From: Candidatus Aminicenantota bacterium
GTDB lineage: Bacteria > Acidobacteriota > Aminicenantia > Aminicenantales > Aminicenantaceae
DNA: 64,000 nt
Reading direction: 5' to 3'
Assembly: GCA_014727835.1 (NCBI GenBank)
Contig: WJMT01000070.1
Location: 62,001 to 126,000 of the forward strand
Made by a program: the position numbers and the translations under genes. Position 1 is the first letter of the stretch, and each line of letters opens with the position of its first letter. Positions 1 through 64,000 of this stretch are shown here, piece by piece. The notes below the pieces were generated by a model. That model was not told the origin of the DNA and searched no databases. It worked only from the letters and a program-made list of their open reading frames with translations.

Positions 1-4
1 CTCC

Positions 5-1318
5 TTATAGACTCCATTTCACCAAAAAGTCCAGTTGGGTGCTGAAGATCACCATCAGCAATCCCACGACAGTGATAACCACCCAGGGAATCCAGGTGCT
101 TTTGAGAAACGACCAGTAAGACCTTTTGTATTCAGAAACCATAACACTCAATCGTCCGATGAGGGCTGTGGGAGGCAGGCCGTCACCCAGGGGCCAAAGA
201 AGGCTCAATCCGGCAATGGCCACAGTGGCGTGAAGTCCGATGGAATCCAAAAACCAGACCAATGGGATACCGATGATTGCAGCCCCACCGTAAGTGAAAA
301 CTCCTTCAGAAACAGGGATGATCACAGCAAGAGACACGAAAAGCAGGATTAAAGGAGTGCTGATCACCGCATAGGAGATCAGCCCTCTCACTCCAGTCGC
401 TGTCATGATCTGCTGAAGCATTCCCACAGCTACCATAGTAGAGAGAAGCGGGGTTAATTTTTTGACCGTATCCCTCGATAATTTGACTATGTTTATCTTT
501 TTGGGGCTAAGGATGAGAGCAAAGACAGCAGAGATCACAAACTGAAAAGGAAGGCCAATGACGGGAAGTGTAAAAGGCCAGACTCTTAAAGCAATCACTA
601 AGCCAAAAAAGACCAAAAACGGGATGAGCACTCTCCACCATTTCATACCTTTGGGAACTTGCGGCATTTGTTTTAAGGCGGATTCAAGGGTGGATTTTTC
701 TTGTTTTTTCCAACCTAGGGTTAAAACAGTGAAAGTCCCCAACAAAAGCACTGGGATACCAAGAGGCAGTTCGAATCCCACATAAGGGATGGCGGTTCCT
801 GCAGATAAGATCATGGCCCAGATATTCACTGGAGGAGCTGCCGCACTCAGTCCAGCTATAATGAACAGAATAGCAGCCACTTTTCTGCGTTTGATTCCCA
901 AATAGCCGAGAGCCAGGGCCACAGGGGCTCCGACCACAAGTAAAGAAACGCTGCCTGCACCTGTCAGAGCTCCTGGAATGAGAGTGATGAACATCAAAAG
1001 AAGTAGAGCAATGAGACGTTTGTTATAGAAGTATTTAATGGTGTTTTTGACCACATAATTGACACCGCCGGATTCAGAGATAATGGCCATGAATATTGTT
1101 GCTGTAACAAATATCAATATCACATCCAAATAGGCAAATGATCCTTCAACCAGATGTCGAGCCAACTGGTTAATAGGGGGAGTCTTGGTGAATGCTCCAA
1201 AAATCCCTCCAGCAAGAGCGGCCAGAAACATGCTGATTTCCACAGAGACTTTTCTCCATTTTGCAAAACTGTAAGCAGAGATCATAACCAAGAAAGTAAA
1301 GACGATCTGTGTTTGCAT
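5..1318 (-). CDS. DctM-like large permease (TRAP/IT superfamily)
   Basis: A 437-residue polytopic membrane protein with about 11-12 hydrophobic segments, ending close to the window edge. The stretch around residues 110-170 (LIPGALTGAGS ... AAPPVNIWAM) resembles the TGS-and-PP pattern of DctM-type large subunits of TRAP carboxylate transporters. A second half-repeat lies around residues 330-400. Family knowledge suggests sodium-driven uptake of a carboxylate-like solute, but the substrate cannot be read from sequence. No small permease (DctQ) or binding protein (DctP) gene is next to it inside the window, so it could instead be a stand-alone ion-transporter-superfamily carrier. The start ATG is preceded by AAAGGAG at 7-base spacing. 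Confidence 0.65.
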   Translation of the reverse strand: MQTQIVFTFLVMISAYSFAKWRKVSVEISMFLAALAGGIFGAFTKTPPINQLARHLVEGSFAYLDVILIFVTATIFMAIISESGGVNYVVKNTIKYFYNKRLIALLLLMFITLIPGALTGAGSVSLLVVGAPVALALGYLGIKRRKVAAILFIIAGLSAAAPPVNIWAMILSAGTAIPYVGFELPLGIPVLLLGTFTVLTLGWKKQEKSTLESALKQMPQVPKGMKWWRVLIPFLVFFGLVIALRVWPFTLPVIGLPFQFVISAVFALILSPKKINIVKLSRDTVKKLTPLLSTMVAVGMLQQIMTATGVRGLISYAVISTPLILLFVSLAVIIPVSEGVFTYGGAAIIGIPLVWFLDSIGLHATVAIAGLSLLWPLGDGLPPTALIGRLSVMVSEYKRSYWSFLKSTWIPWVVITVVGLLMVIFSTQLDFLVKWSL

Positions 1319-1525
1319 TCCAAACTCCTTTGGTCAATTCTACATTTGTGCTTTCCCCGGAGTCAAGAAATCTCAGAAAAAAAACAGCGCGATTTGTTTG
1401 TTTGAGATTATTATTTATTTGGAGATGAAAATGATGATATAAGGAACATTTTTGAGTGTCATACGTATTTATTAATAAAGCCTGGGAAGTCTCTCACAAA
1501 GGGATCTTTCATAAGGATTTGAAAA

Positions 1526-1711
1526 ATGAAAATATTATTATGGTTTGTTTTGCTGGCACTTTCATGGCCGCTCGCACTGTTGGCTCTAGTGCTTTATCCC
1601 ATTATTTGGCTTCTTTTGATTCCCTTTCGTTTGCTGGGGATCACAGTCAATGCTGTTTTGGATCTGGTCAAATCGGTCATAACACTACCTGCCCGATTGA
1701 TATCCCGATGA
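1526..1711 (+). CDS. Small hydrophobic membrane protein, 61 aa
   Basis: A short ORF with the start preceded by an AAGGA-type ribosome site about 8 bases upstream. The product is almost entirely hydrophobic for the first 40 residues (two closely spaced membrane segments with a YPIIWLLLIPFRLLG turn), followed by an amphipathic tail ending in ARLISR. I do not recognise the family. It stands alone between a permease and rpoD, both on the opposite strand, so it has its own 207-base upstream region. The composition is coherent and the frame is not a shadow of a larger gene, which favours a real small membrane protein. Confidence 0.6.
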   Translation: MKILLWFVLLALSWPLALLALVLYPIIWLLLIPFRLLGITVNAVLDLVKSVITLPARLISR

Positions 1712-1770
1712 GAACAGTGAAGAATTCAGGTTTGTTATGTGTTGCCTTTGGGTCTTTTTAAGAAATCAGG

Positions 1771-3093
1771 CTAATTGGCAAAAGCTCTGAGTTTCTGGCT
1801 CATAGGATTGGTCTTGATTTTTTTCAAAGCTTTGGCTTCGATTTGTCTGATTCTTTCCCTGGTGACATTGAATTTTTGTCCCACTTCTTCAAGAGTATGA
1901 GGCCTTTCATCACTGAGTCCGAATCTCATTTTCAATACTTTTGTTTCCCTTTCAGATAAAACCTCAAAGGCATCTTGGAGAAGCTCTTTCAGGTTGATGT
2001 GAATAACGGTATCAGGAGGAGAAGGAATTTCCTGGTCTTCTATGAAGTCGCCGATTTCGTTTTCATTGTCTCCCACAGGTGTTTGAATTGAGACAGAATC
2101 TTGTGTGTTTTCAATGAGATTTCTCAGCCGCTTGACAGGAATTTTTATTTTTTGGGCCAGTTCTTTGTCAGTGGGTTCTCTTCCTTTATCATTCACAAAA
2201 GACTTGGTGATTTTTTTGATTTTTTGGAGCTGTTCAGTTACATGAACCGGAAGCCTTATGGTGCGGGATTGATCAGCGATGGCTCTTGTAACAGCCTGTC
2301 GTATCCACCATGTGGCATAGGTGGAAAACTTGTATCCTTTTTTATAATCAAATTTTTCAACAGCACGGATCAGACCGAGATTTCCTTCTTGAACAAGGTC
2401 CAAAAGGGGAAGTCCCCGGTTTTGGTACTTTTTGGCAATGGAAATGACCAGTCTCAGGTTTGCAGACACCAGTTTGTCGATAGCCTCTTCCTTGATTTTC
2501 TGACCCCTCTTGATTTCATTTAAAATGGATTTGTTTTTTTTGTCTGGGTTGGAATTTTTATCAGATAAGGAATCCCTTCTTAGTTTTCTCACAACAGATT
2601 CCAGAATATCTTGTTCAACGTTTTCTTTGAGATTCAGGCTCTTGGCCTGGTTTCTCAGTTCTAAAACGATCCTACCCGCAGTAAATTTGGTTTTTTTGGA
2701 TTTGCGTGTGTTTTTTAGTTGATGGGATAGGGTGTTGATTCTCTGGAAAACAATTTTTTGTTGGGTTCGAGCTTGTTTCACGTTCGCTTCAGATGAACTT
2801 TTAGAAGGCATATTCACATAATGAAAAATCTTATCAGGGGATTCTTCTATATTTTTTTGAATCTTGTGGATTTCTTTTAGGGCTTCTTTTGTTTTGCAGA
2901 GGGCATTGGTTATGATTTTTTCGCCCTTTTCCATTCGTTTTGCAAGAAAAACCTCTTCATCCTGAGAAAGGAGAAGAATACTCCCCATCTCTCTCATGTA
3001 TAACTTGATCGGATCCATGGACTGAAGTCTTCCACTTTGAAGATTTTTTTGATTTCTTTTTTTTGCCTTGTTTTTATTTGCTTTTTTTTCCAT
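1771..3093 (-). CDS. rpoD: Principal RNA polymerase sigma factor (sigma-70/RpoD)
   Basis: Directs core RNA polymerase to housekeeping promoters. Region 1.2 is at residues 27-60 (DPIKLYMREMG). Region 2 spans about 206-276, with the near-invariant FDYKKGYKFSTYATWWIRQA core that binds the -10 element. Region 3 spans about 285-360. Region 4 is at about 372-430, with the helix-turn-helix TLEEVGQKFNVTRERIRQIE that binds the -35. A lysine-rich linker of about 140 residues separates regions 1.2 and 2, as in group 1 sigmas, while region 1.1 is short. The start has AGGTAGG at 6-base spacing. Promoters elsewhere in the window match the TTGACA/TATAAT specificity expected of this protein. A possible leader ORF lies immediately upstream. 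Confidence 0.95.
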   Translation of the reverse strand: MEKKANKNKAKKRNQKNLQSGRLQSMDPIKLYMREMGSILLLSQDEEVFLAKRMEKGEKIITNALCKTKEALKEIHKIQKNIEESPDKIFHYVNMPSKSSSEANVKQARTQQKIVFQRINTLSHQLKNTRKSKKTKFTAGRIVLELRNQAKSLNLKENVEQDILESVVRKLRRDSLSDKNSNPDKKNKSILNEIKRGQKIKEEAIDKLVSANLRLVISIAKKYQNRGLPLLDLVQEGNLGLIRAVEKFDYKKGYKFSTYATWWIRQAVTRAIADQSRTIRLPVHVTEQLQKIKKITKSFVNDKGREPTDKELAQKIKIPVKRLRNLIENTQDSVSIQTPVGDNENEIGDFIEDQEIPSPPDTVIHINLKELLQDAFEVLSERETKVLKMRFGLSDERPHTLEEVGQKFNVTRERIRQIEAKALKKIKTNPMSQKLRAFAN

Positions 3094-3100
3094 TGGAAAC

Positions 3101-3178
3101 CTACCTATATATTAACGAATGAAATCCGTGATTTGTTGCAATAAATCTTTGGATTAAAAAAGCGACCTGTGGAAGCAT
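3101..3178 (-). CDS. Possible 25-aa leader ORF upstream of rpoD
   Basis: ATG at 3178-3176, preceded by AGGGAGGT (3189-3196) with a 10-base spacer, opens a 25-codon frame (MLPQVAFLIQ...LIYR) that stops at 3101-3103, 7 bases before the rpoD ATG. The stop codon lies inside rpoD's own ribosome site AGGTAGG. Together with the promoter at 3253-3281 this would make it the first translated element of the rpoD message and could couple translation. No family is recognisable, and a frame this short can arise by chance, so the strong ribosome site is the main argument. Confidence 0.35.
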   Translation of the reverse strand: MLPQVAFLIQRFIATNHGFHSLIYR

Positions 3179-3252
3179 CGCAGGACTGACCTCCCTTTTA
3201 TTTATATAAAATAATTATTAAATAATAATCAATCCAATTTGTTCATAAATAT

Positions 3253-3281
3253 AAAATAATGATTTGTGAAGCAGTTGTCAA
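3253..3281 (-). promoter_or_regulatory. Putative rpoD promoter
   Basis: Reading the minus strand: -35 TTGACA (3281-3276), 17-base spacer, -10 TATTTT (3258-3253). Transcription would start near 3246 and give a leader of about 150 nt containing the small ORF at 3101-3178. Confidence 0.5.
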
Positions 3282-3290
3282 GTCAAATAT

Positions 3291-4019
3291 TTAAAAAATA
3301 TTCTTTAGAATGACAATCATTCCGGAAAAAGCAGAGGCAATGAGAACAGCTGGCCTTATCAAGCCCTTATCAAAAATTTTAGAAATGCGTTTTGATAAGA
3401 AAAAACCCACCAAAATGCCAGGAATCAATGTCAAGGAAGCGAGGATTTCTGTCAGGCCAAATCGTTTGATGATGATCAACGAGCCAATGGATATGATGGT
3501 GCCAAAAATAAAAATGGTGGAGAGTGATCCTCTGATTTTGGGTCCTTTTTGATGTTGATAAATGAGAGCCATAGGAGCCCCTCCAATGGCTGATGTGGTG
3601 CCCATCAATCCAGAAGCGGTTCCTGATCCAAGGAGATTTGCAGGTGTTAATTTCAGCTCAATACCAGAAACACTGATAACAACAGCAATAAGGACCATTC
3701 CTCCAAAAAGCAAGGACATGCTTTTTCGTGGGATGATAAAAAGCAAGGCTGAACCAAGCGCAGCTCCACAGATTCTGCCAGCAACAGCCCATTTGATTTC
3801 TTTTCCTTTGATGGTATGCCGTTCTCTCAGTGAAATGAGTATAGTGAGACACAGAGCGGATAATAAAACAGGTCCTGGGACAAAGATAGGATTTAGAATC
3901 ACTAGAAGTGGCACACCGATGAGTCCGAGGCCGAATCCAATCGAGCCCTGAAGTGTGGCCCCGCCTACGGCTATCAAAAGTCCGATTAATGATTCAGCCA
4001 GAGTTAAAGGAAAATTCAT
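3291..4019 (-). CDS. TauE/SafE (TSUP) family membrane exporter
   Basis: A 242-residue protein with about eight membrane segments arranged as two halves, each opening with a GGATLQGSIGFGLG/GTTSAIGGAPMAL glycine-rich motif typical of the TSUP family (anion or sulfite/organosulfonate export). The length is usual for the family. The substrate is not determinable. It ends 10 bases from the rpoD promoter and starts 23 bases downstream of the large Asp-box gene on the same strand, so it may be co-transcribed with that gene. The ribosome site is weak (GGTGGAG about 15 bases upstream). A second, only distantly similar TSUP gene is at 36459-37205. Confidence 0.8.
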   Translation of the reverse strand: MNFPLTLAESLIGLLIAVGGATLQGSIGFGLGLIGVPLLVILNPIFVPGPVLLSALCLTILISLRERHTIKGKEIKWAVAGRICGAALGSALLFIIPRKSMSLLFGGMVLIAVVISVSGIELKLTPANLLGSGTASGLMGTTSAIGGAPMALIYQHQKGPKIRGSLSTIFIFGTIISIGSLIIIKRFGLTEILASLTLIPGILVGFFLSKRISKIFDKGLIRPAVLIASAFSGMIVILKNIF

Positions 4020-4042
4020 AACAATGTTTGCTCTCCACCTTC

Positions 4043-7000
4043 TTAGGAATGGATCTCGGGTTCATCAAATTTGATGGATTCTTTTATGATCAATCGTGGG
4101 ATCTTGTTTTCAATCAATAGATTGTTCAGCTCAGGGATATCTTTTTCTATCATGGAGTTGGTGCGGGTTATGAGAGATTTCAATTGGCTGATATTGTCTT
4201 TGATCTCTTTGAGTTGGGATTCAGATGGGGGAGAGACGCTGCTTGATATTGAACTTCCAAGCATATAAAGCTTTCCTCTCAGGGAAGAAAGCATCCCTCT
4301 CCAGCCCTTTTCCGGGTCTCCATTCAGTTCGATCCGGACCTGTTTTATCTCTTTGGATATTGATTCGATCTTCTCATCAATGACCTCCGGAAGATCTTTG
4401 ACTTTTTTGAGGTCTGTTTTTAGGGAGCGGATATTTCTTGTGAGATTGGTGAGAGTGTCGTTTGTCTGGTTATAGGGTTCATAGAGTTTATAGAGCTGGT
4501 ACAAAGCATCATGTTGAGCTTTTCTGTCTTCAAATGTAGCATCGATTTGAGGATCACCCATGACTTCGATCATTTCTGATTGGTTTTCATTCGGTGTGTT
4601 CATGGTGACTTTGTATGTTCCGGGAAGGACAAAAGGAGTCGCTAATCTAAAATAGCTTCGGCCTCCTTGGGATGACTCGGGTGGATCGTATTTCAAATCC
4701 CATGTGATGCGATGGATTCCTGATTGTCCGGGCCCTTTGATGGATCTGACGACTTTATCTTCAGAATCTGAAATTTCAAAGGTGACTTTCTTGTCTTTCT
4801 CTTCTTTCAAATAATAATTGATCACAGCGCCCATAGGGGGATTGGGTGCCACAAACAATTTATCTCCGAGATTTCCTTTGTTGGAAAAGGCATTAAAATA
4901 AACCGCTGGATTGATCTTAAACAAAAAGAGAGGAGATTGAGTAGTCTGTTGATCCATCTGTTCCAGAAAAGTGATGTCATCCAGTATCCAGATGCTTCGT
5001 CCATGCGTTCCCAGAATCAAGTCATTTTCTTTGGGGTGAATAGCGATATCATCGACAGGAACAGTGGGGAAATTGGATTTGATTTGAATCCATTTGTTTC
5101 CTCGGTCCACAGAGAAATAAGCTCCTCTTTCTGTTCCAATAAACAAAAGGTCAGGATTGCGGTGGTGTTCCCTGATCACATTGACGATATGTGCTTCAGG
5201 GATCCCGTTTGAGATGTCTTTCCAATTTTTTCCAAAGTTTTCCGTGACAAAGACTTGAGCTCTGAAGTCATTGTTTCTGTGGCCGTCTAAGGTGGCATAG
5301 GCTCTCGCTTCAGCATGCTGGGAAGCGACGACTCTGGTAACATAAGTGAATTTTGTGTGATTCGGGATGTGAGAGCTGACATCTTCCCAGGTCTCTCCAC
5401 TGTCATGGGAGACTTGAACGAGCCCATCATCAGTTCCAACATAAAGAAGGCCTTGTTTGAGGGGAGATTCAGATATTGTTGTGATGTCCCCAAAATAAGC
5501 GATTCCATCATGTTTTGATAGGGTGTCTTCGTCTGGAATTTCCCCCATAAGAGGCATTTTTTCCCTGTTTGTTTGAGTGGTCAGGTCAGGTGTTTTTTCC
5601 CATGTTTCTCCTCTATCAGTTGAAATAAACAACCTGTTTCCTCCGTAATAGATCTTATTGGGATTGTGAGGGGATATATGTATCGGGGAATTCCAGTTGA
5701 ATCTGTACTCTTCGTCTTCGTCACTTTCAGGCATGGGCCTTAAGGACCTTCTCTCTCCGGTGACTCGGTCAATACGGAACAGGTTTCCATTTTGGGATTC
5801 CGCATATATTTTTGTGGGATCTGTGGGATCAACCTGGGTATAAAATCCATCTCCTCCTCCGATTTTTATCCAGTCAGCATTGGTGACTCCAAGTCTTGTC
5901 CGGGTTGCATTCGGGCCTCCCCAGCTCCCATTGTCTTGAAGGCCGCCGTAGACCCAATAGGGATCCTGCATATCAAATCCGATCTCATAGAACTGTCCTA
6001 AAGGGATGGTGTTAACAAAATCCCATGTATGACCTCTGTCATAGGAAAAGTAAATCCCTCCATCAGATCCGAGCACTATATGATTTGAATTCTCAGGATT
6101 GATCCACAGGGCATGATGGTCTCCATGAGGACTGGAAACCAAATCTGTTTTGAAAGATTTTCCACCATCCTCTGAATAATACATCCGAGCACCCAGGACC
6201 CATATCCTTTGCTCATTGTTGGGATCTATACGGATCTGGCTGTAGTACATAGGACGTGGATTTGTGCTGGACATTTTTTCCCAGGTGAATCCTTTGTCTT
6301 CTGAGCGGAAGACACCTCCTTTTTTGTTCTCAATGATTGCATAAACGACCTGAGGATCTTTATGATAAATATCGATTCCTATCCGGCCAATATCTCCGGA
6401 CGGAAGTCCTTTGGTCAGCTTTTTCCAGGTCTCGCCGCTGTCTGTGGTTTTGTACAATCCACTGTGGGGGCCTCCTCCGGAAAAACCCCATCCTCTTCGG
6501 CGGCGCTGGTAAGAAGCGGCATAAAGGATGTTGGGGCTCGCCGGGTCTATGGCCACATCCGAAAATCCGGTATCTTCATTGATAAACAGGGTGTTGGTCC
6601 ATGTCTTTCCTCCGTCCTCTGTTTTATAAAGCCCCCGCTCTTTATTGGGTCCCCAGAGATGGCCCAGTGCAGCCACATACACGACATCAGGATTTCTGGG
6701 ATGAATGACAATCCGGCCTATATGATGGGTCTCTTCAAGTCCCATATGATTCCATGTTTTGCCCCCGTCATTGGATTTGTAGACTCCATTCCCCCATGAA
6801 GAACTCTGCCGATTATTGGGTTCTCCGGTCCCTACCCAGACAATGTCTGGATTCGAGGGAGAAACAGTGACATCTCCTATGGAGCTTGTTTCCTGATCAT
6901 CAAAGATGGATTGCCAGGTGATGCCGTTATTGGTGGTTTTCCATAGTCCACCCGAAGCTGTCCCCACATAAATGGTATTGGGGTCGTTTTGGACCACAGC

Positions 7001-7186
7001 AAAGTCATCAATTCTTCCTCCCATATTCGCTGGACCGATATTCCTTAACTCCACCCGATCTAAGAGAGACTCGGAAATTGCCGTTGCGCTGTTGTTGTCT
7101 GCTTTTTTAGCGCTGGTAAAAAATAAACAAATCAAGACCATACAGAAAAATAAAAAAAGACGAGTTGTGAATCCCCTAACTTTCAA
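4043..7186 (-). CDS. Secreted sortilin-like Asp-box (BNR) propeller protein, 1047 aa
   Basis: Residues 8-25 form a signal peptide. From about 50 to 760 the protein carries at least ten Asp-box/BNR repeats of the pattern S/T-x-D-x-G-x-T-W (for example SNDGGKTW, TEDGGKTW, STDRGETW), typical of ten-bladed VPS10/sortilin or exo-sialidase-like propellers, plus a YGGLQDNGSW motif conserved in this group. Residues 790-880 are a beta-rich domain and about 890-1040 is a charged, coiled-coil-prone tail. Such proteins are often labelled glycosyl hydrolase, but no catalytic residues can be assigned; ligand binding or a secreted hydrolase are both possible. The start is TTG, with AAGGAGGA four bases upstream; no ATG precedes the signal core. 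A paralogue is at 22671-25397. Confidence 0.8.
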   Translation of the reverse strand: MKVRGFTTRLFLFFCMVLICLFFTSAKKADNNSATAISESLLDRVELRNIGPANMGGRIDDFAVVQNDPNTIYVGTASGGLWKTTNNGITWQSIFDDQETSSIGDVTVSPSNPDIVWVGTGEPNNRQSSSWGNGVYKSNDGGKTWNHMGLEETHHIGRIVIHPRNPDVVYVAALGHLWGPNKERGLYKTEDGGKTWTNTLFINEDTGFSDVAIDPASPNILYAASYQRRRRGWGFSGGGPHSGLYKTTDSGETWKKLTKGLPSGDIGRIGIDIYHKDPQVVYAIIENKKGGVFRSEDKGFTWEKMSSTNPRPMYYSQIRIDPNNEQRIWVLGARMYYSEDGGKSFKTDLVSSPHGDHHALWINPENSNHIVLGSDGGIYFSYDRGHTWDFVNTIPLGQFYEIGFDMQDPYWVYGGLQDNGSWGGPNATRTRLGVTNADWIKIGGGDGFYTQVDPTDPTKIYAESQNGNLFRIDRVTGERRSLRPMPESDEDEEYRFNWNSPIHISPHNPNKIYYGGNRLFISTDRGETWEKTPDLTTQTNREKMPLMGEIPDEDTLSKHDGIAYFGDITTISESPLKQGLLYVGTDDGLVQVSHDSGETWEDVSSHIPNHTKFTYVTRVVASQHAEARAYATLDGHRNNDFRAQVFVTENFGKNWKDISNGIPEAHIVNVIREHHRNPDLLFIGTERGAYFSVDRGNKWIQIKSNFPTVPVDDIAIHPKENDLILGTHGRSIWILDDITFLEQMDQQTTQSPLFLFKINPAVYFNAFSNKGNLGDKLFVAPNPPMGAVINYYLKEEKDKKVTFEISDSEDKVVRSIKGPGQSGIHRITWDLKYDPPESSQGGRSYFRLATPFVLPGTYKVTMNTPNENQSEMIEVMGDPQIDATFEDRKAQHDALYQLYKLYEPYNQTNDTLTNLTRNIRSLKTDLKKVKDLPEVIDEKIESISKEIKQVRIELNGDPEKGWRGMLSSLRGKLYMLGSSISSSVSPPSESQLKEIKDNISQLKSLITRTNSMIEKDIPELNNLLIENKIPRLIIKESIKFDEPEIHS

Positions 7187-7325
7187 TGTTTCCTCCTTTG
7201 ATCAATCATTAAAATGAAATCGAAAGCATCTGCCTTTCTTATAGATGCTCAAGTGATATTTATCATAACATGAGAGTATAAGTCAAAGAATCAGAATCAA
7301 ATTTGACAATCCAAGGAACTGATTA

Positions 7326-7585
7326 TTAACCTGGATTATTCACGAGTCAAGATTGCGGCAGATGCGAGGCCCAGGGCATGAAGATGCAGTCCTTCACTGC
7401 GAATGCCCTGTAACGAAGCAGATGCTGTAAGATCGACTCGCTTGCTGGGTCAACAAAAGGCGATTAAAATAGAAAAGACAAACATGAAAAATATTCCAAT
7501 CACTGTTCTAAACAAATTCTTGTATATCGCAGAAATGAATATAATAATGAAAACATCGCTATTTTTTATGAATAGTCCAGGTTAA
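7326..7585 (+). repeat. TIR element, copy 1 (MITE-like)
   Basis: A 260-base element bounded by TTAACCTGGATTATTCA on the left and TGAATAGTCCAGGTTAA on the right, a nearly perfect inverted pair. If CCTGG is the true end, both sides are flanked by TTAA. The left third holds nested inverted repeats: CGAGTC (7343-7348) with GACTCG (7435-7440), and AGGGCAT (7373-7379) with ATGCCCT (7403-7409). It contains no credible coding frame. It fills nearly all of the 371-base gap between the Asp-box gene and the VanZ-like gene, whose ATG begins one base after the element. Copy 3 (41361-41622) is closely similar throughout; copy 2 shares the ends and right half. Confidence 0.8.
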
Positions 7586-7586
7586 C

Positions 7587-8006
7587 ATGGATAAAAGAAA
7601 AAAAAGTTTTCTCGGTATGATTAAACACAGAAAAAAATGGCTTTATTTCTTGCCCGCCTTTTTGTATTACGCTCTGATATTTTTCCTTTCTTCAAGAAGT
7701 TATCAGACCAAAGTGGAGGTGCCTTTTTTCGATAAATTCCTTCATCTGCTGGAGTTTGCCGGATTGGGTTTTCTTCTTTCTCTGGGTTTTTATGCGAGAG
7801 ACGTTTCCCTTAAATCCAGGTTTGGTTTGGTTTTTTCCATAGGATTGATTCTTTCTGGGTTAGATGAACTTCATCAATTTTTTGTGCCCATGAGATACAT
7901 GGATGGATTTGATTTGATTGCTGATATGATCGGTGTGATCACTGGTTTTTTTGTTTTCATTTTTATTTCTCGAAAGCTGAAATGGAACCATTCCCGAGAT
8001 TCTTGA
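7587..8006 (+). CDS. VanZ-like family membrane protein
   Basis: A 139-residue protein with four membrane segments and the VanZ signature: FFLSSRS in segment 1, DKFLHLLEFAGLGFLL in segment 2, LDELHQFFVPMRYMDGFDLIADMIGV before segment 4. The family is widespread and mostly uncharacterised; VanZ itself modifies teicoplanin resistance, which is not implied here. The first ATG (7587) directly abuts repeat copy 1 and has no ribosome site. A second in-frame ATG at 7617 also lacks a clear one, so either translation begins without one or the element replaced the original upstream region. Confidence 0.8.
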   Translation: MDKRKKSFLGMIKHRKKWLYFLPAFLYYALIFFLSSRSYQTKVEVPFFDKFLHLLEFAGLGFLLSLGFYARDVSLKSRFGLVFSIGLILSGLDELHQFFVPMRYMDGFDLIADMIGVITGFFVFIFISRKLKWNHSRDS

Positions 8007-8023
8007 TATGGATCTAAACAGCG

Positions 8024-8052
8024 TTGACTGGGCCATAGGACTGTGGTAGGTT
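8024..8052 (+). promoter_or_regulatory. Putative promoter for the 8085 gene
   Basis: TTGACT (8024-8029), 17-base spacer, TAGGTT (8047-8052), 33 bases before the ATG at 8085. Confidence 0.4.
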
Positions 8053-8084
8053 GGAGCCAAAATTAATCTTCAAGGAGAAGACAA

Positions 8085-8960
8085 ATGGAATCTCCAAAAA
8101 AAAGTTCAACTAAAAATTGGCTCATAGGATGCGGCATAGGATGCGGAGTTGTGATTGTGATCGGGATCGTGCTGGTCGTATCCGGAGTGTTTTTTGTCAA
8201 AAATATGGTCAATACTTTTGAAGAATCCGAGGATGTGCTGAAGACCTTAACCAAAAAATACGGAAAAATCTACGACTACAGCCCTTCTCCTTATGGCTCT
8301 ATAAAATCAAGCCGAATGGAGGTTTTTCTGAATACAAGAGAGTCCTTAAAAACGGTCAAGGAAGAACTGGAGAGATCCATTGAGTTTCTTTCAGAAGAAC
8401 AAAAAGACGAGCGGGAACCAAAAAGAAAATCTGGTGGAGTTCTCAAAAAAATAAGAACAGGTATTGGTTTGATACCGAGAATAGCCGAATACCTGAAACA
8501 GCGCAATCAAGCTCTACTTGAAGCCGGAATGGGAATCGGTGAGTATTATTATATCTACACGATTTCCTACTACGGCTGGCTTAACAAACCCATAACGGAT
8601 GGGCTGCCCATTGATATCAATGATGACAATGGATTTGACTATCAGCATTGGGAGGATGAAGAATCAAAAGAGATAAGGCATGACCTTGCTGTAAGACGTT
8701 TGCATCAAATGATACTCCCCATGCTGAAAAATCAGCAAGAACAGCTTCTGGAAAAGAGTCAACAAGAGCAAATATCAGACGCATGGGCCAAGGCATTGGA
8801 ACAAGAAATCAAAGCCTTGGAATCCAATCGATACCGTCTGATATGGCAGGATGGCCTGCCAGAAGTGATTGTCTCTTCCCTCCGGCCGTATAAACATCGA
8901 TTAGAGTCCAGCTACAGCCCGTCTCTCAACAACATCGAGATGATCATTGAACAGCATTAG
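8085..8960 (+). CDS. Unknown protein with N-terminal membrane anchor, 291 aa
   Basis: I do not recognise a family. Residues 11-37 are one membrane segment with an unusual GCGIGCG start (cysteine/glycine-rich). The remainder is charged and largely helical, with possible coiled-coil stretches around 80-110 and 205-250 (QQEQLLEKSQQEQ), and a tyrosine-rich patch EYYYIYTISYYGW near 160. A single anchor with the bulk outside the cytoplasm is the likely topology. The start has AAGGAG at 8-base spacing. Its stop is 9 bases before the MATE transporter start, so the two are probably co-transcribed. Confidence 0.75.
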   Translation: MESPKKSSTKNWLIGCGIGCGVVIVIGIVLVVSGVFFVKNMVNTFEESEDVLKTLTKKYGKIYDYSPSPYGSIKSSRMEVFLNTRESLKTVKEELERSIEFLSEEQKDEREPKRKSGGVLKKIRTGIGLIPRIAEYLKQRNQALLEAGMGIGEYYYIYTISYYGWLNKPITDGLPIDINDDNGFDYQHWEDEESKEIRHDLAVRRLHQMILPMLKNQQEQLLEKSQQEQISDAWAKALEQEIKALESNRYRLIWQDGLPEVIVSSLRPYKHRLESSYSPSLNNIEMIIEQH

Positions 8961-8969
8961 TGTTGTTTG

Positions 8970-10268
8970 ATGAATAAAGAAATTCTCCGTCTTTCCATCC
9001 CCATTATTATCAGCAATATATCCATTCCTTTATTGGGCATGGTGGACACGGCTTTGATGGGACGGCTGGAGAATGAGTATTATATCGGAGCGGTTGCTTT
9101 AGGGAGCTTGATCTTTAATTTTGTTTATTGGGGATTTGGCTTTCTTCGCATGGGGACGACAGGGCTCACAGCGCAAGCTTACGGAAGAAATGATCCCAAA
9201 GAAATCATTGCCATCTTGGCCAGAGGATTGTTAGTGGCAGCAGCAGGAAGTCTGGTGCTGATCGCTCTTCAGTCTGTTATTTCATGGTTCGGGTTCTCTC
9301 TAATCCCTGGTGAAGAATCCGTAAAGTCTTTAGCTGAACAATATTTCTTTATCCGGATCTATGCTGCTCCGGCAACTCTTGCTTTGTACGTGTTTTACGG
9401 ATGGTTTTTGGGAATGCAAAACGCCAAATATCCCATGTTTTTAACCGTTTTGGTCAATCTGGTCAATATTGGATTCAATGTTTTTTTTGTTTCTTTTTTA
9501 GGGATGAAGTCTGATGGAGTGGCATTAGGGACAGTGTGTGCTCAATACACAGGATTGGGGCTGGCTGTGATTTTGTTTGTTTCCAAGTACAGACATCATG
9601 TGAAAGATTATGAGAGCAAAATTGTTTTAAAACTGGAGTCTGTAAAGCTATTTTTCTCTGTCAACAGAGACATTTTTATCAGAACCATTTGCCTGGTGTT
9701 CACTTTTGCTTTTTTCACTGCGGCTTCTTCAGCAATGGAGCCGCTCATTTTGGCTGCAAATCAGATCCTCCTTCAGTATGTCTCATTGATGGCCTATGGT
9801 GTGGATGGATTTGCATTTGCTGCGGAGAGTCTGGTGGGTCGGTTTACTGGGGAAAAAAACAGGGCAGCCTTGAAATCAGCTGTTCAGAAGCTGTTTATTT
9901 GGGGATGCGGTATGGGAGCTGGTTTTGCCATTTTGTATGCATTGTTTAAAAAGAAATTGATAGTTGTATTCACTGATTTGGAACCTGTGATTGAAACCGC
10001 TTCTGTTTATGTGTGGTGGTTGGTTGTGATTCCTGTTTTTGGAGCAGTGGCTTATATGTGGGACGGTATTTATATCGGAGCAACCGCAACCAAACCTATG
10101 CGCAATATGATGCTGATTTCCACCCTCATTGTGTTTCTGCCGGTGACTCTTCTCTTTGTCCGTTTCTTGGGGAACCATGGTCTTTGGCTGGCATTGACTC
10201 TGTTTATGATTGCCCGGGGAACCACCCTGACTCTGCTTTCCAGAAAACATATATTTCAGCGAATTTGA
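8970..10268 (+). CDS. MATE family multidrug/metabolite efflux transporter (DinF-like)
   Basis: A 432-residue protein with twelve predicted membrane segments in two six-helix bundles. The N-terminus has the family's LSIPIIISNISIPLLGMVDTA opening, and segment 7-8 carries EPLILAANQILLQYVSLMAYGVDGFAFAAESLVG, typical of the DinF branch. These are sodium- or proton-coupled antiporters of organic cations or metabolites in the inner membrane. The ATG at 8970 is chosen over a TTG three bases earlier. There is no strong ribosome site; proximity to the preceding stop suggests translational coupling. Confidence 0.88.
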   Translation: MNKEILRLSIPIIISNISIPLLGMVDTALMGRLENEYYIGAVALGSLIFNFVYWGFGFLRMGTTGLTAQAYGRNDPKEIIAILARGLLVAAAGSLVLIALQSVISWFGFSLIPGEESVKSLAEQYFFIRIYAAPATLALYVFYGWFLGMQNAKYPMFLTVLVNLVNIGFNVFFVSFLGMKSDGVALGTVCAQYTGLGLAVILFVSKYRHHVKDYESKIVLKLESVKLFFSVNRDIFIRTICLVFTFAFFTAASSAMEPLILAANQILLQYVSLMAYGVDGFAFAAESLVGRFTGEKNRAALKSAVQKLFIWGCGMGAGFAILYALFKKKLIVVFTDLEPVIETASVYVWWLVVIPVFGAVAYMWDGIYIGATATKPMRNMMLISTLIVFLPVTLLFVRFLGNHGLWLALTLFMIARGTTLTLLSRKHIFQRI

Positions 10269-10289
10269 ATTCCCCTGGGAACAGGGACG

Positions 10290-10598
10290 ATTTGTACCTT
10301 TTATTCTGTTTTTCTATGTAATTTTGATGATATTCTTCAGCCTTGTAAAATTCTTTGAAAGGCTGGATTTCAGTAACAATAAGTTTTGGAAATTTATCTG
10401 ATTTTTCAAGCTGCGCTCTTTTTTTTCAGCCGCTTTTTTTTGCTCTTTGTTTTCATAAAAAATGACTGATCTGTACTGAGTTCCGATATTCGGACCCTGC
10501 CTGTTCAATTGAGTGGGCTCAGGTCCGTCATTGAACATATGGCCGAGGTGGGATTCACATGACGAAAATACGCAACCATTGAATTGAGGATTCAACAA
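10290..10598 (-). pseudogene. Broken msrB/msrA fusion (methionine sulfoxide reductase remnant)
   Basis: On the minus strand a frame reads [16 protein letters not shown], an MsrB motif, and continues directly as [20 protein letters not shown], an MsrA motif. The MsrB catalytic end and all of the MsrA N-terminus, including its GCFWG active site, are missing between the two. After an eight-A run (10419-10426) the MsrA reading continues in another frame as [19 protein letters not shown] and [12 protein letters not shown], so a one-base shift has also occurred. There is no plausible start. This is the relic of an MsrB-MsrA bifunctional gene collapsed by internal deletion at the similar GPxPT/DPTQ sites. 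Confidence 0.8.
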
Positions 10599-10656
10599 AC
10601 CAAAAAGAGAGGTTTGGACTCACCAAATGATAACCGGTATATTATCAACAAATCAA

Positions 10657-11039
10657 TAAACCTGCATTACTCATGAGTCTATATTTTAGGCCTGATGAAA
10701 CTCATATATGACTTGTGCTCCGTTCAGATTTTTAAGGCTATTCTTCGCACTGTATTTTCGGCTGCTGCGCAACTTCCTCCATCCGTGGGTCAAACATGCT
10801 CGCAGCTCAGCATTGCTGAGTTTCCTTATATACAGCGCTCAGAAGGCACAATCTTCAATGTCGCTTCAGCCATACCTGAGTTTCAGATGGATTCGCCAGG
10901 AGTGTCAAACAATGGCGATTAGAATAGAAAATACAAAGATGAGAATTGTATAGATCATAGGCCAAAAAAAACTTGTATATCGCAGAGAAGAGTACAATAA
11001 TAAAAACATCGCCATTTCTTTGTGAATAGTCCAGGTCAA
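10657..11039 (+). repeat. TIR element, copy 2 (variant core)
   Basis: A 383-base element with left end TAAACCTGCATTACTCATGAGTC and right end TGAATAGTCCAGGTCAA (rough inverted pair). From the segment CAAtGGCGATTAgAATAGAAAA (about 10909) to the right end it matches copies 1 and 3, including CTTGTATATCGCAGA and AACATCGCCATTT. The left 250 bases (10680-10905) have no similarity to the hairpin core of the other copies, so the two classes look like different internal-deletion derivatives of one parent. Open frames inside it (10695-10953) have no coding character. Its right end lies 15 bases before the ATG of the DUF3160 lipoprotein. Confidence 0.75.
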
Positions 11040-11054
11040 TGAATGGGGGAAAAA

Positions 11055-13169
11055 ATGAAAACATATAAACTTGTGGGAGGCGTATTGATTTGCTTTGTTT
11101 TGATAAGCGGATGTCATCTGAGTGGGGAGAGTCCAAAGAGTTTCCGTTTGCAGGAGCTTGACCTTTTGAATCAGCTCAATTTGAGTGAGACAGGTCTTGA
11201 ACAACTGAAACAGAATGGCTTTGTGGTCACTCTTGGTTCAGAAAAAGAAATGTTTGATATTTATCTGGACTGCAAAAAACAAAACCATCCTGTTTTTATC
11301 ACCACAGATGTGGTTCTCCATACAGCCCATCTTTTTTTTGATAAGACATTAAGAGTCCTTGAGATGGAGAGACTCATAGACCGTTCCAAAGAGCTCACTG
11401 AACGAATGATTGAGATCTCCAAAACCCAATATCAAAAAGCAGATGACTCTGTTATCAAGGAAGCGGCCCGGCTGAACATTGGATTTTTCTCTGTCGCAAA
11501 GTCCTTATTTGAACCGGATTTCCAACCGGGTTTCAACCTGGATAAACTGGTGAACGAAGAGTTGAAGAATATCCAGGAACATGAGGGATTGAAATTCAGG
11601 AAACTTATGTCTTATGTGGAAAATCCAGCTCTAATCAAACATCCTTATGCTTATGAAGATTACAGTCAGTATGTACCCAGGGGACATTACACTCGGAATG
11701 AGTTGTTTGCAAAGTATTTTAAGGTCTTGATGTGGTATGGAAGGATCGACTTCAAATTGAGTCCAGGAACAGATCAAGAAGCCCTTTATCACGGACAAAA
11801 AATGACCCTTCAGGCTCTATTGATCACTGATGCCCTGATGAGGGACAAACGAGCTCATCAATTGTGGAACAGCCTCTATGAGCCCACTGTTTATTTTGTA
11901 GGAAAGACCGATGATTTGAGTGTAAAGGATTTCATTCCTCTTATAGAAGAGGTTTATGGTTCTAAAAAAAGCATTGATGATTACAATCACAAAGAACCTC
12001 TGTCCCAATTCATAGAAAGAGCCATTGAATCGAGACCTCCCCAAATTCTTTCTGGTGTGTCTTTTCAAGAAGATGGAGATTTTCAGAAGATCCATTTGGG
12101 ATTCCGCTTCATGGGACAGAGGTTTATCCCGGATTCATATATTTTCCAGCAGCTGGTTTATGGACAAGAGAAACTCATGTATGTGGGCCACAATGAGCCA
12201 TTCACTATGGAATACATCCCTAATGTGGGCCCTGCCAGAGCGTTTCCGAGAGGATTGGATCTGTTTGCAGTGTTGGGATCGCAGAGGGCTCTGGATATTT
12301 TAAAAAAACAGGGAGATACAAGATATAAAGGATATTCTGAACAGCTCCATCAATTGAAAAAAGAATTTTCTTCATTGACCGATTCCCAGTGGAAAAAGAA
12401 TCTTTACTGGCGCTGGATTCACAGCTTTCTTCCTTTGTTAAAAGAGCCCCGGGGAGAGACCGTTCCTGATTTCATGAAGAATCTCTCATGGATAGACAAG
12501 CAGCTCTTGACCGTACTGGGCTCTTGGACCGAGCTGAGGCATGATACCATCCTTTATGCCAAACAGAGTTACACGGTTATGGGAAGAGCACCGATGCCAA
12601 AATCCGCCTTCACGTATGGTTTTGTGGAGCCCTATCCCCAGGTCTTTGACAGAATCAAGGGAATGATGTCCAAACTCAGGCAAATGAATGGAAAGTGGGG
12701 CCAAGGCATTCCTGAGGTACAGAACAAGATCAAAGATTTTGAAGATGTTCTCTCTAAATTAATTGTTATTTCGAAAAAGGAGCTGCAAAACAGGCCCTTG
12801 ACCAAGCAGGAATATGATTTTATCTGGAATATCGGCAGCACTCTTAAAGAATTGAAAACATTTCCCTTAAATATACAAAATAAAATCAGCTCAAGCACAG
12901 ATGAACGTATAGACATCATTGCTGATGTTCACACAGACCTGAATACCAAACAGGTGCTTGAAGAAGGGGTGGGTTCTCCGTTACATATCTATGTGATGCT
13001 CAAAGATATAAAGGGCTTTCGTTTGAGTCACGGAGCTGTATTTTCTTATTATGAATTCAAGCATGCATTGAAAGACCGATTAACGGATGAAAAGTGGCAG
13101 GAAATGGGGCAGAATCATCAAAGACCGGGCCTTCCCGAATGGACACGAAGTTTTATATCTGATCGTTGA
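11055..13169 (+). CDS. DUF3160 family lipoprotein
   Basis: A protein of 704 residues from this start. Residues 1-20 are a lipoprotein signal with lipobox LISGC, so cysteine 20 is the likely acylated residue. The body matches the DUF3160 family in outline: the conserved FVVT opening and [22 protein letters not shown] near residue 75, followed by an all-helical body with [15 protein letters not shown] and [17 protein letters not shown]. Function is unknown in the family; location is probably the outer-membrane inner leaflet or the surface. The ATG at 11055 follows GGGGGA and is preferred over ATG 11043, which contains that site. Its 3' end overlaps the convergent YyaL gene by 17 bases. Confidence 0.85.
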
Positions 13170-15258
13170 GCTGTTCAGGATTTGTGACCGGCTTTTGACA
13201 GGTTAAATCTGTGCACACATAGGCCGCGGATTTTCCGTTGATCAGTTTTTTGTTTTGAAGTAATGGAATACGGGATGACAGCATCTGATGTTCCGTGTTT
13301 TTGGGGTCTGAAAAAACCAGCGTCCGGTTAGGGAGGAATCGGCTCCAAACCGTCTTCAATAGTTTTTGGCTTTCTGTGGAGTCTCTGTCGCCCACCAATG
13401 CGATTTCTTTTTCCGGATAAATAAGGAAAGAGGCATTTATCAGCATTTTCATATAAGCATGAGGATATTTTTCCATTTGATTTTTAAGAGATTGAACAAT
13501 CCGAAGTGATTTTTCCAGGTACTGCTTTTTTTGAAAAACACGTCCTATTCGCATGAGGGCTTCCACAGCACTGCCTGAGGAAGAAGGAAGAGCGCTGTCT
13601 GTGGCGGTTACGGTCCGAACAAGCTGGTGATGATGGTGATGGCTGGTATTGTAAAAACAATCTTTTTTGTGGTCCCAAAACAGGGAGACCATCTCTTCGG
13701 TGAGTGTCTCAGCATGATTGAGCCAATCGGGATTGAAGTCAGCTTCGTAAAGGTCTATAAGGGCATTGATCAACAAAGCATGATCTTGGAGATAAGCATG
13801 TTGTTTGCTTTTCCCAGCCCTGTGGGTCCTGAGAAGATGATGGTCTTTATTTCTCATATGGCTGATGATGAAACGGGCTGTTTTCTGTGCAAAACTCAAA
13901 TAATCCGGGTTTTGGAAAACCTGGTATCCCAATGACAAGGCTGATACCATCAGAGCATTCCAAGATGTGATGACCTTGTCATCTAAAAAAGGTCTTTCTC
14001 TCTTATCGCGGGCATGGAGCAGTTTCTTTTTTGCTGAGGTTAGAACATCCTTCACTTTGTCCTTATCCCATTGGAATATTTCCGCAAACCGAGATAAAGG
14101 TTCTCTGGTGTGGAGAATGTTCAGTCCTTGATGATAGGGTTCCTGAAAAGAAAAGTTGCCGTTTTTTTCTACATGAAAGTAGGAGGACACCAGATCTGCT
14201 TCCTGTTTGTTCAATAAATTCTCGATTTCCTCTTGCTCCCATAAATAGAAAAGACCTTCTTTTCCGTTGACATCCGCATCTTCTGATGAAAAAAATCCTC
14301 CCTTGTCCTGTGACATATAAGTCAATGTGTATGTAAAGATGTTTTGAGCGACTACTGAATAGAATTTGTTTCCTGTGATCAAAAAAGCATGAGAGAAGAC
14401 AGATGCCAGTTGGGCATTGTCATACAGCATTTTTTCAAAATGAGGGACCAGCCAGATCCTGTCTGTGGAGTATCTGTGAAATCCTCCTGCAAGATGATCG
14501 TGTATGCCTCCTGAGGCCATTCTGTCCAGGGTTAAAGTCACCATTTGGAGAGAGGAGTCCTGTTTGTTTTGATGGTGATCATACATCAGAAACAAGAGAG
14601 CTTGAGAAGCAGGAAACTTGGGTGCATTTCCGAATCCTCCCCATTCGGGGTCAAAAGATTGTTTCAATTGATTGCGCGCTCTTTCCAGAAGGTCCTGGCT
14701 CAATTCCTTATCATCACTGTGAGATATGGGAAAAGCCGTTCTTTTCTGCAATGCCTTTGTCAATCGGTCTGAATCCAGGATGATCTGTTCTCTTTCTTTT
14801 TCTTTGTCCCATATTTCACTGATACGGCTGATCAAACGTTTGAAACCGGTCATCCCGGCTTTGTCTTTAGGAGGAAAATAAGTTCCTCCAAAAAATGGTT
14901 TCAAATCAGGGGTCAGAAATACAGTCAAGGGCCATCCTCCTCGGCCTGTCAAAGCCACCACAGCAGACATGTATATCTCGTCAATATCTGGTCTTTCTTC
15001 CCGGTCCACTTTGATGGAAATGAAATTGTTGTTCAGAATCTCTGCAATTTCAGGATCAGTGAACGATTCTCTCTCCATAACATGACACCAATGGCATGAG
15101 GAGTATCCTATGGATAAAAATATGGGCTTGTTTTCCTTTTTAGCTCTGGAGATCGCGTCATCATCCCATGGATTCCAATGGACGGGATTGCTTGCATGCT
15201 GGAGAAGGTAGGGGCTGGTTTCAGTGTTCAGTCTATTGGGTCTTTTTTTTGATAGCAT
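13153..15258 (-). CDS. Thioredoxin-like DUF255 protein (YyaL/SSP411 family)
   Basis: A 701-residue protein with the family's exact N-terminus: [21 protein letters not shown], then a thioredoxin-like fold with the redox pair CHWC (cysteines about 55 and 58) and [14 protein letters not shown]. Residues from about 200 to 640 form an alpha/alpha-toroid with [37 protein letters not shown] and [12 protein letters not shown]-like motifs. The biochemical role is not established. There are five consecutive histidines near residue 545. ATG 15258 is chosen over TTG 15267; a TATAAT lies about 12 bases before it, so the message may be nearly leaderless. Confidence 0.9.
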
Positions 15259-15419
15259 TAGATTCAAATTATAACAGAAAATTAAAATATATTAATTTAA
15301 ATTTAACCTTGTTTTAATGCTTGCCTTCTATAATTGAAGCATCAAATGAATGCATAACATACTTTTGATGGGCAAACAATGCTGCTGAAAAGTGGAATTG
15401 GGCCTCAAAAACTGGCATA

Positions 15420-16115
15420 ATGAATACTAGGAAAATGAGAGTGTTGATTGTTGAGGATGATAAGAAATTGTCTGCTTTTCTGCAAAAGGGATTGAGAGAA
15501 GAGCAGTTTGCCGTGGATGTGTGCCGCAACGGAACGGATGCCATCTATTTTATTGAAGTGAATGATTATGATGTGATCATCCTGGATATCATGCTTCCTG
15601 GAAAGGACGGGATCTCAATCTGCAGAGAACTGAGAGAGAAATCCATCACCACCCCTGTTATTATGCTTACAGCCAAGGATACTGTAGAAGATAAAATAAA
15701 CGGGCTTTCTCAAGGAGCAGACGATTACCTCACCAAGCCGTTCTCCTTTGCTGAACTTTTGGCACGGATTAAGGCTCTCTTGAGAAGAAGTCAGGATTAT
15801 AAGGAGAAAAGCCTGAAAGTCAGTGACCTGGAGTTGAATCCTTGGAAGCGAACAGTTTCTAGAGAAGGTCAACTGATTTCACTCACAGGCAAAGAATATG
15901 CCTTGTTGGAATACTTGATGCGGAATAGAGGACACACGGTGTCAAAATCCATGATCATCGAACATGTCTGGGATATGAACTATGAGGGGCTGAGCAATGT
16001 GGTCAATGTTTATATCAATCATTTGAGAAACAAGATAGATAAAGGCTTTAAAGAAAAACTCATCCATACCATCAGAGGATACGGGTATAAAATTGATGAA
16101 AATAAAAAAAACTAG
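15420..16115 (+). CDS. OmpR/PhoB-type response regulator
   Basis: The receiver domain spans residues 6-118, with the acidic pair ED at 12-13, phospho-acceptor aspartate 56 (ILDIMLPG), TAKD and the KPFSFAELLARI end. A winged-helix DNA-binding domain spans about 130-228 (LTGKEYALLEYLMRN ... VVNVYINHLRNKID ... IRGYGYKID). It should act as a transcription factor phosphorylated by the kinase encoded immediately downstream, which it overlaps by 20 bases. An alternative ATG at 15435 would remove five residues; neither start has an ideal ribosome site. A TATAAT at 15329-15334 may be its promoter -10. Confidence 0.95.
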   Translation: MNTRKMRVLIVEDDKKLSAFLQKGLREEQFAVDVCRNGTDAIYFIEVNDYDVIILDIMLPGKDGISICRELREKSITTPVIMLTAKDTVEDKINGLSQGADDYLTKPFSFAELLARIKALLRRSQDYKEKSLKVSDLELNPWKRTVSREGQLISLTGKEYALLEYLMRNRGHTVSKSMIIEHVWDMNYEGLSNVVNVYINHLRNKIDKGFKEKLIHTIRGYGYKIDENKKN

Positions 16116-17529
16116 ATCTCTCATATTCAAACTCACAGTCTGGTATGTTGTTTTTCTCTCTATTATCATTGTGATCATTGGAGCTATAATTTTCGGAAGC
16201 TACAGGAACAGTCTCTTGAATGAATTGGATATTAAGTTAGGAGAGATCGCAGATGAACTGAATGATGCTTACTGGAGACACAGAGGGGTTTCCTTTCTGG
16301 ACGCCATAGAGAAAGTGGAAAATGAATTCAGACGTGTCGCCCCTCATATTTTAATTGTCAAGATCGCGCATGATAAAAAAAATTTTCTAGAAAAAGTGAT
16401 CCATACCGGAAATTCCTATGACAAAAATTTTATATTAAGCCGAGATCTCTACTGCAGATCGGACAGATCCGATCTGAATCCTCTTTACGTGACCTGGGAT
16501 GAGGGATCCATGCGTTCTTCTCATTTGCGAGTTATTCTTTTTCCTGTCAAAAGAAACACCATTCTTCAAATCGGATTATCTCTCAAATCATTTTATTCAA
16601 GGACCAGTCAAGTTCTTATACTTGTCGCCTTATCCGGGATTCTGTTTTTGGTTCTTGCTTCAGCCGGAGGGAATTTCATCATAAGAAAAGCGCTTTTGCC
16701 TGTCGTCAATGTGGCGCAGACAGCCAATCAGATCAGCACAGATGACCTCTCTCACCGCATTGAGACTAAAAAGCGAACCGATGAGATCGGAGTCTTGGTA
16801 GAGACATTCAATGAAATGATCACCAGACTTGACAAATCAGTTAAAAAGATCAAGCGGTTTTCAGGTGATGTCTCCCATGAGCTCAGGACCCCTTTGACCA
16901 ATATCAGAGGGGAAATTGAAGTGAGTTTGAGAAAAGAGAGGGCTTTTGATGAGTATAAAAAGACCTTGAACAGTGTTTTGGAAGAAACCCACCACATGGA
17001 AAAGATCATCGATGATCTGCTTTTGCTTTCCAGGACTGAGAGTTTAAACAAAGAAACCTTAACCGAAGAAGTCTCCTTGGACGAGGTCCTGCTCCAAGTC
17101 TATGAACGGTTTGAACAGCCCGCATCAAAAAAGAACATCCATCTCAATATCAAAAAAGTGACACCTGTGACCATCAAAGGCCAGAAAGCTCTTATAGCCC
17201 GGCTGTTTTCGAATTTGATCGATAATGCTTTGCAATACACAAAAGAAGGGGGAAGGGTTGATCTTTCACTCAACAAAGACAGAGAGTATGGGATTTTGAA
17301 AATATCGGATACAGGAATCGGTATTCCTGAAGAATCTATTCCTTTTGTATTTGATCGGTTCTATGTGGTGGAACAGTCCCGGTCTAAAGAAAGCGGCGGA
17401 GTCGGGTTGGGACTGTCCATTGTCAAGAGGATCGTGGATATTCATGGGGCCGTGATTCATATTCAAAGTCAAATGAACAAAGGCACTGATTTTGAGATCA
17501 GGTTTCCTTTGAATGAAAAATCACCTTAG
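16096..17529 (+). CDS. Sensor histidine kinase (HAMP, HisKA, HATPase)
   Basis: A 478-residue-class membrane kinase. Membrane segments are at about 10-35 and 175-200, flanking a periplasmic sensor region of about 140 residues without a recognised fold. A HAMP linker spans about 200-250. The HisKA box GDVSHELRTPLTNIRGE has phospho-acceptor histidine 261. The ATPase domain has an N box (LFSNLIDNALQYT), G1 box (ISDTGIGIPEE), F box (VFDRFYVVE) and G2 box (GGVGLGLSIVKRI). It forms an operon with the response regulator just upstream. ATG 16096 is used rather than a TTG one codon earlier. The signal sensed is unknown. Confidence 0.95.
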   Translation: MKIKKTRSLIFKLTVWYVVFLSIIIVIIGAIIFGSYRNSLLNELDIKLGEIADELNDAYWRHRGVSFLDAIEKVENEFRRVAPHILIVKIAHDKKNFLEKVIHTGNSYDKNFILSRDLYCRSDRSDLNPLYVTWDEGSMRSSHLRVILFPVKRNTILQIGLSLKSFYSRTSQVLILVALSGILFLVLASAGGNFIIRKALLPVVNVAQTANQISTDDLSHRIETKKRTDEIGVLVETFNEMITRLDKSVKKIKRFSGDVSHELRTPLTNIRGEIEVSLRKERAFDEYKKTLNSVLEETHHMEKIIDDLLLLSRTESLNKETLTEEVSLDEVLLQVYERFEQPASKKNIHLNIKKVTPVTIKGQKALIARLFSNLIDNALQYTKEGGRVDLSLNKDREYGILKISDTGIGIPEESIPFVFDRFYVVEQSRSKESGGVGLGLSIVKRIVDIHGAVIHIQSQMNKGTDFEIRFPLNEKSP

Positions 17530-17592
17530 AATATCAAATATAAAGTCTGCGGATTTTTTGAATTTGTTTTGGTCTCAAACACAGGAAAAGAA

Positions 17593-18120
17593 ATGATTTT
17601 TATCCTTTCCGGCCCTCGTCATTCAGGGAAAACCACTATTTTAAAAAAATCAATTCCTCTCCTCAAGCAGATGAACATTCCGGTCCAGGGTTTTTTAAGT
17701 GTTCCTGTTTTTACAGGGACTCGAGTCAAAGGTTATGATCTTTTTGATCTCAAAAACAACACTCATCACCCTTTTCTCAGGAGAAAAGGTCAAAAACACT
17801 GGCAAGAGGCCGGAAGGTTTTATTTTGTACCCTCAGGTTTGATCCGGGCTCAAGATCTGATATCCCAGCGCGAAAAAGGATTTTTGCTGATGGTGGACGA
17901 GATTGGCCCACAGGAAATAAAAAGGAGTGGACTATGGCCAGCACTGGAAACCGTGATTCCAAACAAAAACAGCGAACATTTGCTTGTGGTGGTGAGGAAG
18001 AGTTTGTTGAATGAATGTCTTGATTTAATAGGTTCAAATGAAATCAAAGTTTTTAACATTCAAGAGCAAGATGTGGATCTCCGCTTATTGCAGACTTTGA
18101 AAAATCATTATAACAAATGA
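17593..18120 (+). CDS. THEP1-type NTPase (NTPase_1 family)
   Basis: A 175-residue P-loop protein: Walker A GPRHSGKTT at residues 6-14, then the family's GFLSVPVFTGTRVKGYDLFDL stretch, and a Walker B-like LLMVDEIGPQEI near residue 98, matching the DEIGxME motif of nucleoside-triphosphatase THEP1 relatives with GP-Q in place of the usual residues. Members hydrolyse NTPs slowly and are often encoded near molybdenum or tungsten cofactor genes, although here it follows a two-component system. ATG 17593, with AGGA seven bases upstream, is preferred over TTG 17569. Confidence 0.75.
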   Translation: MIFILSGPRHSGKTTILKKSIPLLKQMNIPVQGFLSVPVFTGTRVKGYDLFDLKNNTHHPFLRRKGQKHWQEAGRFYFVPSGLIRAQDLISQREKGFLLMVDEIGPQEIKRSGLWPALETVIPNKNSEHLLVVVRKSLLNECLDLIGSNEIKVFNIQEQDVDLRLLQTLKNHYNK

Positions 18121-18134
18121 GTCTTTTGAATTTC

Positions 18135-18162
18135 TTGACTTATATCCGAAGACTGATATAAC
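18135..18162 (+). promoter_or_regulatory. Putative promoter for the M20/GGT operon
   Basis: TTGACT (18135-18140), 16-base spacer, TATAAC (18157-18162). It lies about 90 bases upstream of the M20 start. The same TTGACT-N16-TATAA arrangement recurs at 21719-21746 before the hydrolase that ends this block. Confidence 0.5.
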
Positions 18163-18254
18163 CTTTATCTTCGAGCATATTCGAATCTTGTATGAGTGAG
18201 ATGAATTTTTTTCGGGGAATGGAATCACAATCAAATCAATGGAGGAATAATTTC

Positions 18255-19787
18255 ATGAAACAGAATCAAATCAAGTGTGTGTTCATTTGTGTTTTGATGG
18301 TTTTGTTTGTAGGATTCAGTCCGAACATCTTGACTTCAGCGAAAAAGAATAAAGAAAAGAGTTCAGCCCTGGAATGGCTGAATCAACCTGAGGTCGTCCA
18401 AAGGTTTGGTGAAATATCAGACGCCATCTGGTCTTATGCTGAATTGGGAATGCAGGAATTCAAATCGTCAAATTTACTAGCAGATGCTTTAGAGCAGGAA
18501 GGATTTACAGTGGAGCGTGGAGCTGCCGGGATTCCCACTTGTTTTGTGGCTTCCTATGGTTCTGGATCTCCTGTCATTGGAATTCTGGGTGAGTATGACG
18601 CTCTTCCCATGCTTTCTCAGAAAGGAAGAGTACCAGTAAAAGACCCTATTGTGGAGGGAGCTCCAGGACACGGATGCGGACATAACACTATGGGGACAGC
18701 AGCCGCAGCCGCAGCCATTGCTGTTAAGAAGGTTATGGATGAGTATGGAATCGCAGGGACGATTAGAGTTTTTGGTTCTCCGGCTGAAGAAACACTGATC
18801 AGCCGGCCTTACATGGTGAGGGCGGGTTTGTTTGGTGATGTGGATGTGGTGATCGACAATCACAATTCCACCATCTTAGCGACTGGTTATGGGACCAGCG
18901 GAAATGCCATGTTTTCCTCAGTGTTTACTTTCAAAGGAACCACTTCGCATGGCGCCTCTCCGTGGACAGCAAAAAGCGCCTTGGATGCAGTGGAGATCAT
19001 GAATGTGGCTACCAATTATTTAAGGGAACATCTTTATTTTACATACAGGATGCATTATGTGGTCACAGAAGGGGGAGAAGCTCCCAATGTGGTTCCAGAC
19101 AGAGCCAGTGTGTGGTACTTTGTGCGGAACAGCGACTCAAGACTTGAGGCAATGCATGATAAGGTCATCAACTGTGCCAAAGCCGGAGCATTGGCGACAG
19201 GAACTGAAATGGAATTCAGAGTGCTGTCTGCAGTCCATCAACGAAATACCAATAAAGCTTTAGCTGAGGTGATTCAGGAGAACATCGAAATGGTAGGAAT
19301 GCCAAAGTGGTCAGAGGAAGAGATAGCATTTGCCAAACAGATTCAAAAGGAATTGGGAAGCTCAGAAGAAGGGATGCCCACTGAGACCAGAGATATCATT
19401 GATTTCAACAGAAGGAGGTTTGTGGGAGGAGGTTCTTCGGATGTGGGTGAAGTCACCAGAGTCGTTCCCACGGCAACACTCCTTTTTCCAGGAAGAGTTC
19501 CCGGCACTATTTCCCATCATTGGTCTGCTGTAGCGAGCAATTATGGATCCACTGCATGGAAAGGGCTGAATGCCGGAGCAAAGGTTATGGCAGCCACTGC
19601 TATTGACCTTTATCTGAATCAAGATCGATTGGCCAAGATCAAGGAAGAATTCGAAGCTTATGAAAAAGAACATCCCTATAAGCCTTTCCTGCCGGAAGAT
19701 TCAATGCCTCCTCTTAAACTGAATCAGGAGCTGATGAAAAAGTGGAGGCCTCATATGGAAAAGCACTATTCAAAGCATCATAAATGA
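18255..19787 (+). CDS. Exported M20 family amidohydrolase (AbgB-like)
   Basis: Residues 1-30 form a signal peptide (hydrophobic FICVLMVLFVGF). The mature part is an M20 metallo-amidohydrolase: GILGEYDALP and GHGCGHNTMG carry the metal-binding aspartate, histidine and cysteine residues, and GSPAEE contains the catalytic glutamate pair. A dimerisation domain follows (FKGTTSHGASPWTAKSALDAVEIM). The full-length layout with SSDVGEVTRVVPT near the end resembles aminobenzoyl-glutamate hydrolase subunit B. It probably cleaves N-acyl amino acids or dipeptide-like amides outside the cytoplasm. ATG 18255, eight bases after GGAGGA, is chosen over upstream starts that would hide the signal peptide. The GGT-like gene follows after 24 bases. 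Confidence 0.88.
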   Translation: MKQNQIKCVFICVLMVLFVGFSPNILTSAKKNKEKSSALEWLNQPEVVQRFGEISDAIWSYAELGMQEFKSSNLLADALEQEGFTVERGAAGIPTCFVASYGSGSPVIGILGEYDALPMLSQKGRVPVKDPIVEGAPGHGCGHNTMGTAAAAAAIAVKKVMDEYGIAGTIRVFGSPAEETLISRPYMVRAGLFGDVDVVIDNHNSTILATGYGTSGNAMFSSVFTFKGTTSHGASPWTAKSALDAVEIMNVATNYLREHLYFTYRMHYVVTEGGEAPNVVPDRASVWYFVRNSDSRLEAMHDKVINCAKAGALATGTEMEFRVLSAVHQRNTNKALAEVIQENIEMVGMPKWSEEEIAFAKQIQKELGSSEEGMPTETRDIIDFNRRRFVGGGSSDVGEVTRVVPTATLLFPGRVPGTISHHWSAVASNYGSTAWKGLNAGAKVMAATAIDLYLNQDRLAKIKEEFEAYEKEHPYKPFLPEDSMPPLKLNQELMKKWRPHMEKHYSKHHK

Positions 19788-19811
19788 GAGATGTTTTTAA
19801 GGAGGATGATC

Positions 19812-21686
19812 ATGATCGATCCTAAACAGAATAAATTGAAAACGTTTGGTATTTTGAGTCTGTTTTTTGCGGTTTTGCTTTTCAATCCCCAGTTTTCCTT
19901 AAGTCAGACACAGAAGCCGATTCTTCACGGGAAACATTGGGTGGCTATCACAGGAAAACCATTAGGAGCGACAGCAGGAGCAAAAATATTTGAGAAAGGA
20001 GGAAATGCAGTGGATGCCTCCTGTGCTATGCTGGCTGCTGTATGCACCATGTATGACGTGTTGAGCTGGGGAGGAGAAACACAAGCACTCATCTACAATC
20101 CTCAAACCAAAAAGGTCATTGGAATCAATGCTCTTGGAGTGGCTCCAACAGGCGCGACTCCTGAATTTTTCAAAGAAAAAGGACTGGAATATCCTCCTGC
20201 TTATGGACCCTTAGCTGCTGTAACTCCGGGAAATCCAGGAGGACTCATGACCATGCTGGCTGAATTTGGGACTATGAGTCTCAAACAGGTGCTTGAGCCT
20301 GCTATGGAGATGGCAGCGGGTTATCCAGTTGAAAAGGAACTGGTGAGTCGAATAGAGAGGAGTAAAGACCGAATAAAAAAATGGCCTTATTCCAAAAAAG
20401 TACTGCTTCCGAACTTGGGGCAGGAACATGAAGCCCCTCAAGTCGGGGAAATATTTGTCCAAAAAGATCTTCTGAATACCTTGAAAAAATTAGTAGAAGC
20501 CGAAGAAACAGCATTGAATCAGGGGAAGACCCGGAAGCAGGCAATCTATGCGGCTTATGACAGATTTTACAAAGGAGATATCGCAGATGAATTTGTCAGA
20601 GGATGCCAGGAACAGGGAGGACTTATCACCAAAAAGGACCTGGAAAACTGGCAGGTTTATCTTGAGGAACCTGTGATGACCACATACAAAGAGATTGAAG
20701 TGTATAAATTAACCTGCTGGGTTCAGGGGCCTGTGATGCTTCAAATGCTGAATATGCTGGAAAACATAGACCTGAAAGAAATGGGATACAACAGTGTCAA
20801 TTACATCCACACTTTGTATCAAGTCATGAATCTGGCTTATGCTGACAGGGATTTCTATTACGGAGATCCTTATTTTCCTCCGGAAGAACCCATCAAAGGG
20901 CTTCTGTCCAAAGAATACGCCAAACAAAGATTGAACATATTGAATTGGAATGTCAATGATCCAGATGTGAAGCCAGGAAATCCTTATCCCTTTGAAGGCA
21001 GGACCAATCCGTACCTGGATCTGGTGGAAAAATGGTCGAATGTAGGCCATGAAAAGAAACAAATGACAGACCTTGAAATTCAAACCTTTGAATCGGATTT
21101 TTTCGCTGGTACAACTTCTATTCAGGCAGCGGATGAGAATGGCTGGGTGGTCTCCATCACTCCAAGCGGAGGGTGGATTCCCGCTTGCATTGCCGGTGAA
21201 ACCGGGATAGGAATGAGTCAAAGAATGCAGAGTTTTGTTCTGGAGAAAGAAAAGAACCCGTTTAATGTGCTGACGCCTGGAAAAAGACCAAGGGCCACGC
21301 TCACTCCCGGAATGGCTTTGAAGGAGGGCAAGCCTTTTCTTTCTTTTGCAGTCCAAGGAGGAGATACACAAGATCAGAACCTTGTTCAATTTTTCTTAAA
21401 TATGACCGAGTTTGATATGAATGTACAGGAAGCGTGTGAAGCGCCTAATATTGTCAGCTATCAAATGCAGAGTTCTTTTGGTGAACATACCGCACGTCCT
21501 GGAAGATTGACTCTCAACACCAGCACACCCGAGGATATCATTAAGATCCTTGAAAATATGGGATATGACATAAACAAAAGAGATCGGACATCTGGGCCTA
21601 TCAATGCCATTTATTTTGATTGGAAGCACGGAACATTCTGGGGAGGAGCCAGCAATTACGGAGATGATTATGGAATCGCCTGGTGA
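19812..21686 (+). CDS. Exported gamma-glutamyltranspeptidase family protein
   Basis: A 624-residue Ntn-hydrolase homologue with a signal peptide (residues about 11-34, ending LSLSQ-like). It keeps ATAGAKIFEKGGNAVDASCAMLAA at the N-terminus, the GTTSIQAAD junction whose threonine is the expected self-cleavage and catalytic residue, and PRATLTPGMALKEGKPFLSFAVQGGDTQDQN near the end. Substrates could be glutathione-like gamma-glutamyl compounds or other amides; this branch (YwrD-like) is less well defined. ATG 19812 sits six bases after a perfect AAGGAGG, whereas upstream in-frame ATGs overlap that site. It is part of an operon with the M20 gene. Confidence 0.85.
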   Translation: MIDPKQNKLKTFGILSLFFAVLLFNPQFSLSQTQKPILHGKHWVAITGKPLGATAGAKIFEKGGNAVDASCAMLAAVCTMYDVLSWGGETQALIYNPQTKKVIGINALGVAPTGATPEFFKEKGLEYPPAYGPLAAVTPGNPGGLMTMLAEFGTMSLKQVLEPAMEMAAGYPVEKELVSRIERSKDRIKKWPYSKKVLLPNLGQEHEAPQVGEIFVQKDLLNTLKKLVEAEETALNQGKTRKQAIYAAYDRFYKGDIADEFVRGCQEQGGLITKKDLENWQVYLEEPVMTTYKEIEVYKLTCWVQGPVMLQMLNMLENIDLKEMGYNSVNYIHTLYQVMNLAYADRDFYYGDPYFPPEEPIKGLLSKEYAKQRLNILNWNVNDPDVKPGNPYPFEGRTNPYLDLVEKWSNVGHEKKQMTDLEIQTFESDFFAGTTSIQAADENGWVVSITPSGGWIPACIAGETGIGMSQRMQSFVLEKEKNPFNVLTPGKRPRATLTPGMALKEGKPFLSFAVQGGDTQDQNLVQFFLNMTEFDMNVQEACEAPNIVSYQMQSSFGEHTARPGRLTLNTSTPEDIIKILENMGYDINKRDRTSGPINAIYFDWKHGTFWGGASNYGDDYGIAW

Positions 21687-21718
21687 GGTGAAAGGCCTTG
21701 GAAAATTCGTTTTTAACC

Positions 21719-21746
21719 TTGACTTTAAATAAGATCCTGATATAAA
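21719..21746 (+). promoter_or_regulatory. Putative promoter for the 21792 hydrolase
   Basis: TTGACT (21719-21724), 16-base spacer, TATAAA (21741-21746), placed 45 bases before the ATG. Confidence 0.5.
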
Positions 21747-21791
21747 TAGATTGTTTGATTCCTGGATACATCAACTGAGGGAGAAGCCTCA

Positions 21792-22655
21792 ATGGGGGAG
21801 GACAATATAAAAATCAGCACAAACACTGAATTGTTCAAGACATTTGATGACATCAAACTTTTTGAACAATCGTTCACCCCGGAAAAAGATATCAAAGGGA
21901 TCATTGTTCTCATCCATGGCTTAACAGAGCACAGCGGGAGTTACATCAAGGTTTCAAAAACTTTCGCTAAGCACAAGTACGCGGTCAATTTGTTTGACCT
22001 TAGAGGCCACGGAAAGTCAGATGGACCGTTTGCCTTTATGGATTCGTTTGAAGATTTTCTGGATGACCTTTCCGTGTTTTTAAACATTGTAAAGGACAGA
22101 TACCCAAAAAAACCTGTTTTTTTGTTTGGTCAAGGAATGGGTGGGATTCTTTCAACACTCTATGTCATAGAAAACAAACCAGATATCAGGGGATTGATCC
22201 TGAGTGCTCCGGCTCTCCAACTCAATGGTTTGATCTCTCCCATTTTGCAAAGATTTGCCATGCTGCTGGGAAGATTAATCCCCAGATGGCCTCTTATCGA
22301 AATCAAACCCTCTTTGGTTTCCAAAGATCCCATAGTGGTCCAAGCCTATGAGAAGGATCCCCTCGTTTATCATGGAAAGATCTATGCCCGAACCTGCTTG
22401 GAGCTTATACGCGCATCCAAGAAAGTGAACCAGCAAGCAAATGAGATCAAGCCTCCTGTGTTCATCGTTCATGGACGGGAAGATCTCTTATTTGACCATG
22501 AAGGAAGCAGCCAGTTTTTTCAAAAACTCAATTCGCCTGATAAGTTTCTTCAGATTTATAAAGGACTTTCACATTATTTGTTGTTTGGTTCTCAAGGTCG
22601 CAAAGTCATAGAAGACATCATCCAGTGGGCTGACTCTCACGTCAGGTCTTCTTAA
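21792..22655 (+). CDS. Alpha/beta hydrolase, monoacylglycerol-lipase type, nucleophile missing
   Basis: A 287-residue protein with the layout of Hydrolase_4/MGL lysophospholipases: oxyanion-side HGLTEHSG at 42-49, DLRGHGKSDGP at 69-79, and the later triad residues aspartate 231 (GREDLLFD) and histidine 261 (GLSHYLL). The nucleophile elbow, normally GHSMGG, reads GQGMGG at 113-118, so the serine is a glycine (codon GGA) at position 115. It is therefore not expected to work as a serine hydrolase; it may be inactive, a binding protein, or use other chemistry. The start has GAGGGAGA upstream. There is no signal peptide. Confidence 0.85.
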   Translation: MGEDNIKISTNTELFKTFDDIKLFEQSFTPEKDIKGIIVLIHGLTEHSGSYIKVSKTFAKHKYAVNLFDLRGHGKSDGPFAFMDSFEDFLDDLSVFLNIVKDRYPKKPVFLFGQGMGGILSTLYVIENKPDIRGLILSAPALQLNGLISPILQRFAMLLGRLIPRWPLIEIKPSLVSKDPIVVQAYEKDPLVYHGKIYARTCLELIRASKKVNQQANEIKPPVFIVHGREDLLFDHEGSSQFFQKLNSPDKFLQIYKGLSHYLLFGSQGRKVIEDIIQWADSHVRSS

Positions 22656-22670
22656 AAAGCAAGACTGTTC

Positions 22671-25397
22671 TTATTTGTACCAGTGGTCTTTGAGTATGGA
22701 GCTTTTTTTAGTGATTTCTGTTCCGTCCACACAGAGTTTGAAGAGGTAATCTCCACATCTGACAGGTTCGTATGAATAGTCCACATCAATCTCCATATTG
22801 TATCCATATGATCGGTACATTTTGATGCGCTCTCGGATCATCTTTTTCTCTTCGGGTGTTCTTTCTTTTCTTTGAGTCATGTTCCAGAGGATCTGATTCA
22901 GTCCGGCTTTATTGGTGCCTTTGATTTCATTGATCATGAAACCGCCTTTATAGACCTGCAGTTTGACATCATTTTCTGCGGGCTTTTTCAGGTAGTAGTT
23001 GATCACAAGTCCTCTGCGTTCACTTTCCCCATTGAAATTGGATGAGCTGTAATTGATGTTTTTATTGCTGATCCATTTCACCTTAGGTTCAATGTCAAAT
23101 AAGTGGACATCTTTTTCCAATACAGATTTGGATAGCTGCTGTAAGAAGGTGATATCTGTGATGAAAATGCCCCGTCCGTGTGTGGCCACTACCAGGTCAT
23201 TTTCCCTGGAATGGATGACCAAGTCATGGACCGGCTGAGTAGGCATATCCCCTTTCATCTTATTCCAGCTCTGGCCAGCATCTAGAGATACATAAACAGC
23301 AAATTCGGTTCCTACAAACAGCAAATCAGGATTGGTATGATCCTCTTTGACTACATTTATGGGTTCCTCAGGAAGACCAGCCGAGATATCAGTCCAAGTC
23401 TTTCCAAAATCTTCAGTTTTGTAAAGAAAAGCTCTGAAATCGTCCCTTCTGTAACCAGTGTATGAGACATATGCTGTGCCGGGAAAATGATGAGATGCCG
23501 TTACTCTGCTGACCCAATATCCGGGATTTCCTGTTATATTCTGATTCAATTGAGTCCAATCTTTTCCCATGTTTTTGGTCATCCAGACATTGCCGTCATC
23601 TGTACCGACCCACAGAAGTCCCAGTACAAGAGGGGATTCATCAAAGGAAGTTATGGTGCAGTACTGGATGTTTCCGTCTCCGCCTTTTCCAGTGGTTAGT
23701 TTTTCAGGGTCGTTTGTGGTCAAGTCCGGACTGATCACTTCCCATGATTCTCCTCTAAAAGAAGACCGGACAACTTTATTGCCGCAGTGATAGATCACGT
23801 CACTGTTGTGAGAAGAGACCAGGATCGGTGAGTTCCAATTCCATCTCATATCCCTGTCTATATTCCGATATGCAATGCTTTTGGTTTCTCCGGTGAGCAA
23901 ATCTGTTCTCTGGAGAGGCCCGAATTGAGATTCATTGTACAGGTATCTGTTGTTTTTCCAATCAAACACATTGTACATTCCATCTCCTCCGCCCACTCTC
24001 TGCCAGTCTTCGAACCGGATAGGACTGTAGTCGCGTTTGGTGTGAGGACCCATTTGAGATCCGTTATCCTGGAGGCCTCCAGCCACATTGTATGGGTAGG
24101 ACATATCCACTCCCACAGCATAAAACTGGGCTAAAGGAATGTTATCTGGATGATACCAGTGCTTCCCTCCGTCATAGGTGATCCCCATACCATGGTCATA
24201 CCCCAACCACATATGTTCAGAATTTTTGGGATTTATCCATAAGGCATGATCGTCGCCACCAAATCCGAGAGGCCGTCTCTCCCATGTTTTTCCGCCGTCA
24301 TAAGTTCCCCATGAAGCAGCGCTCAACACATGCACCACCTGGTCATCATTGGGATCGATGATGATCTGACCGTAATAATAAGCAGGGCGTCCGCCAATGC
24401 TTTGACCGTCCGGGCTGACCTTTTTCCAAGTCTTGCCCGCATCATCTGACCGATAGACTTCTCCACCGATCATTCCTTCACTGGATTGATCATTCAGGAG
24501 CTCTTGATATCGTTCTTCATCAGACATTCCGGATTTGTTGGCATTTTCAATCGTGGCGTACACAATATTCGGATTTTTTCGATACACATCAAGACCGATA
24601 CGCCCCAGCATCCCCTCCGGAAGACCGCCTCCGAGTTTTGTCCAGGTTTCTCCGGCATTTGTGGATTTGTAGATCCGGCTGCCCGGACCTCCCAGGTTAA
24701 AAGTGTAGGGCTTTCTGACTTTATCATAAGTGGCTGCATAGAGAATATCGGGATTTGTTGGGTCCATGACACAGTCCACCACTCCGATTTGTTTTCCTCT
24801 GATCTTCATGTCTAAGACCTTTTTCCAGGTTTTTCCCCCGTCTTCTGTTTTGTAAAGTCCCCGTTCGGGATTTTCTGAATAAAGATGGCCCAGTGCAGCT
24901 ACATACAGGATATCCGGATTTGTGGGATGGATCTCTATGGCGCCGATATGATGAGATTCTTTCAATCCCATGTTTGTCCAGGTTTTTCCTGCATCTGTGG
25001 ACTTGTACATTCCATCTCCCCAGTAAGAGCTTCGGCTGTTGTTTGCTTCTCCGGTTCCTACCCATATGATTTCTGGGTGAGACGGAGATACAGCCACGTC
25101 TCCGATAGAGAAAACGTTTTGATTGGTGAAAAGAGGTTTGAAAGTGATCCCATTGTCTGTTGTTTTCCACAGTCCTCCACTTGCGGTAGCCGCATAGAAC
25201 GTATGGGGTTCTTTTTCACACCAGGCAAAATCCACATATCTGCCCCCCTGGCGAGTCGGTCCGATTTCACGGTATTTCACACGATTTGAAAAATTCTCTT
25301 CCATTGCCTGGCTGAACAGCATGACACTGCTGACCAAAAACAGACAGACCAGCAGTCCAGCAGTCCGATAAAACACATTCTTTTTTTGAATTCGCAT
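22671..25397 (-). CDS. Secreted sortilin-like Asp-box propeller protein, 908 aa
   Basis: A signal peptide spans residues 9-31. About ten Asp-box repeats follow (TTDNGITF, STDAGKTW, TEDGGKTW, SDDAGKTW, TEDFGKTW, SLDAGQSW), with the shared AGGLQDNGS motif and VGTGEANNSRSSYWGDGMYKS blade. It is a clear paralogue of the 4043-7186 product, but has an insertion near residue 300 (MSDEERYQELLNDQSSEG) and lacks that protein's coiled tail; its C-terminus is a short beta domain (EPVRCGDYLFKLCVDG). The start has GAGGAGG at four-base spacing. It lies 21 bases downstream of the TonB receptor gene, so the two probably form an operon, suggesting a surface binding or degradation role. Confidence 0.8.
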   Translation of the reverse strand: MRIQKKNVFYRTAGLLVCLFLVSSVMLFSQAMEENFSNRVKYREIGPTRQGGRYVDFAWCEKEPHTFYAATASGGLWKTTDNGITFKPLFTNQNVFSIGDVAVSPSHPEIIWVGTGEANNSRSSYWGDGMYKSTDAGKTWTNMGLKESHHIGAIEIHPTNPDILYVAALGHLYSENPERGLYKTEDGGKTWKKVLDMKIRGKQIGVVDCVMDPTNPDILYAATYDKVRKPYTFNLGGPGSRIYKSTNAGETWTKLGGGLPEGMLGRIGLDVYRKNPNIVYATIENANKSGMSDEERYQELLNDQSSEGMIGGEVYRSDDAGKTWKKVSPDGQSIGGRPAYYYGQIIIDPNDDQVVHVLSAASWGTYDGGKTWERRPLGFGGDDHALWINPKNSEHMWLGYDHGMGITYDGGKHWYHPDNIPLAQFYAVGVDMSYPYNVAGGLQDNGSQMGPHTKRDYSPIRFEDWQRVGGGDGMYNVFDWKNNRYLYNESQFGPLQRTDLLTGETKSIAYRNIDRDMRWNWNSPILVSSHNSDVIYHCGNKVVRSSFRGESWEVISPDLTTNDPEKLTTGKGGDGNIQYCTITSFDESPLVLGLLWVGTDDGNVWMTKNMGKDWTQLNQNITGNPGYWVSRVTASHHFPGTAYVSYTGYRRDDFRAFLYKTEDFGKTWTDISAGLPEEPINVVKEDHTNPDLLFVGTEFAVYVSLDAGQSWNKMKGDMPTQPVHDLVIHSRENDLVVATHGRGIFITDITFLQQLSKSVLEKDVHLFDIEPKVKWISNKNINYSSSNFNGESERRGLVINYYLKKPAENDVKLQVYKGGFMINEIKGTNKAGLNQILWNMTQRKERTPEEKKMIRERIKMYRSYGYNMEIDVDYSYEPVRCGDYLFKLCVDGTEITKKSSILKDHWYK

Positions 25398-25418
25398 AAC
25401 TCCTCCTCGTTATTTTTT

Positions 25419-27650
25419 TTAAAACAAATAGGATGCTCGCAATATAAAGGTTCTTGCCGGAGCATACACCCCTTTTTCATCAGCAGAAGCTCTAAAGGTT
25501 TGGTTCAAAAGGTTCTTGGTGATCAATACGATTTTGAAGTGATTTTTGAAACTATATCCCACCATGCAATCCAGGAGAGTGAAGCCATTGATCTCAATCT
25601 CCAAGGGACCCGGATTTTTTTTAGGAGCAGATAAAGTCAATTTGGGTTCGATCCAAAAATTCCCCGGAGAGAACTTTGTGCTCAAAGTGATGCGGAAGGG
25701 GGGGATGTAATTCATGGGAGTGTTGTCCGAGGTCTGTTTGCCGGCCATATGATGAAAGTTGGTGAAGATCTCAAAATCTTTCATTAACCAAAAATAAAAT
25801 TCCCCTTCCACTCCCGTAATATATCCCTTATTCAAATTTTCATAATAATATTCATCGATATCTCCACTTTGATATTTGTGGATCATATCAAAGATAGAAT
25901 TGCGAAACAGATACACAGAACCAAAAAAGTTTCCCTGGAGATAACGGAGACCCACATCCAGATTTAAGCTTTTTTCAGGATCCAGATCCGGATTGCCAAA
26001 AACAGTTCCTCTTCCTGTGAGTCCAGTATAAAACAGCTCACTGATTGTAGGAAACCGAAAAGAACGGCCTGCATTTGCAAGAAGGGATAAATAGGGGTTC
26101 AATTGAAAAATGGAGCCGATGTAGGCTGTAAAGGACTGGTCATTTCTGAAAACTCGGCCTCCTTTGATAAGGCCGTTGCTGGTAGTGATGTGATCAAAAC
26201 GGGCTCCAGCATTTAATGTGATCTGGTTTGACAGATGAAATTTATCATCTACATAAAAACCAAAATTATGTCTGCTGGCATTGAGAAGAGAAGTCTCTTT
26301 GGTTTGCGCGGACACCTGCCCTAACTCATCCAGCAACCATGCTGTATTGCTGTCATTGATGTTCCCTCTGCCGAAATAATCAGCTCCCAAATTGAATGTA
26401 TGGCGCTTTCCAATGTCTCTGCTGCCGCGGATTTTAAAGCCAAAGTTCAAAGTCTCGATTTGAGCTGAATTTCTTTTAAAGACCGAGCGGTCCTGTCTGA
26501 GATCTTCTTTTTGGGTCTCCAGCAAAGAGGAAAAGATATAAAATCGGGCATTCAAGGAATTTAAGAACAATTTGTTTTTGGCTTCATAGCCGATGGAAAA
26601 TACGGTATTTCTTTCATTCGGGTACCATCGGGGTTTGAATTCAGACGAAGGGCTTGGTTTGCCTATGTTTGTGCCTTGATAATTGAACAGCAGGATTTCA
26701 ACCTGGGAGTCTTTTCCGGATCTGTTTAATTTGAGCATTAAATCATAGTCAGAATATCTGGACCATTTGATGACTCCATCAGGAGAAGAATAATCATTGG
26801 CTTTTTTTCCATTGGCTGAAAACAAATAACCGAAATTGTTAAGGGTTCCACTGAGATTAAAAGATGCTGACCTTTCTTCCCTGATGGTGTTGTAGCTGAG
26901 GTCTATATTCCCTGATAGAGAGTCTGTTGACTCTGGAGATTTTGTAATGATATTGAGGATGCCACCTATGGCTCCGGAACCATAATAAACCGAGTAGGGC
27001 CCGCGGTTGACTTCCAAACGCTCGATATTGTTGACATTTATAAAAGATGCACTGGCTCCGATCCTCCTTTCCGAACGAATTCGGATTCCGTCCATAAGAA
27101 GGAGGATGCGGTGTTCGGCAAGTCCCCGGATAGCAGGAACCATGGAGTAGCCGCCTTTGCCAACAGCTGTCACTCCGGGGCTGTTTTCTACAGATTCTGT
27201 GATGTTGGACGTGCCCAGATGATAAAGGGCTTGATCATTCAGAATGGTTCGGTGAGAAGGGAGACTGACGTCTATAGTGGAATCTGATTCAGCAGTGACA
27301 GTGATTTCCTCTTTGATGGTGATCAGCTTAGGAGTCCTTTTATACAAGTCCACTTTTATGATGTCATTTTCTTCAGGTTTGACTGTCACTTCCAGGACTC
27401 CCGGCATAAAATCTGTATGCATAAAAAGAAGTCTGTAAGAACCAGACTCTAAACCTTTAATGACAAATTCTCCCTCAGAGTTTGTGGTTGTTTTTTTTTC
27501 TGAATTGAAGATTTCTACTGTAACGCCCCTGAGGGGATTTCCATTCTCATCAAAAACCCTTCCTTTTAAAATGGTTTCAGGCGAAAAGGAATAGAAATAA
27601 GGGATCAGAAAAAAAAGAGAGAGGAGAAGAAAGCAGGTCAATCGTTTCAT
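25419..27650 (-). CDS. TonB-dependent outer-membrane receptor
   Basis: A 743-residue protein with a signal peptide at 1-22. A carboxypeptidase-regulatory-like beta-sandwich spans about 28-95 (GRVFDENGNPLRGVTVEIFNSEKK). The plug domain spans about 125-240 (GVTAVGKGGYSMVPAIRGLAEHRILLLMDGIRI ... RGPYSVYYGSGAIGGILNIITK). A beta-barrel runs to the terminal YLF, ending in the aromatic residue expected of outer-membrane proteins. It imports a large or scarce ligand using TonB energy; the ligand is unknown. ATG 27650 follows GGAGG by six bases and is preferred to the TTG one codon earlier. It is co-transcribed with the Asp-box gene downstream. Confidence 0.92.
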   Translation of the reverse strand: MKRLTCFLLLSLFFLIPYFYSFSPETILKGRVFDENGNPLRGVTVEIFNSEKKTTTNSEGEFVIKGLESGSYRLLFMHTDFMPGVLEVTVKPEENDIIKVDLYKRTPKLITIKEEITVTAESDSTIDVSLPSHRTILNDQALYHLGTSNITESVENSPGVTAVGKGGYSMVPAIRGLAEHRILLLMDGIRIRSERRIGASASFINVNNIERLEVNRGPYSVYYGSGAIGGILNIITKSPESTDSLSGNIDLSYNTIREERSASFNLSGTLNNFGYLFSANGKKANDYSSPDGVIKWSRYSDYDLMLKLNRSGKDSQVEILLFNYQGTNIGKPSPSSEFKPRWYPNERNTVFSIGYEAKNKLFLNSLNARFYIFSSLLETQKEDLRQDRSVFKRNSAQIETLNFGFKIRGSRDIGKRHTFNLGADYFGRGNINDSNTAWLLDELGQVSAQTKETSLLNASRHNFGFYVDDKFHLSNQITLNAGARFDHITTSNGLIKGGRVFRNDQSFTAYIGSIFQLNPYLSLLANAGRSFRFPTISELFYTGLTGRGTVFGNPDLDPEKSLNLDVGLRYLQGNFFGSVYLFRNSIFDMIHKYQSGDIDEYYYENLNKGYITGVEGEFYFWLMKDFEIFTNFHHMAGKQTSDNTPMNYIPPFRITLSTKFSPGNFWIEPKLTLSAPKKNPGPLEIEINGFTLLDCMVGYSFKNHFKIVLITKNLLNQTFRASADEKGVYAPARTFILRASYLF

Positions 27651-27883
27651 CAAGTCCTCCGATAATCTTTTTAATCCTCCTCCTATCTCCTTATCACTTA
27701 TCTCCCTTTAAAGAATCTCATGCTATCACCAAGCTGCAGGATTTTCAAGAAATATTAGATATGAGAAAACAGTTCATAAAAATTGATACATGATTGCAGT
27801 AGAGAAACCTTCTTTGTTATGATAGTCTACTTTTTGATGCAAAGCAGATCTGAGCAAAATAACATAAAAAGAGGAATTTCATT

Positions 27884-29254
27884 TTGGATCAGTTGGAAAG
27901 TGTGATCAGTCAAGTGACTGATGTTCTTTGGGGACCGGTGATGCTGGTTTTTCTATTGGGCGGAGGGATTTATTTGTCCGTACGTATTGGGTTCATCCAG
28001 ATCAAACATTTTAGATTCATGTGGTCCCAGACAGTGGGTTCTCTTTTCACAAAAGCACAGGACAGGAACAAGAGCAAAGGCACCATCACCCCTTTTCAGG
28101 CTGTGACAGCAGAGCTGGGCTCTACAGTTGGCGCTTCCAACATCATCGGCGTCTCCGTAGCTCTTTTTTTTGGAGGGCCCGGGGCGCTTTTTTGGATGTG
28201 GGCTACTGCGTTTGTGGGAATGGCGACCAAGTATTCTGAAATTGTTCTCAGTTTGCTCTATAGAGAAAAAAACAAAGATGGAGAATTTGTGGGTGGGCCC
28301 ATGTATTACCTGAGAAAAGGAATGGGCTCCAAATTTTTAGCGGTTTGCTTTGCGTTTTTCTTTATGATCGAAATCTTTTCCAGCATTATGGTTCAATCCA
28401 ATTCAGCAGCTGGTTCGGCCTCTTCCCTGGGTCTTCCTCCGATCATCTCTGGTTTGATCATCTCTGCCGTGATTGCTCTGATTGTTTTTGGAGGAGTGAA
28501 AAGAGTGGGCAAAGTCTCAGAAAGATTTGTCCCTTTTATGTCTAGTTTGTATCTGCTGGGGGCAATGGTGATCATATTGAGCCATATTGAGTCCATTCCC
28601 TCTATTTTTTGGTTGGTGTTCAAAGAGGCCTTTCATTTCCGTTCTTTTGCCGGAGGGCTTGCTGGAACTTCCATACTCATGGCTCTGCGGTGGGGAACCG
28701 CCCGGGGATTGTATTCTAATGAGGCAGGAATGGGAAGTGCTCCTATAGCGCATGCAGCTGCGGTGACCGATCATCCCGCCCGGCAGGGACTTTGGGGAAT
28801 TTTTAGCGTTTTTTTTGACACATTGATTGTGGGTACTGTATCGGGTTTGGTCCTTTTAACCACAGGGATATGGAAAGCGTCTGGAATGGATGCGTCCGAA
28901 ATGCCGGCAAGGGCTTTCACTGAATTCTACGGACCTTTGGGAGGCGTGCTGGTCAGCTTGTCTCTTCTGTTTTTTGTGATATCCACGATTTATGTGATCG
29001 CTTTTTACGGAGAAAAGCTGGCCTCTTTTTTGTTTGGATTCAAATTTTCAATTGTGATGAGGTTGGTCTATATTGGAGCCTGCTTCATAGGAGCAGTGGG
29101 TGGATTAAAGGTTGTCTGGCTTTTCCTTGACCTTTTTCTAGCTTTAGTGGTTGTACCTAACTTGATCGGCGTGCTTGGTCTCTCCTCCCAGGTGGTTGAT
29201 CAAACAAAAGACTTTTTTGATACCAAGAAAAAGACGGGATTGAAAAAAAAGTGA
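27884..29254 (+). CDS. Sodium/alanine(glycine) symporter, AGCS family
   Basis: A 456-residue protein with about 11 membrane segments and the AGCS signatures: GTITPFQAVTAELGSTVGASNIIGVSVALFFGGPGALFWMW near residues 65-105, then GGPMYYLRKGMGSK and GLYSNEAGMGSAPIAHAAA. The family imports alanine or glycine with sodium. The N-terminus is short but complete from a TTG start with AGAGGA about eight bases upstream; the next ATG would cut into segment 1. It is transcribed divergently from the TonB receptor, with 233 bases between them. Confidence 0.9.
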   Translation: MDQLESVISQVTDVLWGPVMLVFLLGGGIYLSVRIGFIQIKHFRFMWSQTVGSLFTKAQDRNKSKGTITPFQAVTAELGSTVGASNIIGVSVALFFGGPGALFWMWATAFVGMATKYSEIVLSLLYREKNKDGEFVGGPMYYLRKGMGSKFLAVCFAFFFMIEIFSSIMVQSNSAAGSASSLGLPPIISGLIISAVIALIVFGGVKRVGKVSERFVPFMSSLYLLGAMVIILSHIESIPSIFWLVFKEAFHFRSFAGGLAGTSILMALRWGTARGLYSNEAGMGSAPIAHAAAVTDHPARQGLWGIFSVFFDTLIVGTVSGLVLLTTGIWKASGMDASEMPARAFTEFYGPLGGVLVSLSLLFFVISTIYVIAFYGEKLASFLFGFKFSIVMRLVYIGACFIGAVGGLKVVWLFLDLFLALVVVPNLIGVLGLSSQVVDQTKDFFDTKKKTGLKKK

Positions 29255-29509
29255 GAGAAAATTTGATAAACAACCGCATGGTTTTGTTTTTTGAACGAGC
29301 GATTCATTACACCATCAAAGGTTACGAAGAGACAGAATAAAAAAGATTCAGATCTCAAATCTTTGGATTGAGAGGCACTCAAGGTTTATTCCCTGTCATT
29401 TGCATTCACCTATAAATGGTTCTTGTTTTGACAACCTGTATTTCCTGTGTTATAAGATTTTTCTAAAAAAGATCCTTCTTTCCACGAATGAAATGCGGAT
29501 TTGAAATTG

Positions 29510-31066
29510 ATGAGAAAAAGGCCTGACATTAAAACTTTGATTTGCCTTTGTCTGGGCGTCTTGATTTTTCTCTTTTCAGGATGCAGACAGAAGCAATCTG
29601 CGTCTGTGACATTGATTTTCACCAATGACATTCATGGTGTGTATAAACCTTATCAATTGGATTATTTCGGGGACAGCCGGTTGGTGGGAGGGATGGAAGC
29701 ACTGAGTCATTATGTGAAACAACTGAGGGCAGAGGAAGAAAATGTGATCCTAATAGATACAGGGGATGTCATGACTGGAACTCTTGCCAGTCAAAAAACA
29801 TATAATGGGGTCACGGGCGGGGCTATGGTCGAGTTTTTGAACATGTTGAATTACGATATTCGATGTCCGGGGAACCATGGATTTGACTTAGGCACGGAAA
29901 ATGCTACGTCTTCGATTGAGCTGTCGGATTTCCCAGTTATTATGTCAAATTTGATTTATAAAGAGACCAAAGAATTGGTGACGCCCTCTGCTTACCACAT
30001 CATCAAAAAGGGCGGAATTCGGTTTGGTTTTATCGCGGTTATGGAAGAAGATTTTTTTGAAGAAGTGAAAAGGGAGATGACTGGAGATCTTGAACTACTG
30101 CCTATCATTCCCACATTGAATTCCACCATCTCTAGAATCAAGTCCAGCACAGATGTGATCGTGGTCCTTTCTCATGCAAGGTTTCCTGTCGGAGAAAAAA
30201 TCGCTCGCCAGGTTCCTGGTGTGGATGTGGTGTTAGTGGCAGCTGAAGACGGAAAGTTTGAAAACAGTGATGGAGTTTTGATCAAGTCAACCATTGGGCA
30301 TTTGAGAACAGTGGGATATTTGAAACTTGAATTTAAAGACAGCAGCATTAAAAATTATCAGGAAGATCTGATCTGGCTTTGGGCTGATGTTGATTTGGAT
30401 CCTGATTTGGAGGTATCAGAATTGGTCAGAAAGATCGATTCTGTCATCAATGAAGAATATCTCCAAAACTGCGGGAGAGCTTTGAGGGATATGATCCAGG
30501 AGGGTCGAAATGTAGAGAATCCCATTGGAAACTGGATCACAGATGTTTTGCGCTGGAAAACAGGTGCTCAAATCGGATTGTATAACTCAAGAGGGATTCG
30601 AAGCAGCATTCGGGCCGGAGGGATCACAGGCAAGGATATTTTCGAGGTGGCTCCTTTTTATAACGAGTTGGTCCTGTTCCGCATCACTGCAGAACAGTTG
30701 AAAAATGCATTTGAAAAAGATATTGAAAGAGGACGGGATCGGCTACAGGTATCAGGTTTAAGGTATGAATATTTTCCTCCAGACCAGAGACCACTGGGCC
30801 AGCGAGTCTGGATGGTGGAAGTGGATGGAGAGATCATTGTCAACAAAGGGAAATTATTGAACCCGGAAAGGACATTCACTGCTGTAAGTAATGATTATGT
30901 CGTGAGTCAGGCTGAAGGCAAGTACATTGGATCTCCGATAGATGCTGTCAGGAAAACCGGATGGGCTATCAATCAAGTTCTTATATCTTGGCTCCGGACA
31001 TATCACACCCTGGATTACACCACTGAAAACAGAATCGTCAGACTCGACCCAAGAGGGGATTTATAA
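29510..31066 (+). CDS. 5'-nucleotidase-family lipoprotein with altered metal site
   Basis: The lipoprotein signal has lipobox FLFSGC (cysteine 25). The metallophosphatase domain, residues 33-260, shows D40-x-H42 (FTNDIHG), aspartate 86 (DTGD), N122-H123 (GNHGFD) and histidine 222 (LSHARF). Where UshA-type enzymes have the GH-x-H/Q metal-binding loop, this protein has VLVAAEDGK (241-249). The C-terminal nucleotidase domain (about 300-500) is conserved, including NWITDVLR, YNSRGIRSSIRAGGIT and PFYNELVLFRIT. Likely periplasmic. The reaction is uncertain because of the missing ligands. ATG 29510 is used, not the TTG three codons earlier. Confidence 0.8.
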   Translation: MRKRPDIKTLICLCLGVLIFLFSGCRQKQSASVTLIFTNDIHGVYKPYQLDYFGDSRLVGGMEALSHYVKQLRAEEENVILIDTGDVMTGTLASQKTYNGVTGGAMVEFLNMLNYDIRCPGNHGFDLGTENATSSIELSDFPVIMSNLIYKETKELVTPSAYHIIKKGGIRFGFIAVMEEDFFEEVKREMTGDLELLPIIPTLNSTISRIKSSTDVIVVLSHARFPVGEKIARQVPGVDVVLVAAEDGKFENSDGVLIKSTIGHLRTVGYLKLEFKDSSIKNYQEDLIWLWADVDLDPDLEVSELVRKIDSVINEEYLQNCGRALRDMIQEGRNVENPIGNWITDVLRWKTGAQIGLYNSRGIRSSIRAGGITGKDIFEVAPFYNELVLFRITAEQLKNAFEKDIERGRDRLQVSGLRYEYFPPDQRPLGQRVWMVEVDGEIIVNKGKLLNPERTFTAVSNDYVVSQAEGKYIGSPIDAVRKTGWAINQVLISWLRTYHTLDYTTENRIVRLDPRGDL

Positions 31067-31090
31067 AATGCTTTTTTCAAAGGGTCACAA

Positions 31091-31978
31091 ATGAAAACAC
31101 GAAAATTTTATATGGTTGACGTGTTTGCTGAGAACAAATATTCGGGAAATCAGTTGGCTGTTTTTCCGGATGCCGCGGATATGTCAAAACAGGAGATGCA
31201 GTGTTTGGCGAAGGAAATCAATTTTTCTGAAACCACATTTATCCTCTCTCAGTATAGGGAAAACTCTAGATACAAAGTCAGAATATTCACTCCTGAAAAG
31301 GAGGTCCCTTTTGCCGGACATCCTACCTTAGGCACCGCCTTTATCATACAAAAAGAGTTTATTCAGGAACAGGTGAAGGAGATCATTTTGGACTTAAAGG
31401 CAGGTCTCATACCGGTTTCCGTTACATACGAACATAACAAGCCGGATATGTTCTGTATGAAACAAAAGTCGCCTCGATTCGGCAAAACCATAGATCAAAA
31501 AATCATGGCTGAAGCACTGAGTTTGAAGACCAACGACTTCATGGGTTCTTATCCTATTCAGGAAGTATCTACAGGGCTTCCATTCTTGATTGTTGCTTTG
31601 AAGAGCTTAAAAGCTGTCAAACAATCCTGTGTTCAGAGAGAGATATTTTTTGATGTGATAAAAGACCTGAAGGCCAAAGCTGTTCTGATTTTCACAGACC
31701 AGACTCTTTTTAGAGAAAATCAGCTCCATGCAAGAGTTTTTGCAGATTATTTTGGAGTCCCGGAGGATCCTGCAACAGGAAGCGCTAATGGTTGCCTTGC
31801 CGCTTATTTAGCCAAACATGATTTTTTCAACAAACCAAAAATCAGCATTCAAGTGGAGCAAGGATATGAAATCAAGAGACCTTCCAGGCTCTATTTAAAA
31901 GCACACAAAAGAGATGAGTCTATAGATGTTTATGTGGGGGGAAAAGTGTTTCTCACAGCAAGGGGAGAATTTGTTTGA
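31091..31978 (+). CDS. PhzF family isomerase/[13 protein letters not shown] protein
   Basis: A 295-residue cytosolic protein of the PhzF/YddE [28 protein letters not shown] fold. The N-terminus reads MVDVFAENKYSGNQLAVF, then INFSETTFI, with the catalytic-type glutamate in FSET. The PFAGHPTLGTAF and DPATGSANGCLAAYL motifs line the active site. Such proteins are mostly of unknown substrate; a phenazine pathway is not implied and no such genes are nearby. It starts 24 bases after the nucleotidase gene and is likely co-transcribed. Confidence 0.88.
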   Translation: MKTRKFYMVDVFAENKYSGNQLAVFPDAADMSKQEMQCLAKEINFSETTFILSQYRENSRYKVRIFTPEKEVPFAGHPTLGTAFIIQKEFIQEQVKEIILDLKAGLIPVSVTYEHNKPDMFCMKQKSPRFGKTIDQKIMAEALSLKTNDFMGSYPIQEVSTGLPFLIVALKSLKAVKQSCVQREIFFDVIKDLKAKAVLIFTDQTLFRENQLHARVFADYFGVPEDPATGSANGCLAAYLAKHDFFNKPKISIQVEQGYEIKRPSRLYLKAHKRDESIDVYVGGKVFLTARGEFV

Positions 31979-31994
31979 TCCCCTTAGATTTTGA

Positions 31995-32023
31995 TTGATT
32001 TTCTGGGCTGTTGACGATATAAT
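31995..32023 (+). promoter_or_regulatory. Putative promoter for the DUF4412 gene
   Basis: TTGATT (31995-32000), 17-base spacer, perfect TATAAT (32018-32023), 30 bases before the ATG. Confidence 0.5.
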
Positions 32024-32053
32024 TCATTCATCCATGAAAAGGAAGGAGTTCCC

Positions 32054-32779
32054 ATGAAAAAAACACTCTCTGTTGTTTTTGTTTTCATTTTATTTGCATC
32101 CATATCTTATTCTGCGGAAGTGTATATCCAGCAGAAATCTCACACAGATGCTGTTGAGATGATGGGGCAGAGTCAGCCTGCCAGAGATGATATCAACCAT
32201 ATCTGGCTAGGCAAAGATAAAATGGCGACCCACGGAAAAGACCAGTCTGTGATTATCAAGCTCAATGATAATAAGATGTATTGGGTCAACCATCAGAATA
32301 AAACTTATGTTGAAATGGATTTGCCTCTGGATATGAGTCAGTATTTTCCTCCTCAATTTTCCCAAATGATGAGCAACATTTCAGTAAAAGTCACCCCTAC
32401 TGGGGAAAAAAAGAAGATCGGAGATTGGAACTGCACAGGATATGATGTGGATATGACAATCATGATGATGAACCAAAAGCAGAAGATCTGGGCGAGTACA
32501 GATGTGCCTTTTGACTGGAAAAATTACACAGAAAAAATGCTTCCTGAATTGATACAGAGCACCATGTTTTTGAATGAAGAGTCAGCTAAGGAATTCATGA
32601 AAATAAAGGGATTCCAAATCAGAACCGAATCTGTCATGAATGTGATGGGCACTGATATCAAATCATCATCTGAAGTGGTGGAGATCACAAAAAAGAATGC
32701 TCCGGCAGGAACCTTTACTCCTCCCTCTGATTATGAGAAAAAGGATAAGTTTTCTATGCAGGATATGCAGAGGAGATAA
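32054..32779 (+). CDS. Exported DUF4412-like protein, 241 aa
   Basis: Signal peptide at residues 1-20 (LSVVFVFILFASISYSAE). The mature protein is beta-rich with the features seen in DUF4412 proteins: early YIQQKSHTDA, an IWLGKDKMATHGKDQSVIIKLN strand pair, a WVNHQNKTYVEM segment, and a WNCTGYDV element with a lone cysteine in the middle. It is methionine-rich between 95 and 150 (SQMMSNIS, MTIMMMNQKQK). Probably periplasmic; function unknown. GGAAGGAG lies eight bases before the start. Confidence 0.65.
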   Translation: MKKTLSVVFVFILFASISYSAEVYIQQKSHTDAVEMMGQSQPARDDINHIWLGKDKMATHGKDQSVIIKLNDNKMYWVNHQNKTYVEMDLPLDMSQYFPPQFSQMMSNISVKVTPTGEKKKIGDWNCTGYDVDMTIMMMNQKQKIWASTDVPFDWKNYTEKMLPELIQSTMFLNEESAKEFMKIKGFQIRTESVMNVMGTDIKSSSEVVEITKKNAPAGTFTPPSDYEKKDKFSMQDMQRR

Positions 32780-32807
32780 AACTTCTCATTTTATAAAGAG
32801 TTTTATC
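32775..32807 (+). terminator. Weak hairpin after the DUF4412 gene
   Basis: GATAAAACT (32775-32783, covering the stop codon) can pair with AGTTTTATC (32799-32807). A clear U-tract is lacking, so termination is only possible. Confidence 0.25.
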
Positions 32808-32840
32808 AGATAACATTTCTTTCTCAATTCTCTCCTTGAA

Positions 32841-32869
32841 TTGACAATAATGGGAAGGACTGCTACATT
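32841..32869 (+). promoter_or_regulatory. Putative promoter for the PEBP gene
   Basis: Perfect TTGACA (32841-32846), 17-base spacer, TACATT (32864-32869), 40 bases before the ATG. Confidence 0.55.
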
Positions 32870-32909
32870 CGAAATATGGTGTTTCCAGTGAATTTTAAGG
32901 AGGGATGAC

Positions 32910-33368
32910 ATGAATATCGGATTAAAAAGCCAGTCTTTTGAAAATGGGGGCATGATTCCTAAAATTCACACCTGTGACGGGGAGGACACATCTCCTCCCT
33001 TATCTTGGCAATCTGTTCCTGAAGGCACCCAAAGCATTGCCATCATTTGCGATGATCCTGATGCACCTATGGGAAATTGGGTGCACTGGGTGGTTTATAA
33101 CATCCCCCCGGACACACAAGAGCTGGAAGAAAATATCACCCCTGAGAGACAGATGAAGAATGGAGGAACCCAGGGGATGAACGACTTCAAAAAAATTGGA
33201 TATGGAGGACCCTGTCCTCCAGGCGGCACTCACAGATACTTTTTTAAAATCTACGCTCTTGATCAGGAGCTGGATTTAGATTCCGGGGCAACAAAGAATC
33301 AACTCTTGGCTGCTATGGAAGGGCACATTATGGCTCAGGGATCTTTGATGGGCAAATACAGTCGCTAA
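32910..33368 (+). CDS. YbhB/YbcL-type PEBP (Raf kinase inhibitor-like) protein
   Basis: A 152-residue protein with the bacterial PEBP core: HTCDGEDTSPPLSW at residues 20-33, CDDPDAPMGNWVHWVVYNIPP at 49-69, GYGGPCPPGGTHRYFFKIYALD at 95-116. These residues build the phosphate-binding pocket. There is no signal peptide, so it is cytosolic. Physiological function in bacteria is not settled. AAGGAGGGA precedes the ATG. The next gene starts 12 bases after its stop, so they may share a message. Confidence 0.92.
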   Translation: MNIGLKSQSFENGGMIPKIHTCDGEDTSPPLSWQSVPEGTQSIAIICDDPDAPMGNWVHWVVYNIPPDTQELEENITPERQMKNGGTQGMNDFKKIGYGGPCPPGGTHRYFFKIYALDQELDLDSGATKNQLLAAMEGHIMAQGSLMGKYSR

Positions 33369-33380
33369 ATTAGGAAAGGA

Positions 33381-36300
33381 ATGAAAACCAGGCCTTTTCT
33401 CATCGCCTTTTGGCTTCTGCTCTTGATTTTTATTTTCTTCTTTTCAGAAATTCATTTGAATGCTCAGTACTACGGACGAAACAAAGTCCAGTACAAGTCC
33501 TTTGATTATAAGGTGTTGAAAACAGAACATTTTGATGTTTATTTCTATCCTGAAATGAAATATGCTGCTGTTCAAGCAGCCAGAATGGCTGAACGTTGGT
33601 ATGCCAGATACTCTCGTCTCTTAAGGTATGACCTTGAAGGCAGACAGCCACTCATCCTGTATGCCAGTCCCACCCATTTTCAGCAGACTACAGCGATCCC
33701 TGGAACCATAAGTGAGGGAACCGGAGGGGTTACAGAACTACTCAAAAGAAGGATCGTCCTTCCGTTTGGCGCAACTCTGTCAGCAACCGATCATGTGATC
33801 GGTCATGAACTGGTTCATGCTTTTCAATTTGATATCACCTCATTGGGAAATTCTTCGTATGCCAGAATGACCTCTCCGGTGCTGCGGCTTCCTCTATGGC
33901 TGATTGAAGGCATGGCTGAATACCTCTCTGTGGGTCCTGTGGATCCCAATACCTCCATGTGGATGAGAGATGCTGTGAATAAAGGAGATCTTCCATCTAT
34001 AAGAAAAATGAGAGATCCCAGATTTTTCCCATATAGATACGGACAGTCCTTATGGGCCTATATAGCAGGGAGATGGGGCGACAGAGCTGTTTCCCGTATC
34101 ATGAGGTCTGCAGCCCGAGCGGGAGATTACAAATCTGCTATCGAGAATTCTCTTAAAGTGGATATCCATACTCTATCCAGAGATTGGCACAGCTCTCTTG
34201 AAAACACCTATAAACCTTTGTTAAACAAAACTCAAGTTACACTCAAGTCAGCTCGTTCCGTGATCAGGGGAACCGATGAGATCCGCTTGAATGTTTCTCC
34301 TTCCATTAGCCCGGAGGGAAAGAAAGTGGTTTATTTTTCCAGTAAAAATCTATTCTCTATTGAGATGTATATGGCTGATGTGAAAACGGGTCGGATTATA
34401 AGAAAATTCACCAGTACGGCCTTGAATCCTCATTTCGAAAGCCTTCATTTCATCAAATCAGCAGGAAGTTGGGATTTTCAGGGACAATATTTTGCTTTTG
34501 GAGCCATCAGCAAAGGAAAACCTGTCATCAGTATCATCCGGGCCCGGACAGGGAGAAAGAAAAAAGAATTGGCGTTCGCTCAATTGGATGAGATTCTGGG
34601 GCCGACTTGGTCTCCGGATGGACGATACATTGCTTTTTCTGCTCAAAAAGGAGGCACTTCTGACCTCTACATCTATGATCTAAAAAAGGAGAGATTAAAA
34701 AGGCTGACCAACGATCCGTATGGAGACCTACAGCCCGCATGGTCTCCAGATGGAAAATCCATTGCCTTTACCACAGAAAGATTTTCAACAGATCTATCTG
34801 TGCTGAGCATCGGAAAGCTTGAGCTGGCTCTGATCGATCCTGTTTCCCGAGAAATCACCAGAATCATTGGTTTCAATGGGGCTCAGAATCTCAATCCTCA
34901 ATGGGCCGAGGATTCTGAATCTCTTTACTTTTCCTCTGATCAGAATGGCATCAATAATATTTACATGATGGATCTGAATTCCCGGGATATCCTGCAGGTC
35001 ACCAACGTTTATACTGGAGTCAGCGGTATCACAGGGACCAGCCCAGCGTTTTCTGTGGCCCGGAGACATCCTCTTATGGCCTTTTGTTTGTATAATGAAG
35101 GTGCCTACAGCATATATACAAAAGATTTATCCAGTTTGAAAACAGAGAAAAAGAAAGCTGTGGATTTCGGAAAAATCAAGCCTTCTCTTCTTCCCCCCAG
35201 AAAGGAACCCGAGGGCGAGATCATTAAACTCATTCAAAATCCATTTTACGGGCTTCCTAAAAAAACAGATTATCCTGTGAGTGATTATAAACCCCGATTG
35301 AAACTTGATTTTATCAGTCAACCCAGTGTAGCGATCGGAGCGGACCGGTTTGGTCTGTATACTGGAGGCGGAGTCTCTCTGTTTTTCAGTGATATGCTGG
35401 GTTACCACAATCTGTCTACTATTGTTCAGCTCAATAACCGGCTGATCGATTCAGCAGGAGTCTTGGGCTACAAAAACAACCGGAAGCGTCTGCATTGGGG
35501 TGGTGTGATCCAGAGAATACCTTATGTAACAGGAGGATATGCCCTTGAACTTGGAGAATTGAACGGAGAACCTGTGATTAGAGAAAAACAGTATATATTT
35601 CGTCAGATCAATTATCAGATATCCGGTTTTGCTTATTATCCATTCTCCAAATTCTTTCGGATCGAGCTTTCCGGAGGAACCCGGTTTATTCAATATGATA
35701 GTGAAGTGTGGACATGGACTTATTCTGGTTTAGACGGCATACGACTTGGACTGGATAAAGAAAAAATTCCCACTTCTCCGGGCTTAAACCTGACTTTCTT
35801 CCAATCTGCATTGGTGCATGACAGTTCAAATTTTGGAGCGACAAGCCCTGTTATTGGAAAAAATTACGTTCTCAAGTTCTCTCCCTATTTTGGTACCATT
35901 GACTTTGTAAATGTGATTGCTGACTACAGGCAATATCTCATGCCTGTCCGTCCGTTCACTCTTGCTTTTCGTTTCCTTCATTACGGAAGATACGGAAAAG
36001 GTGCTGAAGATTACAGGTTGTATCCCATTTTTATTGGATTTGAGAGCTTTGTTCGTGGATATAACACCAATTCTTTCAGTGTTCAGGAATGCGGCTCTGA
36101 AGGAGATTGTTTTTCTTTCAATCAGTTGTTTGGAAGCAAAATCATGGTCGCTAATGTAGAGCTCCGGTTTCCTCTTTTTCAAATATTGGGAATCGGCAAA
36201 GGGTACTACGGAGTCTTTCCTGTTGATTTTATTGCCTTTTTTGATTCTGGAGTTGCTTGGATGGAAAAGGAGGAAGACCGAGCCTGGTTTTTAGGAGGGG

Positions 36301-36443
36301 AAAGAAACTTGATATCAAGTGCGGGAGTGGGATTGAGAGCCAATCTGTTCAATTATTTTGTTCTGGGTTTATCCTATGTCACTCCCTTTAACAGGCCCGC
36401 AAAGAGCGGCTATATCCAATTTACTTTCATGCCCGGATTTTAA
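33381..36443 (+). CDS. Secreted metalloprotease-like / TolB-propeller / barrel fusion, 1020 aa
   Basis: A signal peptide spans residues 5-28. Residues 40-280 resemble peptidase-MA-like gluzincins, with zinc motif HELVH at 142-146 and a downstream WLIEGMAEYL glutamate ligand region at 173-182. Residues about 290-620 carry WD40-like PD40/TolB repeats (PTWSPDGRYIAF, PAWSPDGKSIAF, PQWAEDSESLYF). Residues about 660-1020 are beta-strand-rich with Omp85/BamA surface-antigen character (FESFVRGYNTNSF, ending YIQFTFMPGF with a terminal phenylalanine). An outer-membrane-anchored protease is the simplest reading. Substrate unknown. AGGAAAGGA precedes the start. Confidence 0.75.
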   Translation: MKTRPFLIAFWLLLLIFIFFFSEIHLNAQYYGRNKVQYKSFDYKVLKTEHFDVYFYPEMKYAAVQAARMAERWYARYSRLLRYDLEGRQPLILYASPTHFQQTTAIPGTISEGTGGVTELLKRRIVLPFGATLSATDHVIGHELVHAFQFDITSLGNSSYARMTSPVLRLPLWLIEGMAEYLSVGPVDPNTSMWMRDAVNKGDLPSIRKMRDPRFFPYRYGQSLWAYIAGRWGDRAVSRIMRSAARAGDYKSAIENSLKVDIHTLSRDWHSSLENTYKPLLNKTQVTLKSARSVIRGTDEIRLNVSPSISPEGKKVVYFSSKNLFSIEMYMADVKTGRIIRKFTSTALNPHFESLHFIKSAGSWDFQGQYFAFGAISKGKPVISIIRARTGRKKKELAFAQLDEILGPTWSPDGRYIAFSAQKGGTSDLYIYDLKKERLKRLTNDPYGDLQPAWSPDGKSIAFTTERFSTDLSVLSIGKLELALIDPVSREITRIIGFNGAQNLNPQWAEDSESLYFSSDQNGINNIYMMDLNSRDILQVTNVYTGVSGITGTSPAFSVARRHPLMAFCLYNEGAYSIYTKDLSSLKTEKKKAVDFGKIKPSLLPPRKEPEGEIIKLIQNPFYGLPKKTDYPVSDYKPRLKLDFISQPSVAIGADRFGLYTGGGVSLFFSDMLGYHNLSTIVQLNNRLIDSAGVLGYKNNRKRLHWGGVIQRIPYVTGGYALELGELNGEPVIREKQYIFRQINYQISGFAYYPFSKFFRIELSGGTRFIQYDSEVWTWTYSGLDGIRLGLDKEKIPTSPGLNLTFFQSALVHDSSNFGATSPVIGKNYVLKFSPYFGTIDFVNVIADYRQYLMPVRPFTLAFRFLHYGRYGKGAEDYRLYPIFIGFESFVRGYNTNSFSVQECGSEGDCFSFNQLFGSKIMVANVELRFPLFQILGIGKGYYGVFPVDFIAFFDSGVAWMEKEEDRAWFLGGERNLISSAGVGLRANLFNYFVLGLSYVTPFNRPAKSGYIQFTFMPGF

Positions 36444-36458
36444 GGTGCGAAGTTCAGT

Positions 36459-37205
36459 TTAGAAGAGCCCGAACAATTTCATAGCCATAATGATGATGGC
36501 TAAAGCGAGGATGATGCGGATTATTTTTTCTCCGCCTTTCACAGCTGCACGGGCGCCCCACCAACCTCCGATTCCATTTCCTGCCGCTAATACAAGGCCG
36601 TATCCCCAGTTCACATTTCCAGTGAATAGAAATATTGCAAAGGCAGGTATGGTGTAGATCAAAATGATGAAGACTTTATGCATATTGACTCGGACTAAAT
36701 TGACCCTCAACAGGTGATACAAGGCAGCCATAAAAAGAAATCCCACTCCCACTTGAAGAAATCCCCCATAAAATCCTATACCAAATAATGCGGGATAGAT
36801 GAGCCAGCTTTGTTTTCTATGGATTTTGCTGTTTTCATCTTTATAAGAGCGGCCGAGAAACATAGAGACAACAATGAAAAGGAGAACAGCTCCGAGAATT
36901 TTTTGAAACAGAGTATTGCTTACTTGAGTTGCTGCCAAGGCTCCGATCACAGCTCCAGGAAGTGTGAATAGAGCTAAAAACGAACTCTTTTTAAAGTCAT
37001 GCACTTTATTTTTCTTAAATGAGGCTACGGCAAACACATTTTGAAGCACCAGGCCGATTCGATTTGTCCCATTTGCTGCCGCTGCATCCAAACCCATGAA
37101 TATCAATGTCGGCAGAGTGAGACTGGAACCGCCTCCTGCATTGACATTGATGAATCCAGCCACAGCTCCCACACCAAAGAGAAGGAGAAAATGAGTCCAT
37201 TCCAT
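36459..37205 (-). CDS. TauE/SafE (TSUP) family exporter, second copy
   Basis: A 248-residue protein with about eight membrane segments. It opens LLLFGVGAVAGFINVNAGGGSSLTLPTL, the standard TSUP half-repeat motif, and later has GFYGGFLQVGVGFLFMAAL. It is closer to the YfcA-type branch than the copy at 3291-4019. Substrate is probably an anion such as sulfite or an organic sulfonate; unproven. It is convergent with the protease/barrel gene (15 bases apart) and divergent from the M48 protease gene. Confidence 0.85.
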   Translation of the reverse strand: MEWTHFLLLFGVGAVAGFINVNAGGGSSLTLPTLIFMGLDAAAANGTNRIGLVLQNVFAVASFKKNKVHDFKKSSFLALFTLPGAVIGALAATQVSNTLFQKILGAVLLFIVVSMFLGRSYKDENSKIHRKQSWLIYPALFGIGFYGGFLQVGVGFLFMAALYHLLRVNLVRVNMHKVFIILIYTIPAFAIFLFTGNVNWGYGLVLAAGNGIGGWWGARAAVKGGEKIIRIILALAIIIMAMKLFGLF

Positions 37206-37340
37206 TTGAAATCCGGTAAATTAAAGAATTTTTATCAGCAAGAACACCATCATACAATATTTGCAGATCTGAAACCAGTGACACCTGATTTTAATTGAGG
37301 GTTGCTCCCAAAGAAAAAATCAACCATAATATTTATCAAG

Positions 37341-38465
37341 ATGAATCCTGATGCCATACATCCTCTCTTGGATAAAAGCGTACAAGAAAAAGCCAGATGT
37401 TATGAAAAGGAAAAACATCTCATTGGCTTATCAAAGCTTTTTGCCCTTCTGGTGATCATTCTTGCCTTTTATTTTTCCGGGTTCAGCCAGCAACTGGCTC
37501 ATATATATCCCGATCGTTCTGTGATCCTGGCCTTTAGCATTTATGTGTTTTTTTTTCAGGCCATCATATTTTTATGGACTCTTCCCTTTGATTTTTACAG
37601 CAGCTATTCTCATGAACACAAATGGGGATTTTCCAATCAAAGCATTTCCAATTGGTTGGTGGAGCAGGGAAAGTCGTTTTTCGTCAGTTTGGTGATCATG
37701 TGGATTGTCTTGGGTTTGCTTTTTTTCATTATGAGCCGATTTCCCTCTGTTTGGTGGCTGATTGCAGGACTGGCGAGTGCACTCGTGAGTGTGGTGTTTT
37801 CCACTCTTTTTCCCATAATTGTGTTGCCCATTTTTCACAAATACACCTCGATTCGGAACAAAAATCTGAAAGAGGCTCTCAACGCCATCCTCTCCAAAGA
37901 AGGGCTGAAAAGCAGTGGTTTCTTTATGGAAGATATGAGCCGCAAGACGAAAAAGGAAAATGCATTTTTAGCTGGATTGGGAAAGACCAGAAGAGTGGTT
38001 TTGGGAGATAATTTGGTTGACAACATGTCTGTGCCGGAAATCGTCTCTGTCGTGGCTCATGAGGTGGGACATTATAAATACAAACATATATGGAAATTCA
38101 TCATCATCGGCACCTTTCAGCAGGTGGTGGTATTTTACCTGTTAAATGGGGTGATGCGCGCTTTTTCTCCCGATTTTTTAACCGGAATCAGAGAGAATCT
38201 GAATTTGTTTCCTCTGTTTGTTCTGTTTCTCTCCGCCATTTCGACTTTTTTATCTAGTCCTATAGGAAATGCTTTATCCAGATCTTTTGAAGAACAGGCC
38301 GATCAATATGCCCTTGAACAGATCAAGGATCACAAATCCTTTTCAAATGCCATAGCTGGCCTGGCTAATCGAAATCTGATCAATGCTTATCCCAAAAAGT
38401 GGATCAAATTTCTATTTTATTCTCATCCTCCTGTGGGGGAAAGACTGGAAAAAGCAGAAAGGTGA
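37341..38465 (+). CDS. M48 family (Ste24-like) membrane zinc protease
   Basis: A 374-residue protein with several membrane helices and the zinc motif HEVGH at residues 240-244 (SVVAHEVGHYKYKH). The third ligand lies in SFEEQADQYA near residue 314. The N-terminal helices and the ENAFLAGLGKTRRVVLGDNLVD segment are characteristic of CAAX-prenyl-protease-1-like enzymes, which in bacteria act in membrane-protein quality control. ATG 37341 is chosen; a TTG start at 37302 would add 13 polar residues. The ribosome site is weak. It ends 56 bases before the diguanylate cyclase. Confidence 0.9.
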   Translation: MNPDAIHPLLDKSVQEKARCYEKEKHLIGLSKLFALLVIILAFYFSGFSQQLAHIYPDRSVILAFSIYVFFFQAIIFLWTLPFDFYSSYSHEHKWGFSNQSISNWLVEQGKSFFVSLVIMWIVLGLLFFIMSRFPSVWWLIAGLASALVSVVFSTLFPIIVLPIFHKYTSIRNKNLKEALNAILSKEGLKSSGFFMEDMSRKTKKENAFLAGLGKTRRVVLGDNLVDNMSVPEIVSVVAHEVGHYKYKHIWKFIIIGTFQQVVVFYLLNGVMRAFSPDFLTGIRENLNLFPLFVLFLSAISTFLSSPIGNALSRSFEEQADQYALEQIKDHKSFSNAIAGLANRNLINAYPKKWIKFLFYSHPPVGERLEKAER

Positions 38466-38521
38466 TGGTTTCTTTTCTGGAATTAATCTAGTATGATGAA
38501 AATAAGGTTTCCATAAACGCT

Positions 38522-39922
38522 ATGGATAAAAAAGAGGATAAAAACAAAACCAAGCTCATCCAGGAAAACAAAAAATTAAAAAGCAAAGTTTCCCAGCTGG
38601 AGTCTGGTTTTGTTGAAATAAAATTAGAACTGGATGCATTACAGAAAAAACAAAGAAACCTGATTTCTGTCATAGAGACTACAGAAGATCTGTTTTTCGT
38701 ACTGGGATTAGATGGGACTTTTATCCGTTTTTACCAAAGCTCCAAAGAAAAGGACTTTTTTCTGGATCCGAATAAAACCATGGGAAAGCATTTCAGTGAA
38801 GTTTTTCCTAAGAATGTCAGTGAACAGCTTCAAAATGCCATCAACCAAGTGGAAGACCATGGGAACGATTCCTTGTTTGAATATCAAATGGAAGAGAAGG
38901 GAACGGAAAACATATTCCAGGCAAAGGTGTCAAAGCTGGATGAAACAGGACAAAAATTTTTTGGATTTGTTTTGAGCATCAAAAACATCACAGAGTCAAA
39001 AAAAAGAGAAGATTTGCTTGTAGAGAACGAACAGAAATACAGGGCGGTTTTTACTCAAAGTACGGAATATGTTTTTCTTGCTGATATTGACAGCAGGATG
39101 ATCGTGGAGGCAAACCGGGCTGTTCAAAATTTATTGGGATACTCCGAGGATGAGATCAAAGATTTAACTCTTTATGACTTTTTAGCTGTGGAAAAGGAAG
39201 ATATCTATCTCAAGATTCTGGATGTTCTCAAAAAACACTCCTATTTTATTGGGGAAAGAAAATTTCGGCGGAAAGACGGCAGTCTGGTGGATGCGGAGAT
39301 CAGCGTGAGTATTGTTACTTTCAGCAAAAAAAGAGTATTGTGTTTTGTGGCTAGGGATATCACTCCCAGGAAACTGGCCCAAGAACAACTCTACCAAGCG
39401 GCGACTCACGATCGGCTCACAGGATTGATGAACAGGCTGTTGTTCTATGACATGTTAAGCAAGGAGCTGGCAAGAGCGCGCAGAAATAAATATATGACAG
39501 CTCTTGTTTATATTGATTTGGATCAATTCAAGCTGATCAATGACACCAAAGGACACAGCACCGGAGATAAACTGCTGGCTGCAGTTGGAGACCGCTTGAA
39601 AAAGATCAAAAGAGATGGAGATCACCTGGCTCGAATGGGCGGTGATGAGTTTGTGGTGACTCTTCCTGAAATAAAAAAAGAAGAACATGCCATTGAGAAA
39701 GCGGAGAACATATTATCTGAGCTCCAAAATCCATTTGATATTGATGGAATGAACATACAGATCACGGCAAGTGTGGGATGTTCGATTTTTCCTAAAGACG
39801 GGACCTCTAATGAATCTCTGATCAAAGCAGCTGATATGGCCATGTATTTTTCAAAGACACACGGCAGAAATCAGTGCAAGAGATATTCCCCTGAGATCAA
39901 GGGGGAAATCGGACGCCATTAA
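38522..39922 (+). CDS. PAS-PAS-GGDEF diguanylate cyclase
   Basis: An N-terminal coiled coil (residues 5-50) is followed by PAS 1 (about 50-160), PAS 2 (about 168-285, EQKYRAVFTQSTEYVFLAD ... CFVARDITPRKLAQ), and a GGDEF domain (about 300-455). It keeps the intact active site MGGDEF and the substrate-binding DLDQFKLIND. RDGD five residues before GGDEF is the RxxD inhibitory c-di-GMP site, so product feedback is expected. No membrane segment is visible, so it is a cytosolic sensor making cyclic di-GMP. There is no EAL partner in the window. It overlaps the convergent purF-like gene by four bases. Confidence 0.93.
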   Translation: MDKKEDKNKTKLIQENKKLKSKVSQLESGFVEIKLELDALQKKQRNLISVIETTEDLFFVLGLDGTFIRFYQSSKEKDFFLDPNKTMGKHFSEVFPKNVSEQLQNAINQVEDHGNDSLFEYQMEEKGTENIFQAKVSKLDETGQKFFGFVLSIKNITESKKREDLLVENEQKYRAVFTQSTEYVFLADIDSRMIVEANRAVQNLLGYSEDEIKDLTLYDFLAVEKEDIYLKILDVLKKHSYFIGERKFRRKDGSLVDAEISVSIVTFSKKRVLCFVARDITPRKLAQEQLYQAATHDRLTGLMNRLLFYDMLSKELARARRNKYMTALVYIDLDQFKLINDTKGHSTGDKLLAAVGDRLKKIKRDGDHLARMGGDEFVVTLPEIKKEEHAIEKAENILSELQNPFDIDGMNIQITASVGCSIFPKDGTSNESLIKAADMAMYFSKTHGRNQCKRYSPEIKGEIGRH

Positions 39923-41328
39923 GCATAGGGTTCTGTTCCATCCCAGCAATATGTGCACAGCCTTTGCTTCGGCAGACCAATGGCTTCCACCAGGTCATTG
40001 AGTTTTTGATATTTCAATGAAGTGAGGTTAAGCCTCTGTCTTATTTTATCCACCATTTGGCTGTATTTATCTGATCCATACTGAGTGTACTCCTGGATAC
40101 CCGAAAAGTCTTGGCCTTCCAGCTGAATGATCGCTTTTCGGGCAGCCAAATCAAGCTCTGATTTTGACCTGGAAAAGTTTAGGAATTTGCATTTGAACAA
40201 AAGAGGAGGGCAGGCAGGTCTCATGTGAACCTCTAATGCGCCGAGGTCAAACAGTCTTTGTATGGTGTCTTTGAGTTGGGTTCCTCTGACTATTGAATCT
40301 TCGCAGAAAAGAAGTTTCTTTTGACGGATCATTTTATGAACAGGAATGAGTTTCATGGTTGCGACCAAGTCTCTGGATTTCTGTTCCTGGGGCATAAAGC
40401 TTCTCTGCCAGGTGGGAGTGTATTTCACAAAAGGTCTTTTAAAGGGAATCCCGGCCTTATTGGCATAACCCAGTCCATGAGCGATTCCAGAATCAGGAAT
40501 ACCTGCCACAAAGTCAGGTTGGATATCATCATTTTCAGAGAGCTTTGCTCCGCATTGATTCCGGACAAATTCAACATTGATTCCTTCATAAGAAGAGGAA
40601 GGATATCCATAATAGACCCAGAGGAATGCACAAATCTGCATGTTTTTTTGGGGGGATTTCTTTTGCTCAATTCCTTGTTCAGTCATGAATACAATTTCCC
40701 CAGGCCCAAGATATTGAATGGTCTTGAAATTCAAATTGGGAAATGCGCAAGTTTCCAATGTGACTGCATAACTGTCTTTTTTTTCTCCCAATACAATTGG
40801 AGTTCTGCCGAGTTTGTCCCTGGAAGCATACAATCCTTTTTCAGTCAAAATCAAAATCGAGCAAGAGCCTTTTATGGATTCCTGGACGTTCACGATTCCT
40901 TTTTCAAAAGATTGCTCTTGATTGATCAGAGCGGCCACCAGCTCGGTCGGGTTGATCTCTCCTCTGCTGCTTTCAGAGAAATGAATTCCTTTGTTTTTCA
41001 AAGCTTTTTGATAAAGGAACTCCATGTTGTTGATAGCGCTCACAGTAACGATGGCATAGTCTCCAAGGTGAGAGCGAATGACCAATGGCTGATTTTCATA
41101 ATCACTGATCACTCCAATGCCTGAGTTTCCTCTCAAGTCTCTGACTTCATCTGCGAATTTGGAACGGAACAGAGCATTTTCTATGCTGTGTATGGATTTG
41201 AAAAAGCCGTTTTGCTTTTTTACGGCCAGACCTCCTCGTTTCGTGCCGAGGTGTGAATGATAGTCCGTACCAAAAAACAAGTCTTTGACCGCATTTGTTT
41301 TGGAGATGATTCCAAAAAAACCGCCCAT
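39919..41328 (-). CDS. Amidophosphoribosyltransferase homologue lacking the N-terminal cysteine
   Basis: A 469-residue protein of the PurF type: N-terminal glutaminase fold (FFGTDYHSHLGTKRGGLAV) and a C-terminal phosphoribosyltransferase fold with the PRPP loop LFCEDSIVRGTQLKD and SGIAHGLGYA. Classical PurF begins MCGI, and the cysteine becomes the glutaminase nucleophile; here the protein begins MGGFFGI, so that nucleophile is absent. This fits a known-looking variant group beginning MGGFFG, which might use free ammonia, have another role in nucleotide metabolism, or be regulatory. It ends with a cysteine pair CTYCWDGTEPYA. AAGGAG precedes the ATG. TIR element copy 3 starts 32 bases upstream. 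Confidence 0.85.
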   Translation of the reverse strand: MGGFFGIISKTNAVKDLFFGTDYHSHLGTKRGGLAVKKQNGFFKSIHSIENALFRSKFADEVRDLRGNSGIGVISDYENQPLVIRSHLGDYAIVTVSAINNMEFLYQKALKNKGIHFSESSRGEINPTELVAALINQEQSFEKGIVNVQESIKGSCSILILTEKGLYASRDKLGRTPIVLGEKKDSYAVTLETCAFPNLNFKTIQYLGPGEIVFMTEQGIEQKKSPQKNMQICAFLWVYYGYPSSSYEGINVEFVRNQCGAKLSENDDIQPDFVAGIPDSGIAHGLGYANKAGIPFKRPFVKYTPTWQRSFMPQEQKSRDLVATMKLIPVHKMIRQKKLLFCEDSIVRGTQLKDTIQRLFDLGALEVHMRPACPPLLFKCKFLNFSRSKSELDLAARKAIIQLEGQDFSGIQEYTQYGSDKYSQMVDKIRQRLNLTSLKYQKLNDLVEAIGLPKQRLCTYCWDGTEPYA

Positions 41329-41360
41329 AAGATTTCTCCTTTATTGTATGAAAATCATTG

Positions 41361-41622
41361 TTAACCTGGACTCTTCATAAAAAAATGGTGATGTATTTAT
41401 TATTCATTTTCTTTCAGCGATATACAAGATTATTTGTAAGAACCTTTATCTGAACATTTTTCTTGTTTGTGTTTTCTCTTTTAATCGCCATTTTTTGACC
41501 TTCCAGGCGAGCCCATCTTACGGCATCTGTTTTGTTACAGGGCATTCGCAGTGAAGGACCACCACTTCATGCTCTGTGCCTCGCATCTGCCGTTATCTTG
41601 ACTCGTGAATAATTCAAATTAA
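41361..41622 (-). repeat. TIR element, copy 3 (MITE-like)
   Basis: A 262-base element in reverse orientation to copy 1. Its right end (41361 side) begins TTAACCTGGACTCTTCAT and its left end (41622 side) reads, on the minus strand, TTAATTTGAATTATTCACGAGTC. On the minus strand it matches copy 1 along its whole length, including the hairpin core with ACGGC paired to GCCGT and GCATGAAG...CTTCACTGCGAATGC. It lies in the 430-base divergent gap between the purF-like gene and the 41759 gene, with its right end facing the purF-like start, the same polarity as the other copies. Positions 41623-41758 hold nothing else I can identify. Confidence 0.8.
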
Positions 41623-41758
41623 TCATTTTACATCATAGGGATGATTAAACAACAAGGAATCTTCTCTGGTCCATTTAAATTTTTTTGGTTTTGGTCTATA
41701 TTTATAGTGGAATTGCTTGATGCATAATGAGTATAATCAATAAAAAAAGGAGGATCAA

Positions 41759-42592
41759 ATGAATAGACAACCGATTTGGATTTGTTTTGTGCTCCTTTTT
41801 GTTGTGTGCCTTTTCAGTCATTCTTGTGTGATCAGGATCGTAGACAAGTATGATAACAGAGGTTTGATTCCTATTGAAGACTATCAAAGAAACATCCGGT
41901 TTTCTCCCGGAGGAATGATATCGCTGAGAAATTTTGACGGAATCATAGAAGTCACAGGGTGGGATCAAAATGAAGTCCAAATTTATGCAGAAAAGATGTC
42001 TCCCAGATCAGAGGGGAGTTCTATCCGCTTTGCCCTTCCAAAACATGACATTGCCCATATTGAATTAGAGAAATACGGAGAAGAAAATATCTATATCAAC
42101 ACAAAATCAACTTCACGAGAGGGGGAAGACACCATAGTTGATTATTATATCAAGACTCCACGATTGGTTTACATAAAGGAGATCCTTGCCCGAAACGGAG
42201 ACGTCTTCATTGCTGATGTTTATGGATCTGTTTCCGTTAAGTTGGAAAAAGGAACCATTAAAGTGGACAATTTTTCTGGGAGTCTGGATGCTTCGGTTCT
42301 GGAAGGATCCATAAGCACACGTTTTTTTGATTTGAGAAAAGAGGATGTGATCACACTAAATTCTCAGCAGGGAGATATAGTGGTCCAACTGCAAAAAAGC
42401 GTTAATGCCCGTATCAAAGCCCTTTATCCCCAGGGCGAGTTTGTCACCGAATTTGATCTCAGTCATCAAGAATCGAAAGAAGATAATCAAGTGGATATGA
42501 AGTTGGGTGAAGGAGGAGCTTCTCTTTATATAACGGCCCATAATGGAGACATTGAGGTCAAGATCATCGAGTCCATGGAAAATGATTCCTGA
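41759..42592 (+). CDS. DUF4097-like exported protein, probable lipoprotein
   Basis: A 277-residue protein with a hydrophobic N-terminus (residues 5-22) ending in HSCVIRIVD; cysteine 23 could be a lipidation site although the lipobox (FSHSC) is atypical. The rest is regularly spaced beta strands such as GMISLRNFDGIIEVTGWD, ILARNGDVFIADVYGSVSVKLEKGTIKVDNFSG and LNSQQGDIVVQLQ, the right-handed-helix-like repeat pattern of DUF4097 adhesin-like proteins. Function unknown, envelope-located. AAGGAGG is seven bases before the start. Confidence 0.7.
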   Translation: MNRQPIWICFVLLFVVCLFSHSCVIRIVDKYDNRGLIPIEDYQRNIRFSPGGMISLRNFDGIIEVTGWDQNEVQIYAEKMSPRSEGSSIRFALPKHDIAHIELEKYGEENIYINTKSTSREGEDTIVDYYIKTPRLVYIKEILARNGDVFIADVYGSVSVKLEKGTIKVDNFSGSLDASVLEGSISTRFFDLRKEDVITLNSQQGDIVVQLQKSVNARIKALYPQGEFVTEFDLSHQESKEDNQVDMKLGEGGASLYITAHNGDIEVKIIESMENDS

Positions 42593-42631
42593 GATCAACC
42601 AGAAAAATAAATTTTAAATTTCGGGAGAATC

Positions 42632-42660
42632 TTGCATATTGCTGAGAAGATAATCATAAT
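42632..42660 (+). promoter_or_regulatory. Putative promoter for the DUF3014 gene
   Basis: TTGCAT (42632-42637), 17-base spacer, CATAAT (42655-42660), 43 bases before the ATG. Confidence 0.35.
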
Positions 42661-42703
42661 GAAATATGATGAATAACTCGGGATAAAGGGAAAGGAGACA
42701 GAA

Positions 42704-43477
42704 ATGGAAGAAAAAAAGAAAGTGATATGGACTGGGGTGGCATTTGTTTTGGTTTTGGCTGCTGTGATCGCCATTTATTATTTGGCCACTCACAAAAAAG
42801 CACCTGAAGTCCAGGAAACTCCGGAAATTGTCAAAGAGAAACCATTGGAGCTTCCGGATAAAGAAACCGTGACTGAAGAATCTGTGGAGCCGTTTGATAT
42901 CACGCTTAAAGAGAGTGATGAGTTCCTGAGAAACCTCATCAAAGACCTGTCTTCAGATCCAAGAATAACAGAATGGATGCGTAGCGATCAATTGATAAAG
43001 AAATTTGTGGCTGCCGTAGATAACATCGCGAACGGGCTGAGCCCAAGAAAACAAATTGATTTTTTTGAGCCCAAAGCTGATTTTATGACTGTAAAAAAGG
43101 GAGAACACTTGATTATTGATACAGACTCATACAAACGGTATGATCCCATAGCTCAAGTTTTTGATTCCATTGATATTGAAAAAACCGTGAAGCTTTATCA
43201 GAGTTCAAAGCCTTTGATTCAGGAAGCTTATAGAGAATTGGGGTATCCTGATAAAGATTTTGACCGGACTTTAAACAGAGCTATCAATGAACTTTTAAAT
43301 GTACCTATCGTTGAACAGGATATATTTCTGATAAGCAAGTTGAAATCATTTGAAATGAAAGATCCTGGATTGGAAGAGATGAGCCCAGCTCAAAAGCACT
43401 TATTCCGGATGGGACCTGAAAATATCGATATCATACAGCGTAAGCTTCGGGAATTCCAAAAAGAATGGGGAAGCTGA
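42704..43477 (+). CDS. DUF3014 domain protein, membrane-anchored
   Basis: A 257-residue protein: short cytoplasmic start, one membrane segment at residues 7-27, a proline/glutamate-rich linker (30-65), then the DUF3014 region (SDEFLRNLIKDLSSDPRITEWM ... LIKKFVAAVDNIANGLSP ... YDPIAQVFDSIDI ... VEQDIFLISKL). This is an all-helical periplasm-facing domain of unknown function. AAAGGAGA lies before the start. It is convergent with the radical SAM gene, five bases apart. Confidence 0.85.
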   Translation: MEEKKKVIWTGVAFVLVLAAVIAIYYLATHKKAPEVQETPEIVKEKPLELPDKETVTEESVEPFDITLKESDEFLRNLIKDLSSDPRITEWMRSDQLIKKFVAAVDNIANGLSPRKQIDFFEPKADFMTVKKGEHLIIDTDSYKRYDPIAQVFDSIDIEKTVKLYQSSKPLIQEAYRELGYPDKDFDRTLNRAINELLNVPIVEQDIFLISKLKSFEMKDPGLEEMSPAQKHLFRMGPENIDIIQRKLREFQKEWGS

Positions 43478-43482
43478 TGGCA

Positions 43483-44478
43483 TCAATCCCATTGAAAAGG
43501 ATTTTTTTGGCTGAAGTCAGGAATCAAGTGTTTGAGATCTGAAAAGAGCTCAGGTTGGACAAACAGGTGTCTGAATCCTGATTGCTTAGCGGCCCGGACC
43601 GCTTTTTCATATTCATCCGCAGTGATTTTTTTTCGATACTCTGGAGGGGTTTTAAAACATGGATAAAATTGGCTCATTAGACTGATTCCAATGGTATTTG
43701 GAAGATTCTCTTTCACCCAGTCCAGCAAGCGAAGGGAGTCATCCACTTCTCCGGGGATCAAAAGATGCCTCACGATCAGCCCTTTCTGAGCGATACCGGA
43801 TTCATCAAGTATCAGATCCGGCTGCTGGATCGACATTTCATATACAGCCTTTTGAGCCGTATCAAAATAGTCAGATACACCTGAAAGTTTTTTTGAAATC
43901 TGAGAAGAGAAGTACTTCAGATCCGGAAGGTAGAGGTCAATAATTCCATTCAATTGTCTGATGATTTTTCGTTTTTCGTAACCACTCGAATTAAAGACCA
44001 ATGGGATTTTCAGTCCCATTTGAAGAGCTGTTTTCAATGCCGACAAAATGGGTAAGAGCATATGTGTGGGAGAGACCAGATTGATGTTCAAAGCTCCTTT
44101 TTTTTGAAGGCCCAGCATGCTATGAGCAAGGCCTTTGACTGATATGTTTTGTCCTTGATATCCCCAACTGATCTGATGGTTTTGACAATGAAGGCATTTC
44201 AAATGGCAGCCGGTGAAAAAAATAGTGCCTGAACCATAGCAGGATGAAGGATTCTGGTTTGAATTTTGTTCCGTATCTGTGTGACCACTCAACACCGGTT
44301 CTTCTCCAAAATGAAGTCCGATATGGGAAACAAAAGCGGTGTTTTCAGAGGAACAATATCCAGTCGTTGTGTTCCGATTCACAGAACAATCCCTTGGACA
44401 CAGCCGGCAATTGAACTTATGTTCGGCAAGAGCTTTTTGGGCCTGTCCGATTTTTTTGATTTTATCTGAAGTCTTCAT
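43483..44478 (-). CDS. Radical SAM protein, PflA-like
   Basis: A 331-residue protein with the radical SAM motif C91-x3-C95-x2-C98 (GCHLKCLHCQN). A preceding cysteine cluster C24, C27, C31, C42 (CRLCPRDC ... GYC) is typical of the putative pyruvate-formate-lyase-activating-enzyme group often found in anaerobes. Later motifs include DLYLPDLKY and VRHLLIPGEVDD. The target protein or substrate is unknown; no glycyl-radical enzyme gene is nearby. The Cys-rich N-terminus may bind a second cluster or zinc. Confidence 0.85.
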   Translation of the reverse strand: MKTSDKIKKIGQAQKALAEHKFNCRLCPRDCSVNRNTTTGYCSSENTAFVSHIGLHFGEEPVLSGHTDTEQNSNQNPSSCYGSGTIFFTGCHLKCLHCQNHQISWGYQGQNISVKGLAHSMLGLQKKGALNINLVSPTHMLLPILSALKTALQMGLKIPLVFNSSGYEKRKIIRQLNGIIDLYLPDLKYFSSQISKKLSGVSDYFDTAQKAVYEMSIQQPDLILDESGIAQKGLIVRHLLIPGEVDDSLRLLDWVKENLPNTIGISLMSQFYPCFKTPPEYRKKITADEYEKAVRAAKQSGFRHLFVQPELFSDLKHLIPDFSQKNPFQWD

Positions 44479-44501
44479 AAAAAAAAGGTGGAAAGATTAA
44501 T

Positions 44502-45095
44502 TCAAAAAACATATTTGATGATCAGAAAACCTCCCAGAAGAAGGATAAAAAACAGGAAGGTAAACAGATTGAAATATTTATCAATCAAAGATTTGATTCC
44601 AGGCCCGAATTTTTTGAATAGAGCTGCCACTGCAAAAAAACGCAAAGACCGGCTCAAAGCTGAAGCCGCTACAAAAAGAGGCAGATTCAAACGGAAAACT
44701 CCTGAAGAAATGGTGAAGATTTTATAAGGGATGGGAGTGAATCCAGCTACAAGTACATACCAGAATCCACTTTTCTGGTAATGGAGAAGAACTGTTTGAA
44801 ACAATTCTCTGGTGAATCCTGGAACATAATTGAAGAAAAAGCCACTCACAGATTCCCAAAACAGAAATCCTATGGCATATCCCAGGATTCCTCCGATGAT
44901 AGATGCCACTGAAGTGTACAGAGCGAATTTCCACGATTTTTTGAGCGATCCCAAGCAGAGTGCGATCAGGAGCGGGTCTGGAGGGATCGGAAAAAAGGAG
45001 CTTTCTGCCAAGGCCAGTAGGACTAAGGCAGCGGGGCCATAAGGGGTTTCTGCCCAATGAAGGACCCAATGATAGAGTTTTTTAAGAAAATTCAT
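44502..45095 (-). CDS. YqaA/DedA-type (VTT domain) membrane protein
   Basis: A 197-residue protein with about five membrane segments and the VTT/SNARE-associated signature: ALVLLALAESSFFPIPPDPLLIALCLG and GILGYAIGFLFWESV, then AGFTPIPYKIFTISSGVF. Members are implicated in lipid (undecaprenyl-phosphate or phospholipid) flipping and envelope maintenance. It overlaps the upstream surE gene by 14 bases and so is in one operon with it. Confidence 0.88.
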   Translation of the reverse strand: MNFLKKLYHWVLHWAETPYGPAALVLLALAESSFFPIPPDPLLIALCLGSLKKSWKFALYTSVASIIGGILGYAIGFLFWESVSGFFFNYVPGFTRELFQTVLLHYQKSGFWYVLVAGFTPIPYKIFTISSGVFRLNLPLFVAASALSRSLRFFAVAALFKKFGPGIKSLIDKYFNLFTFLFFILLLGGFLIIKYVF

Positions 45096-45846
45096 ATTCA
45101 GTTTCTTGGAACATTGACTGGAATTGATTGTTCTTTAGAATCTTATAGTCCGTCATATCCCTATGCAGAGGAGTTACAGTGATAAATCTCTGCTGTATTA
45201 TCTGCACGTCACTGTCTTTGTCTCCGATTGCTCTGGGAGTCCCGGTTCCGATCCAAAAATAATCCCTTTCTCTGGGGTCTTTTTTTATTATGATTTCGGG
45301 GTTGTATCTTTTTTGTCCCAGTTTGGTCAGTTTAACACCCTGGACCGGAGGAGCAGGAATGTTTATATTGATAGTGATTCCTCTAGGAAAAAAATCAGGG
45401 ATCATCCGTTTTGTTAAAGAAAGGATAAAGTCTGCTGCGAAATCAAAATGGAATCTTCCTTTGCCGTCAGGAAGAGTGGAAACAGCTATGGAGGGAATAT
45501 CTAAGAATGTCCCCTGAAGAGCTCCGGCAACAGTTCCTGAATAAGAGATGTCCTGCTGTCCCAGGTTTGGCCCCGGATTCATACCAGAAAAGATGAAGTC
45601 TGGTCTGGAAGGGAGAATATTTTGGACTGCAAGATAAATGCAGTCAGCAGGGGTTCCGCTCACTGCATAAGTGGATGCATCTATTTTCTTGACCCTTAAT
45701 GGATGATGAAGAGTTAAGGCAAGAGAAGTGGCGCTCTTTTCATTATCAGGAGCGACAACAGTGACTTTTCCGATTGACTCGAGCTTTTTTCTGAGGACTT
45801 GAATCCCCGAGGAATAAAAACCGTCGTCATTGGTGAGGAGGATCAA
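45082..45846 (-). CDS. surE: 5'/3'-nucleotidase SurE
   Basis: A 254-residue protein starting ILLTNDDGFYSSGI, the metal-binding DD motif. It also has PDNEKSATSLALTL (metal-ligand serine), the SGTPADCIYLA loop, and SGMNPGPNLGQQDISYSGTVAGALQGT, where the conserved asparagine completes the site. SurE is a broad-specificity nucleoside monophosphate phosphatase in the cytosol. The only in-frame start compatible with the family N-terminus is a TTG at 45846, without a clear ribosome site. The tRNA-Pro gene lies about 90 bases upstream on the same strand. Confidence 0.93.
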   Translation of the reverse strand: MILLTNDDGFYSSGIQVLRKKLESIGKVTVVAPDNEKSATSLALTLHHPLRVKKIDASTYAVSGTPADCIYLAVQNILPSRPDFIFSGMNPGPNLGQQDISYSGTVAGALQGTFLDIPSIAVSTLPDGKGRFHFDFAADFILSLTKRMIPDFFPRGITININIPAPPVQGVKLTKLGQKRYNPEIIIKKDPRERDYFWIGTGTPRAIGDKDSDVQIIQQRFITVTPLHRDMTDYKILKNNQFQSMFQETEYEFS

Positions 45847-45938
45847 TGGTTGTTTTGAGTTGGATTGTGCGATTTTGGCACCTCGCTTTCAGATGTATCC
45901 TGAACATTCACTCAGTTAATCTTGGCTGTCAATAAAAA

Positions 45939-46015
45939 TGGTCGGGACGAGCGGATTTGAACCGCCGACCCCACGCACCCCAAGCGTGTGCGCTACCAGG
46001 CTGCGCCACGTCCCG
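45939..46015 (-). tRNA. tRNA-Pro (GGG anticodon)
   Basis: A 77-nt cloverleaf on the minus strand, 5' end at 46015. The acceptor arm CGGGACG pairs with CGTCCCG; D arm GCGCAGCCTGGTAGCGC; anticodon stem CACGC/GCGTG with loop TTGGGGT (anticodon GGG at 45981-45979); T arm GGCGGTTCAAATCCGCT. The discriminator A and a genomically encoded CCA end (45941-45939) are present. It reads CCC and CCU codons. No intron. Confidence 0.97.
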
Positions 46016-46228
46016 ACCTCGGAGCAATTATTATATCAGAAAAGCTGTTTTTTACAACTCGAGATTGTGTTTCTCAAAATGAAAGGTGTTGTCACGCATT
46101 GTTGTAACCTTTTTGATAACTTCTCCCATAAAAAAAATTGAATTTATGATGAGATCAGGAAAACAGATTTCCTGAGGAACGCTGTTGTGAATGGGTTGAA
46201 ATGATTGGGAACACCTATTGAAGAGAAA

Positions 46229-46579
46229 TCACTTTTCAAGAGAATCCGATAGATCCACCAATTGTTCTTTGATTTGAAACAAAACCTTTTTTAGGCGCTC
46301 GGGATTTACAGGTACAGATCCTTTGATTTCAAATTCTTTTTCGATTTTCCTTTTAGCCCCAGCATGCGTTAAACCTTTTTGCTCAATCAGCTCATTGAGT
46401 CTCTTGATGATTTTAAGGTCTTTTTCTCTAAATATCTTTTTTCCAGAACCGGTTTGCCCTGAATTTAAGAAATAAAACTCTTTTTCCCACCTGTTGATCG
46501 TCTTTATATTGAGTTTGGTGAGGGTGGCGACTTCAGAAAGGGAGTAAACGATTTTATCAGATTTTTTGATTTTGTTCAT
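46229..46579 (-). CDS. MerR-type DNA-binding regulator
   Basis: A 116-residue protein with the winged-helix MerR fold: YSLSEVATLTKLNIKTINRWEKEF at residues 12-35 is the recognition helix pair, then IFREKDLKIIKRLNELIEQKGLTHAGAKRKIEKE. It resembles the short HTH-only branch seen next to ihf/tRNA loci, lacking the effector-binding cysteines of metal-sensing MerR proteins. The C-terminus is a helix that probably dimerises. The target is unknown. No ribosome site is evident before the ATG. Confidence 0.88.
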   Translation of the reverse strand: MNKIKKSDKIVYSLSEVATLTKLNIKTINRWEKEFYFLNSGQTGSGKKIFREKDLKIIKRLNELIEQKGLTHAGAKRKIEKEFEIKGSVPVNPERLKKVLFQIKEQLVDLSDSLEK

Positions 46580-46704
46580 TGTTTATAAAAATCTGCCCAC
46601 CGTACATCTAATGTTTTTGTTGAGTCTCTTAATAATCTGTAACATTATCACGGAATGAAAACCAGGTCAATATTTATAGGTTTTTTCCCTGCAAACAAAG
46701 GCAT

Positions 46705-46733
46705 TTGACAATATCCAATGACTGTACAATAAT
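46705..46733 (+). promoter_or_regulatory. Putative promoter for the Spy-like gene
   Basis: Perfect TTGACA (46705-46710), 17-base spacer, AATAAT (46728-46733), 43 bases before the ATG. Confidence 0.5.
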
Positions 46734-46776
46734 AAAATCAGATCATAAAAAACATCATAACTAAAGGAGAGGTGAC

Positions 46777-47469
46777 ATGAAAAAAACTTTCATCATTTCC
46801 TTGTGTGTTATCCTGTTTGTGGCATTCACATCCCTTTATGTGTCAGCCCAGCCCTATTACAGAAATGCCCCTCAAAGAGATGGTCTGTATGAATTGAACC
46901 TGTCAGACCAACAGATTGAAAAAATACAAAAGCTTGATATGCAGCTTGAAAAAGAGATCACCCCAATGTTGTCAGAGATGAGGAGCCTCTTTATCAAATT
47001 GGATGAATATAAAATACAGAGAGAGCCAGATCCACAGAAGATAGATGAACTGTTTGATAAAATCGACCAGATTGAAGACAGTATTAGGCAGAAGGAATCT
47101 CAATTTTATGATAACGTCAGAGATCTATTGACTGATGAACAGAAGGCATTGTTCGACTCATATTACGTCTTTGATGACAATATCCCAAGGCTTGGATATG
47201 GCCGTTATGGATGCGGATGGGGGCCTATGAGATTGAGAAGAGGATGGGGTTTGAATTCGATCCGGCCGGGCAGAGGATTGGGACGCGGTTATTATGGATA
47301 TGGGAGAAACCAGGGATTAAGGACATGGAGGAATCGATATTGGAGACCACGGGACAGCAGATATGACTCTAGAAGGGGATATGGAAGAGGGGGGAGAATG
47401 GGCCGAGGAAGAGGATGGTTTGGAAGATATTATCATTCGAATCTGTACAGAAAGCGCTTTATTTGGTAA
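46777..47469 (+). CDS. Spy/CpxP-like periplasmic protein with RGY-rich tail
   Basis: Signal peptide at residues 1-24 (ISLCVILFVAFTSLYVSAQ). Residues 38-128 are a charged helical hairpin with the LTxxQ-type motif (LSDQQIEKIQKL early, LLTDEQKALFDSYY late), like Spy, CpxP and zinc-sensor ZraP chaperones. From about 138 to 230 the protein turns low-complexity: glycine, arginine, tyrosine and tryptophan-rich (GYGRYGCGWGPM, RGLGRGYYGYGR, GRGWFGRYYHSN). It probably acts as a periplasmic chaperone or metal sensor; the basic tail could bind polyanions or surfaces. AAGGAGAGG precedes the start. Confidence 0.75.
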   Translation: MKKTFIISLCVILFVAFTSLYVSAQPYYRNAPQRDGLYELNLSDQQIEKIQKLDMQLEKEITPMLSEMRSLFIKLDEYKIQREPDPQKIDELFDKIDQIEDSIRQKESQFYDNVRDLLTDEQKALFDSYYVFDDNIPRLGYGRYGCGWGPMRLRRGWGLNSIRPGRGLGRGYYGYGRNQGLRTWRNRYWRPRDSRYDSRRGYGRGGRMGRGRGWFGRYYHSNLYRKRFIW

Positions 47470-47581
47470 TTCATATTTTTTTTATTTGGATTAAAAAAAT
47501 TCTCTTTAACCAGAGTAAGCTTCATGCATTTCTGATTTCATTTTATAACGATTCTGTGAATGAACGGATTGGATAGATGCC

Positions 47582-48892
47582 ATGCCTCAAAAAAACGAGC
47601 TAAAATACACTCCGCTTGCAGAACGCATGAGGCCCAAAGATTTAAATCAATTCCAGGGACAGAAACATCTCATTGGAAAAGAGAAATTATTGACCCAGTT
47701 GATCAAAGCAGACTCTTTGGTTTCATTAATCTTTTGGGGGCCTCCTGGTTCAGGAAAAACAACCCTCGGATATATATTAGCAGAACACTTTGGGCTGCCT
47801 TATCAGTTTTACAGTGCGGTGTTGTCCAGCATTAAAGATGTCAAAAAAGTCATGGCACAAGCTGAGGACCATAAAAAACTTTATGGTCAGCCCACTGTGA
47901 TATTTATAGATGAAATTCATAGGTTCAATAAAGCCCAACAGGCCGCCTTTCTTCCTTATGTTGAAAAAGGAGATATCATTCTGTTTGGTTCCACCACAGA
48001 GAACCCATCTTTTGAAGTCATCGCCCCTCTTTTGTCCAGAACCAAAGTGTTGAAACTCAAACCGCTGCAATCAGATGCCCTGCAAAACATCATTGAGATT
48101 GCGCTGAAAGACAGGGAGAACGGATTGGGAAAAGAACAAATCAAGATATCTAAAGAAGCCAAAAACGGGATCATCAAGTATGCGGACGGAGATGCCAGAA
48201 GAGCCTTGAATACTCTGGAACTTGCAGCCCACCTTTGTCAATTCAGAAAGATCGATTCTGCGGATGTGAAAGAGGCAATGCAGAAAAAAATGCTGTTGTA
48301 TGATAAACAAGGGGAAGAGCATTTCAATCTGATCTCTGCCCTGCATAAAAGTCTGCGAAACAGTGATGTGAACGCCTCTCTCTACTGGTTGGCAAGAATG
48401 ATCGTGGCCGGAGAGGATCCCATGTATATCGCGCGGAGATTGGTCCGGTTTGCGTCTGAAGATATTGGACTCGCTGATAATCAGGCCCTGACCCTTGCAC
48501 TGAATGCCAAAGAATCGTTTGCATTTATCGGATCTCCCGAAGGAGAACTGGCTTTAGCCCAAGCGGTGGTTTATCTCGCATCAGCTCCCAAGAGCAACCG
48601 TGTGTATCAAGCCTATAAGGAAGCTGTGGAAGATGTCAAAACAAAACCTTTTGAAGAGGTTCCATTGCATTTGAGAAATCCAGTCACTTCTTTTATGAAG
48701 AACCAAGGCTATGGCCGAGATTATCAATACGCTCATGATTTCAGTGAATCCACCACCTCTATGGATACCTTGCCTGAAAACCTAAAAAACAGATCATATT
48801 ATAAACCCGGATCTCTAGGATTTGAAAAGGAGATAAAAAAAAGAATGGAATGGTGGAAAAGCCTTAAAAAGAAGATGACAAACAAAGGTTGA
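47582..48892 (+). CDS. rarA: Replication-associated recombination protein RarA (MgsA)
   Basis: A 436-residue AAA+ ATPase: TPLAERMRPKDLNQFQGQKHL at the N-terminus, Walker A GPPGSGKTT near residue 58, Walker B FIDEIHRFNKAQQ near 105, sensor 1 STTENPSFEV, the arginine finger region LLSRTKVLKL, and a C-terminal tetramerisation domain (SALHKSLRNSDVNASLYWLARMI ... GRDYQYAHD). It acts at stalled forks with SSB. Full length for the family. Confidence 0.95.
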   Translation: MPQKNELKYTPLAERMRPKDLNQFQGQKHLIGKEKLLTQLIKADSLVSLIFWGPPGSGKTTLGYILAEHFGLPYQFYSAVLSSIKDVKKVMAQAEDHKKLYGQPTVIFIDEIHRFNKAQQAAFLPYVEKGDIILFGSTTENPSFEVIAPLLSRTKVLKLKPLQSDALQNIIEIALKDRENGLGKEQIKISKEAKNGIIKYADGDARRALNTLELAAHLCQFRKIDSADVKEAMQKKMLLYDKQGEEHFNLISALHKSLRNSDVNASLYWLARMIVAGEDPMYIARRLVRFASEDIGLADNQALTLALNAKESFAFIGSPEGELALAQAVVYLASAPKSNRVYQAYKEAVEDVKTKPFEEVPLHLRNPVTSFMKNQGYGRDYQYAHDFSESTTSMDTLPENLKNRSYYKPGSLGFEKEIKKRMEWWKSLKKKMTNKG

Positions 48893-48905
48893 TTGATCGA
48901 AACGG

Positions 48906-49079
48906 TTATGATTTCTTTTTGTTTTCTTTGATCAGGTAATAGATCTCCCAGCTGAGTTCATCGGCAAGACATCCGATACAGGATTTGTCTGTGGTGGCGA
49001 TTTCTTCATCTTTGATTTTCTCTTTGATCATATTTTTTATCAGTTTTCGGATTTTATACAGCAAGATATAATTGATCAT
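48906..49079 (-). CDS. Small 57-aa protein with CxxC motif
   Basis: A minus-strand ORF beginning MINYILLYKIRKLIKNMIKEK, then DKSCIGCLADELSWEIYYLIK and a lysine-rich end. The first half is an amphipathic basic helix; cysteines 34 and 37 form a CxxC pair. There is an AAGGA about 13 bases and an AAGAG directly upstream of the ATG. I do not recognise a family. The amino-acid pattern looks like a protein, and no larger gene covers this 345-base gap between rarA and the HD gene. The remainder of the gap (49080-49237) holds no other gene that I can see. Confidence 0.5.
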   Translation of the reverse strand: MINYILLYKIRKLIKNMIKEKIKDEEIATTDKSCIGCLADELSWEIYYLIKENKKKS

Positions 49080-49237
49080 CTCTTGATCATTCCTTTTCCC
49101 CTGAAATCATAGCAACTCACTTGAAATAAGTAAAGTGAGTTCAAGAAGCTGTTGACTGTTCTCAACTCCATGCTTTTGTTATAATAAAATACAAATGTCA
49201 AATGATCGACAAACAAGACTTGAGAGGAGGACCCCTT

Positions 49238-49783
49238 ATGAACAGGGAGCAAGCATTGGAATTGGTCCAGCAAAACCTAAAGAATAAAAATCTGATCAAA
49301 CATTCTCTTGCTGTGGAGGCTTGTATGAGAGCTCTGGCTGCAAAGTTTGGTGAAGATGTGGAGAAATGGGGATTGGCTGGGATCCTGCATGATATTGATT
49401 ATGAGTTAACTGCGGAATCTCCAGAGAACCACGGAGTGGAATCCATGAAAATCCTGGAAGAGTATGATATTGATCCGGATATACTCCATTCCATCCAGGC
49501 TCATGCTGAAAGGGCCGAATGCAGCTCAAAAATGGACTGGGCTATTTATTCTGTCGATCCTTTAACTGGATTCATTGTGGCGGCCACTCTTATGCACCCA
49601 AGTAAAAAAATAAAACAAGTGGATTTGGGCTTTTTAAAGAGAAGGTACAAGGAAAAAAGTTTTGCAAGGGGCGCAAAGAGAGGGGTGATTGAGAAAATCA
49701 AAGAGACCGGACTTGAATTAGAGGAATTTATGGATTTGAGCTTAAAAGCCATGCAGAATATTGACCGTGAATTGGGGCTCTAA
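49238..49783 (+). CDS. HD domain phosphohydrolase-like protein
   Basis: A 181-residue protein: LIKHSLAVEACMRAL supplies the first histidine, GLAGILHDIDYE the HD pair, and HGVESMKIL and SIQAHAERAECSS further histidines of the metal site. This HDIG-type layout indicates a metal-dependent phosphohydrolase, often on nucleotides; the substrate is unknown. ATG 49238 follows GAGGAGGA by about seven bases and replaces an upstream in-frame start without a site. It ends 10 bases before the MobB-like gene, whose ribosome site overlaps its stop, so it belongs to the tungsten-enzyme block. Confidence 0.85.
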   Translation: MNREQALELVQQNLKNKNLIKHSLAVEACMRALAAKFGEDVEKWGLAGILHDIDYELTAESPENHGVESMKILEEYDIDPDILHSIQAHAERAECSSKMDWAIYSVDPLTGFIVAATLMHPSKKIKQVDLGFLKRRYKEKSFARGAKRGVIEKIKETGLELEEFMDLSLKAMQNIDRELGL

Positions 49784-49793
49784 GGAGATTTCA

Positions 49794-50591
49794 TTGAAAT
49801 TGATCGTGTTCGCTGGAAGATCCGATACAGGCAAAACAACTCTTCTTCAAAAAGTCATCCGCGAATTAAAAAAAAGAGATTATTCAGTCGGGGTCATAAA
49901 GTGGTGTTCTCAAGGCTTTTCTTTGGACAAAAAAGGGACAGACTCTTGGCTTCTGAGTGAAGCGGGTGCGGATTCAGTAGCTCTGACATCTCAAGACAAA
50001 TCTGCGGTCATGATAAACCATGCTTCCAAGCCCGGGATCAAGGACACGGCCCTGCGCTATTTTAAAGACATGGATATTGTCATCTCAGAGGGAGGAAGGC
50101 GGGAAACTCAACTCAAAAAGATCGAAATGCTCAGAAAAGGAGTGCATGAGAGTCCAGAAATCCCGGCTCAAGAACTCATGGGAATTATCGCTGATTTTGA
50201 TGTTCCGGGTCACTCACCTGTTTTGAAACCGGATCAAATCAAAAAAATAGCTGACCTTATAGAGGCGCGATTAAAGGAGGATGAATTCCGGGTGAGTTTG
50301 GAGGTCAATGACAAGGCGATTGGATTGAATGATTTTTTGCAAAAAGAATTTGTTCAGGTGTTGAGAGCTGTTCTCAGCCCTTTGCACGGAGTGGACAAAT
50401 ATCCCCAAGAAATTGACTTGAAAATCCAAGATGAGAATCAGATTTATTTGAAAATCAATCAAAAAAGAGTGGGATTGAACCGATTTTTAAGGCGATTTAT
50501 ATGCCACATGATTTTTGGCATGACACGGACATTAAAAGAGGTCCCGATCGACCCAGAAAAATTGGCCTTATCTGTTAAACAGGAAGTTTGA
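49794..50591 (+). CDS. MobB-like GTPase with duplicated C-terminal repeat
   Basis: A 265-residue protein. Residues 1-160 match the MobB/MGD-biosynthesis fold: Walker A GRSDTGKTT at 8-16, switch-like KWCSQGFSLDKKGTDSWLLSEAGAD, and DIVISEGGRRE at 94-104. MobB proteins bind GTP and help make or deliver the pterin dinucleotide cofactor. Residues 167-200 and 217-250 are two ungapped 34-residue repeats sharing N-x-K-x3-GLN-x-FL (10 identical positions). TTG 49794, six bases after AAGGAG (which overlaps the previous stop), is the likely start. The neighbouring AOR suggests a role in tungstopterin insertion. Confidence 0.8.
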   Translation: MKLIVFAGRSDTGKTTLLQKVIRELKKRDYSVGVIKWCSQGFSLDKKGTDSWLLSEAGADSVALTSQDKSAVMINHASKPGIKDTALRYFKDMDIVISEGGRRETQLKKIEMLRKGVHESPEIPAQELMGIIADFDVPGHSPVLKPDQIKKIADLIEARLKEDEFRVSLEVNDKAIGLNDFLQKEFVQVLRAVLSPLHGVDKYPQEIDLKIQDENQIYLKINQKRVGLNRFLRRFICHMIFGMTRTLKEVPIDPEKLALSVKQEV

Positions 50592-50602
50592 AAATTTCGT
50601 CA

Positions 50603-50631
50603 TTGATAATCACGCTTGAATTCTATAAATT
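50603..50631 (+). promoter_or_regulatory. Putative promoter for the AOR gene
   Basis: TTGATA (50603-50608), 17-base spacer, TAAATT (50626-50631), 42 bases before the ATG. It may give the AOR and MoaD-like genes their own transcript. Confidence 0.35.
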
Positions 50632-50672
50632 ATATATGAAACAAGAATGACAACAAAAAAGGAGATGCGTTC

Positions 50673-52829
50673 ATGGACAACCAACTAAGCCCAAGTCAAC
50701 TCAGACTTATACAAGAATATTCATATGAAAAGGGAGAAATCAATAGAGGTTATAACAACCGGACTCTGTATGTGGACATCGGAAAAAACGAATTTAAAGA
50801 AAGACCTGTTTCCGATGAGATGAAGGAAAAATTCATCGGGGGAAAAGGATTTGGGTTGAGGCTTCTCTGGAACGGGACCAAACCGGATACAAAATGGGAT
50901 GATCCTGAAAATGAGATCGTGATTTCTCCGGGACCCATTGCTGGAATCACTCAATATTCCGGAACTGGAAAGTCTTTGGTGGTCTCCATCTCTCCCACTA
51001 CTGACTTGGTGATTGACAGTAATGTGGGCGGATATTTCGGTCCATATCTGAAATTCGCTGGATTTGATGCCCTTGAGATCCAGGGCAAATCAGACAAAGA
51101 GATTCTAGTTTTCATTGATGGGACCGAAAACAAGATCAAAATACAGGAAGCTCCTGAAGAACCTAAAGACTCTCATGAATTAGTGGAGTTTCTTACGGAA
51201 ATGTATGCGGATGATGAAAAAGACAAGAAAAACGTTTCTATAGTCAGCTCGGGCCAAGCTGCTGAGCACACTTTGATCGGGATGCTCAACTTCAGCTGGT
51301 ATGATGTGAGAAGAAAAGTATGCCGGGTCAAGCAAGCAGGAAGAGGAGGCATTGGAACGGTTTTCAGGAATAAAAATATCAAAGCCCTTGTGGTCAAGAT
51401 CGACAAAGTCTCTCCCAATGCTAATCAAGTGGCTGATCTGAAGCCCATAATGGAAAGAGGGAAGAGGTTCACCAAAGAAATCAGAGAGCTGGATGATGAA
51501 CAAAACAGGATGAGAAAAGTCGGGACTTCTCATCTTATGGAAATCATGAATGAATATGACCTTCTTCCTGTTCATAATTTTCAGTATGGTTCTCATAAAG
51601 ATGCTTCCAACGTGGATTCCAAATCTTTTCAGCAGCGTTTTACCCAGGGAATGCCGGATGGGTGTTGGTTGGGCTGTATGATGTCCTGCTGCAAGACAGT
51701 GGAAGGATTTGAATTAAAGACGGGTCCTTATAAAGGACAAAAAGTGGATGTGGAAGGGCCTGAATATGAAACAGCAGCCGGAGTGGGGTCTAACTGTGGA
51801 ATCTTTGATGTGGATTCCATCTTGGAGATCAATTTTTATTGTGACACCTATGGAATCGACACGATATCTTATGGGACGTCGGTTGCCTTTGCAATGGAAT
51901 GCTATGAAAAGGGAATCATCGATGATCAGGTCACCGGCGGGATCAAACTCAATTTTGGAAATGCCCGAGCCTCTTTGAAGCTGCTCCACCAAATGGCCAA
52001 AGGAAAAGGATTTGGAGTTGTGGTGGGACAGGGAGTGAGAAAGATGAAAGAAAAATTTATCCGCGACTATGATGCAGACCCAGAGCTGCTGCAGGACATG
52101 GGCATGGAGAACAAAGGACTGGAATATTCTCAGTATGTCTCTAAAGAATCCCTTGCTCAGCAAGGAGGGTATGCCATGACCAACAAGGGGCCTCAACATG
52201 ATGAAGCCTGGGTTATCTTTATGGATATGGTTAACAACCAAATCCCTACCTTTGAGGACAAAGCCGAAGCTCTCCATTATTTTCCTATGTTTCGCACCTG
52301 GTTTGGCCTGATGGGACTTTGTAAACTTCCTTGGAATGATGTGGAGCCGGTAGGGAATGAGGAAACAGAGGAACCGGAAAAAGTTCCGGAGCATGTGGAT
52401 AATTATGTCACGATCTTCAATGCTGTGACAGGTAAGAATATCAACAAATATGAACTGATCAAACAATCCGAGAGAGTTTACAATTTTCAGAGAATTTTTA
52501 ATATTCGAAGAGGTAAAGGAAAAAGGGCGCATGATGCCCAGCCCTATAGAGCGGCAGGACCTGTGACTGAAGAGGAATACAAGTCAAGAGAGAAGCGCTA
52601 CGATGAGCAGCTCAAAAAGGTTCTTGACATTGATCCTCAGGAAAAAAGCATCCCAGAGAAAGTCAAACTGTTGAAAAAGTACCGTGAAGACCGTTATGAG
52701 AAGCTGTTGGATGCTGTATATGAACGAAGAGGTTGGACCAGGCAGGGGATTCCAAAGATCGAACATCTGAAGGACCTGGGCATGGATCTCCCTGAACTCA
52801 TAGAAACTGTGAAACCTCACTTGGATTGA
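50673..52829 (+). CDS. Tungsten-type aldehyde:ferredoxin oxidoreductase (AOR family)
   Basis: A 718-residue protein, longer than the usual 600-625. The N-terminal pterin-binding domain begins at about residue 30 (TLYVDIGKNEF ... FIGGKGFGLRLLW), followed by PGPIAGITQYSGTGK and the AGRGGIGTVFRNKNIKALVV loop. EGPEYET (361-367) and DTYGIDTISYG (391-401) are family pterin/tungsten-site motifs. Iron-sulfur ligands would be C331, C335, C339 (or C340) and C550 in GLMGLC; spacing C-x3-C-x3-C differs from the textbook C-x2-C-x3-C. It has a 30-residue N-extension and a charged C-extension of about 100 residues. It likely oxidises aldehydes (or reduces acids) with ferredoxin in the cytosol. Confidence 0.9.
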   Translation: MDNQLSPSQLRLIQEYSYEKGEINRGYNNRTLYVDIGKNEFKERPVSDEMKEKFIGGKGFGLRLLWNGTKPDTKWDDPENEIVISPGPIAGITQYSGTGKSLVVSISPTTDLVIDSNVGGYFGPYLKFAGFDALEIQGKSDKEILVFIDGTENKIKIQEAPEEPKDSHELVEFLTEMYADDEKDKKNVSIVSSGQAAEHTLIGMLNFSWYDVRRKVCRVKQAGRGGIGTVFRNKNIKALVVKIDKVSPNANQVADLKPIMERGKRFTKEIRELDDEQNRMRKVGTSHLMEIMNEYDLLPVHNFQYGSHKDASNVDSKSFQQRFTQGMPDGCWLGCMMSCCKTVEGFELKTGPYKGQKVDVEGPEYETAAGVGSNCGIFDVDSILEINFYCDTYGIDTISYGTSVAFAMECYEKGIIDDQVTGGIKLNFGNARASLKLLHQMAKGKGFGVVVGQGVRKMKEKFIRDYDADPELLQDMGMENKGLEYSQYVSKESLAQQGGYAMTNKGPQHDEAWVIFMDMVNNQIPTFEDKAEALHYFPMFRTWFGLMGLCKLPWNDVEPVGNEETEEPEKVPEHVDNYVTIFNAVTGKNINKYELIKQSERVYNFQRIFNIRRGKGKRAHDAQPYRAAGPVTEEEYKSREKRYDEQLKKVLDIDPQEKSIPEKVKLLKKYREDRYEKLLDAVYERRGWTRQGIPKIEHLKDLGMDLPELIETVKPHLD

Positions 52830-52856
52830 TTTATTCAAAAATTATCTGTCTGAAAA

Positions 52857-53081
52857 ATGGAGACTCAACAAACAGAAAAAAACACCATCACAGTCAATAA
52901 CCGGACGATTGAATGGGAAGAGAACATGACAGTCCGCCGTGTTCTGGAAGTGATGAACTATACCTTTAAAATGCTGGTGGTCAAAGTCAACGGCCGATTA
53001 GTGAAAAGAAAAGATTATGATCATGCCCTTGTTCCCAAGGATGCAGACGTCAAGGTGCTGCATCTTGTAGCTGGCGGTTGA
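52857..53081 (+). CDS. MoaD/ThiS-like sulfur carrier
   Basis: A 74-residue beta-grasp protein ending LHLVAGG; the terminal glycine pair is the site adenylated and thiocarboxylated for sulfur transfer. The body (ITVNNRTIEWEENMTVRRVLEVMNY ... VKVNGRLVKRKDYD) matches ThiS/MoaD length and strand order. Located 27 bases after the AOR gene, it probably supplies dithiolene sulfur for the tungstopterin of that enzyme rather than thiazole; no thi genes are near. It is convergent with the aldehyde dehydrogenase gene, six bases apart. Confidence 0.88.
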   Translation: METQQTEKNTITVNNRTIEWEENMTVRRVLEVMNYTFKMLVVKVNGRLVKRKDYDHALVPKDADVKVLHLVAGG

Positions 53082-53087
53082 TGTCAA

Positions 53088-54671
53088 TCAGATATCTTCC
53101 TGTGTCCAGTTCGCGTCAATAAAGCGCCACATTTTTCCAGAAGGATTCTTATCCTTGAGTTCAAGGGGAAGAGAGTCCTGGCTCACATGATCATAGCAGT
53201 GAAGGGCTGCGAATCGTTTTATAGAGGAGGGAATACCTACAGATGTGAATCCCGGATGCCCGGATGCAGGATAAGGTCCTCCGTGGTTCATGGATGCTGT
53301 GACCGCAACACCAGTGGGCATTTTGTTATTGAGCAAGCGTCCCACTTTTGGACGAAGCACCGATTCCAATTCCTCATATAAATGGTCATCTCTATCCGTA
53401 TTTTTGGTGTAAAATGTGCCGGTGAGATTGCCTTCTAATGAGGAGAGGACTTTCCGTGTTTCCTCACTATCTTGAGTGAGAACAACAAGAGAGCAAGTCC
53501 CGAAAGCTTCTGTTTGGAGGGCAGAGGAGTTTTTAAGGAAATCTTTTCCGGAAATAGATAAAAGAGTATAGGCGAATTTGTATCCTTGGTCTTCCCATTC
53601 CTCTCCGCCGGTGATGAGTTCAGCGCCATTGTTTATCAATTTTTTTACAGAAACTTTCAGCTCTTCCAATACCTGTTCTCCTAAGAGATATCCATTGGGT
53701 TCCTGATCAAAAAGATTTTTCAAAGAGTTGAGGAAGAGAGATTGTTTTTTATTTTTCATGAGGATCACCAGGCCTGGATTGGTACAAAACTGTCCCATAC
53801 CCAGAGTGCAGGACTCAAACAATTCTTTAGAGATTTGGTGAGGCCGTTCTTCAACGGCCCCGGGAAAAAGGATCACCGGATTGACACTGGAAAGTTCGAG
53901 GTAGATAAGATTACCGGCTTGTTCCGCTTGTTTTTTAAGTTGAAGCCCGGCCTTCCTGTTTCCAGTGAACGCTGTGGCAGAGACCCATGGGTGAGAGACC
54001 AGTCTGAACCCGTCTTCAGAGTTGAAATGGTAAAGAAGTTGCACTGTTGAAAGGGGAAGGCCCGCTTTCTGCACTGCGTCCAGAGCCGCCTCAGCAAAAA
54101 GCCGGGTGGTTCCCGGATGTCCTGGATTTGCTTTGGCAATGGCAGGATTGCCCGCAGCAATGGCAGCTGCAAAATCACCTCCAGAGACAGAGTTGAAGGC
54201 AAGAGGAAAATTATTGGGGCCAAATAAGATAACAGGGCCTCCTAAAGGGGCGTATTTGGACCGGATATTTAATTTGGTGTCAATGATGGGATGACACCAT
54301 GAGCCATCTATGACAGCTTCTGCAGTTTGTCGGAGTTGATCCACGGTTCTGGGAAGCTCAATGTTCATAAGTCTTGGTTTTTCGGGGAGTCCAGTTTCTC
54401 TGGCAGCTTTTTTCACAATTGAGCTTTGATTTTCAAGGATGTTTTTTGCATAGATTTCAAGGAATCTTCCGATCTGGTTTTTATTCATTGAGCGGAGCTC
54501 TTTAGCTGCCTTCAGAGATGACTTTATAGCTGTTTCAATATCTTTGAAGCTGGAGACAGGGAAGGTCTCTGGAATAAAGGTTTTTGAGGATGGATCCATT
54601 GCCTGGAATTCACCAATAGGACTTTTTGGTGCCTGCCACGTGCCATTGATAAGAACGGGCGATAGCGCCAT
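53088..54671 (-). CDS. Aldehyde dehydrogenase, alpha-ketoglutarate-semialdehyde type
   Basis: A 527-residue NAD(P)-dependent dehydrogenase: N-terminal MALSPVLINGTWQAP, cofactor segment GPNNFPLAFNSVSGGDFAAAIAAGNPAIAKANPGHPGT, glutamate in LELSSVNPV, catalytic cysteine in MGQFCTNPG, and the HPGFTSVGIPSSIKRF end seen in the branch including ketoglutaric semialdehyde and 2,5-dioxovalerate dehydrogenases. The precise substrate is uncertain. The ATG at 54671 follows AAGGAGG by six bases; upstream in-frame ATGs were rejected for lacking this. Aldehyde metabolism is shared with the adjacent AOR, but the genes are convergent. Confidence 0.85.
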   Translation of the reverse strand: MALSPVLINGTWQAPKSPIGEFQAMDPSSKTFIPETFPVSSFKDIETAIKSSLKAAKELRSMNKNQIGRFLEIYAKNILENQSSIVKKAARETGLPEKPRLMNIELPRTVDQLRQTAEAVIDGSWCHPIIDTKLNIRSKYAPLGGPVILFGPNNFPLAFNSVSGGDFAAAIAAGNPAIAKANPGHPGTTRLFAEAALDAVQKAGLPLSTVQLLYHFNSEDGFRLVSHPWVSATAFTGNRKAGLQLKKQAEQAGNLIYLELSSVNPVILFPGAVEERPHQISKELFESCTLGMGQFCTNPGLVILMKNKKQSLFLNSLKNLFDQEPNGYLLGEQVLEELKVSVKKLINNGAELITGGEEWEDQGYKFAYTLLSISGKDFLKNSSALQTEAFGTCSLVVLTQDSEETRKVLSSLEGNLTGTFYTKNTDRDDHLYEELESVLRPKVGRLLNNKMPTGVAVTASMNHGGPYPASGHPGFTSVGIPSSIKRFAALHCYDHVSQDSLPLELKDKNPSGKMWRFIDANWTQEDI

Positions 54672-54822
54672 GAGGACCTCCTTTTTGATCAGATCATCAT
54701 TTATTATTATCATGTTTCAAGGAAAACGCAAATTTGATATCCAGGCTAAAAGAGAAAAATCCCTGAAAACAATCCATGATCATACTATAATAAGATACAA
54801 ACAAATTTTAGGAGCCGGATAA

Positions 54823-55053
54823 ATGGCAAAGAGACTCTATCGATTGCAGAGTAATAAAATGATCGGAGGTGTGTGTGCAGGGATCGCCAGATATTTTGAT
54901 TTGGATGTATCTTTGATCAGATTGATCTTTGTGGGCATGGCTCTGGTCACTGCTTTATTCCCAATGCTGTTGTTTTATATTATGGCATGGATCATCATTC
55001 CAACAGAGGAAGAGAACGGCAAAAAAACAAAAAAGAAGAATTCCACTGGGTAA
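54823..55053 (+). CDS. PspC domain protein
   Basis: A 76-residue protein: KRLYRLQSNKMIGGVCAGIARYFDLDVSLIRLIFV is the classic PspC domain, followed by one membrane segment (LVTALFPMLLFYIMAWIIIP) and a lysine-rich tail. PspC takes part in phage-shock/envelope stress responses, but no pspA is in the window, so this is a stand-alone membrane protein. AGGAG lies eight bases before the ATG. The next gene follows after about 70 bases. Confidence 0.93.
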   Translation: MAKRLYRLQSNKMIGGVCAGIARYFDLDVSLIRLIFVGMALVTALFPMLLFYIMAWIIIPTEEENGKKTKKKNSTG

Positions 55054-55120
55054 GGGACCATAGGCATCAGCCAGAGGTTTGACTTCTTGTTGGTTATTGG
55101 TTATTTTAAGCATTATTCAA

Positions 55121-55798
55121 ATGTCTCCAGGAAAAAAAGTCACTTTCAGACACATCGCAGTTGAGGGAATGATGATGTCCGGAAAAACTCAATTGGTCAA
55201 ATCATTGTCTCAAAAAATCGGGGGGAGAGTTGTGTTTGATCAGGCAGACAATCCCTATCTGAAAAGCTTTTATGAAGAGAAAGAAGGTGCGGCGTTTCTT
55301 TCCCAGCTTGTATTTTTAGTGAACAGGTATCATCAGCAATCCGCCTTGCTGCAGAGAGATCTGTTTTCAGAAAGAGTCCTGTGTGACTACCTGTTTGAAA
55401 AGGATAAAATATATGCATACCAGACATTAACGGATGAAGAGTTGATTGTTTATGAGAAACTTTTTAATATTTTCTTTGAGAAGATTGCGAAGCCTGAACT
55501 GACCGTTTATCTTCAAATCACTCTTCCCACTCTTCTGAGCCGGATTAAAGGCAAGGGTTCAGATATTGAAAAAAACATTTCGGAAAAGTATTTGGAAGAT
55601 ATTCTGGAGGCTTTTGACTATTTCTTTTTCAATTATCAAGCTTCTCCATTATTGGTGGTCAAAGCAGATGATTTGGATTTTGAAAGTCCAGAACAAGTTG
55701 AAGACATCATTGAAAAATTAACCCAAATGAAAAAAAACACTCTCTATTATGTCCCTATTGGGAAAAAAAGCGGAAATAAAAGAGAGGATCAGAGATAA
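55121..55798 (+). CDS. Deoxynucleoside kinase family protein
   Basis: A 225-residue P-loop kinase: AVEGMMMSGKTQLVKSL near residues 12-28, EKEGAAFLSQLVFLVNRYHQ mid-protein, and SERVLCDYLFEKDKIYA near residue 85, the ERSxxDxxF-like motif of deoxyadenosine/deoxyguanosine kinases. It phosphorylates deoxynucleosides in salvage. The ATG at 55121 is preferred over a TTG 14 codons earlier that would add an unrelated hydrophobic tail. It precedes panB; kinases of this type are commonly found beside pan/folK genes. Confidence 0.85.
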   Translation: MSPGKKVTFRHIAVEGMMMSGKTQLVKSLSQKIGGRVVFDQADNPYLKSFYEEKEGAAFLSQLVFLVNRYHQQSALLQRDLFSERVLCDYLFEKDKIYAYQTLTDEELIVYEKLFNIFFEKIAKPELTVYLQITLPTLLSRIKGKGSDIEKNISEKYLEDILEAFDYFFFNYQASPLLVVKADDLDFESPEQVEDIIEKLTQMKKNTLYYVPIGKKSGNKREDQR

Positions 55799-55855
55799 AA
55801 GAGACTTTACCTCAATCCTGATGAATTAAGGCAGGATGGGGAGAAAGGAAGGCAG

Positions 55856-56716
55856 ATGTCCGAACAATCAACTCAAAGAGTTATCATTTCAGATCTCGTT
55901 AAGAAAAAAGAAAACAAAGAACACATCATTGCTCTCACAGCTTATGATTTCCCTTCAGCAAAGATCGTGGATCGTGCGGGAGTGGATATCATTCTAGTTG
56001 GGGATTCATTGGGCATGGTGGTTCTGGGATATGAAGATACCATCCCTGTGTCTATGGATGAGATGATCCATCACACGAAAGCTGTGACCAGGGGCACGAA
56101 ACGGGCTCTTGTGGTAGGGGATATGCCTTATATGAGCTTTCAGGTTTCAAAACGGGACGCGATCAAAAATGCTTTCCGTTTTATTAAGGAAGCAGGAGCC
56201 AGAGCTGTGAAAATCGAAGGAGCCAGTCCTTACAGATTGGAAATTATCCATGCGTTGATGGAAGCGGATATCCCGGTCATGGGTCATGTGGGATTGACTC
56301 CCCAGTCCATAAACCGGATCGGCAGTTTTAAAGTTAGGGGCAAAGACAAAAAAGAAGCTGATGTCATCATAACTCAGGCTGAGAAGCTTGAAGATGCAGG
56401 AGTGTTTTCCATCATCCTGGAATGCATACCTCTGGAATTGGCGCGGGTGATCACCCAGAGAATCAGTGTGCCCACCATTGGAATCGGGGCCGGGCCTTTT
56501 TGTGATGGGCAAATTCTTGTTTTTCATGACCTTTTGGGATATTCCAACGGATATTTGCCCAAATATGTCAAAAAATATGTGAACGTGAATGATATTCTGA
56601 TCAAAGCAATCGGAGACTATGTGAATGAAGTCAGTCATAAAAAATTTCCTTTAGACAAACATTCTTATCATTCCAAGACAATCAAAAAGGCTTTCAAGCA
56701 CTCTATGAAGTCATGA
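55856..56716 (+). CDS. panB: 3-methyl-2-oxobutanoate hydroxymethyltransferase PanB
   Basis: Adds a hydroxymethyl group from methylene-THF to alpha-ketoisovalerate in the pantothenate pathway. It keeps LTAYDFPSAKIVDRAGVDIILVGDSLGMVVLGYEDT, metal-ligand aspartates in VGDSLGM and VVGDMPYMSF, catalytic glutamate in VKIEGA, VMGHVGLTPQ, and ECIP. It is full-length for the family (286 residues, including a KKFPLDKHSYH tail). AAGGAAGG lies before the ATG. It overlaps panC by four bases (ATGA), so translation is coupled. Confidence 0.96.
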   Translation: MSEQSTQRVIISDLVKKKENKEHIIALTAYDFPSAKIVDRAGVDIILVGDSLGMVVLGYEDTIPVSMDEMIHHTKAVTRGTKRALVVGDMPYMSFQVSKRDAIKNAFRFIKEAGARAVKIEGASPYRLEIIHALMEADIPVMGHVGLTPQSINRIGSFKVRGKDKKEADVIITQAEKLEDAGVFSIILECIPLELARVITQRISVPTIGIGAGPFCDGQILVFHDLLGYSNGYLPKYVKKYVNVNDILIKAIGDYVNEVSHKKFPLDKHSYHSKTIKKAFKHSMKS

Positions 56717-57555
56717 AACGAATTCAAACAATCAAAGAAGTGAAGAATGAAATGTGCCGGTATCGGTCAGAAGGCCAGGTGATCGGTTTTGTTCCCACTA
56801 TGGGATATTTGCATGAAGGGCATTTGAGTCTGGTGCGAGAATCCATAAAGCAAACAGACCGCACAGCAGTGAGTGTTTATGTCAATCCCAAACAATTCGG
56901 GCCGGATGAGGATTATCTGCAATATCCTCGTGATATAGACAGAGACGCTGATGTTCTTGAGAAAGAAGGGGTCGATGTGTTGTTTACCTGCCAGGACAGG
57001 GAGATGTATCCAAAGGGATACAAAACATATGTGGAGGTGCAGGATTACCAAGATGTCCTGTGTGGAGCATCCAGGCCAGGACATTTCAGAGGAGTCTGCA
57101 CTGTGGTTTTGAAATTGTTCCAAATCATCAAACCAGACATCGCATTTTTTGGACAAAAAGATGCCCAGCAGGCAGTCATTCTAAAAAAAATGGTAAAAGA
57201 CCTAAACGCAGAGGTCAAGATTTCAGTCCATCCCATTGTCAGGGAAAAAGACGGCCTTGCGTTGAGCTCCCGTAATGCTCTGCTGAGGCCCAGACAACGA
57301 AAAGCAGCTCTTTGTCTGTACCAGAGCCTTCAGATCGCCAAACAGGCGATCCTTAAAGGTCAAACCGATTCTTTGAAAATCATCCATCTGATGAAGGAGC
57401 GAATAAACAAAGAGAAACAAGCCCAATGGGATTATGTTGAAATTGTGGACAAAAACAACCTGGAATCTCTTTCCAAGGTTATCAAGGGGGAGACTCTTAT
57501 TGCATTGGCAGTTTATATAGGTCAGGTGAGATTGATCGATAATATTATCATTTAA
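56713..57555 (+). CDS. panC: Pantothenate synthetase PanC
   Basis: Joins pantoate and beta-alanine with ATP. It has the nucleotidylyltransferase fold with VPTMGYLHEGHLSLVR (HxGH motif), SVYVNPKQFGPDEDYLQYPRD, GHFRGVCTVVLKLF, FFGQKDAQQAVILKKMV, and the KDGLALSSRN motif (KMSKS equivalent). 280 residues is standard. It is the middle gene of panB-panC-panD. Confidence 0.96.
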   Translation: MKRIQTIKEVKNEMCRYRSEGQVIGFVPTMGYLHEGHLSLVRESIKQTDRTAVSVYVNPKQFGPDEDYLQYPRDIDRDADVLEKEGVDVLFTCQDREMYPKGYKTYVEVQDYQDVLCGASRPGHFRGVCTVVLKLFQIIKPDIAFFGQKDAQQAVILKKMVKDLNAEVKISVHPIVREKDGLALSSRNALLRPRQRKAALCLYQSLQIAKQAILKGQTDSLKIIHLMKERINKEKQAQWDYVEIVDKNNLESLSKVIKGETLIALAVYIGQVRLIDNIII

Positions 57556-57572
57556 CCAAGGGAGTTATAGCA

Positions 57573-57926
57573 ATGAAAAGAATGATGCTCAAATCAAAAA
57601 TTCACCATGCCAGGGTTACAGACAAAAATGTCAATTATCAAGGTAGCATCACTTTAAATAAAGACTTGATCAAGCAAGCAGACCTGTTTCCTTTTGAACA
57701 GGTTCATGTTTATAATGTCTCCAATGGAGAGCGGTTTATCACTTATTTAATCAAAGAAGAGAAACATCCGGGAGTCTGTTGCATTAATGGAGCTGCGGCT
57801 CACAAAGTCAATAAAGGAGATAAATTGATCATTGCTGCTTATTCCTTGATGGAAGATGAAGAGGCTGATTTTTATTCTCCCAGAATACTGATCCTGGATG
57901 AGAACAACCAAATCAAATCTGGCTGA
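57573..57926 (+). CDS. panD: Aspartate 1-decarboxylase PanD
   Basis: A pyruvoyl enzyme that makes beta-alanine from aspartate, supplying panC. The proenzyme self-cleaves between G24 and S25 in YQGSITL, the serine becoming the pyruvoyl group. Other motifs are ARVTDKNVNYQGS, QVHVYNVSNGERF, GVCCINGAAAHKVNKGDKLII. 117 residues is standard. It sits 17 bases after panC with AGGGAG before the ATG, completing the panBCD operon. Confidence 0.96.
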   Translation: MKRMMLKSKIHHARVTDKNVNYQGSITLNKDLIKQADLFPFEQVHVYNVSNGERFITYLIKEEKHPGVCCINGAAAHKVNKGDKLIIAAYSLMEDEEADFYSPRILILDENNQIKSG

Positions 57927-57946
57927 GGGATTGAAAAAGAAGCCTG

Positions 57947-59410
57947 TCAGTCCAAATGATAATTGGGGGCTTCTTTGGTGATGATCACATTGTGAACATG
58001 ACTTTCCTGGACTCCTGCGGAAGTGGTTTTTATAAATCTGGCCTCTTTATGGAGTTCTTTGATATTTGAGCAGCCCGCATAACCCATGCCAGATCTGAGT
58101 CCTCCCTCCATCATTTGGATGACATGAGTGACGCTCCCTTTATAAGGAACACGTCCCTCGATTCCTTCAGGGACCAACTTTGACTTCTGGATTTCTTCCT
58201 GGAAGTATCGGTCGCTGGTTTTCCCCATTCTCATAGCTTCCAGTGAACCCATGCCTCGATAAATCTTGTAAGAACGACCCTGATAGATGATCACTTCCCC
58301 GGGCGATTCATCTGTGCCAGCTAACAGATTTCCCAGCATCACGGAGTCTGCTCCTGCCACAATGGCTTTGGTGATGTCTCCTGAGAATTTTATTCCTCCA
58401 TCCGCAATCAAAGGGATGTCCGATGCTTCTGCAATTTTATGGACATTGGCTATAGCTGTAATTTGAGGGATTCCCGCGCCTGATACGATCCTGGTGGTGC
58501 ATATCGATCCAGGACCCACCCCCACTTTCACAGCATCGATGTCCAGTTTGATCAAATCTTTGGCAGCTTCGGCTGTTCCGATATTTCCTGCGATGAGGTC
58601 CACATCCGGATATTTTTTTCTCAGTGCTTTGACCGTGTCCATCACTTTTTGTGAGTGTCCGTGAGCTGTATCCACGACCAGAACATCGCATTTGGCTTTG
58701 ATCAGTTCAGAAGCTCTTTCCATGGTCTCCTCAGCCACTCCCACCGCAGCTCCGACTCTGAGTTGTCCTAATTTGTCTTTGCTAGCATGAGGATACTGGA
58801 TTCTTTTGAGGATGTCTTTATAGGTGATGAGTCCTTTCAAATGAAACTTCTCATCCACCATGAGAATTTTTTCGATTTTGTGTTTGTGAAACAGCTTTTT
58901 GGCTTCCTCAATGGATGTTCCTAAGGGAACAGTCACCAGTTCCTTGGTCATTATTTTTTCGATAGGAAGGTTTAACCGGGTTTCAAACCGGATATCGCGA
59001 TTAGTGAGGATTCCCTTTAATTTATTATTGGAATCTGTAATGGGGAGTCCTGAGATCTGATATTTTTTCATAACTTCTTTGGCTTCGAATATGCGGTTTT
59101 GAGGCCGCATGGTGATAGGATTGACGATCATTCCACTTTCATGACGTTTGACCTTGTCCACCTCTTCAGCTTGTTTTTGGATGGACATGTTCTTGTGAAC
59201 AATCCCTATGCCGCCGTTTTGGGCCAGAGCGATCGCCATTTTTGATTCTGTCACTGTGTCCATGGCAGAGCTGATGACCGGTACGGACAGACTGATGTTT
59301 CGGCTTAATTTTGTACTGACATTGACTTCAGAGGGAAGCACATTTGATTTTGCCGGCATGATCAGCACATCATCAAATGTCAGCCCTTCTAATATTTCTT
59401 TATGAAGCAT
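57947..59410 (-). CDS. guaB: IMP dehydrogenase GuaB
   Basis: Oxidises IMP to XMP for GTP synthesis. A 487-residue TIM barrel with two CBS domains inserted at about 95-205 ([23 protein letters not shown] ... [14 protein letters not shown]). The catalytic loop [17 protein letters not shown] has its active cysteine near residue 302, plus [25 protein letters not shown] and the flap [23 protein letters not shown] lies before the ATG. It is on the minus strand next to secA. Confidence 0.97.
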
Positions 59411-59425
59411 TGTGTTCTCCTTGGA

Positions 59426-62032
59426 TTACCTTTTTTTTCTTCTCTTTTTCCTCTTTTTGGGGATAACAGATCGGGCCTTCTTGACTTTTCGAGTGGGGGA
59501 GCCTTCTGGTTTTTTGTAGTACATCTCCTGTTCTTTTCTCTCTGGCATTTCTGTTTTTTCCACGGGTTCAAGCAAGAATAAATATTTTAATGTCTCTTCC
59601 TCGATCCGGTCCATCATGGACTGAAACATATCAAAGCTTTCTCTTTTATATTCCACCAGAGGATCTCTCTGTCCGTATCCTCTCAAGCCGATCCCCTCTT
59701 TGAGGTGGTCCATTGCAAGCAGATGGTCTTTCCATTGAGAATCAATAACCTGGAGCATAATGATTCGTTCGAATTCTCTCATTCGTTCCGGGCCAAGCAG
59801 ATTTTCTTTTTCCTCATAAATATCATTCAGCATATGGATGGTTTTTTCTTTGAGTTCATGAAAATTGATGACTTCCCAATTGATGTCCCATTCATCCACT
59901 TCCACTCCGAATTGAGCATTGAGCGCATTCTGAAAACCTTCGATGTTCCAATCTTCCGGAGAATCTTCTTCATTGGTGTTGTTATCCATGATCCATTCGA
60001 TGATGTTGGAGGTGACTTCTTGGAGAAAGCTTTTCATGTCTTTTCCCTGAAGAATTTCTTTTCTTTGAGAATAGATGGACTCCCTCTGTTTGTTCATGAC
60101 ATCATCGTATTCGAGAAGGTGTTTTCGAATGGAGAAATTGCGAGCTTCTACCTGTTTTTGTGCTCTTTCAATGGACCTGGTGACCATTTTGTGCTCGATA
60201 GGAACTCCTTCATCCATGCCCACTCTGGACATAATCCCAGATATACGGTCGCTTCCAAAGATGCGCATGAGGTCATCTTCCAAGGAAAGATAAAAACGAG
60301 AAGAGCCTGGGTCTCCCTGTCTTCCGCTTCTTCCCCTCAATTGATTATCTATTCGCCTGGCTTCATGCCTTTCTGTTCCAATCACATGAAGCCCGCCTAA
60401 AGAGATGACTTTTTCTTTTTCCGGTTCAGTGGTGGACTTTGCTTTTTCCAGAGCTTTCTCTTTTTCTTCAGGATCGATTGAATCTGTATTCCCTTTGTTT
60501 TTCAGCATATCATCAGCAAGGGACTCAGGATTCCCTCCTAACAAGATATCCACTCCTCTTCCTGCCATATTGGTGGCAATGGTCACTGAACCGACTCTCC
60601 CGGCTTGGGCAATGATCTTGGCTTCTGACTCATGGTATTTTGCATTCAAAACACTGTGTTTGATCTTTTTTTTGTTCAGAAGTGAGCTGAGATGTTCGGA
60701 CTTCTCAATGGAAATGGTTCCAACCAGCACCGGCCTCCCTTTTTCATTGCTTTCCAGGATCTCATCAGTCACAGAGTTCCATTTTTCTTTGGCTGTGCGG
60801 TAAATCAAATCATCATATTCTTTTCTGATGAGTGTCTTGTTTGTGGGGATCTCCACCACATCAAGTTCATATATGGAATGGAATTCAGCTGCTTCAGTCA
60901 CAGCCGTCCCTGTCATTCCTGCCAGTTTGTCATACATTCTGAAATAATTCTGAAAAGTGATGGAGGCCAGAGTTTGGTATTCGGCTTCGATTCGAACATT
61001 TTCCTTGGCTTCAAGGGCCTGGTGCAGCCCGTCGCTGTATCTTCTCCCGGGCATGAGCCGACCTGTGAATTCGTCCACGATCACGACTTTTCCATTTTTG
61101 ATCATATAATCGACATCTTTTTTAAACAGATGATGGGCCTTGAGGGCTTGGTTGATGGAATGGATCAAGTCAATGTGGGAAATATCATAGAGATTGTCTA
61201 TGTGAAAATGCTGTTCTGCTTTTTCCACTCCTTCCTCTGTGAGAACAGCTGTTCTGGCTTTTTCGTCTAACTGGTAATGTTTGGATTTATGGAGTCTCTT
61301 AACCAGATTGTTGACTTTGTAATAGATGGATGTGGAGTCCTCAGTGGGGCCTGAGATGATCAAAGGAGTTCTGGCTTCGTCAATGAGAATGCTGTCTATT
61401 TCGTCGAGAATTGCATATTGATGTCCCTGCTGTACAAGGTCTGGAAGGCGAAATTTCATGTTGTCTCTCAGATAATCAAAACCAAATTCATTGTTGGTCC
61501 CATAGATCACATCTTTTTGATAAGCATCTTTTCGGTCGACTTCACTCATTTCATGCTGAATGGTGCCCACCTCAAGACCTAATGATTGATAGATCGGACC
61601 CATCCACTCCGCATCCCTTTTGGCTAAGTAATCATTGACGGTCACGATGTGAACACTGGTGTCTTTTTTCAAAGCATTGAGATATACAGGAAGAGTAGCG
61701 ACCAAAGTTTTCCCCTCTCCGGTTTTCATCTCAGCAATTTTTCCTTGATGGAGAGCCACTCCACCCATGATCTGAACATCAAAAGGCCTCATATGAACCT
61801 TTCTTTTTGCTGTTTCCCTGGCCACAGCAAAAGCCTCGATCAGAATGTCATCCAATGAGGCTCCATTCTCCAATTTTTCTCTGAGTTCGTTGGTTTTTTG
61901 TTTGAGTTGAGAGTCGTTCAGTTTCTGTACTTGAGGTTCGAGTTCATTGACCGCAAACACAAACGGTTGAAGTTTTTTAATGTCTCTTTCAGTTTTGGTT
62001 CCGAAAATTTTGTTTAATAGAGTGTTCAGCAT
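59426..62032 (-). CDS. secA: Preprotein translocase ATPase SecA
   Basis: The motor that pushes preproteins through SecYEG. It has 868 residues: Walker [15 protein letters not shown] near 103, Walker [108 protein letters not shown], then the scaffold and wing domains. The C-terminus lacks the usual zinc-binding CxCx8CH SecB-interaction motif and instead ends in a run of lysines and arginines. The guaB gene follows on the same strand after 15 bases. Confidence 0.97.
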
Positions 62033-62061
62033 TGTTTGACGCCCTTGAATATTTTCATAAG

Positions 62062-62090
62062 TTTTAACAGAAAAAGAGCTCAGTTGTCAA
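62062..62090 (-). promoter_or_regulatory. Putative secA promoter
   Basis: Minus strand: perfect TTGACA (62090-62085), 17-base spacer, TTAAAA (62067-62062), 30 bases before the secA ATG. It could drive secA-guaB. Confidence 0.55.
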
Positions 62091-62183
62091 TGAAAGCAAA
62101 AGATCAACTATGGGAAACTCTTGAATTTTTCACTTTCTTTATTTATTATCACTAGTTAAGTTTTTATCTTGTGGATAAAAGAA

Positions 62184-62420
62184 ATGACAAATTTAATTGG
62201 CTCTCCGAAACATAAAAAGTTGAAAATCATCAATATATCCGGGGGAACTGAAGTGCGCCGGAGGCTCTTCTCATTAGGAATACACAAAGGAGATATTGTT
62301 CAATTGGACACCCGCAGCATGTTCAGGGGACCGGTGCTGATTAAAAATCTTTCTACAGACACTTCTGTAGCTATAGGCAGGGGGATCGCCAGCAAAATAA
62401 CGGTTGATATTCTTGAATAG
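62184..62420 (+). CDS. feoA: Ferrous iron transport protein FeoA
   Basis: A 78-residue SH3-like protein: NISGGTEVRRRLFSLGIHKGDIVQLDTRSMFRGPVLIKNLSTDTSVAIGRGIASKITVDIL is the FeoA domain, a small cytosolic partner that supports the FeoB ferrous iron channel. ATG 62184 is chosen over an upstream TTG at 62169; the ribosome site is weak in both cases. Its last eight bases overlap the feoB start. Confidence 0.9.
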   Translation: MTNLIGSPKHKKLKIINISGGTEVRRRLFSLGIHKGDIVQLDTRSMFRGPVLIKNLSTDTSVAIGRGIASKITVDILE

Positions 62421-64000
62421 AAAACAGAACATCCCAGATATTGTGTTTATTGGTCAGCCCAACTGCGGAAAAAGCACGCTGTTCAATTCCATTGCCGGGC
62501 TCAAAGCCGTGACATCAAATTTTCCCGGCACCACAGTTAAACACACTCACAGTAAGGTCAATGTTCAGGGAAGATTGTTCAATATCATTGACCTTCCAGG
62601 GACCTATTCTCTGAATCCAGCGGATGAAGCTGAGAAAGTGGCTTTGACCCATCTTTTTATTGAGAAGCCAGATCTGGTGATCAATGTGGTTGATGCCTCC
62701 ATCCTTGGGAGAAGTCTTGAGATGACCATGGAACTGATGGAGCTTGATTATCCCATGGTCCTGGCTTTGAATATGATGGATCTGGCAGAGAAAAAAGGGA
62801 TAGATATTGATCCGGAAAAATTGGAGAAAAAGCTGGGGATTCCGGTTATCCCCACGGTTGCTTCTCATGGAAAAGGGGTCAAACAGCTTTTGGATGAAAC
62901 GATTTTTTGTCTGGATGAAGGATTGAAACCCCAACAGCTTTCCTGGTCCAAGGACGTAGAGGATCAGATCAAATATGTACAGGAAGTCATTCCAGATGAA
63001 TTCAAAAAAGTGGCCAATGACAGGTTCACTGCCATCAAATCCATAGAGCTGGACCGGCTTTCTTTTAATCGGATGCTCGATGAGATCAGTCCCTCTTTAA
63101 AGCAGAGGATTATGGAGGCAAGACGCCGCCTGAGAAATGGCCACGGAGTTCCGGCGTATGAAGTCATTGCAGCAGAAAGACATCACCTCGCACATAAATT
63201 ATTCGAAGATTGCTGTTGTGTGACCCGGAGAAAGAAATCCAGTCTCTCCGAAAGGATCGATGATGTGATCATGCATCCGTTTTGGGGATACTTTATTTTG
63301 ATGGGAGTTTTTTTGAGTTTTTTTTCGATCATTTTTTTAGTGGCCAGTCCGGTTGAAGAATGGCTCCTTGGTCCGCTGACCATGTTGAGAGAATCCCTTC
63401 CGGATTTGTTGGGATCAGGCGGTTTATTTTATGTGGCAGATGGAATTATCCAGGGAATTGCAGGAGGGATTGCAATCGTGCTCCCGTATTTCATCCCATT
63501 GCTCATCCTGATGTCCCTGCTTGAGGACATTGGATATTTATCCAGAGTCGGATTTTTGATGGATACGCTTATGCACAAGATCGGACTTCATGGAAAGTCG
63601 GTCACTCCTTTTATGCTGGGTCTTGGATGCAATGTTCCTGCTGTGGTCTCAACCCGGATTCTTGAGTCAAGGCGCGATAAAATCATGACCACTCTGTTGA
63701 TTCCCTTTATTCCCTGTTCTGCTCGAACCACTATTATTTTGGCCTTGGTTGCTTTTTATCTGGGCCCTGTATGGGCGGTGGGATTTTATTTTTTCAATAT
63801 GCTCTTGGTCGCTGTTTTAGGGAGAGCCCTTTCTTTGTTTTTCAAACGACCGTCTCCGGGGCTTATTCTGGAGATTCCTTCTCTGAAAATCCCTTCTCTT
63901 CCCAATATGATGAGAAAGGTCTATTTTCAGTTGAAATCTTTTATTGAGTTTGCCTGGCCCCTTTTGATAGCAGGGAGTATGGTTTTGGGGCTGCTTCAGT
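62413..64000 (+). CDS. feoB: Ferrous iron transporter FeoB (partial, runs off window)
   Basis: An open frame of 529 codons with no stop before the window end. The G domain has G1 GQPNCGKSTLFN, a GTTVKH G2 threonine, G3 DLPGTYSL and G4 NMMD. A linker region follows, then the membrane core with GLGCNVPAVVSTRILESRRDKIMTTLLIPFIPCSARTT, the conserved Gate motif with its cysteine. It imports ferrous iron under low-oxygen conditions. TTG 62413 within the feoA end is the likely start, since an ATG placed in this frame does not precede the G1 motif. The C-terminal second Gate half lies beyond 64000. Confidence 0.95.
   Translation, partial: MNRKQNIPDIVFIGQPNCGKSTLFNSIAGLKAVTSNFPGTTVKHTHSKVNVQGRLFNIIDLPGTYSLNPADEAEKVALTHLFIEKPDLVINVVDASILGRSLEMTMELMELDYPMVLALNMMDLAEKKGIDIDPEKLEKKLGIPVIPTVASHGKGVKQLLDETIFCLDEGLKPQQLSWSKDVEDQIKYVQEVIPDEFKKVANDRFTAIKSIELDRLSFNRMLDEISPSLKQRIMEARRRLRNGHGVPAYEVIAAERHHLAHKLFEDCCCVTRRKKSSLSERIDDVIMHPFWGYFILMGVFLSFFSIIFLVASPVEEWLLGPLTMLRESLPDLLGSGGLFYVADGIIQGIAGGIAIVLPYFIPLLILMSLLEDIGYLSRVGFLMDTLMHKIGLHGKSVTPFMLGLGCNVPAVVSTRILESRRDKIMTTLLIPFIPCSARTTIILALVAFYLGPVWAVGFYFFNMLLVAVLGRALSLFFKRPSPGLILEIPSLKIPSLPNMMRKVYFQLKSFIEFAWPLLIAGSMVLGLLQ

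Follow-up and report, generated by a model that had tools for sequence, protein, structure and literature searches.

The element at positions 7330–7581 of the window, a stretch of 64,000 nucleotides from Candidatus Aminicenantota bacterium, is a non-coding transposable repeat of 252 bp and probably, judging from comparison of its copies, a MITE that, when transcribed, forms a self-contained domain of folded RNA. Its core hairpin is real, and the recurrence of this hairpin in many differently ended mobile repeats throughout the phylum suggests a structured RNA that travels with jumping DNA. In a transcript, the ends of the element would pair and its two arms would fold immediately, giving a closed RNA domain that keeps clear of the ribosome site of the following gene. 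Insertions before genes would thus be harmless, and fold-keeping lineages would persist.

The element, with 13-bp inverted ends CCTGGATTATTCA and TGAATAGTCCAGG, is flanked on both sides by TTAA. Read from the sequence, the left target duplication (4 bp) lies at 7326–7329 and the right one at 7582–7585, and a VanZ-like gene starts with its ATG at 7587. Between them, on the plus strand, are the left terminal inverted repeat CCTGGATTATTCA (7330–7342), the core hairpin P2 with its conserved internal loops (7343–7440), which is the main finding of this study, a mini-hairpin of 3 bp (7441–7449), the left arm AAAAGGCGAT (7455–7464) and right arm ATCGCTATTTTTT (7555–7567) of a second stem, P3, and finally the right terminal inverted repeat (7569–7581), which reads CCTGGACTATTCA on the minus strand. 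The initial annotation delimited the core hairpin correctly and missed the element around it, as the inverted ends, the second stem and the mini-hairpin all lie outside the stretch it described.

The outer pairing proposed for the core, CGAGTC (7343–7348) with GACTCG (7435–7440) and the AGGGCAT/ATGCCCT arms, was found as described, and the fold is strong. As RNA, 7343–7441 folds at −44.8 kcal/mol (z −5.2), with none of 200 shuffled sequences as good. The two inner pairs proposed together, GAAG with CTTC and GCAGT with ACTGC, cross each other and are incompatible in one nested fold, so that they are to be read as alternatives. The GCAGT/ACTGC register is limited to this copy and a few others; in the family consensus the tip is closed by GTGG/YCAC.

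A covariance model built from Aminicenantes copies only (R1) matched 7331–7451 with 115.3 bits, the model including this copy. Another full element with TTAA on both sides lies on the minus strand (41365–41618); its core match (41497–41617, minus strand) scored 121.7 bits, which is not independent as this copy was also among those that built R1. A further copy on the plus strand (10661–11035) has had its core displaced by a nested palindromic repeat (approximately 10690–10885), for which reason the core had rightly been assigned to two of the elements only. The palindromic repeat has 28 matches in the same genome and also borders an element copy at 46.9 kb of G000:C105. A DUF3160 gene (PF11369, E = 1e-191) is located at 11043–13169, directly behind the copy at 10661–11035.

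In the genome of the window (3.1 Mb in 132 contigs), 42 matches were given by BLAST and likewise 42 by the covariance model. The element was present in 34 of 60 genomes, the genome of the window included: 32 of 37 of its own family and two of 23 others of the order. Named relatives gave at least 113 matches, all to Candidatus Aminicenantes among the matches listed. The fetched loci contained 304 profile matches, of which 242 were full and 212 distinct; the right end was in reach in 158 of these 212, most of the remaining copies running off the contig. Copy numbers range from tens to hundreds per genome. Contigs start or stop inside or beside the element (L005, L016 and L018–L023 in G000, the genome of the window, and many contigs of G004); these copy numbers are therefore lower bounds, since assemblies break at the element.

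Complete copies were mostly 240–259 or 180–199 bp long, and no open reading frame of 80 aa or more was found within the element. Exact 4-bp target duplications with the consensus YTAR flanked 40 of 128 testable copies, compared to 7.3 with shuffled partners (maximum 15). With its short inverted ends, target duplication, non-coding and multi-copy nature and an autonomous relative with near-identical ends, the element has the properties of a MITE. Several derivatives were observed. In G014, three minimal copies of about 60 bp (L188, L190 and L194) retain the left end and about 20 nt more, fused to the right end, and in five others (L189, L192, L193, L195 and L196) the core is cut short or interrupted by a different palindromic repeat of the GCGAAGCAATCTC type. 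At L006, L010, L104, L154, L053 and L171 elements stand in tandem, separated by spacers of about 4 nt that are not YTAR-like.

The autonomous relative (L173) was found in another genome of the same family. It is an IS1380-type transposon with a transposase (PF13701, E = 8e-157; NF033539, 399 bits) in an intact reading frame of 446 aa. Its ends TAAACCTGAATAATTCATAAA are 21 nt long and 90% complementary, and its end sequence CCTGAATAATTCATAAA agrees with that at the right end of the repeat. It differs from the MITE in encoding a transposase and in having no core near its left end, as read by eye. One other locus (L178) is a fragment with one L173-like end; such ends were not found at L174, L175, L176 or L177. 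Within the family, 18 of 38 genomes match an IS1380-type transposase, some of them only weakly or in part, and six score above the curated cut-off. We infer that an IS1380-like transposase moves, or moved, the repeat in trans. An IS1380-derived MITE would be expected to have its transposase in the same genome, and the genome of the window, a MAG of 92% completeness, gave no match to this transposase. The genomes bearing the transposase are also not those richest in copies, which counts against the reading preferred here. No larger, transposase-bearing form of the core element was seen in an unsystematic look at the 54 copies lacking a nearby right end, most of which run off the contig.

Covariation was assessed on 106 cores that were not fixed by the search pattern and that align nearly gap-free. 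Another 96 cores, exactly matching the fetching pattern, were left out because this pattern fixes one side of a stem. A structure of 38 pairs was scored on 70 of the 106 cores, with at most 14 per genome. Of the 2660 cells, 95.9% were paired, and both sides had changed in 26 of the 38 pairs. Double changes occupied 193 cells, compared to 36.5±8.4 after shuffling and 16–39 when partners were slid, and none of 500 shuffles reached the observed covariation. When 7381 column pairs were ranked by score, 11 of the top 13 belonged to the structure; the other two (columns 112–118 and 113–117) form the co-varying mini-hairpin (consensus CCC/CCT-nnn-GGG/AGG), which was absent from the tested structure.

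On a tree of the 106 copies, changes that keep a pair outnumbered those that break one by 260 to 116. The kept share of 0.69 lies above that of random re-pairing of the same columns (0.51±0.06, highest value 0.66 in 200 tries), so pairs are not broken as often as they are kept, and the proposal that selection acts on the hairpin, as RNA or as DNA, is supported. Under a tree-aware null, the G-test gave E<0.05 for seven of 30 pairs when the structure alone was tested and for one pair in an all-against-all comparison, which again counts against the preferred reading. Compensatory change exceeds the shuffled and phylogenetic nulls and is only partly upheld by the tree-aware G-test. The kept share was 0.83 for inner branches and fell to 0.63 for terminal ones, on which 97 of 263 keep-or-break changes break a pair. 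The fold is therefore kept best in the lineages that spread, with decay in many single copies, and many of the latter may be unconstrained, which weakens the preferred reading. The unpaired bases of the core are as conserved as the paired ones, some being near-invariant, and tandem G-A mismatches could be read off the alignment within GCAGATGC/GCAGATGC and AGAT/AGAT.

The intermediates of pair change are not symmetrical. On the strand as read, Watson-Crick pairs changed to G-T in 102 events on the tree and to A-C in 35. For the 26 pairs with Watson-Crick as the commonest form, terminal branches gave G-T and A-C in a ratio of 59:29, and inner branches in a ratio of 32:4. Counted as cells, G-T exceeds A-C by 450 to 38, a ratio that is partly circular as the structure was predicted on this same strand. 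Mutation bias is not the explanation, since in the paired columns G>A changes (127) are at least as frequent as C>T changes (107). No such lean would be expected of a double-stranded palindrome, and it points to one single strand; RNA is most likely its carrier, being the simplest, and single-stranded DNA is possible. The changed arms of the minus-strand copy, ACGGC/GCCGT in 41497–41617 where the copy at 7330–7581 has GCGGC/GCTGT, were reported correctly in the initial annotation, and the differences are one-sided exchanges from wobble to Watson-Crick pairs. In two-armed relatives, in which two cores face each other, wobbles are few and both arms lean alike, each on its own strand (63:30 for the left arm and 38:17 for the right). 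This is at odds with selection on one strand of the element and weakens the preferred reading.

The lean also bears on the alternative that the fold serves transposition, as a hairpin of single-stranded or cruciform DNA recognised by a transposase or a host factor, in which case fold-keeping lineages would be those that keep jumping. Better pair keeping on inner than on terminal branches is what selection on propagating lineages would give, the core is common to repeats with unrelated ends and similar YTAR boundaries, and as DNA, too, the core hairpin folds stably (−18.8 kcal/mol, z −2.4). The excess of G-T over A-C, however, calls for one strand, and the ends and target duplications resemble those of an ordinary double-strand DDE element. 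Near-coreless minimal copies (L188, L190 and L194) exist as well, though these are perhaps deletions that followed insertion. On balance a DNA role in transposition is rather unlikely. A foldback transposition substrate as such, which had been proposed for the hairpin, is unsupported, since the short inverted ends are of the ordinary kind and, like the target duplications of 4 bp, resemble those of a DDE-transposase MITE. Foldback substrates of the IS200/IS605 type have subterminal hairpins and neither inverted ends nor target duplication, and both of the latter are present here.

For an RNA domain formed in transcripts, the position relative to genes is of interest. Over 157 copies, some without a gene in reach and with genes taken as longest open reading frames rather than from a trained gene finder, the right end faced 85 gene starts and 31 gene ends (p = 5e-7), at a median gap of 39 nt. 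The left end faced 51 starts and 50 ends. Starts and ends at the right end numbered 14:3 in the genome of the window (G000), 7:1 in G011, 8:2 in JAUWNW, 11:7 in G004 and 9:9 in JAFGMO; the bias is not universal, a further point against the preferred reading. This bias and the conserved internal loops would also be expected if each copy were a working cis-regulator, a leader binding a ligand or protein and recruited by the genes behind it. Such a role is improbable: two of the five genomes taken separately show little or no bias, many copies are broken and no promoter enrichment was found. A right-half promoter, TTGCAT-N17-GATAAT, was striking by eye in several copies and was rejected, as its best score on the plus strand did not exceed that of shuffled sequences and on the minus strand was slightly higher.

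The second stem, just inside the right end, varies in sequence among genera and subfamilies with its complementarity kept: the longest complementary run averages 11.3 within an element and 7.6 across elements. This GC stem is flanked by an A-run at its left arm and a T-run at its right arm, so that the stem and T-run might end transcription in both directions and make the element an insulator. This too is improbable, as the loop of about 90 nt in most copies is too long for a usual intrinsic terminator and a core in such an element would need no covariation. The least likely rival is template switching between the arms of an imperfect palindrome, rewriting both sides without selection on the fold: whole stems swapped at once among subfamilies (P3) and the almost exclusively Watson-Crick variants of GC-rich relatives would suit it, yet such correction would erase internal loops, whose unpaired bases show the same conservation as paired ones, and would give equal G-T and A-C intermediates instead of 102:35, and both loops and wobble polarity are largely kept across independent lineages beyond any strand bias.

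The hairpin, here read as part of an RNA domain, is not confined to the Aminicenantes. In the phylum, which we take to be Acidobacteriota (GTDB), R1 gave matches in 12 of 297 genomes; seven of these lie outside the class and order and scored 36–49 bits. When these seven distant genomes were added to the model (R2), 48 of the 297 genomes and 34 of 167 genera were matched. Of 56 distant loci given, 51 yielded a row, and in 36 of these inverted ends were present that matched each other with a score of at least 20. These ends represent at least five unrelated sequences, with boundaries that are mostly CTAG or TTAG and a span of about 240–290 bp. At many distant loci two core matches stand head to head, sharing at their centre the mini-hairpin, which corresponds to 7441–7449 in the window (helix 6 in the 70-copy structure, helix 7 in the distant-row analysis) and is the symmetry centre of these two-armed relatives. 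Across 95 distant rows, all distinct, double changes were seen in 35 of the 38 pairs, in 778 cells compared to 234 after shuffling, in an alignment that was fitted to the model and so leans to the structure; controls with slid partners (83–173) lean likewise, to a lesser extent. The positions invariant everywhere are the AG and AC of RAGGC/GCAAC.

These data are compatible with a tentative reading, somewhat less probable than its negation, of an undescribed, phylum-wide class of structured RNA with a RAGGC/GCAAC core loop flanked by GCAGATGC repeats. It would travel with transposons as a passenger domain, having been taken up between their ends by several unrelated elements with YTAR targets, and would ancestrally have had two head-to-head arms, one of which became a fast-changing stem in the Aminicenantes. 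Rfam showed nothing near the gathering score in 7000–8000 of the window or in five relatives. No match was found by blastn in plasmids to the elements of L276, L337 or L344, or in phages to that of L276, and viral contigs gave none to one exact pattern. A pattern search for a transposon with the ends of one distant repeat hit 12 places in four genomes, comprising four pairs of MITE length and four single ends and no pair of transposon length.

Descriptions of bacterial MITEs usually treat the sequence between the ends as filler. In the present repeats it is this filler that is conserved, as a multi-loop fold with compensatory change that is common to elements with unrelated ends. No description of this repeat was found in the literature on Aminicenantes repeats or noncoding RNA, on the core motif or on MITEs with hairpins. 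As far as the consulted parts of the sources go, transcripts of MITEs have been reviewed as stable stem-loops that are cleaved by RNase III or RNase E in the case of Correia and ERIC and that may act as riboswitches or terminators (PMC10969869, PMC2229807, PMC3049150). ERIC and the Correia/NEMIS MITEs are similar as small intergenic inverted-repeat elements whose folding transcripts are described in these parts as cleavable by RNase E or RNase III (PMC10969869, PMC2229807). By their descriptions they are set apart from the present element by its several helices with counted compensatory change, its conserved internal loops and a core combined with unrelated ends. The pneumococcal BOX repeats, in the sections of PMC3049150 consulted, are likewise modular with an extended structure and are transcribed as 5' and 3' extensions of operons; their modules differ by description. 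The Caulobacter CIR repeats share two hairpin arms with a linker and are distinguished by a GANTC motif described in the loop (PMC2229807, in part). The word 'compensatory' occurs in neither PMC2229807 nor PMC3049150. Whether selection in such repeats acts on an RNA fold and not on the inverted ends can now be tested, and covariance models can be used to find and trace such repeats in other phyla.

Two other repeats were observed in the window. A direct repeat (6598–6884 and 24824–25110, 72% identical) lies in coding sequence that looks, by eye, like BNR/sortilin-like paralogues, and 604–643 and 3512–3551 form an inverted repeat pair of 40 nt with 83% complementarity.
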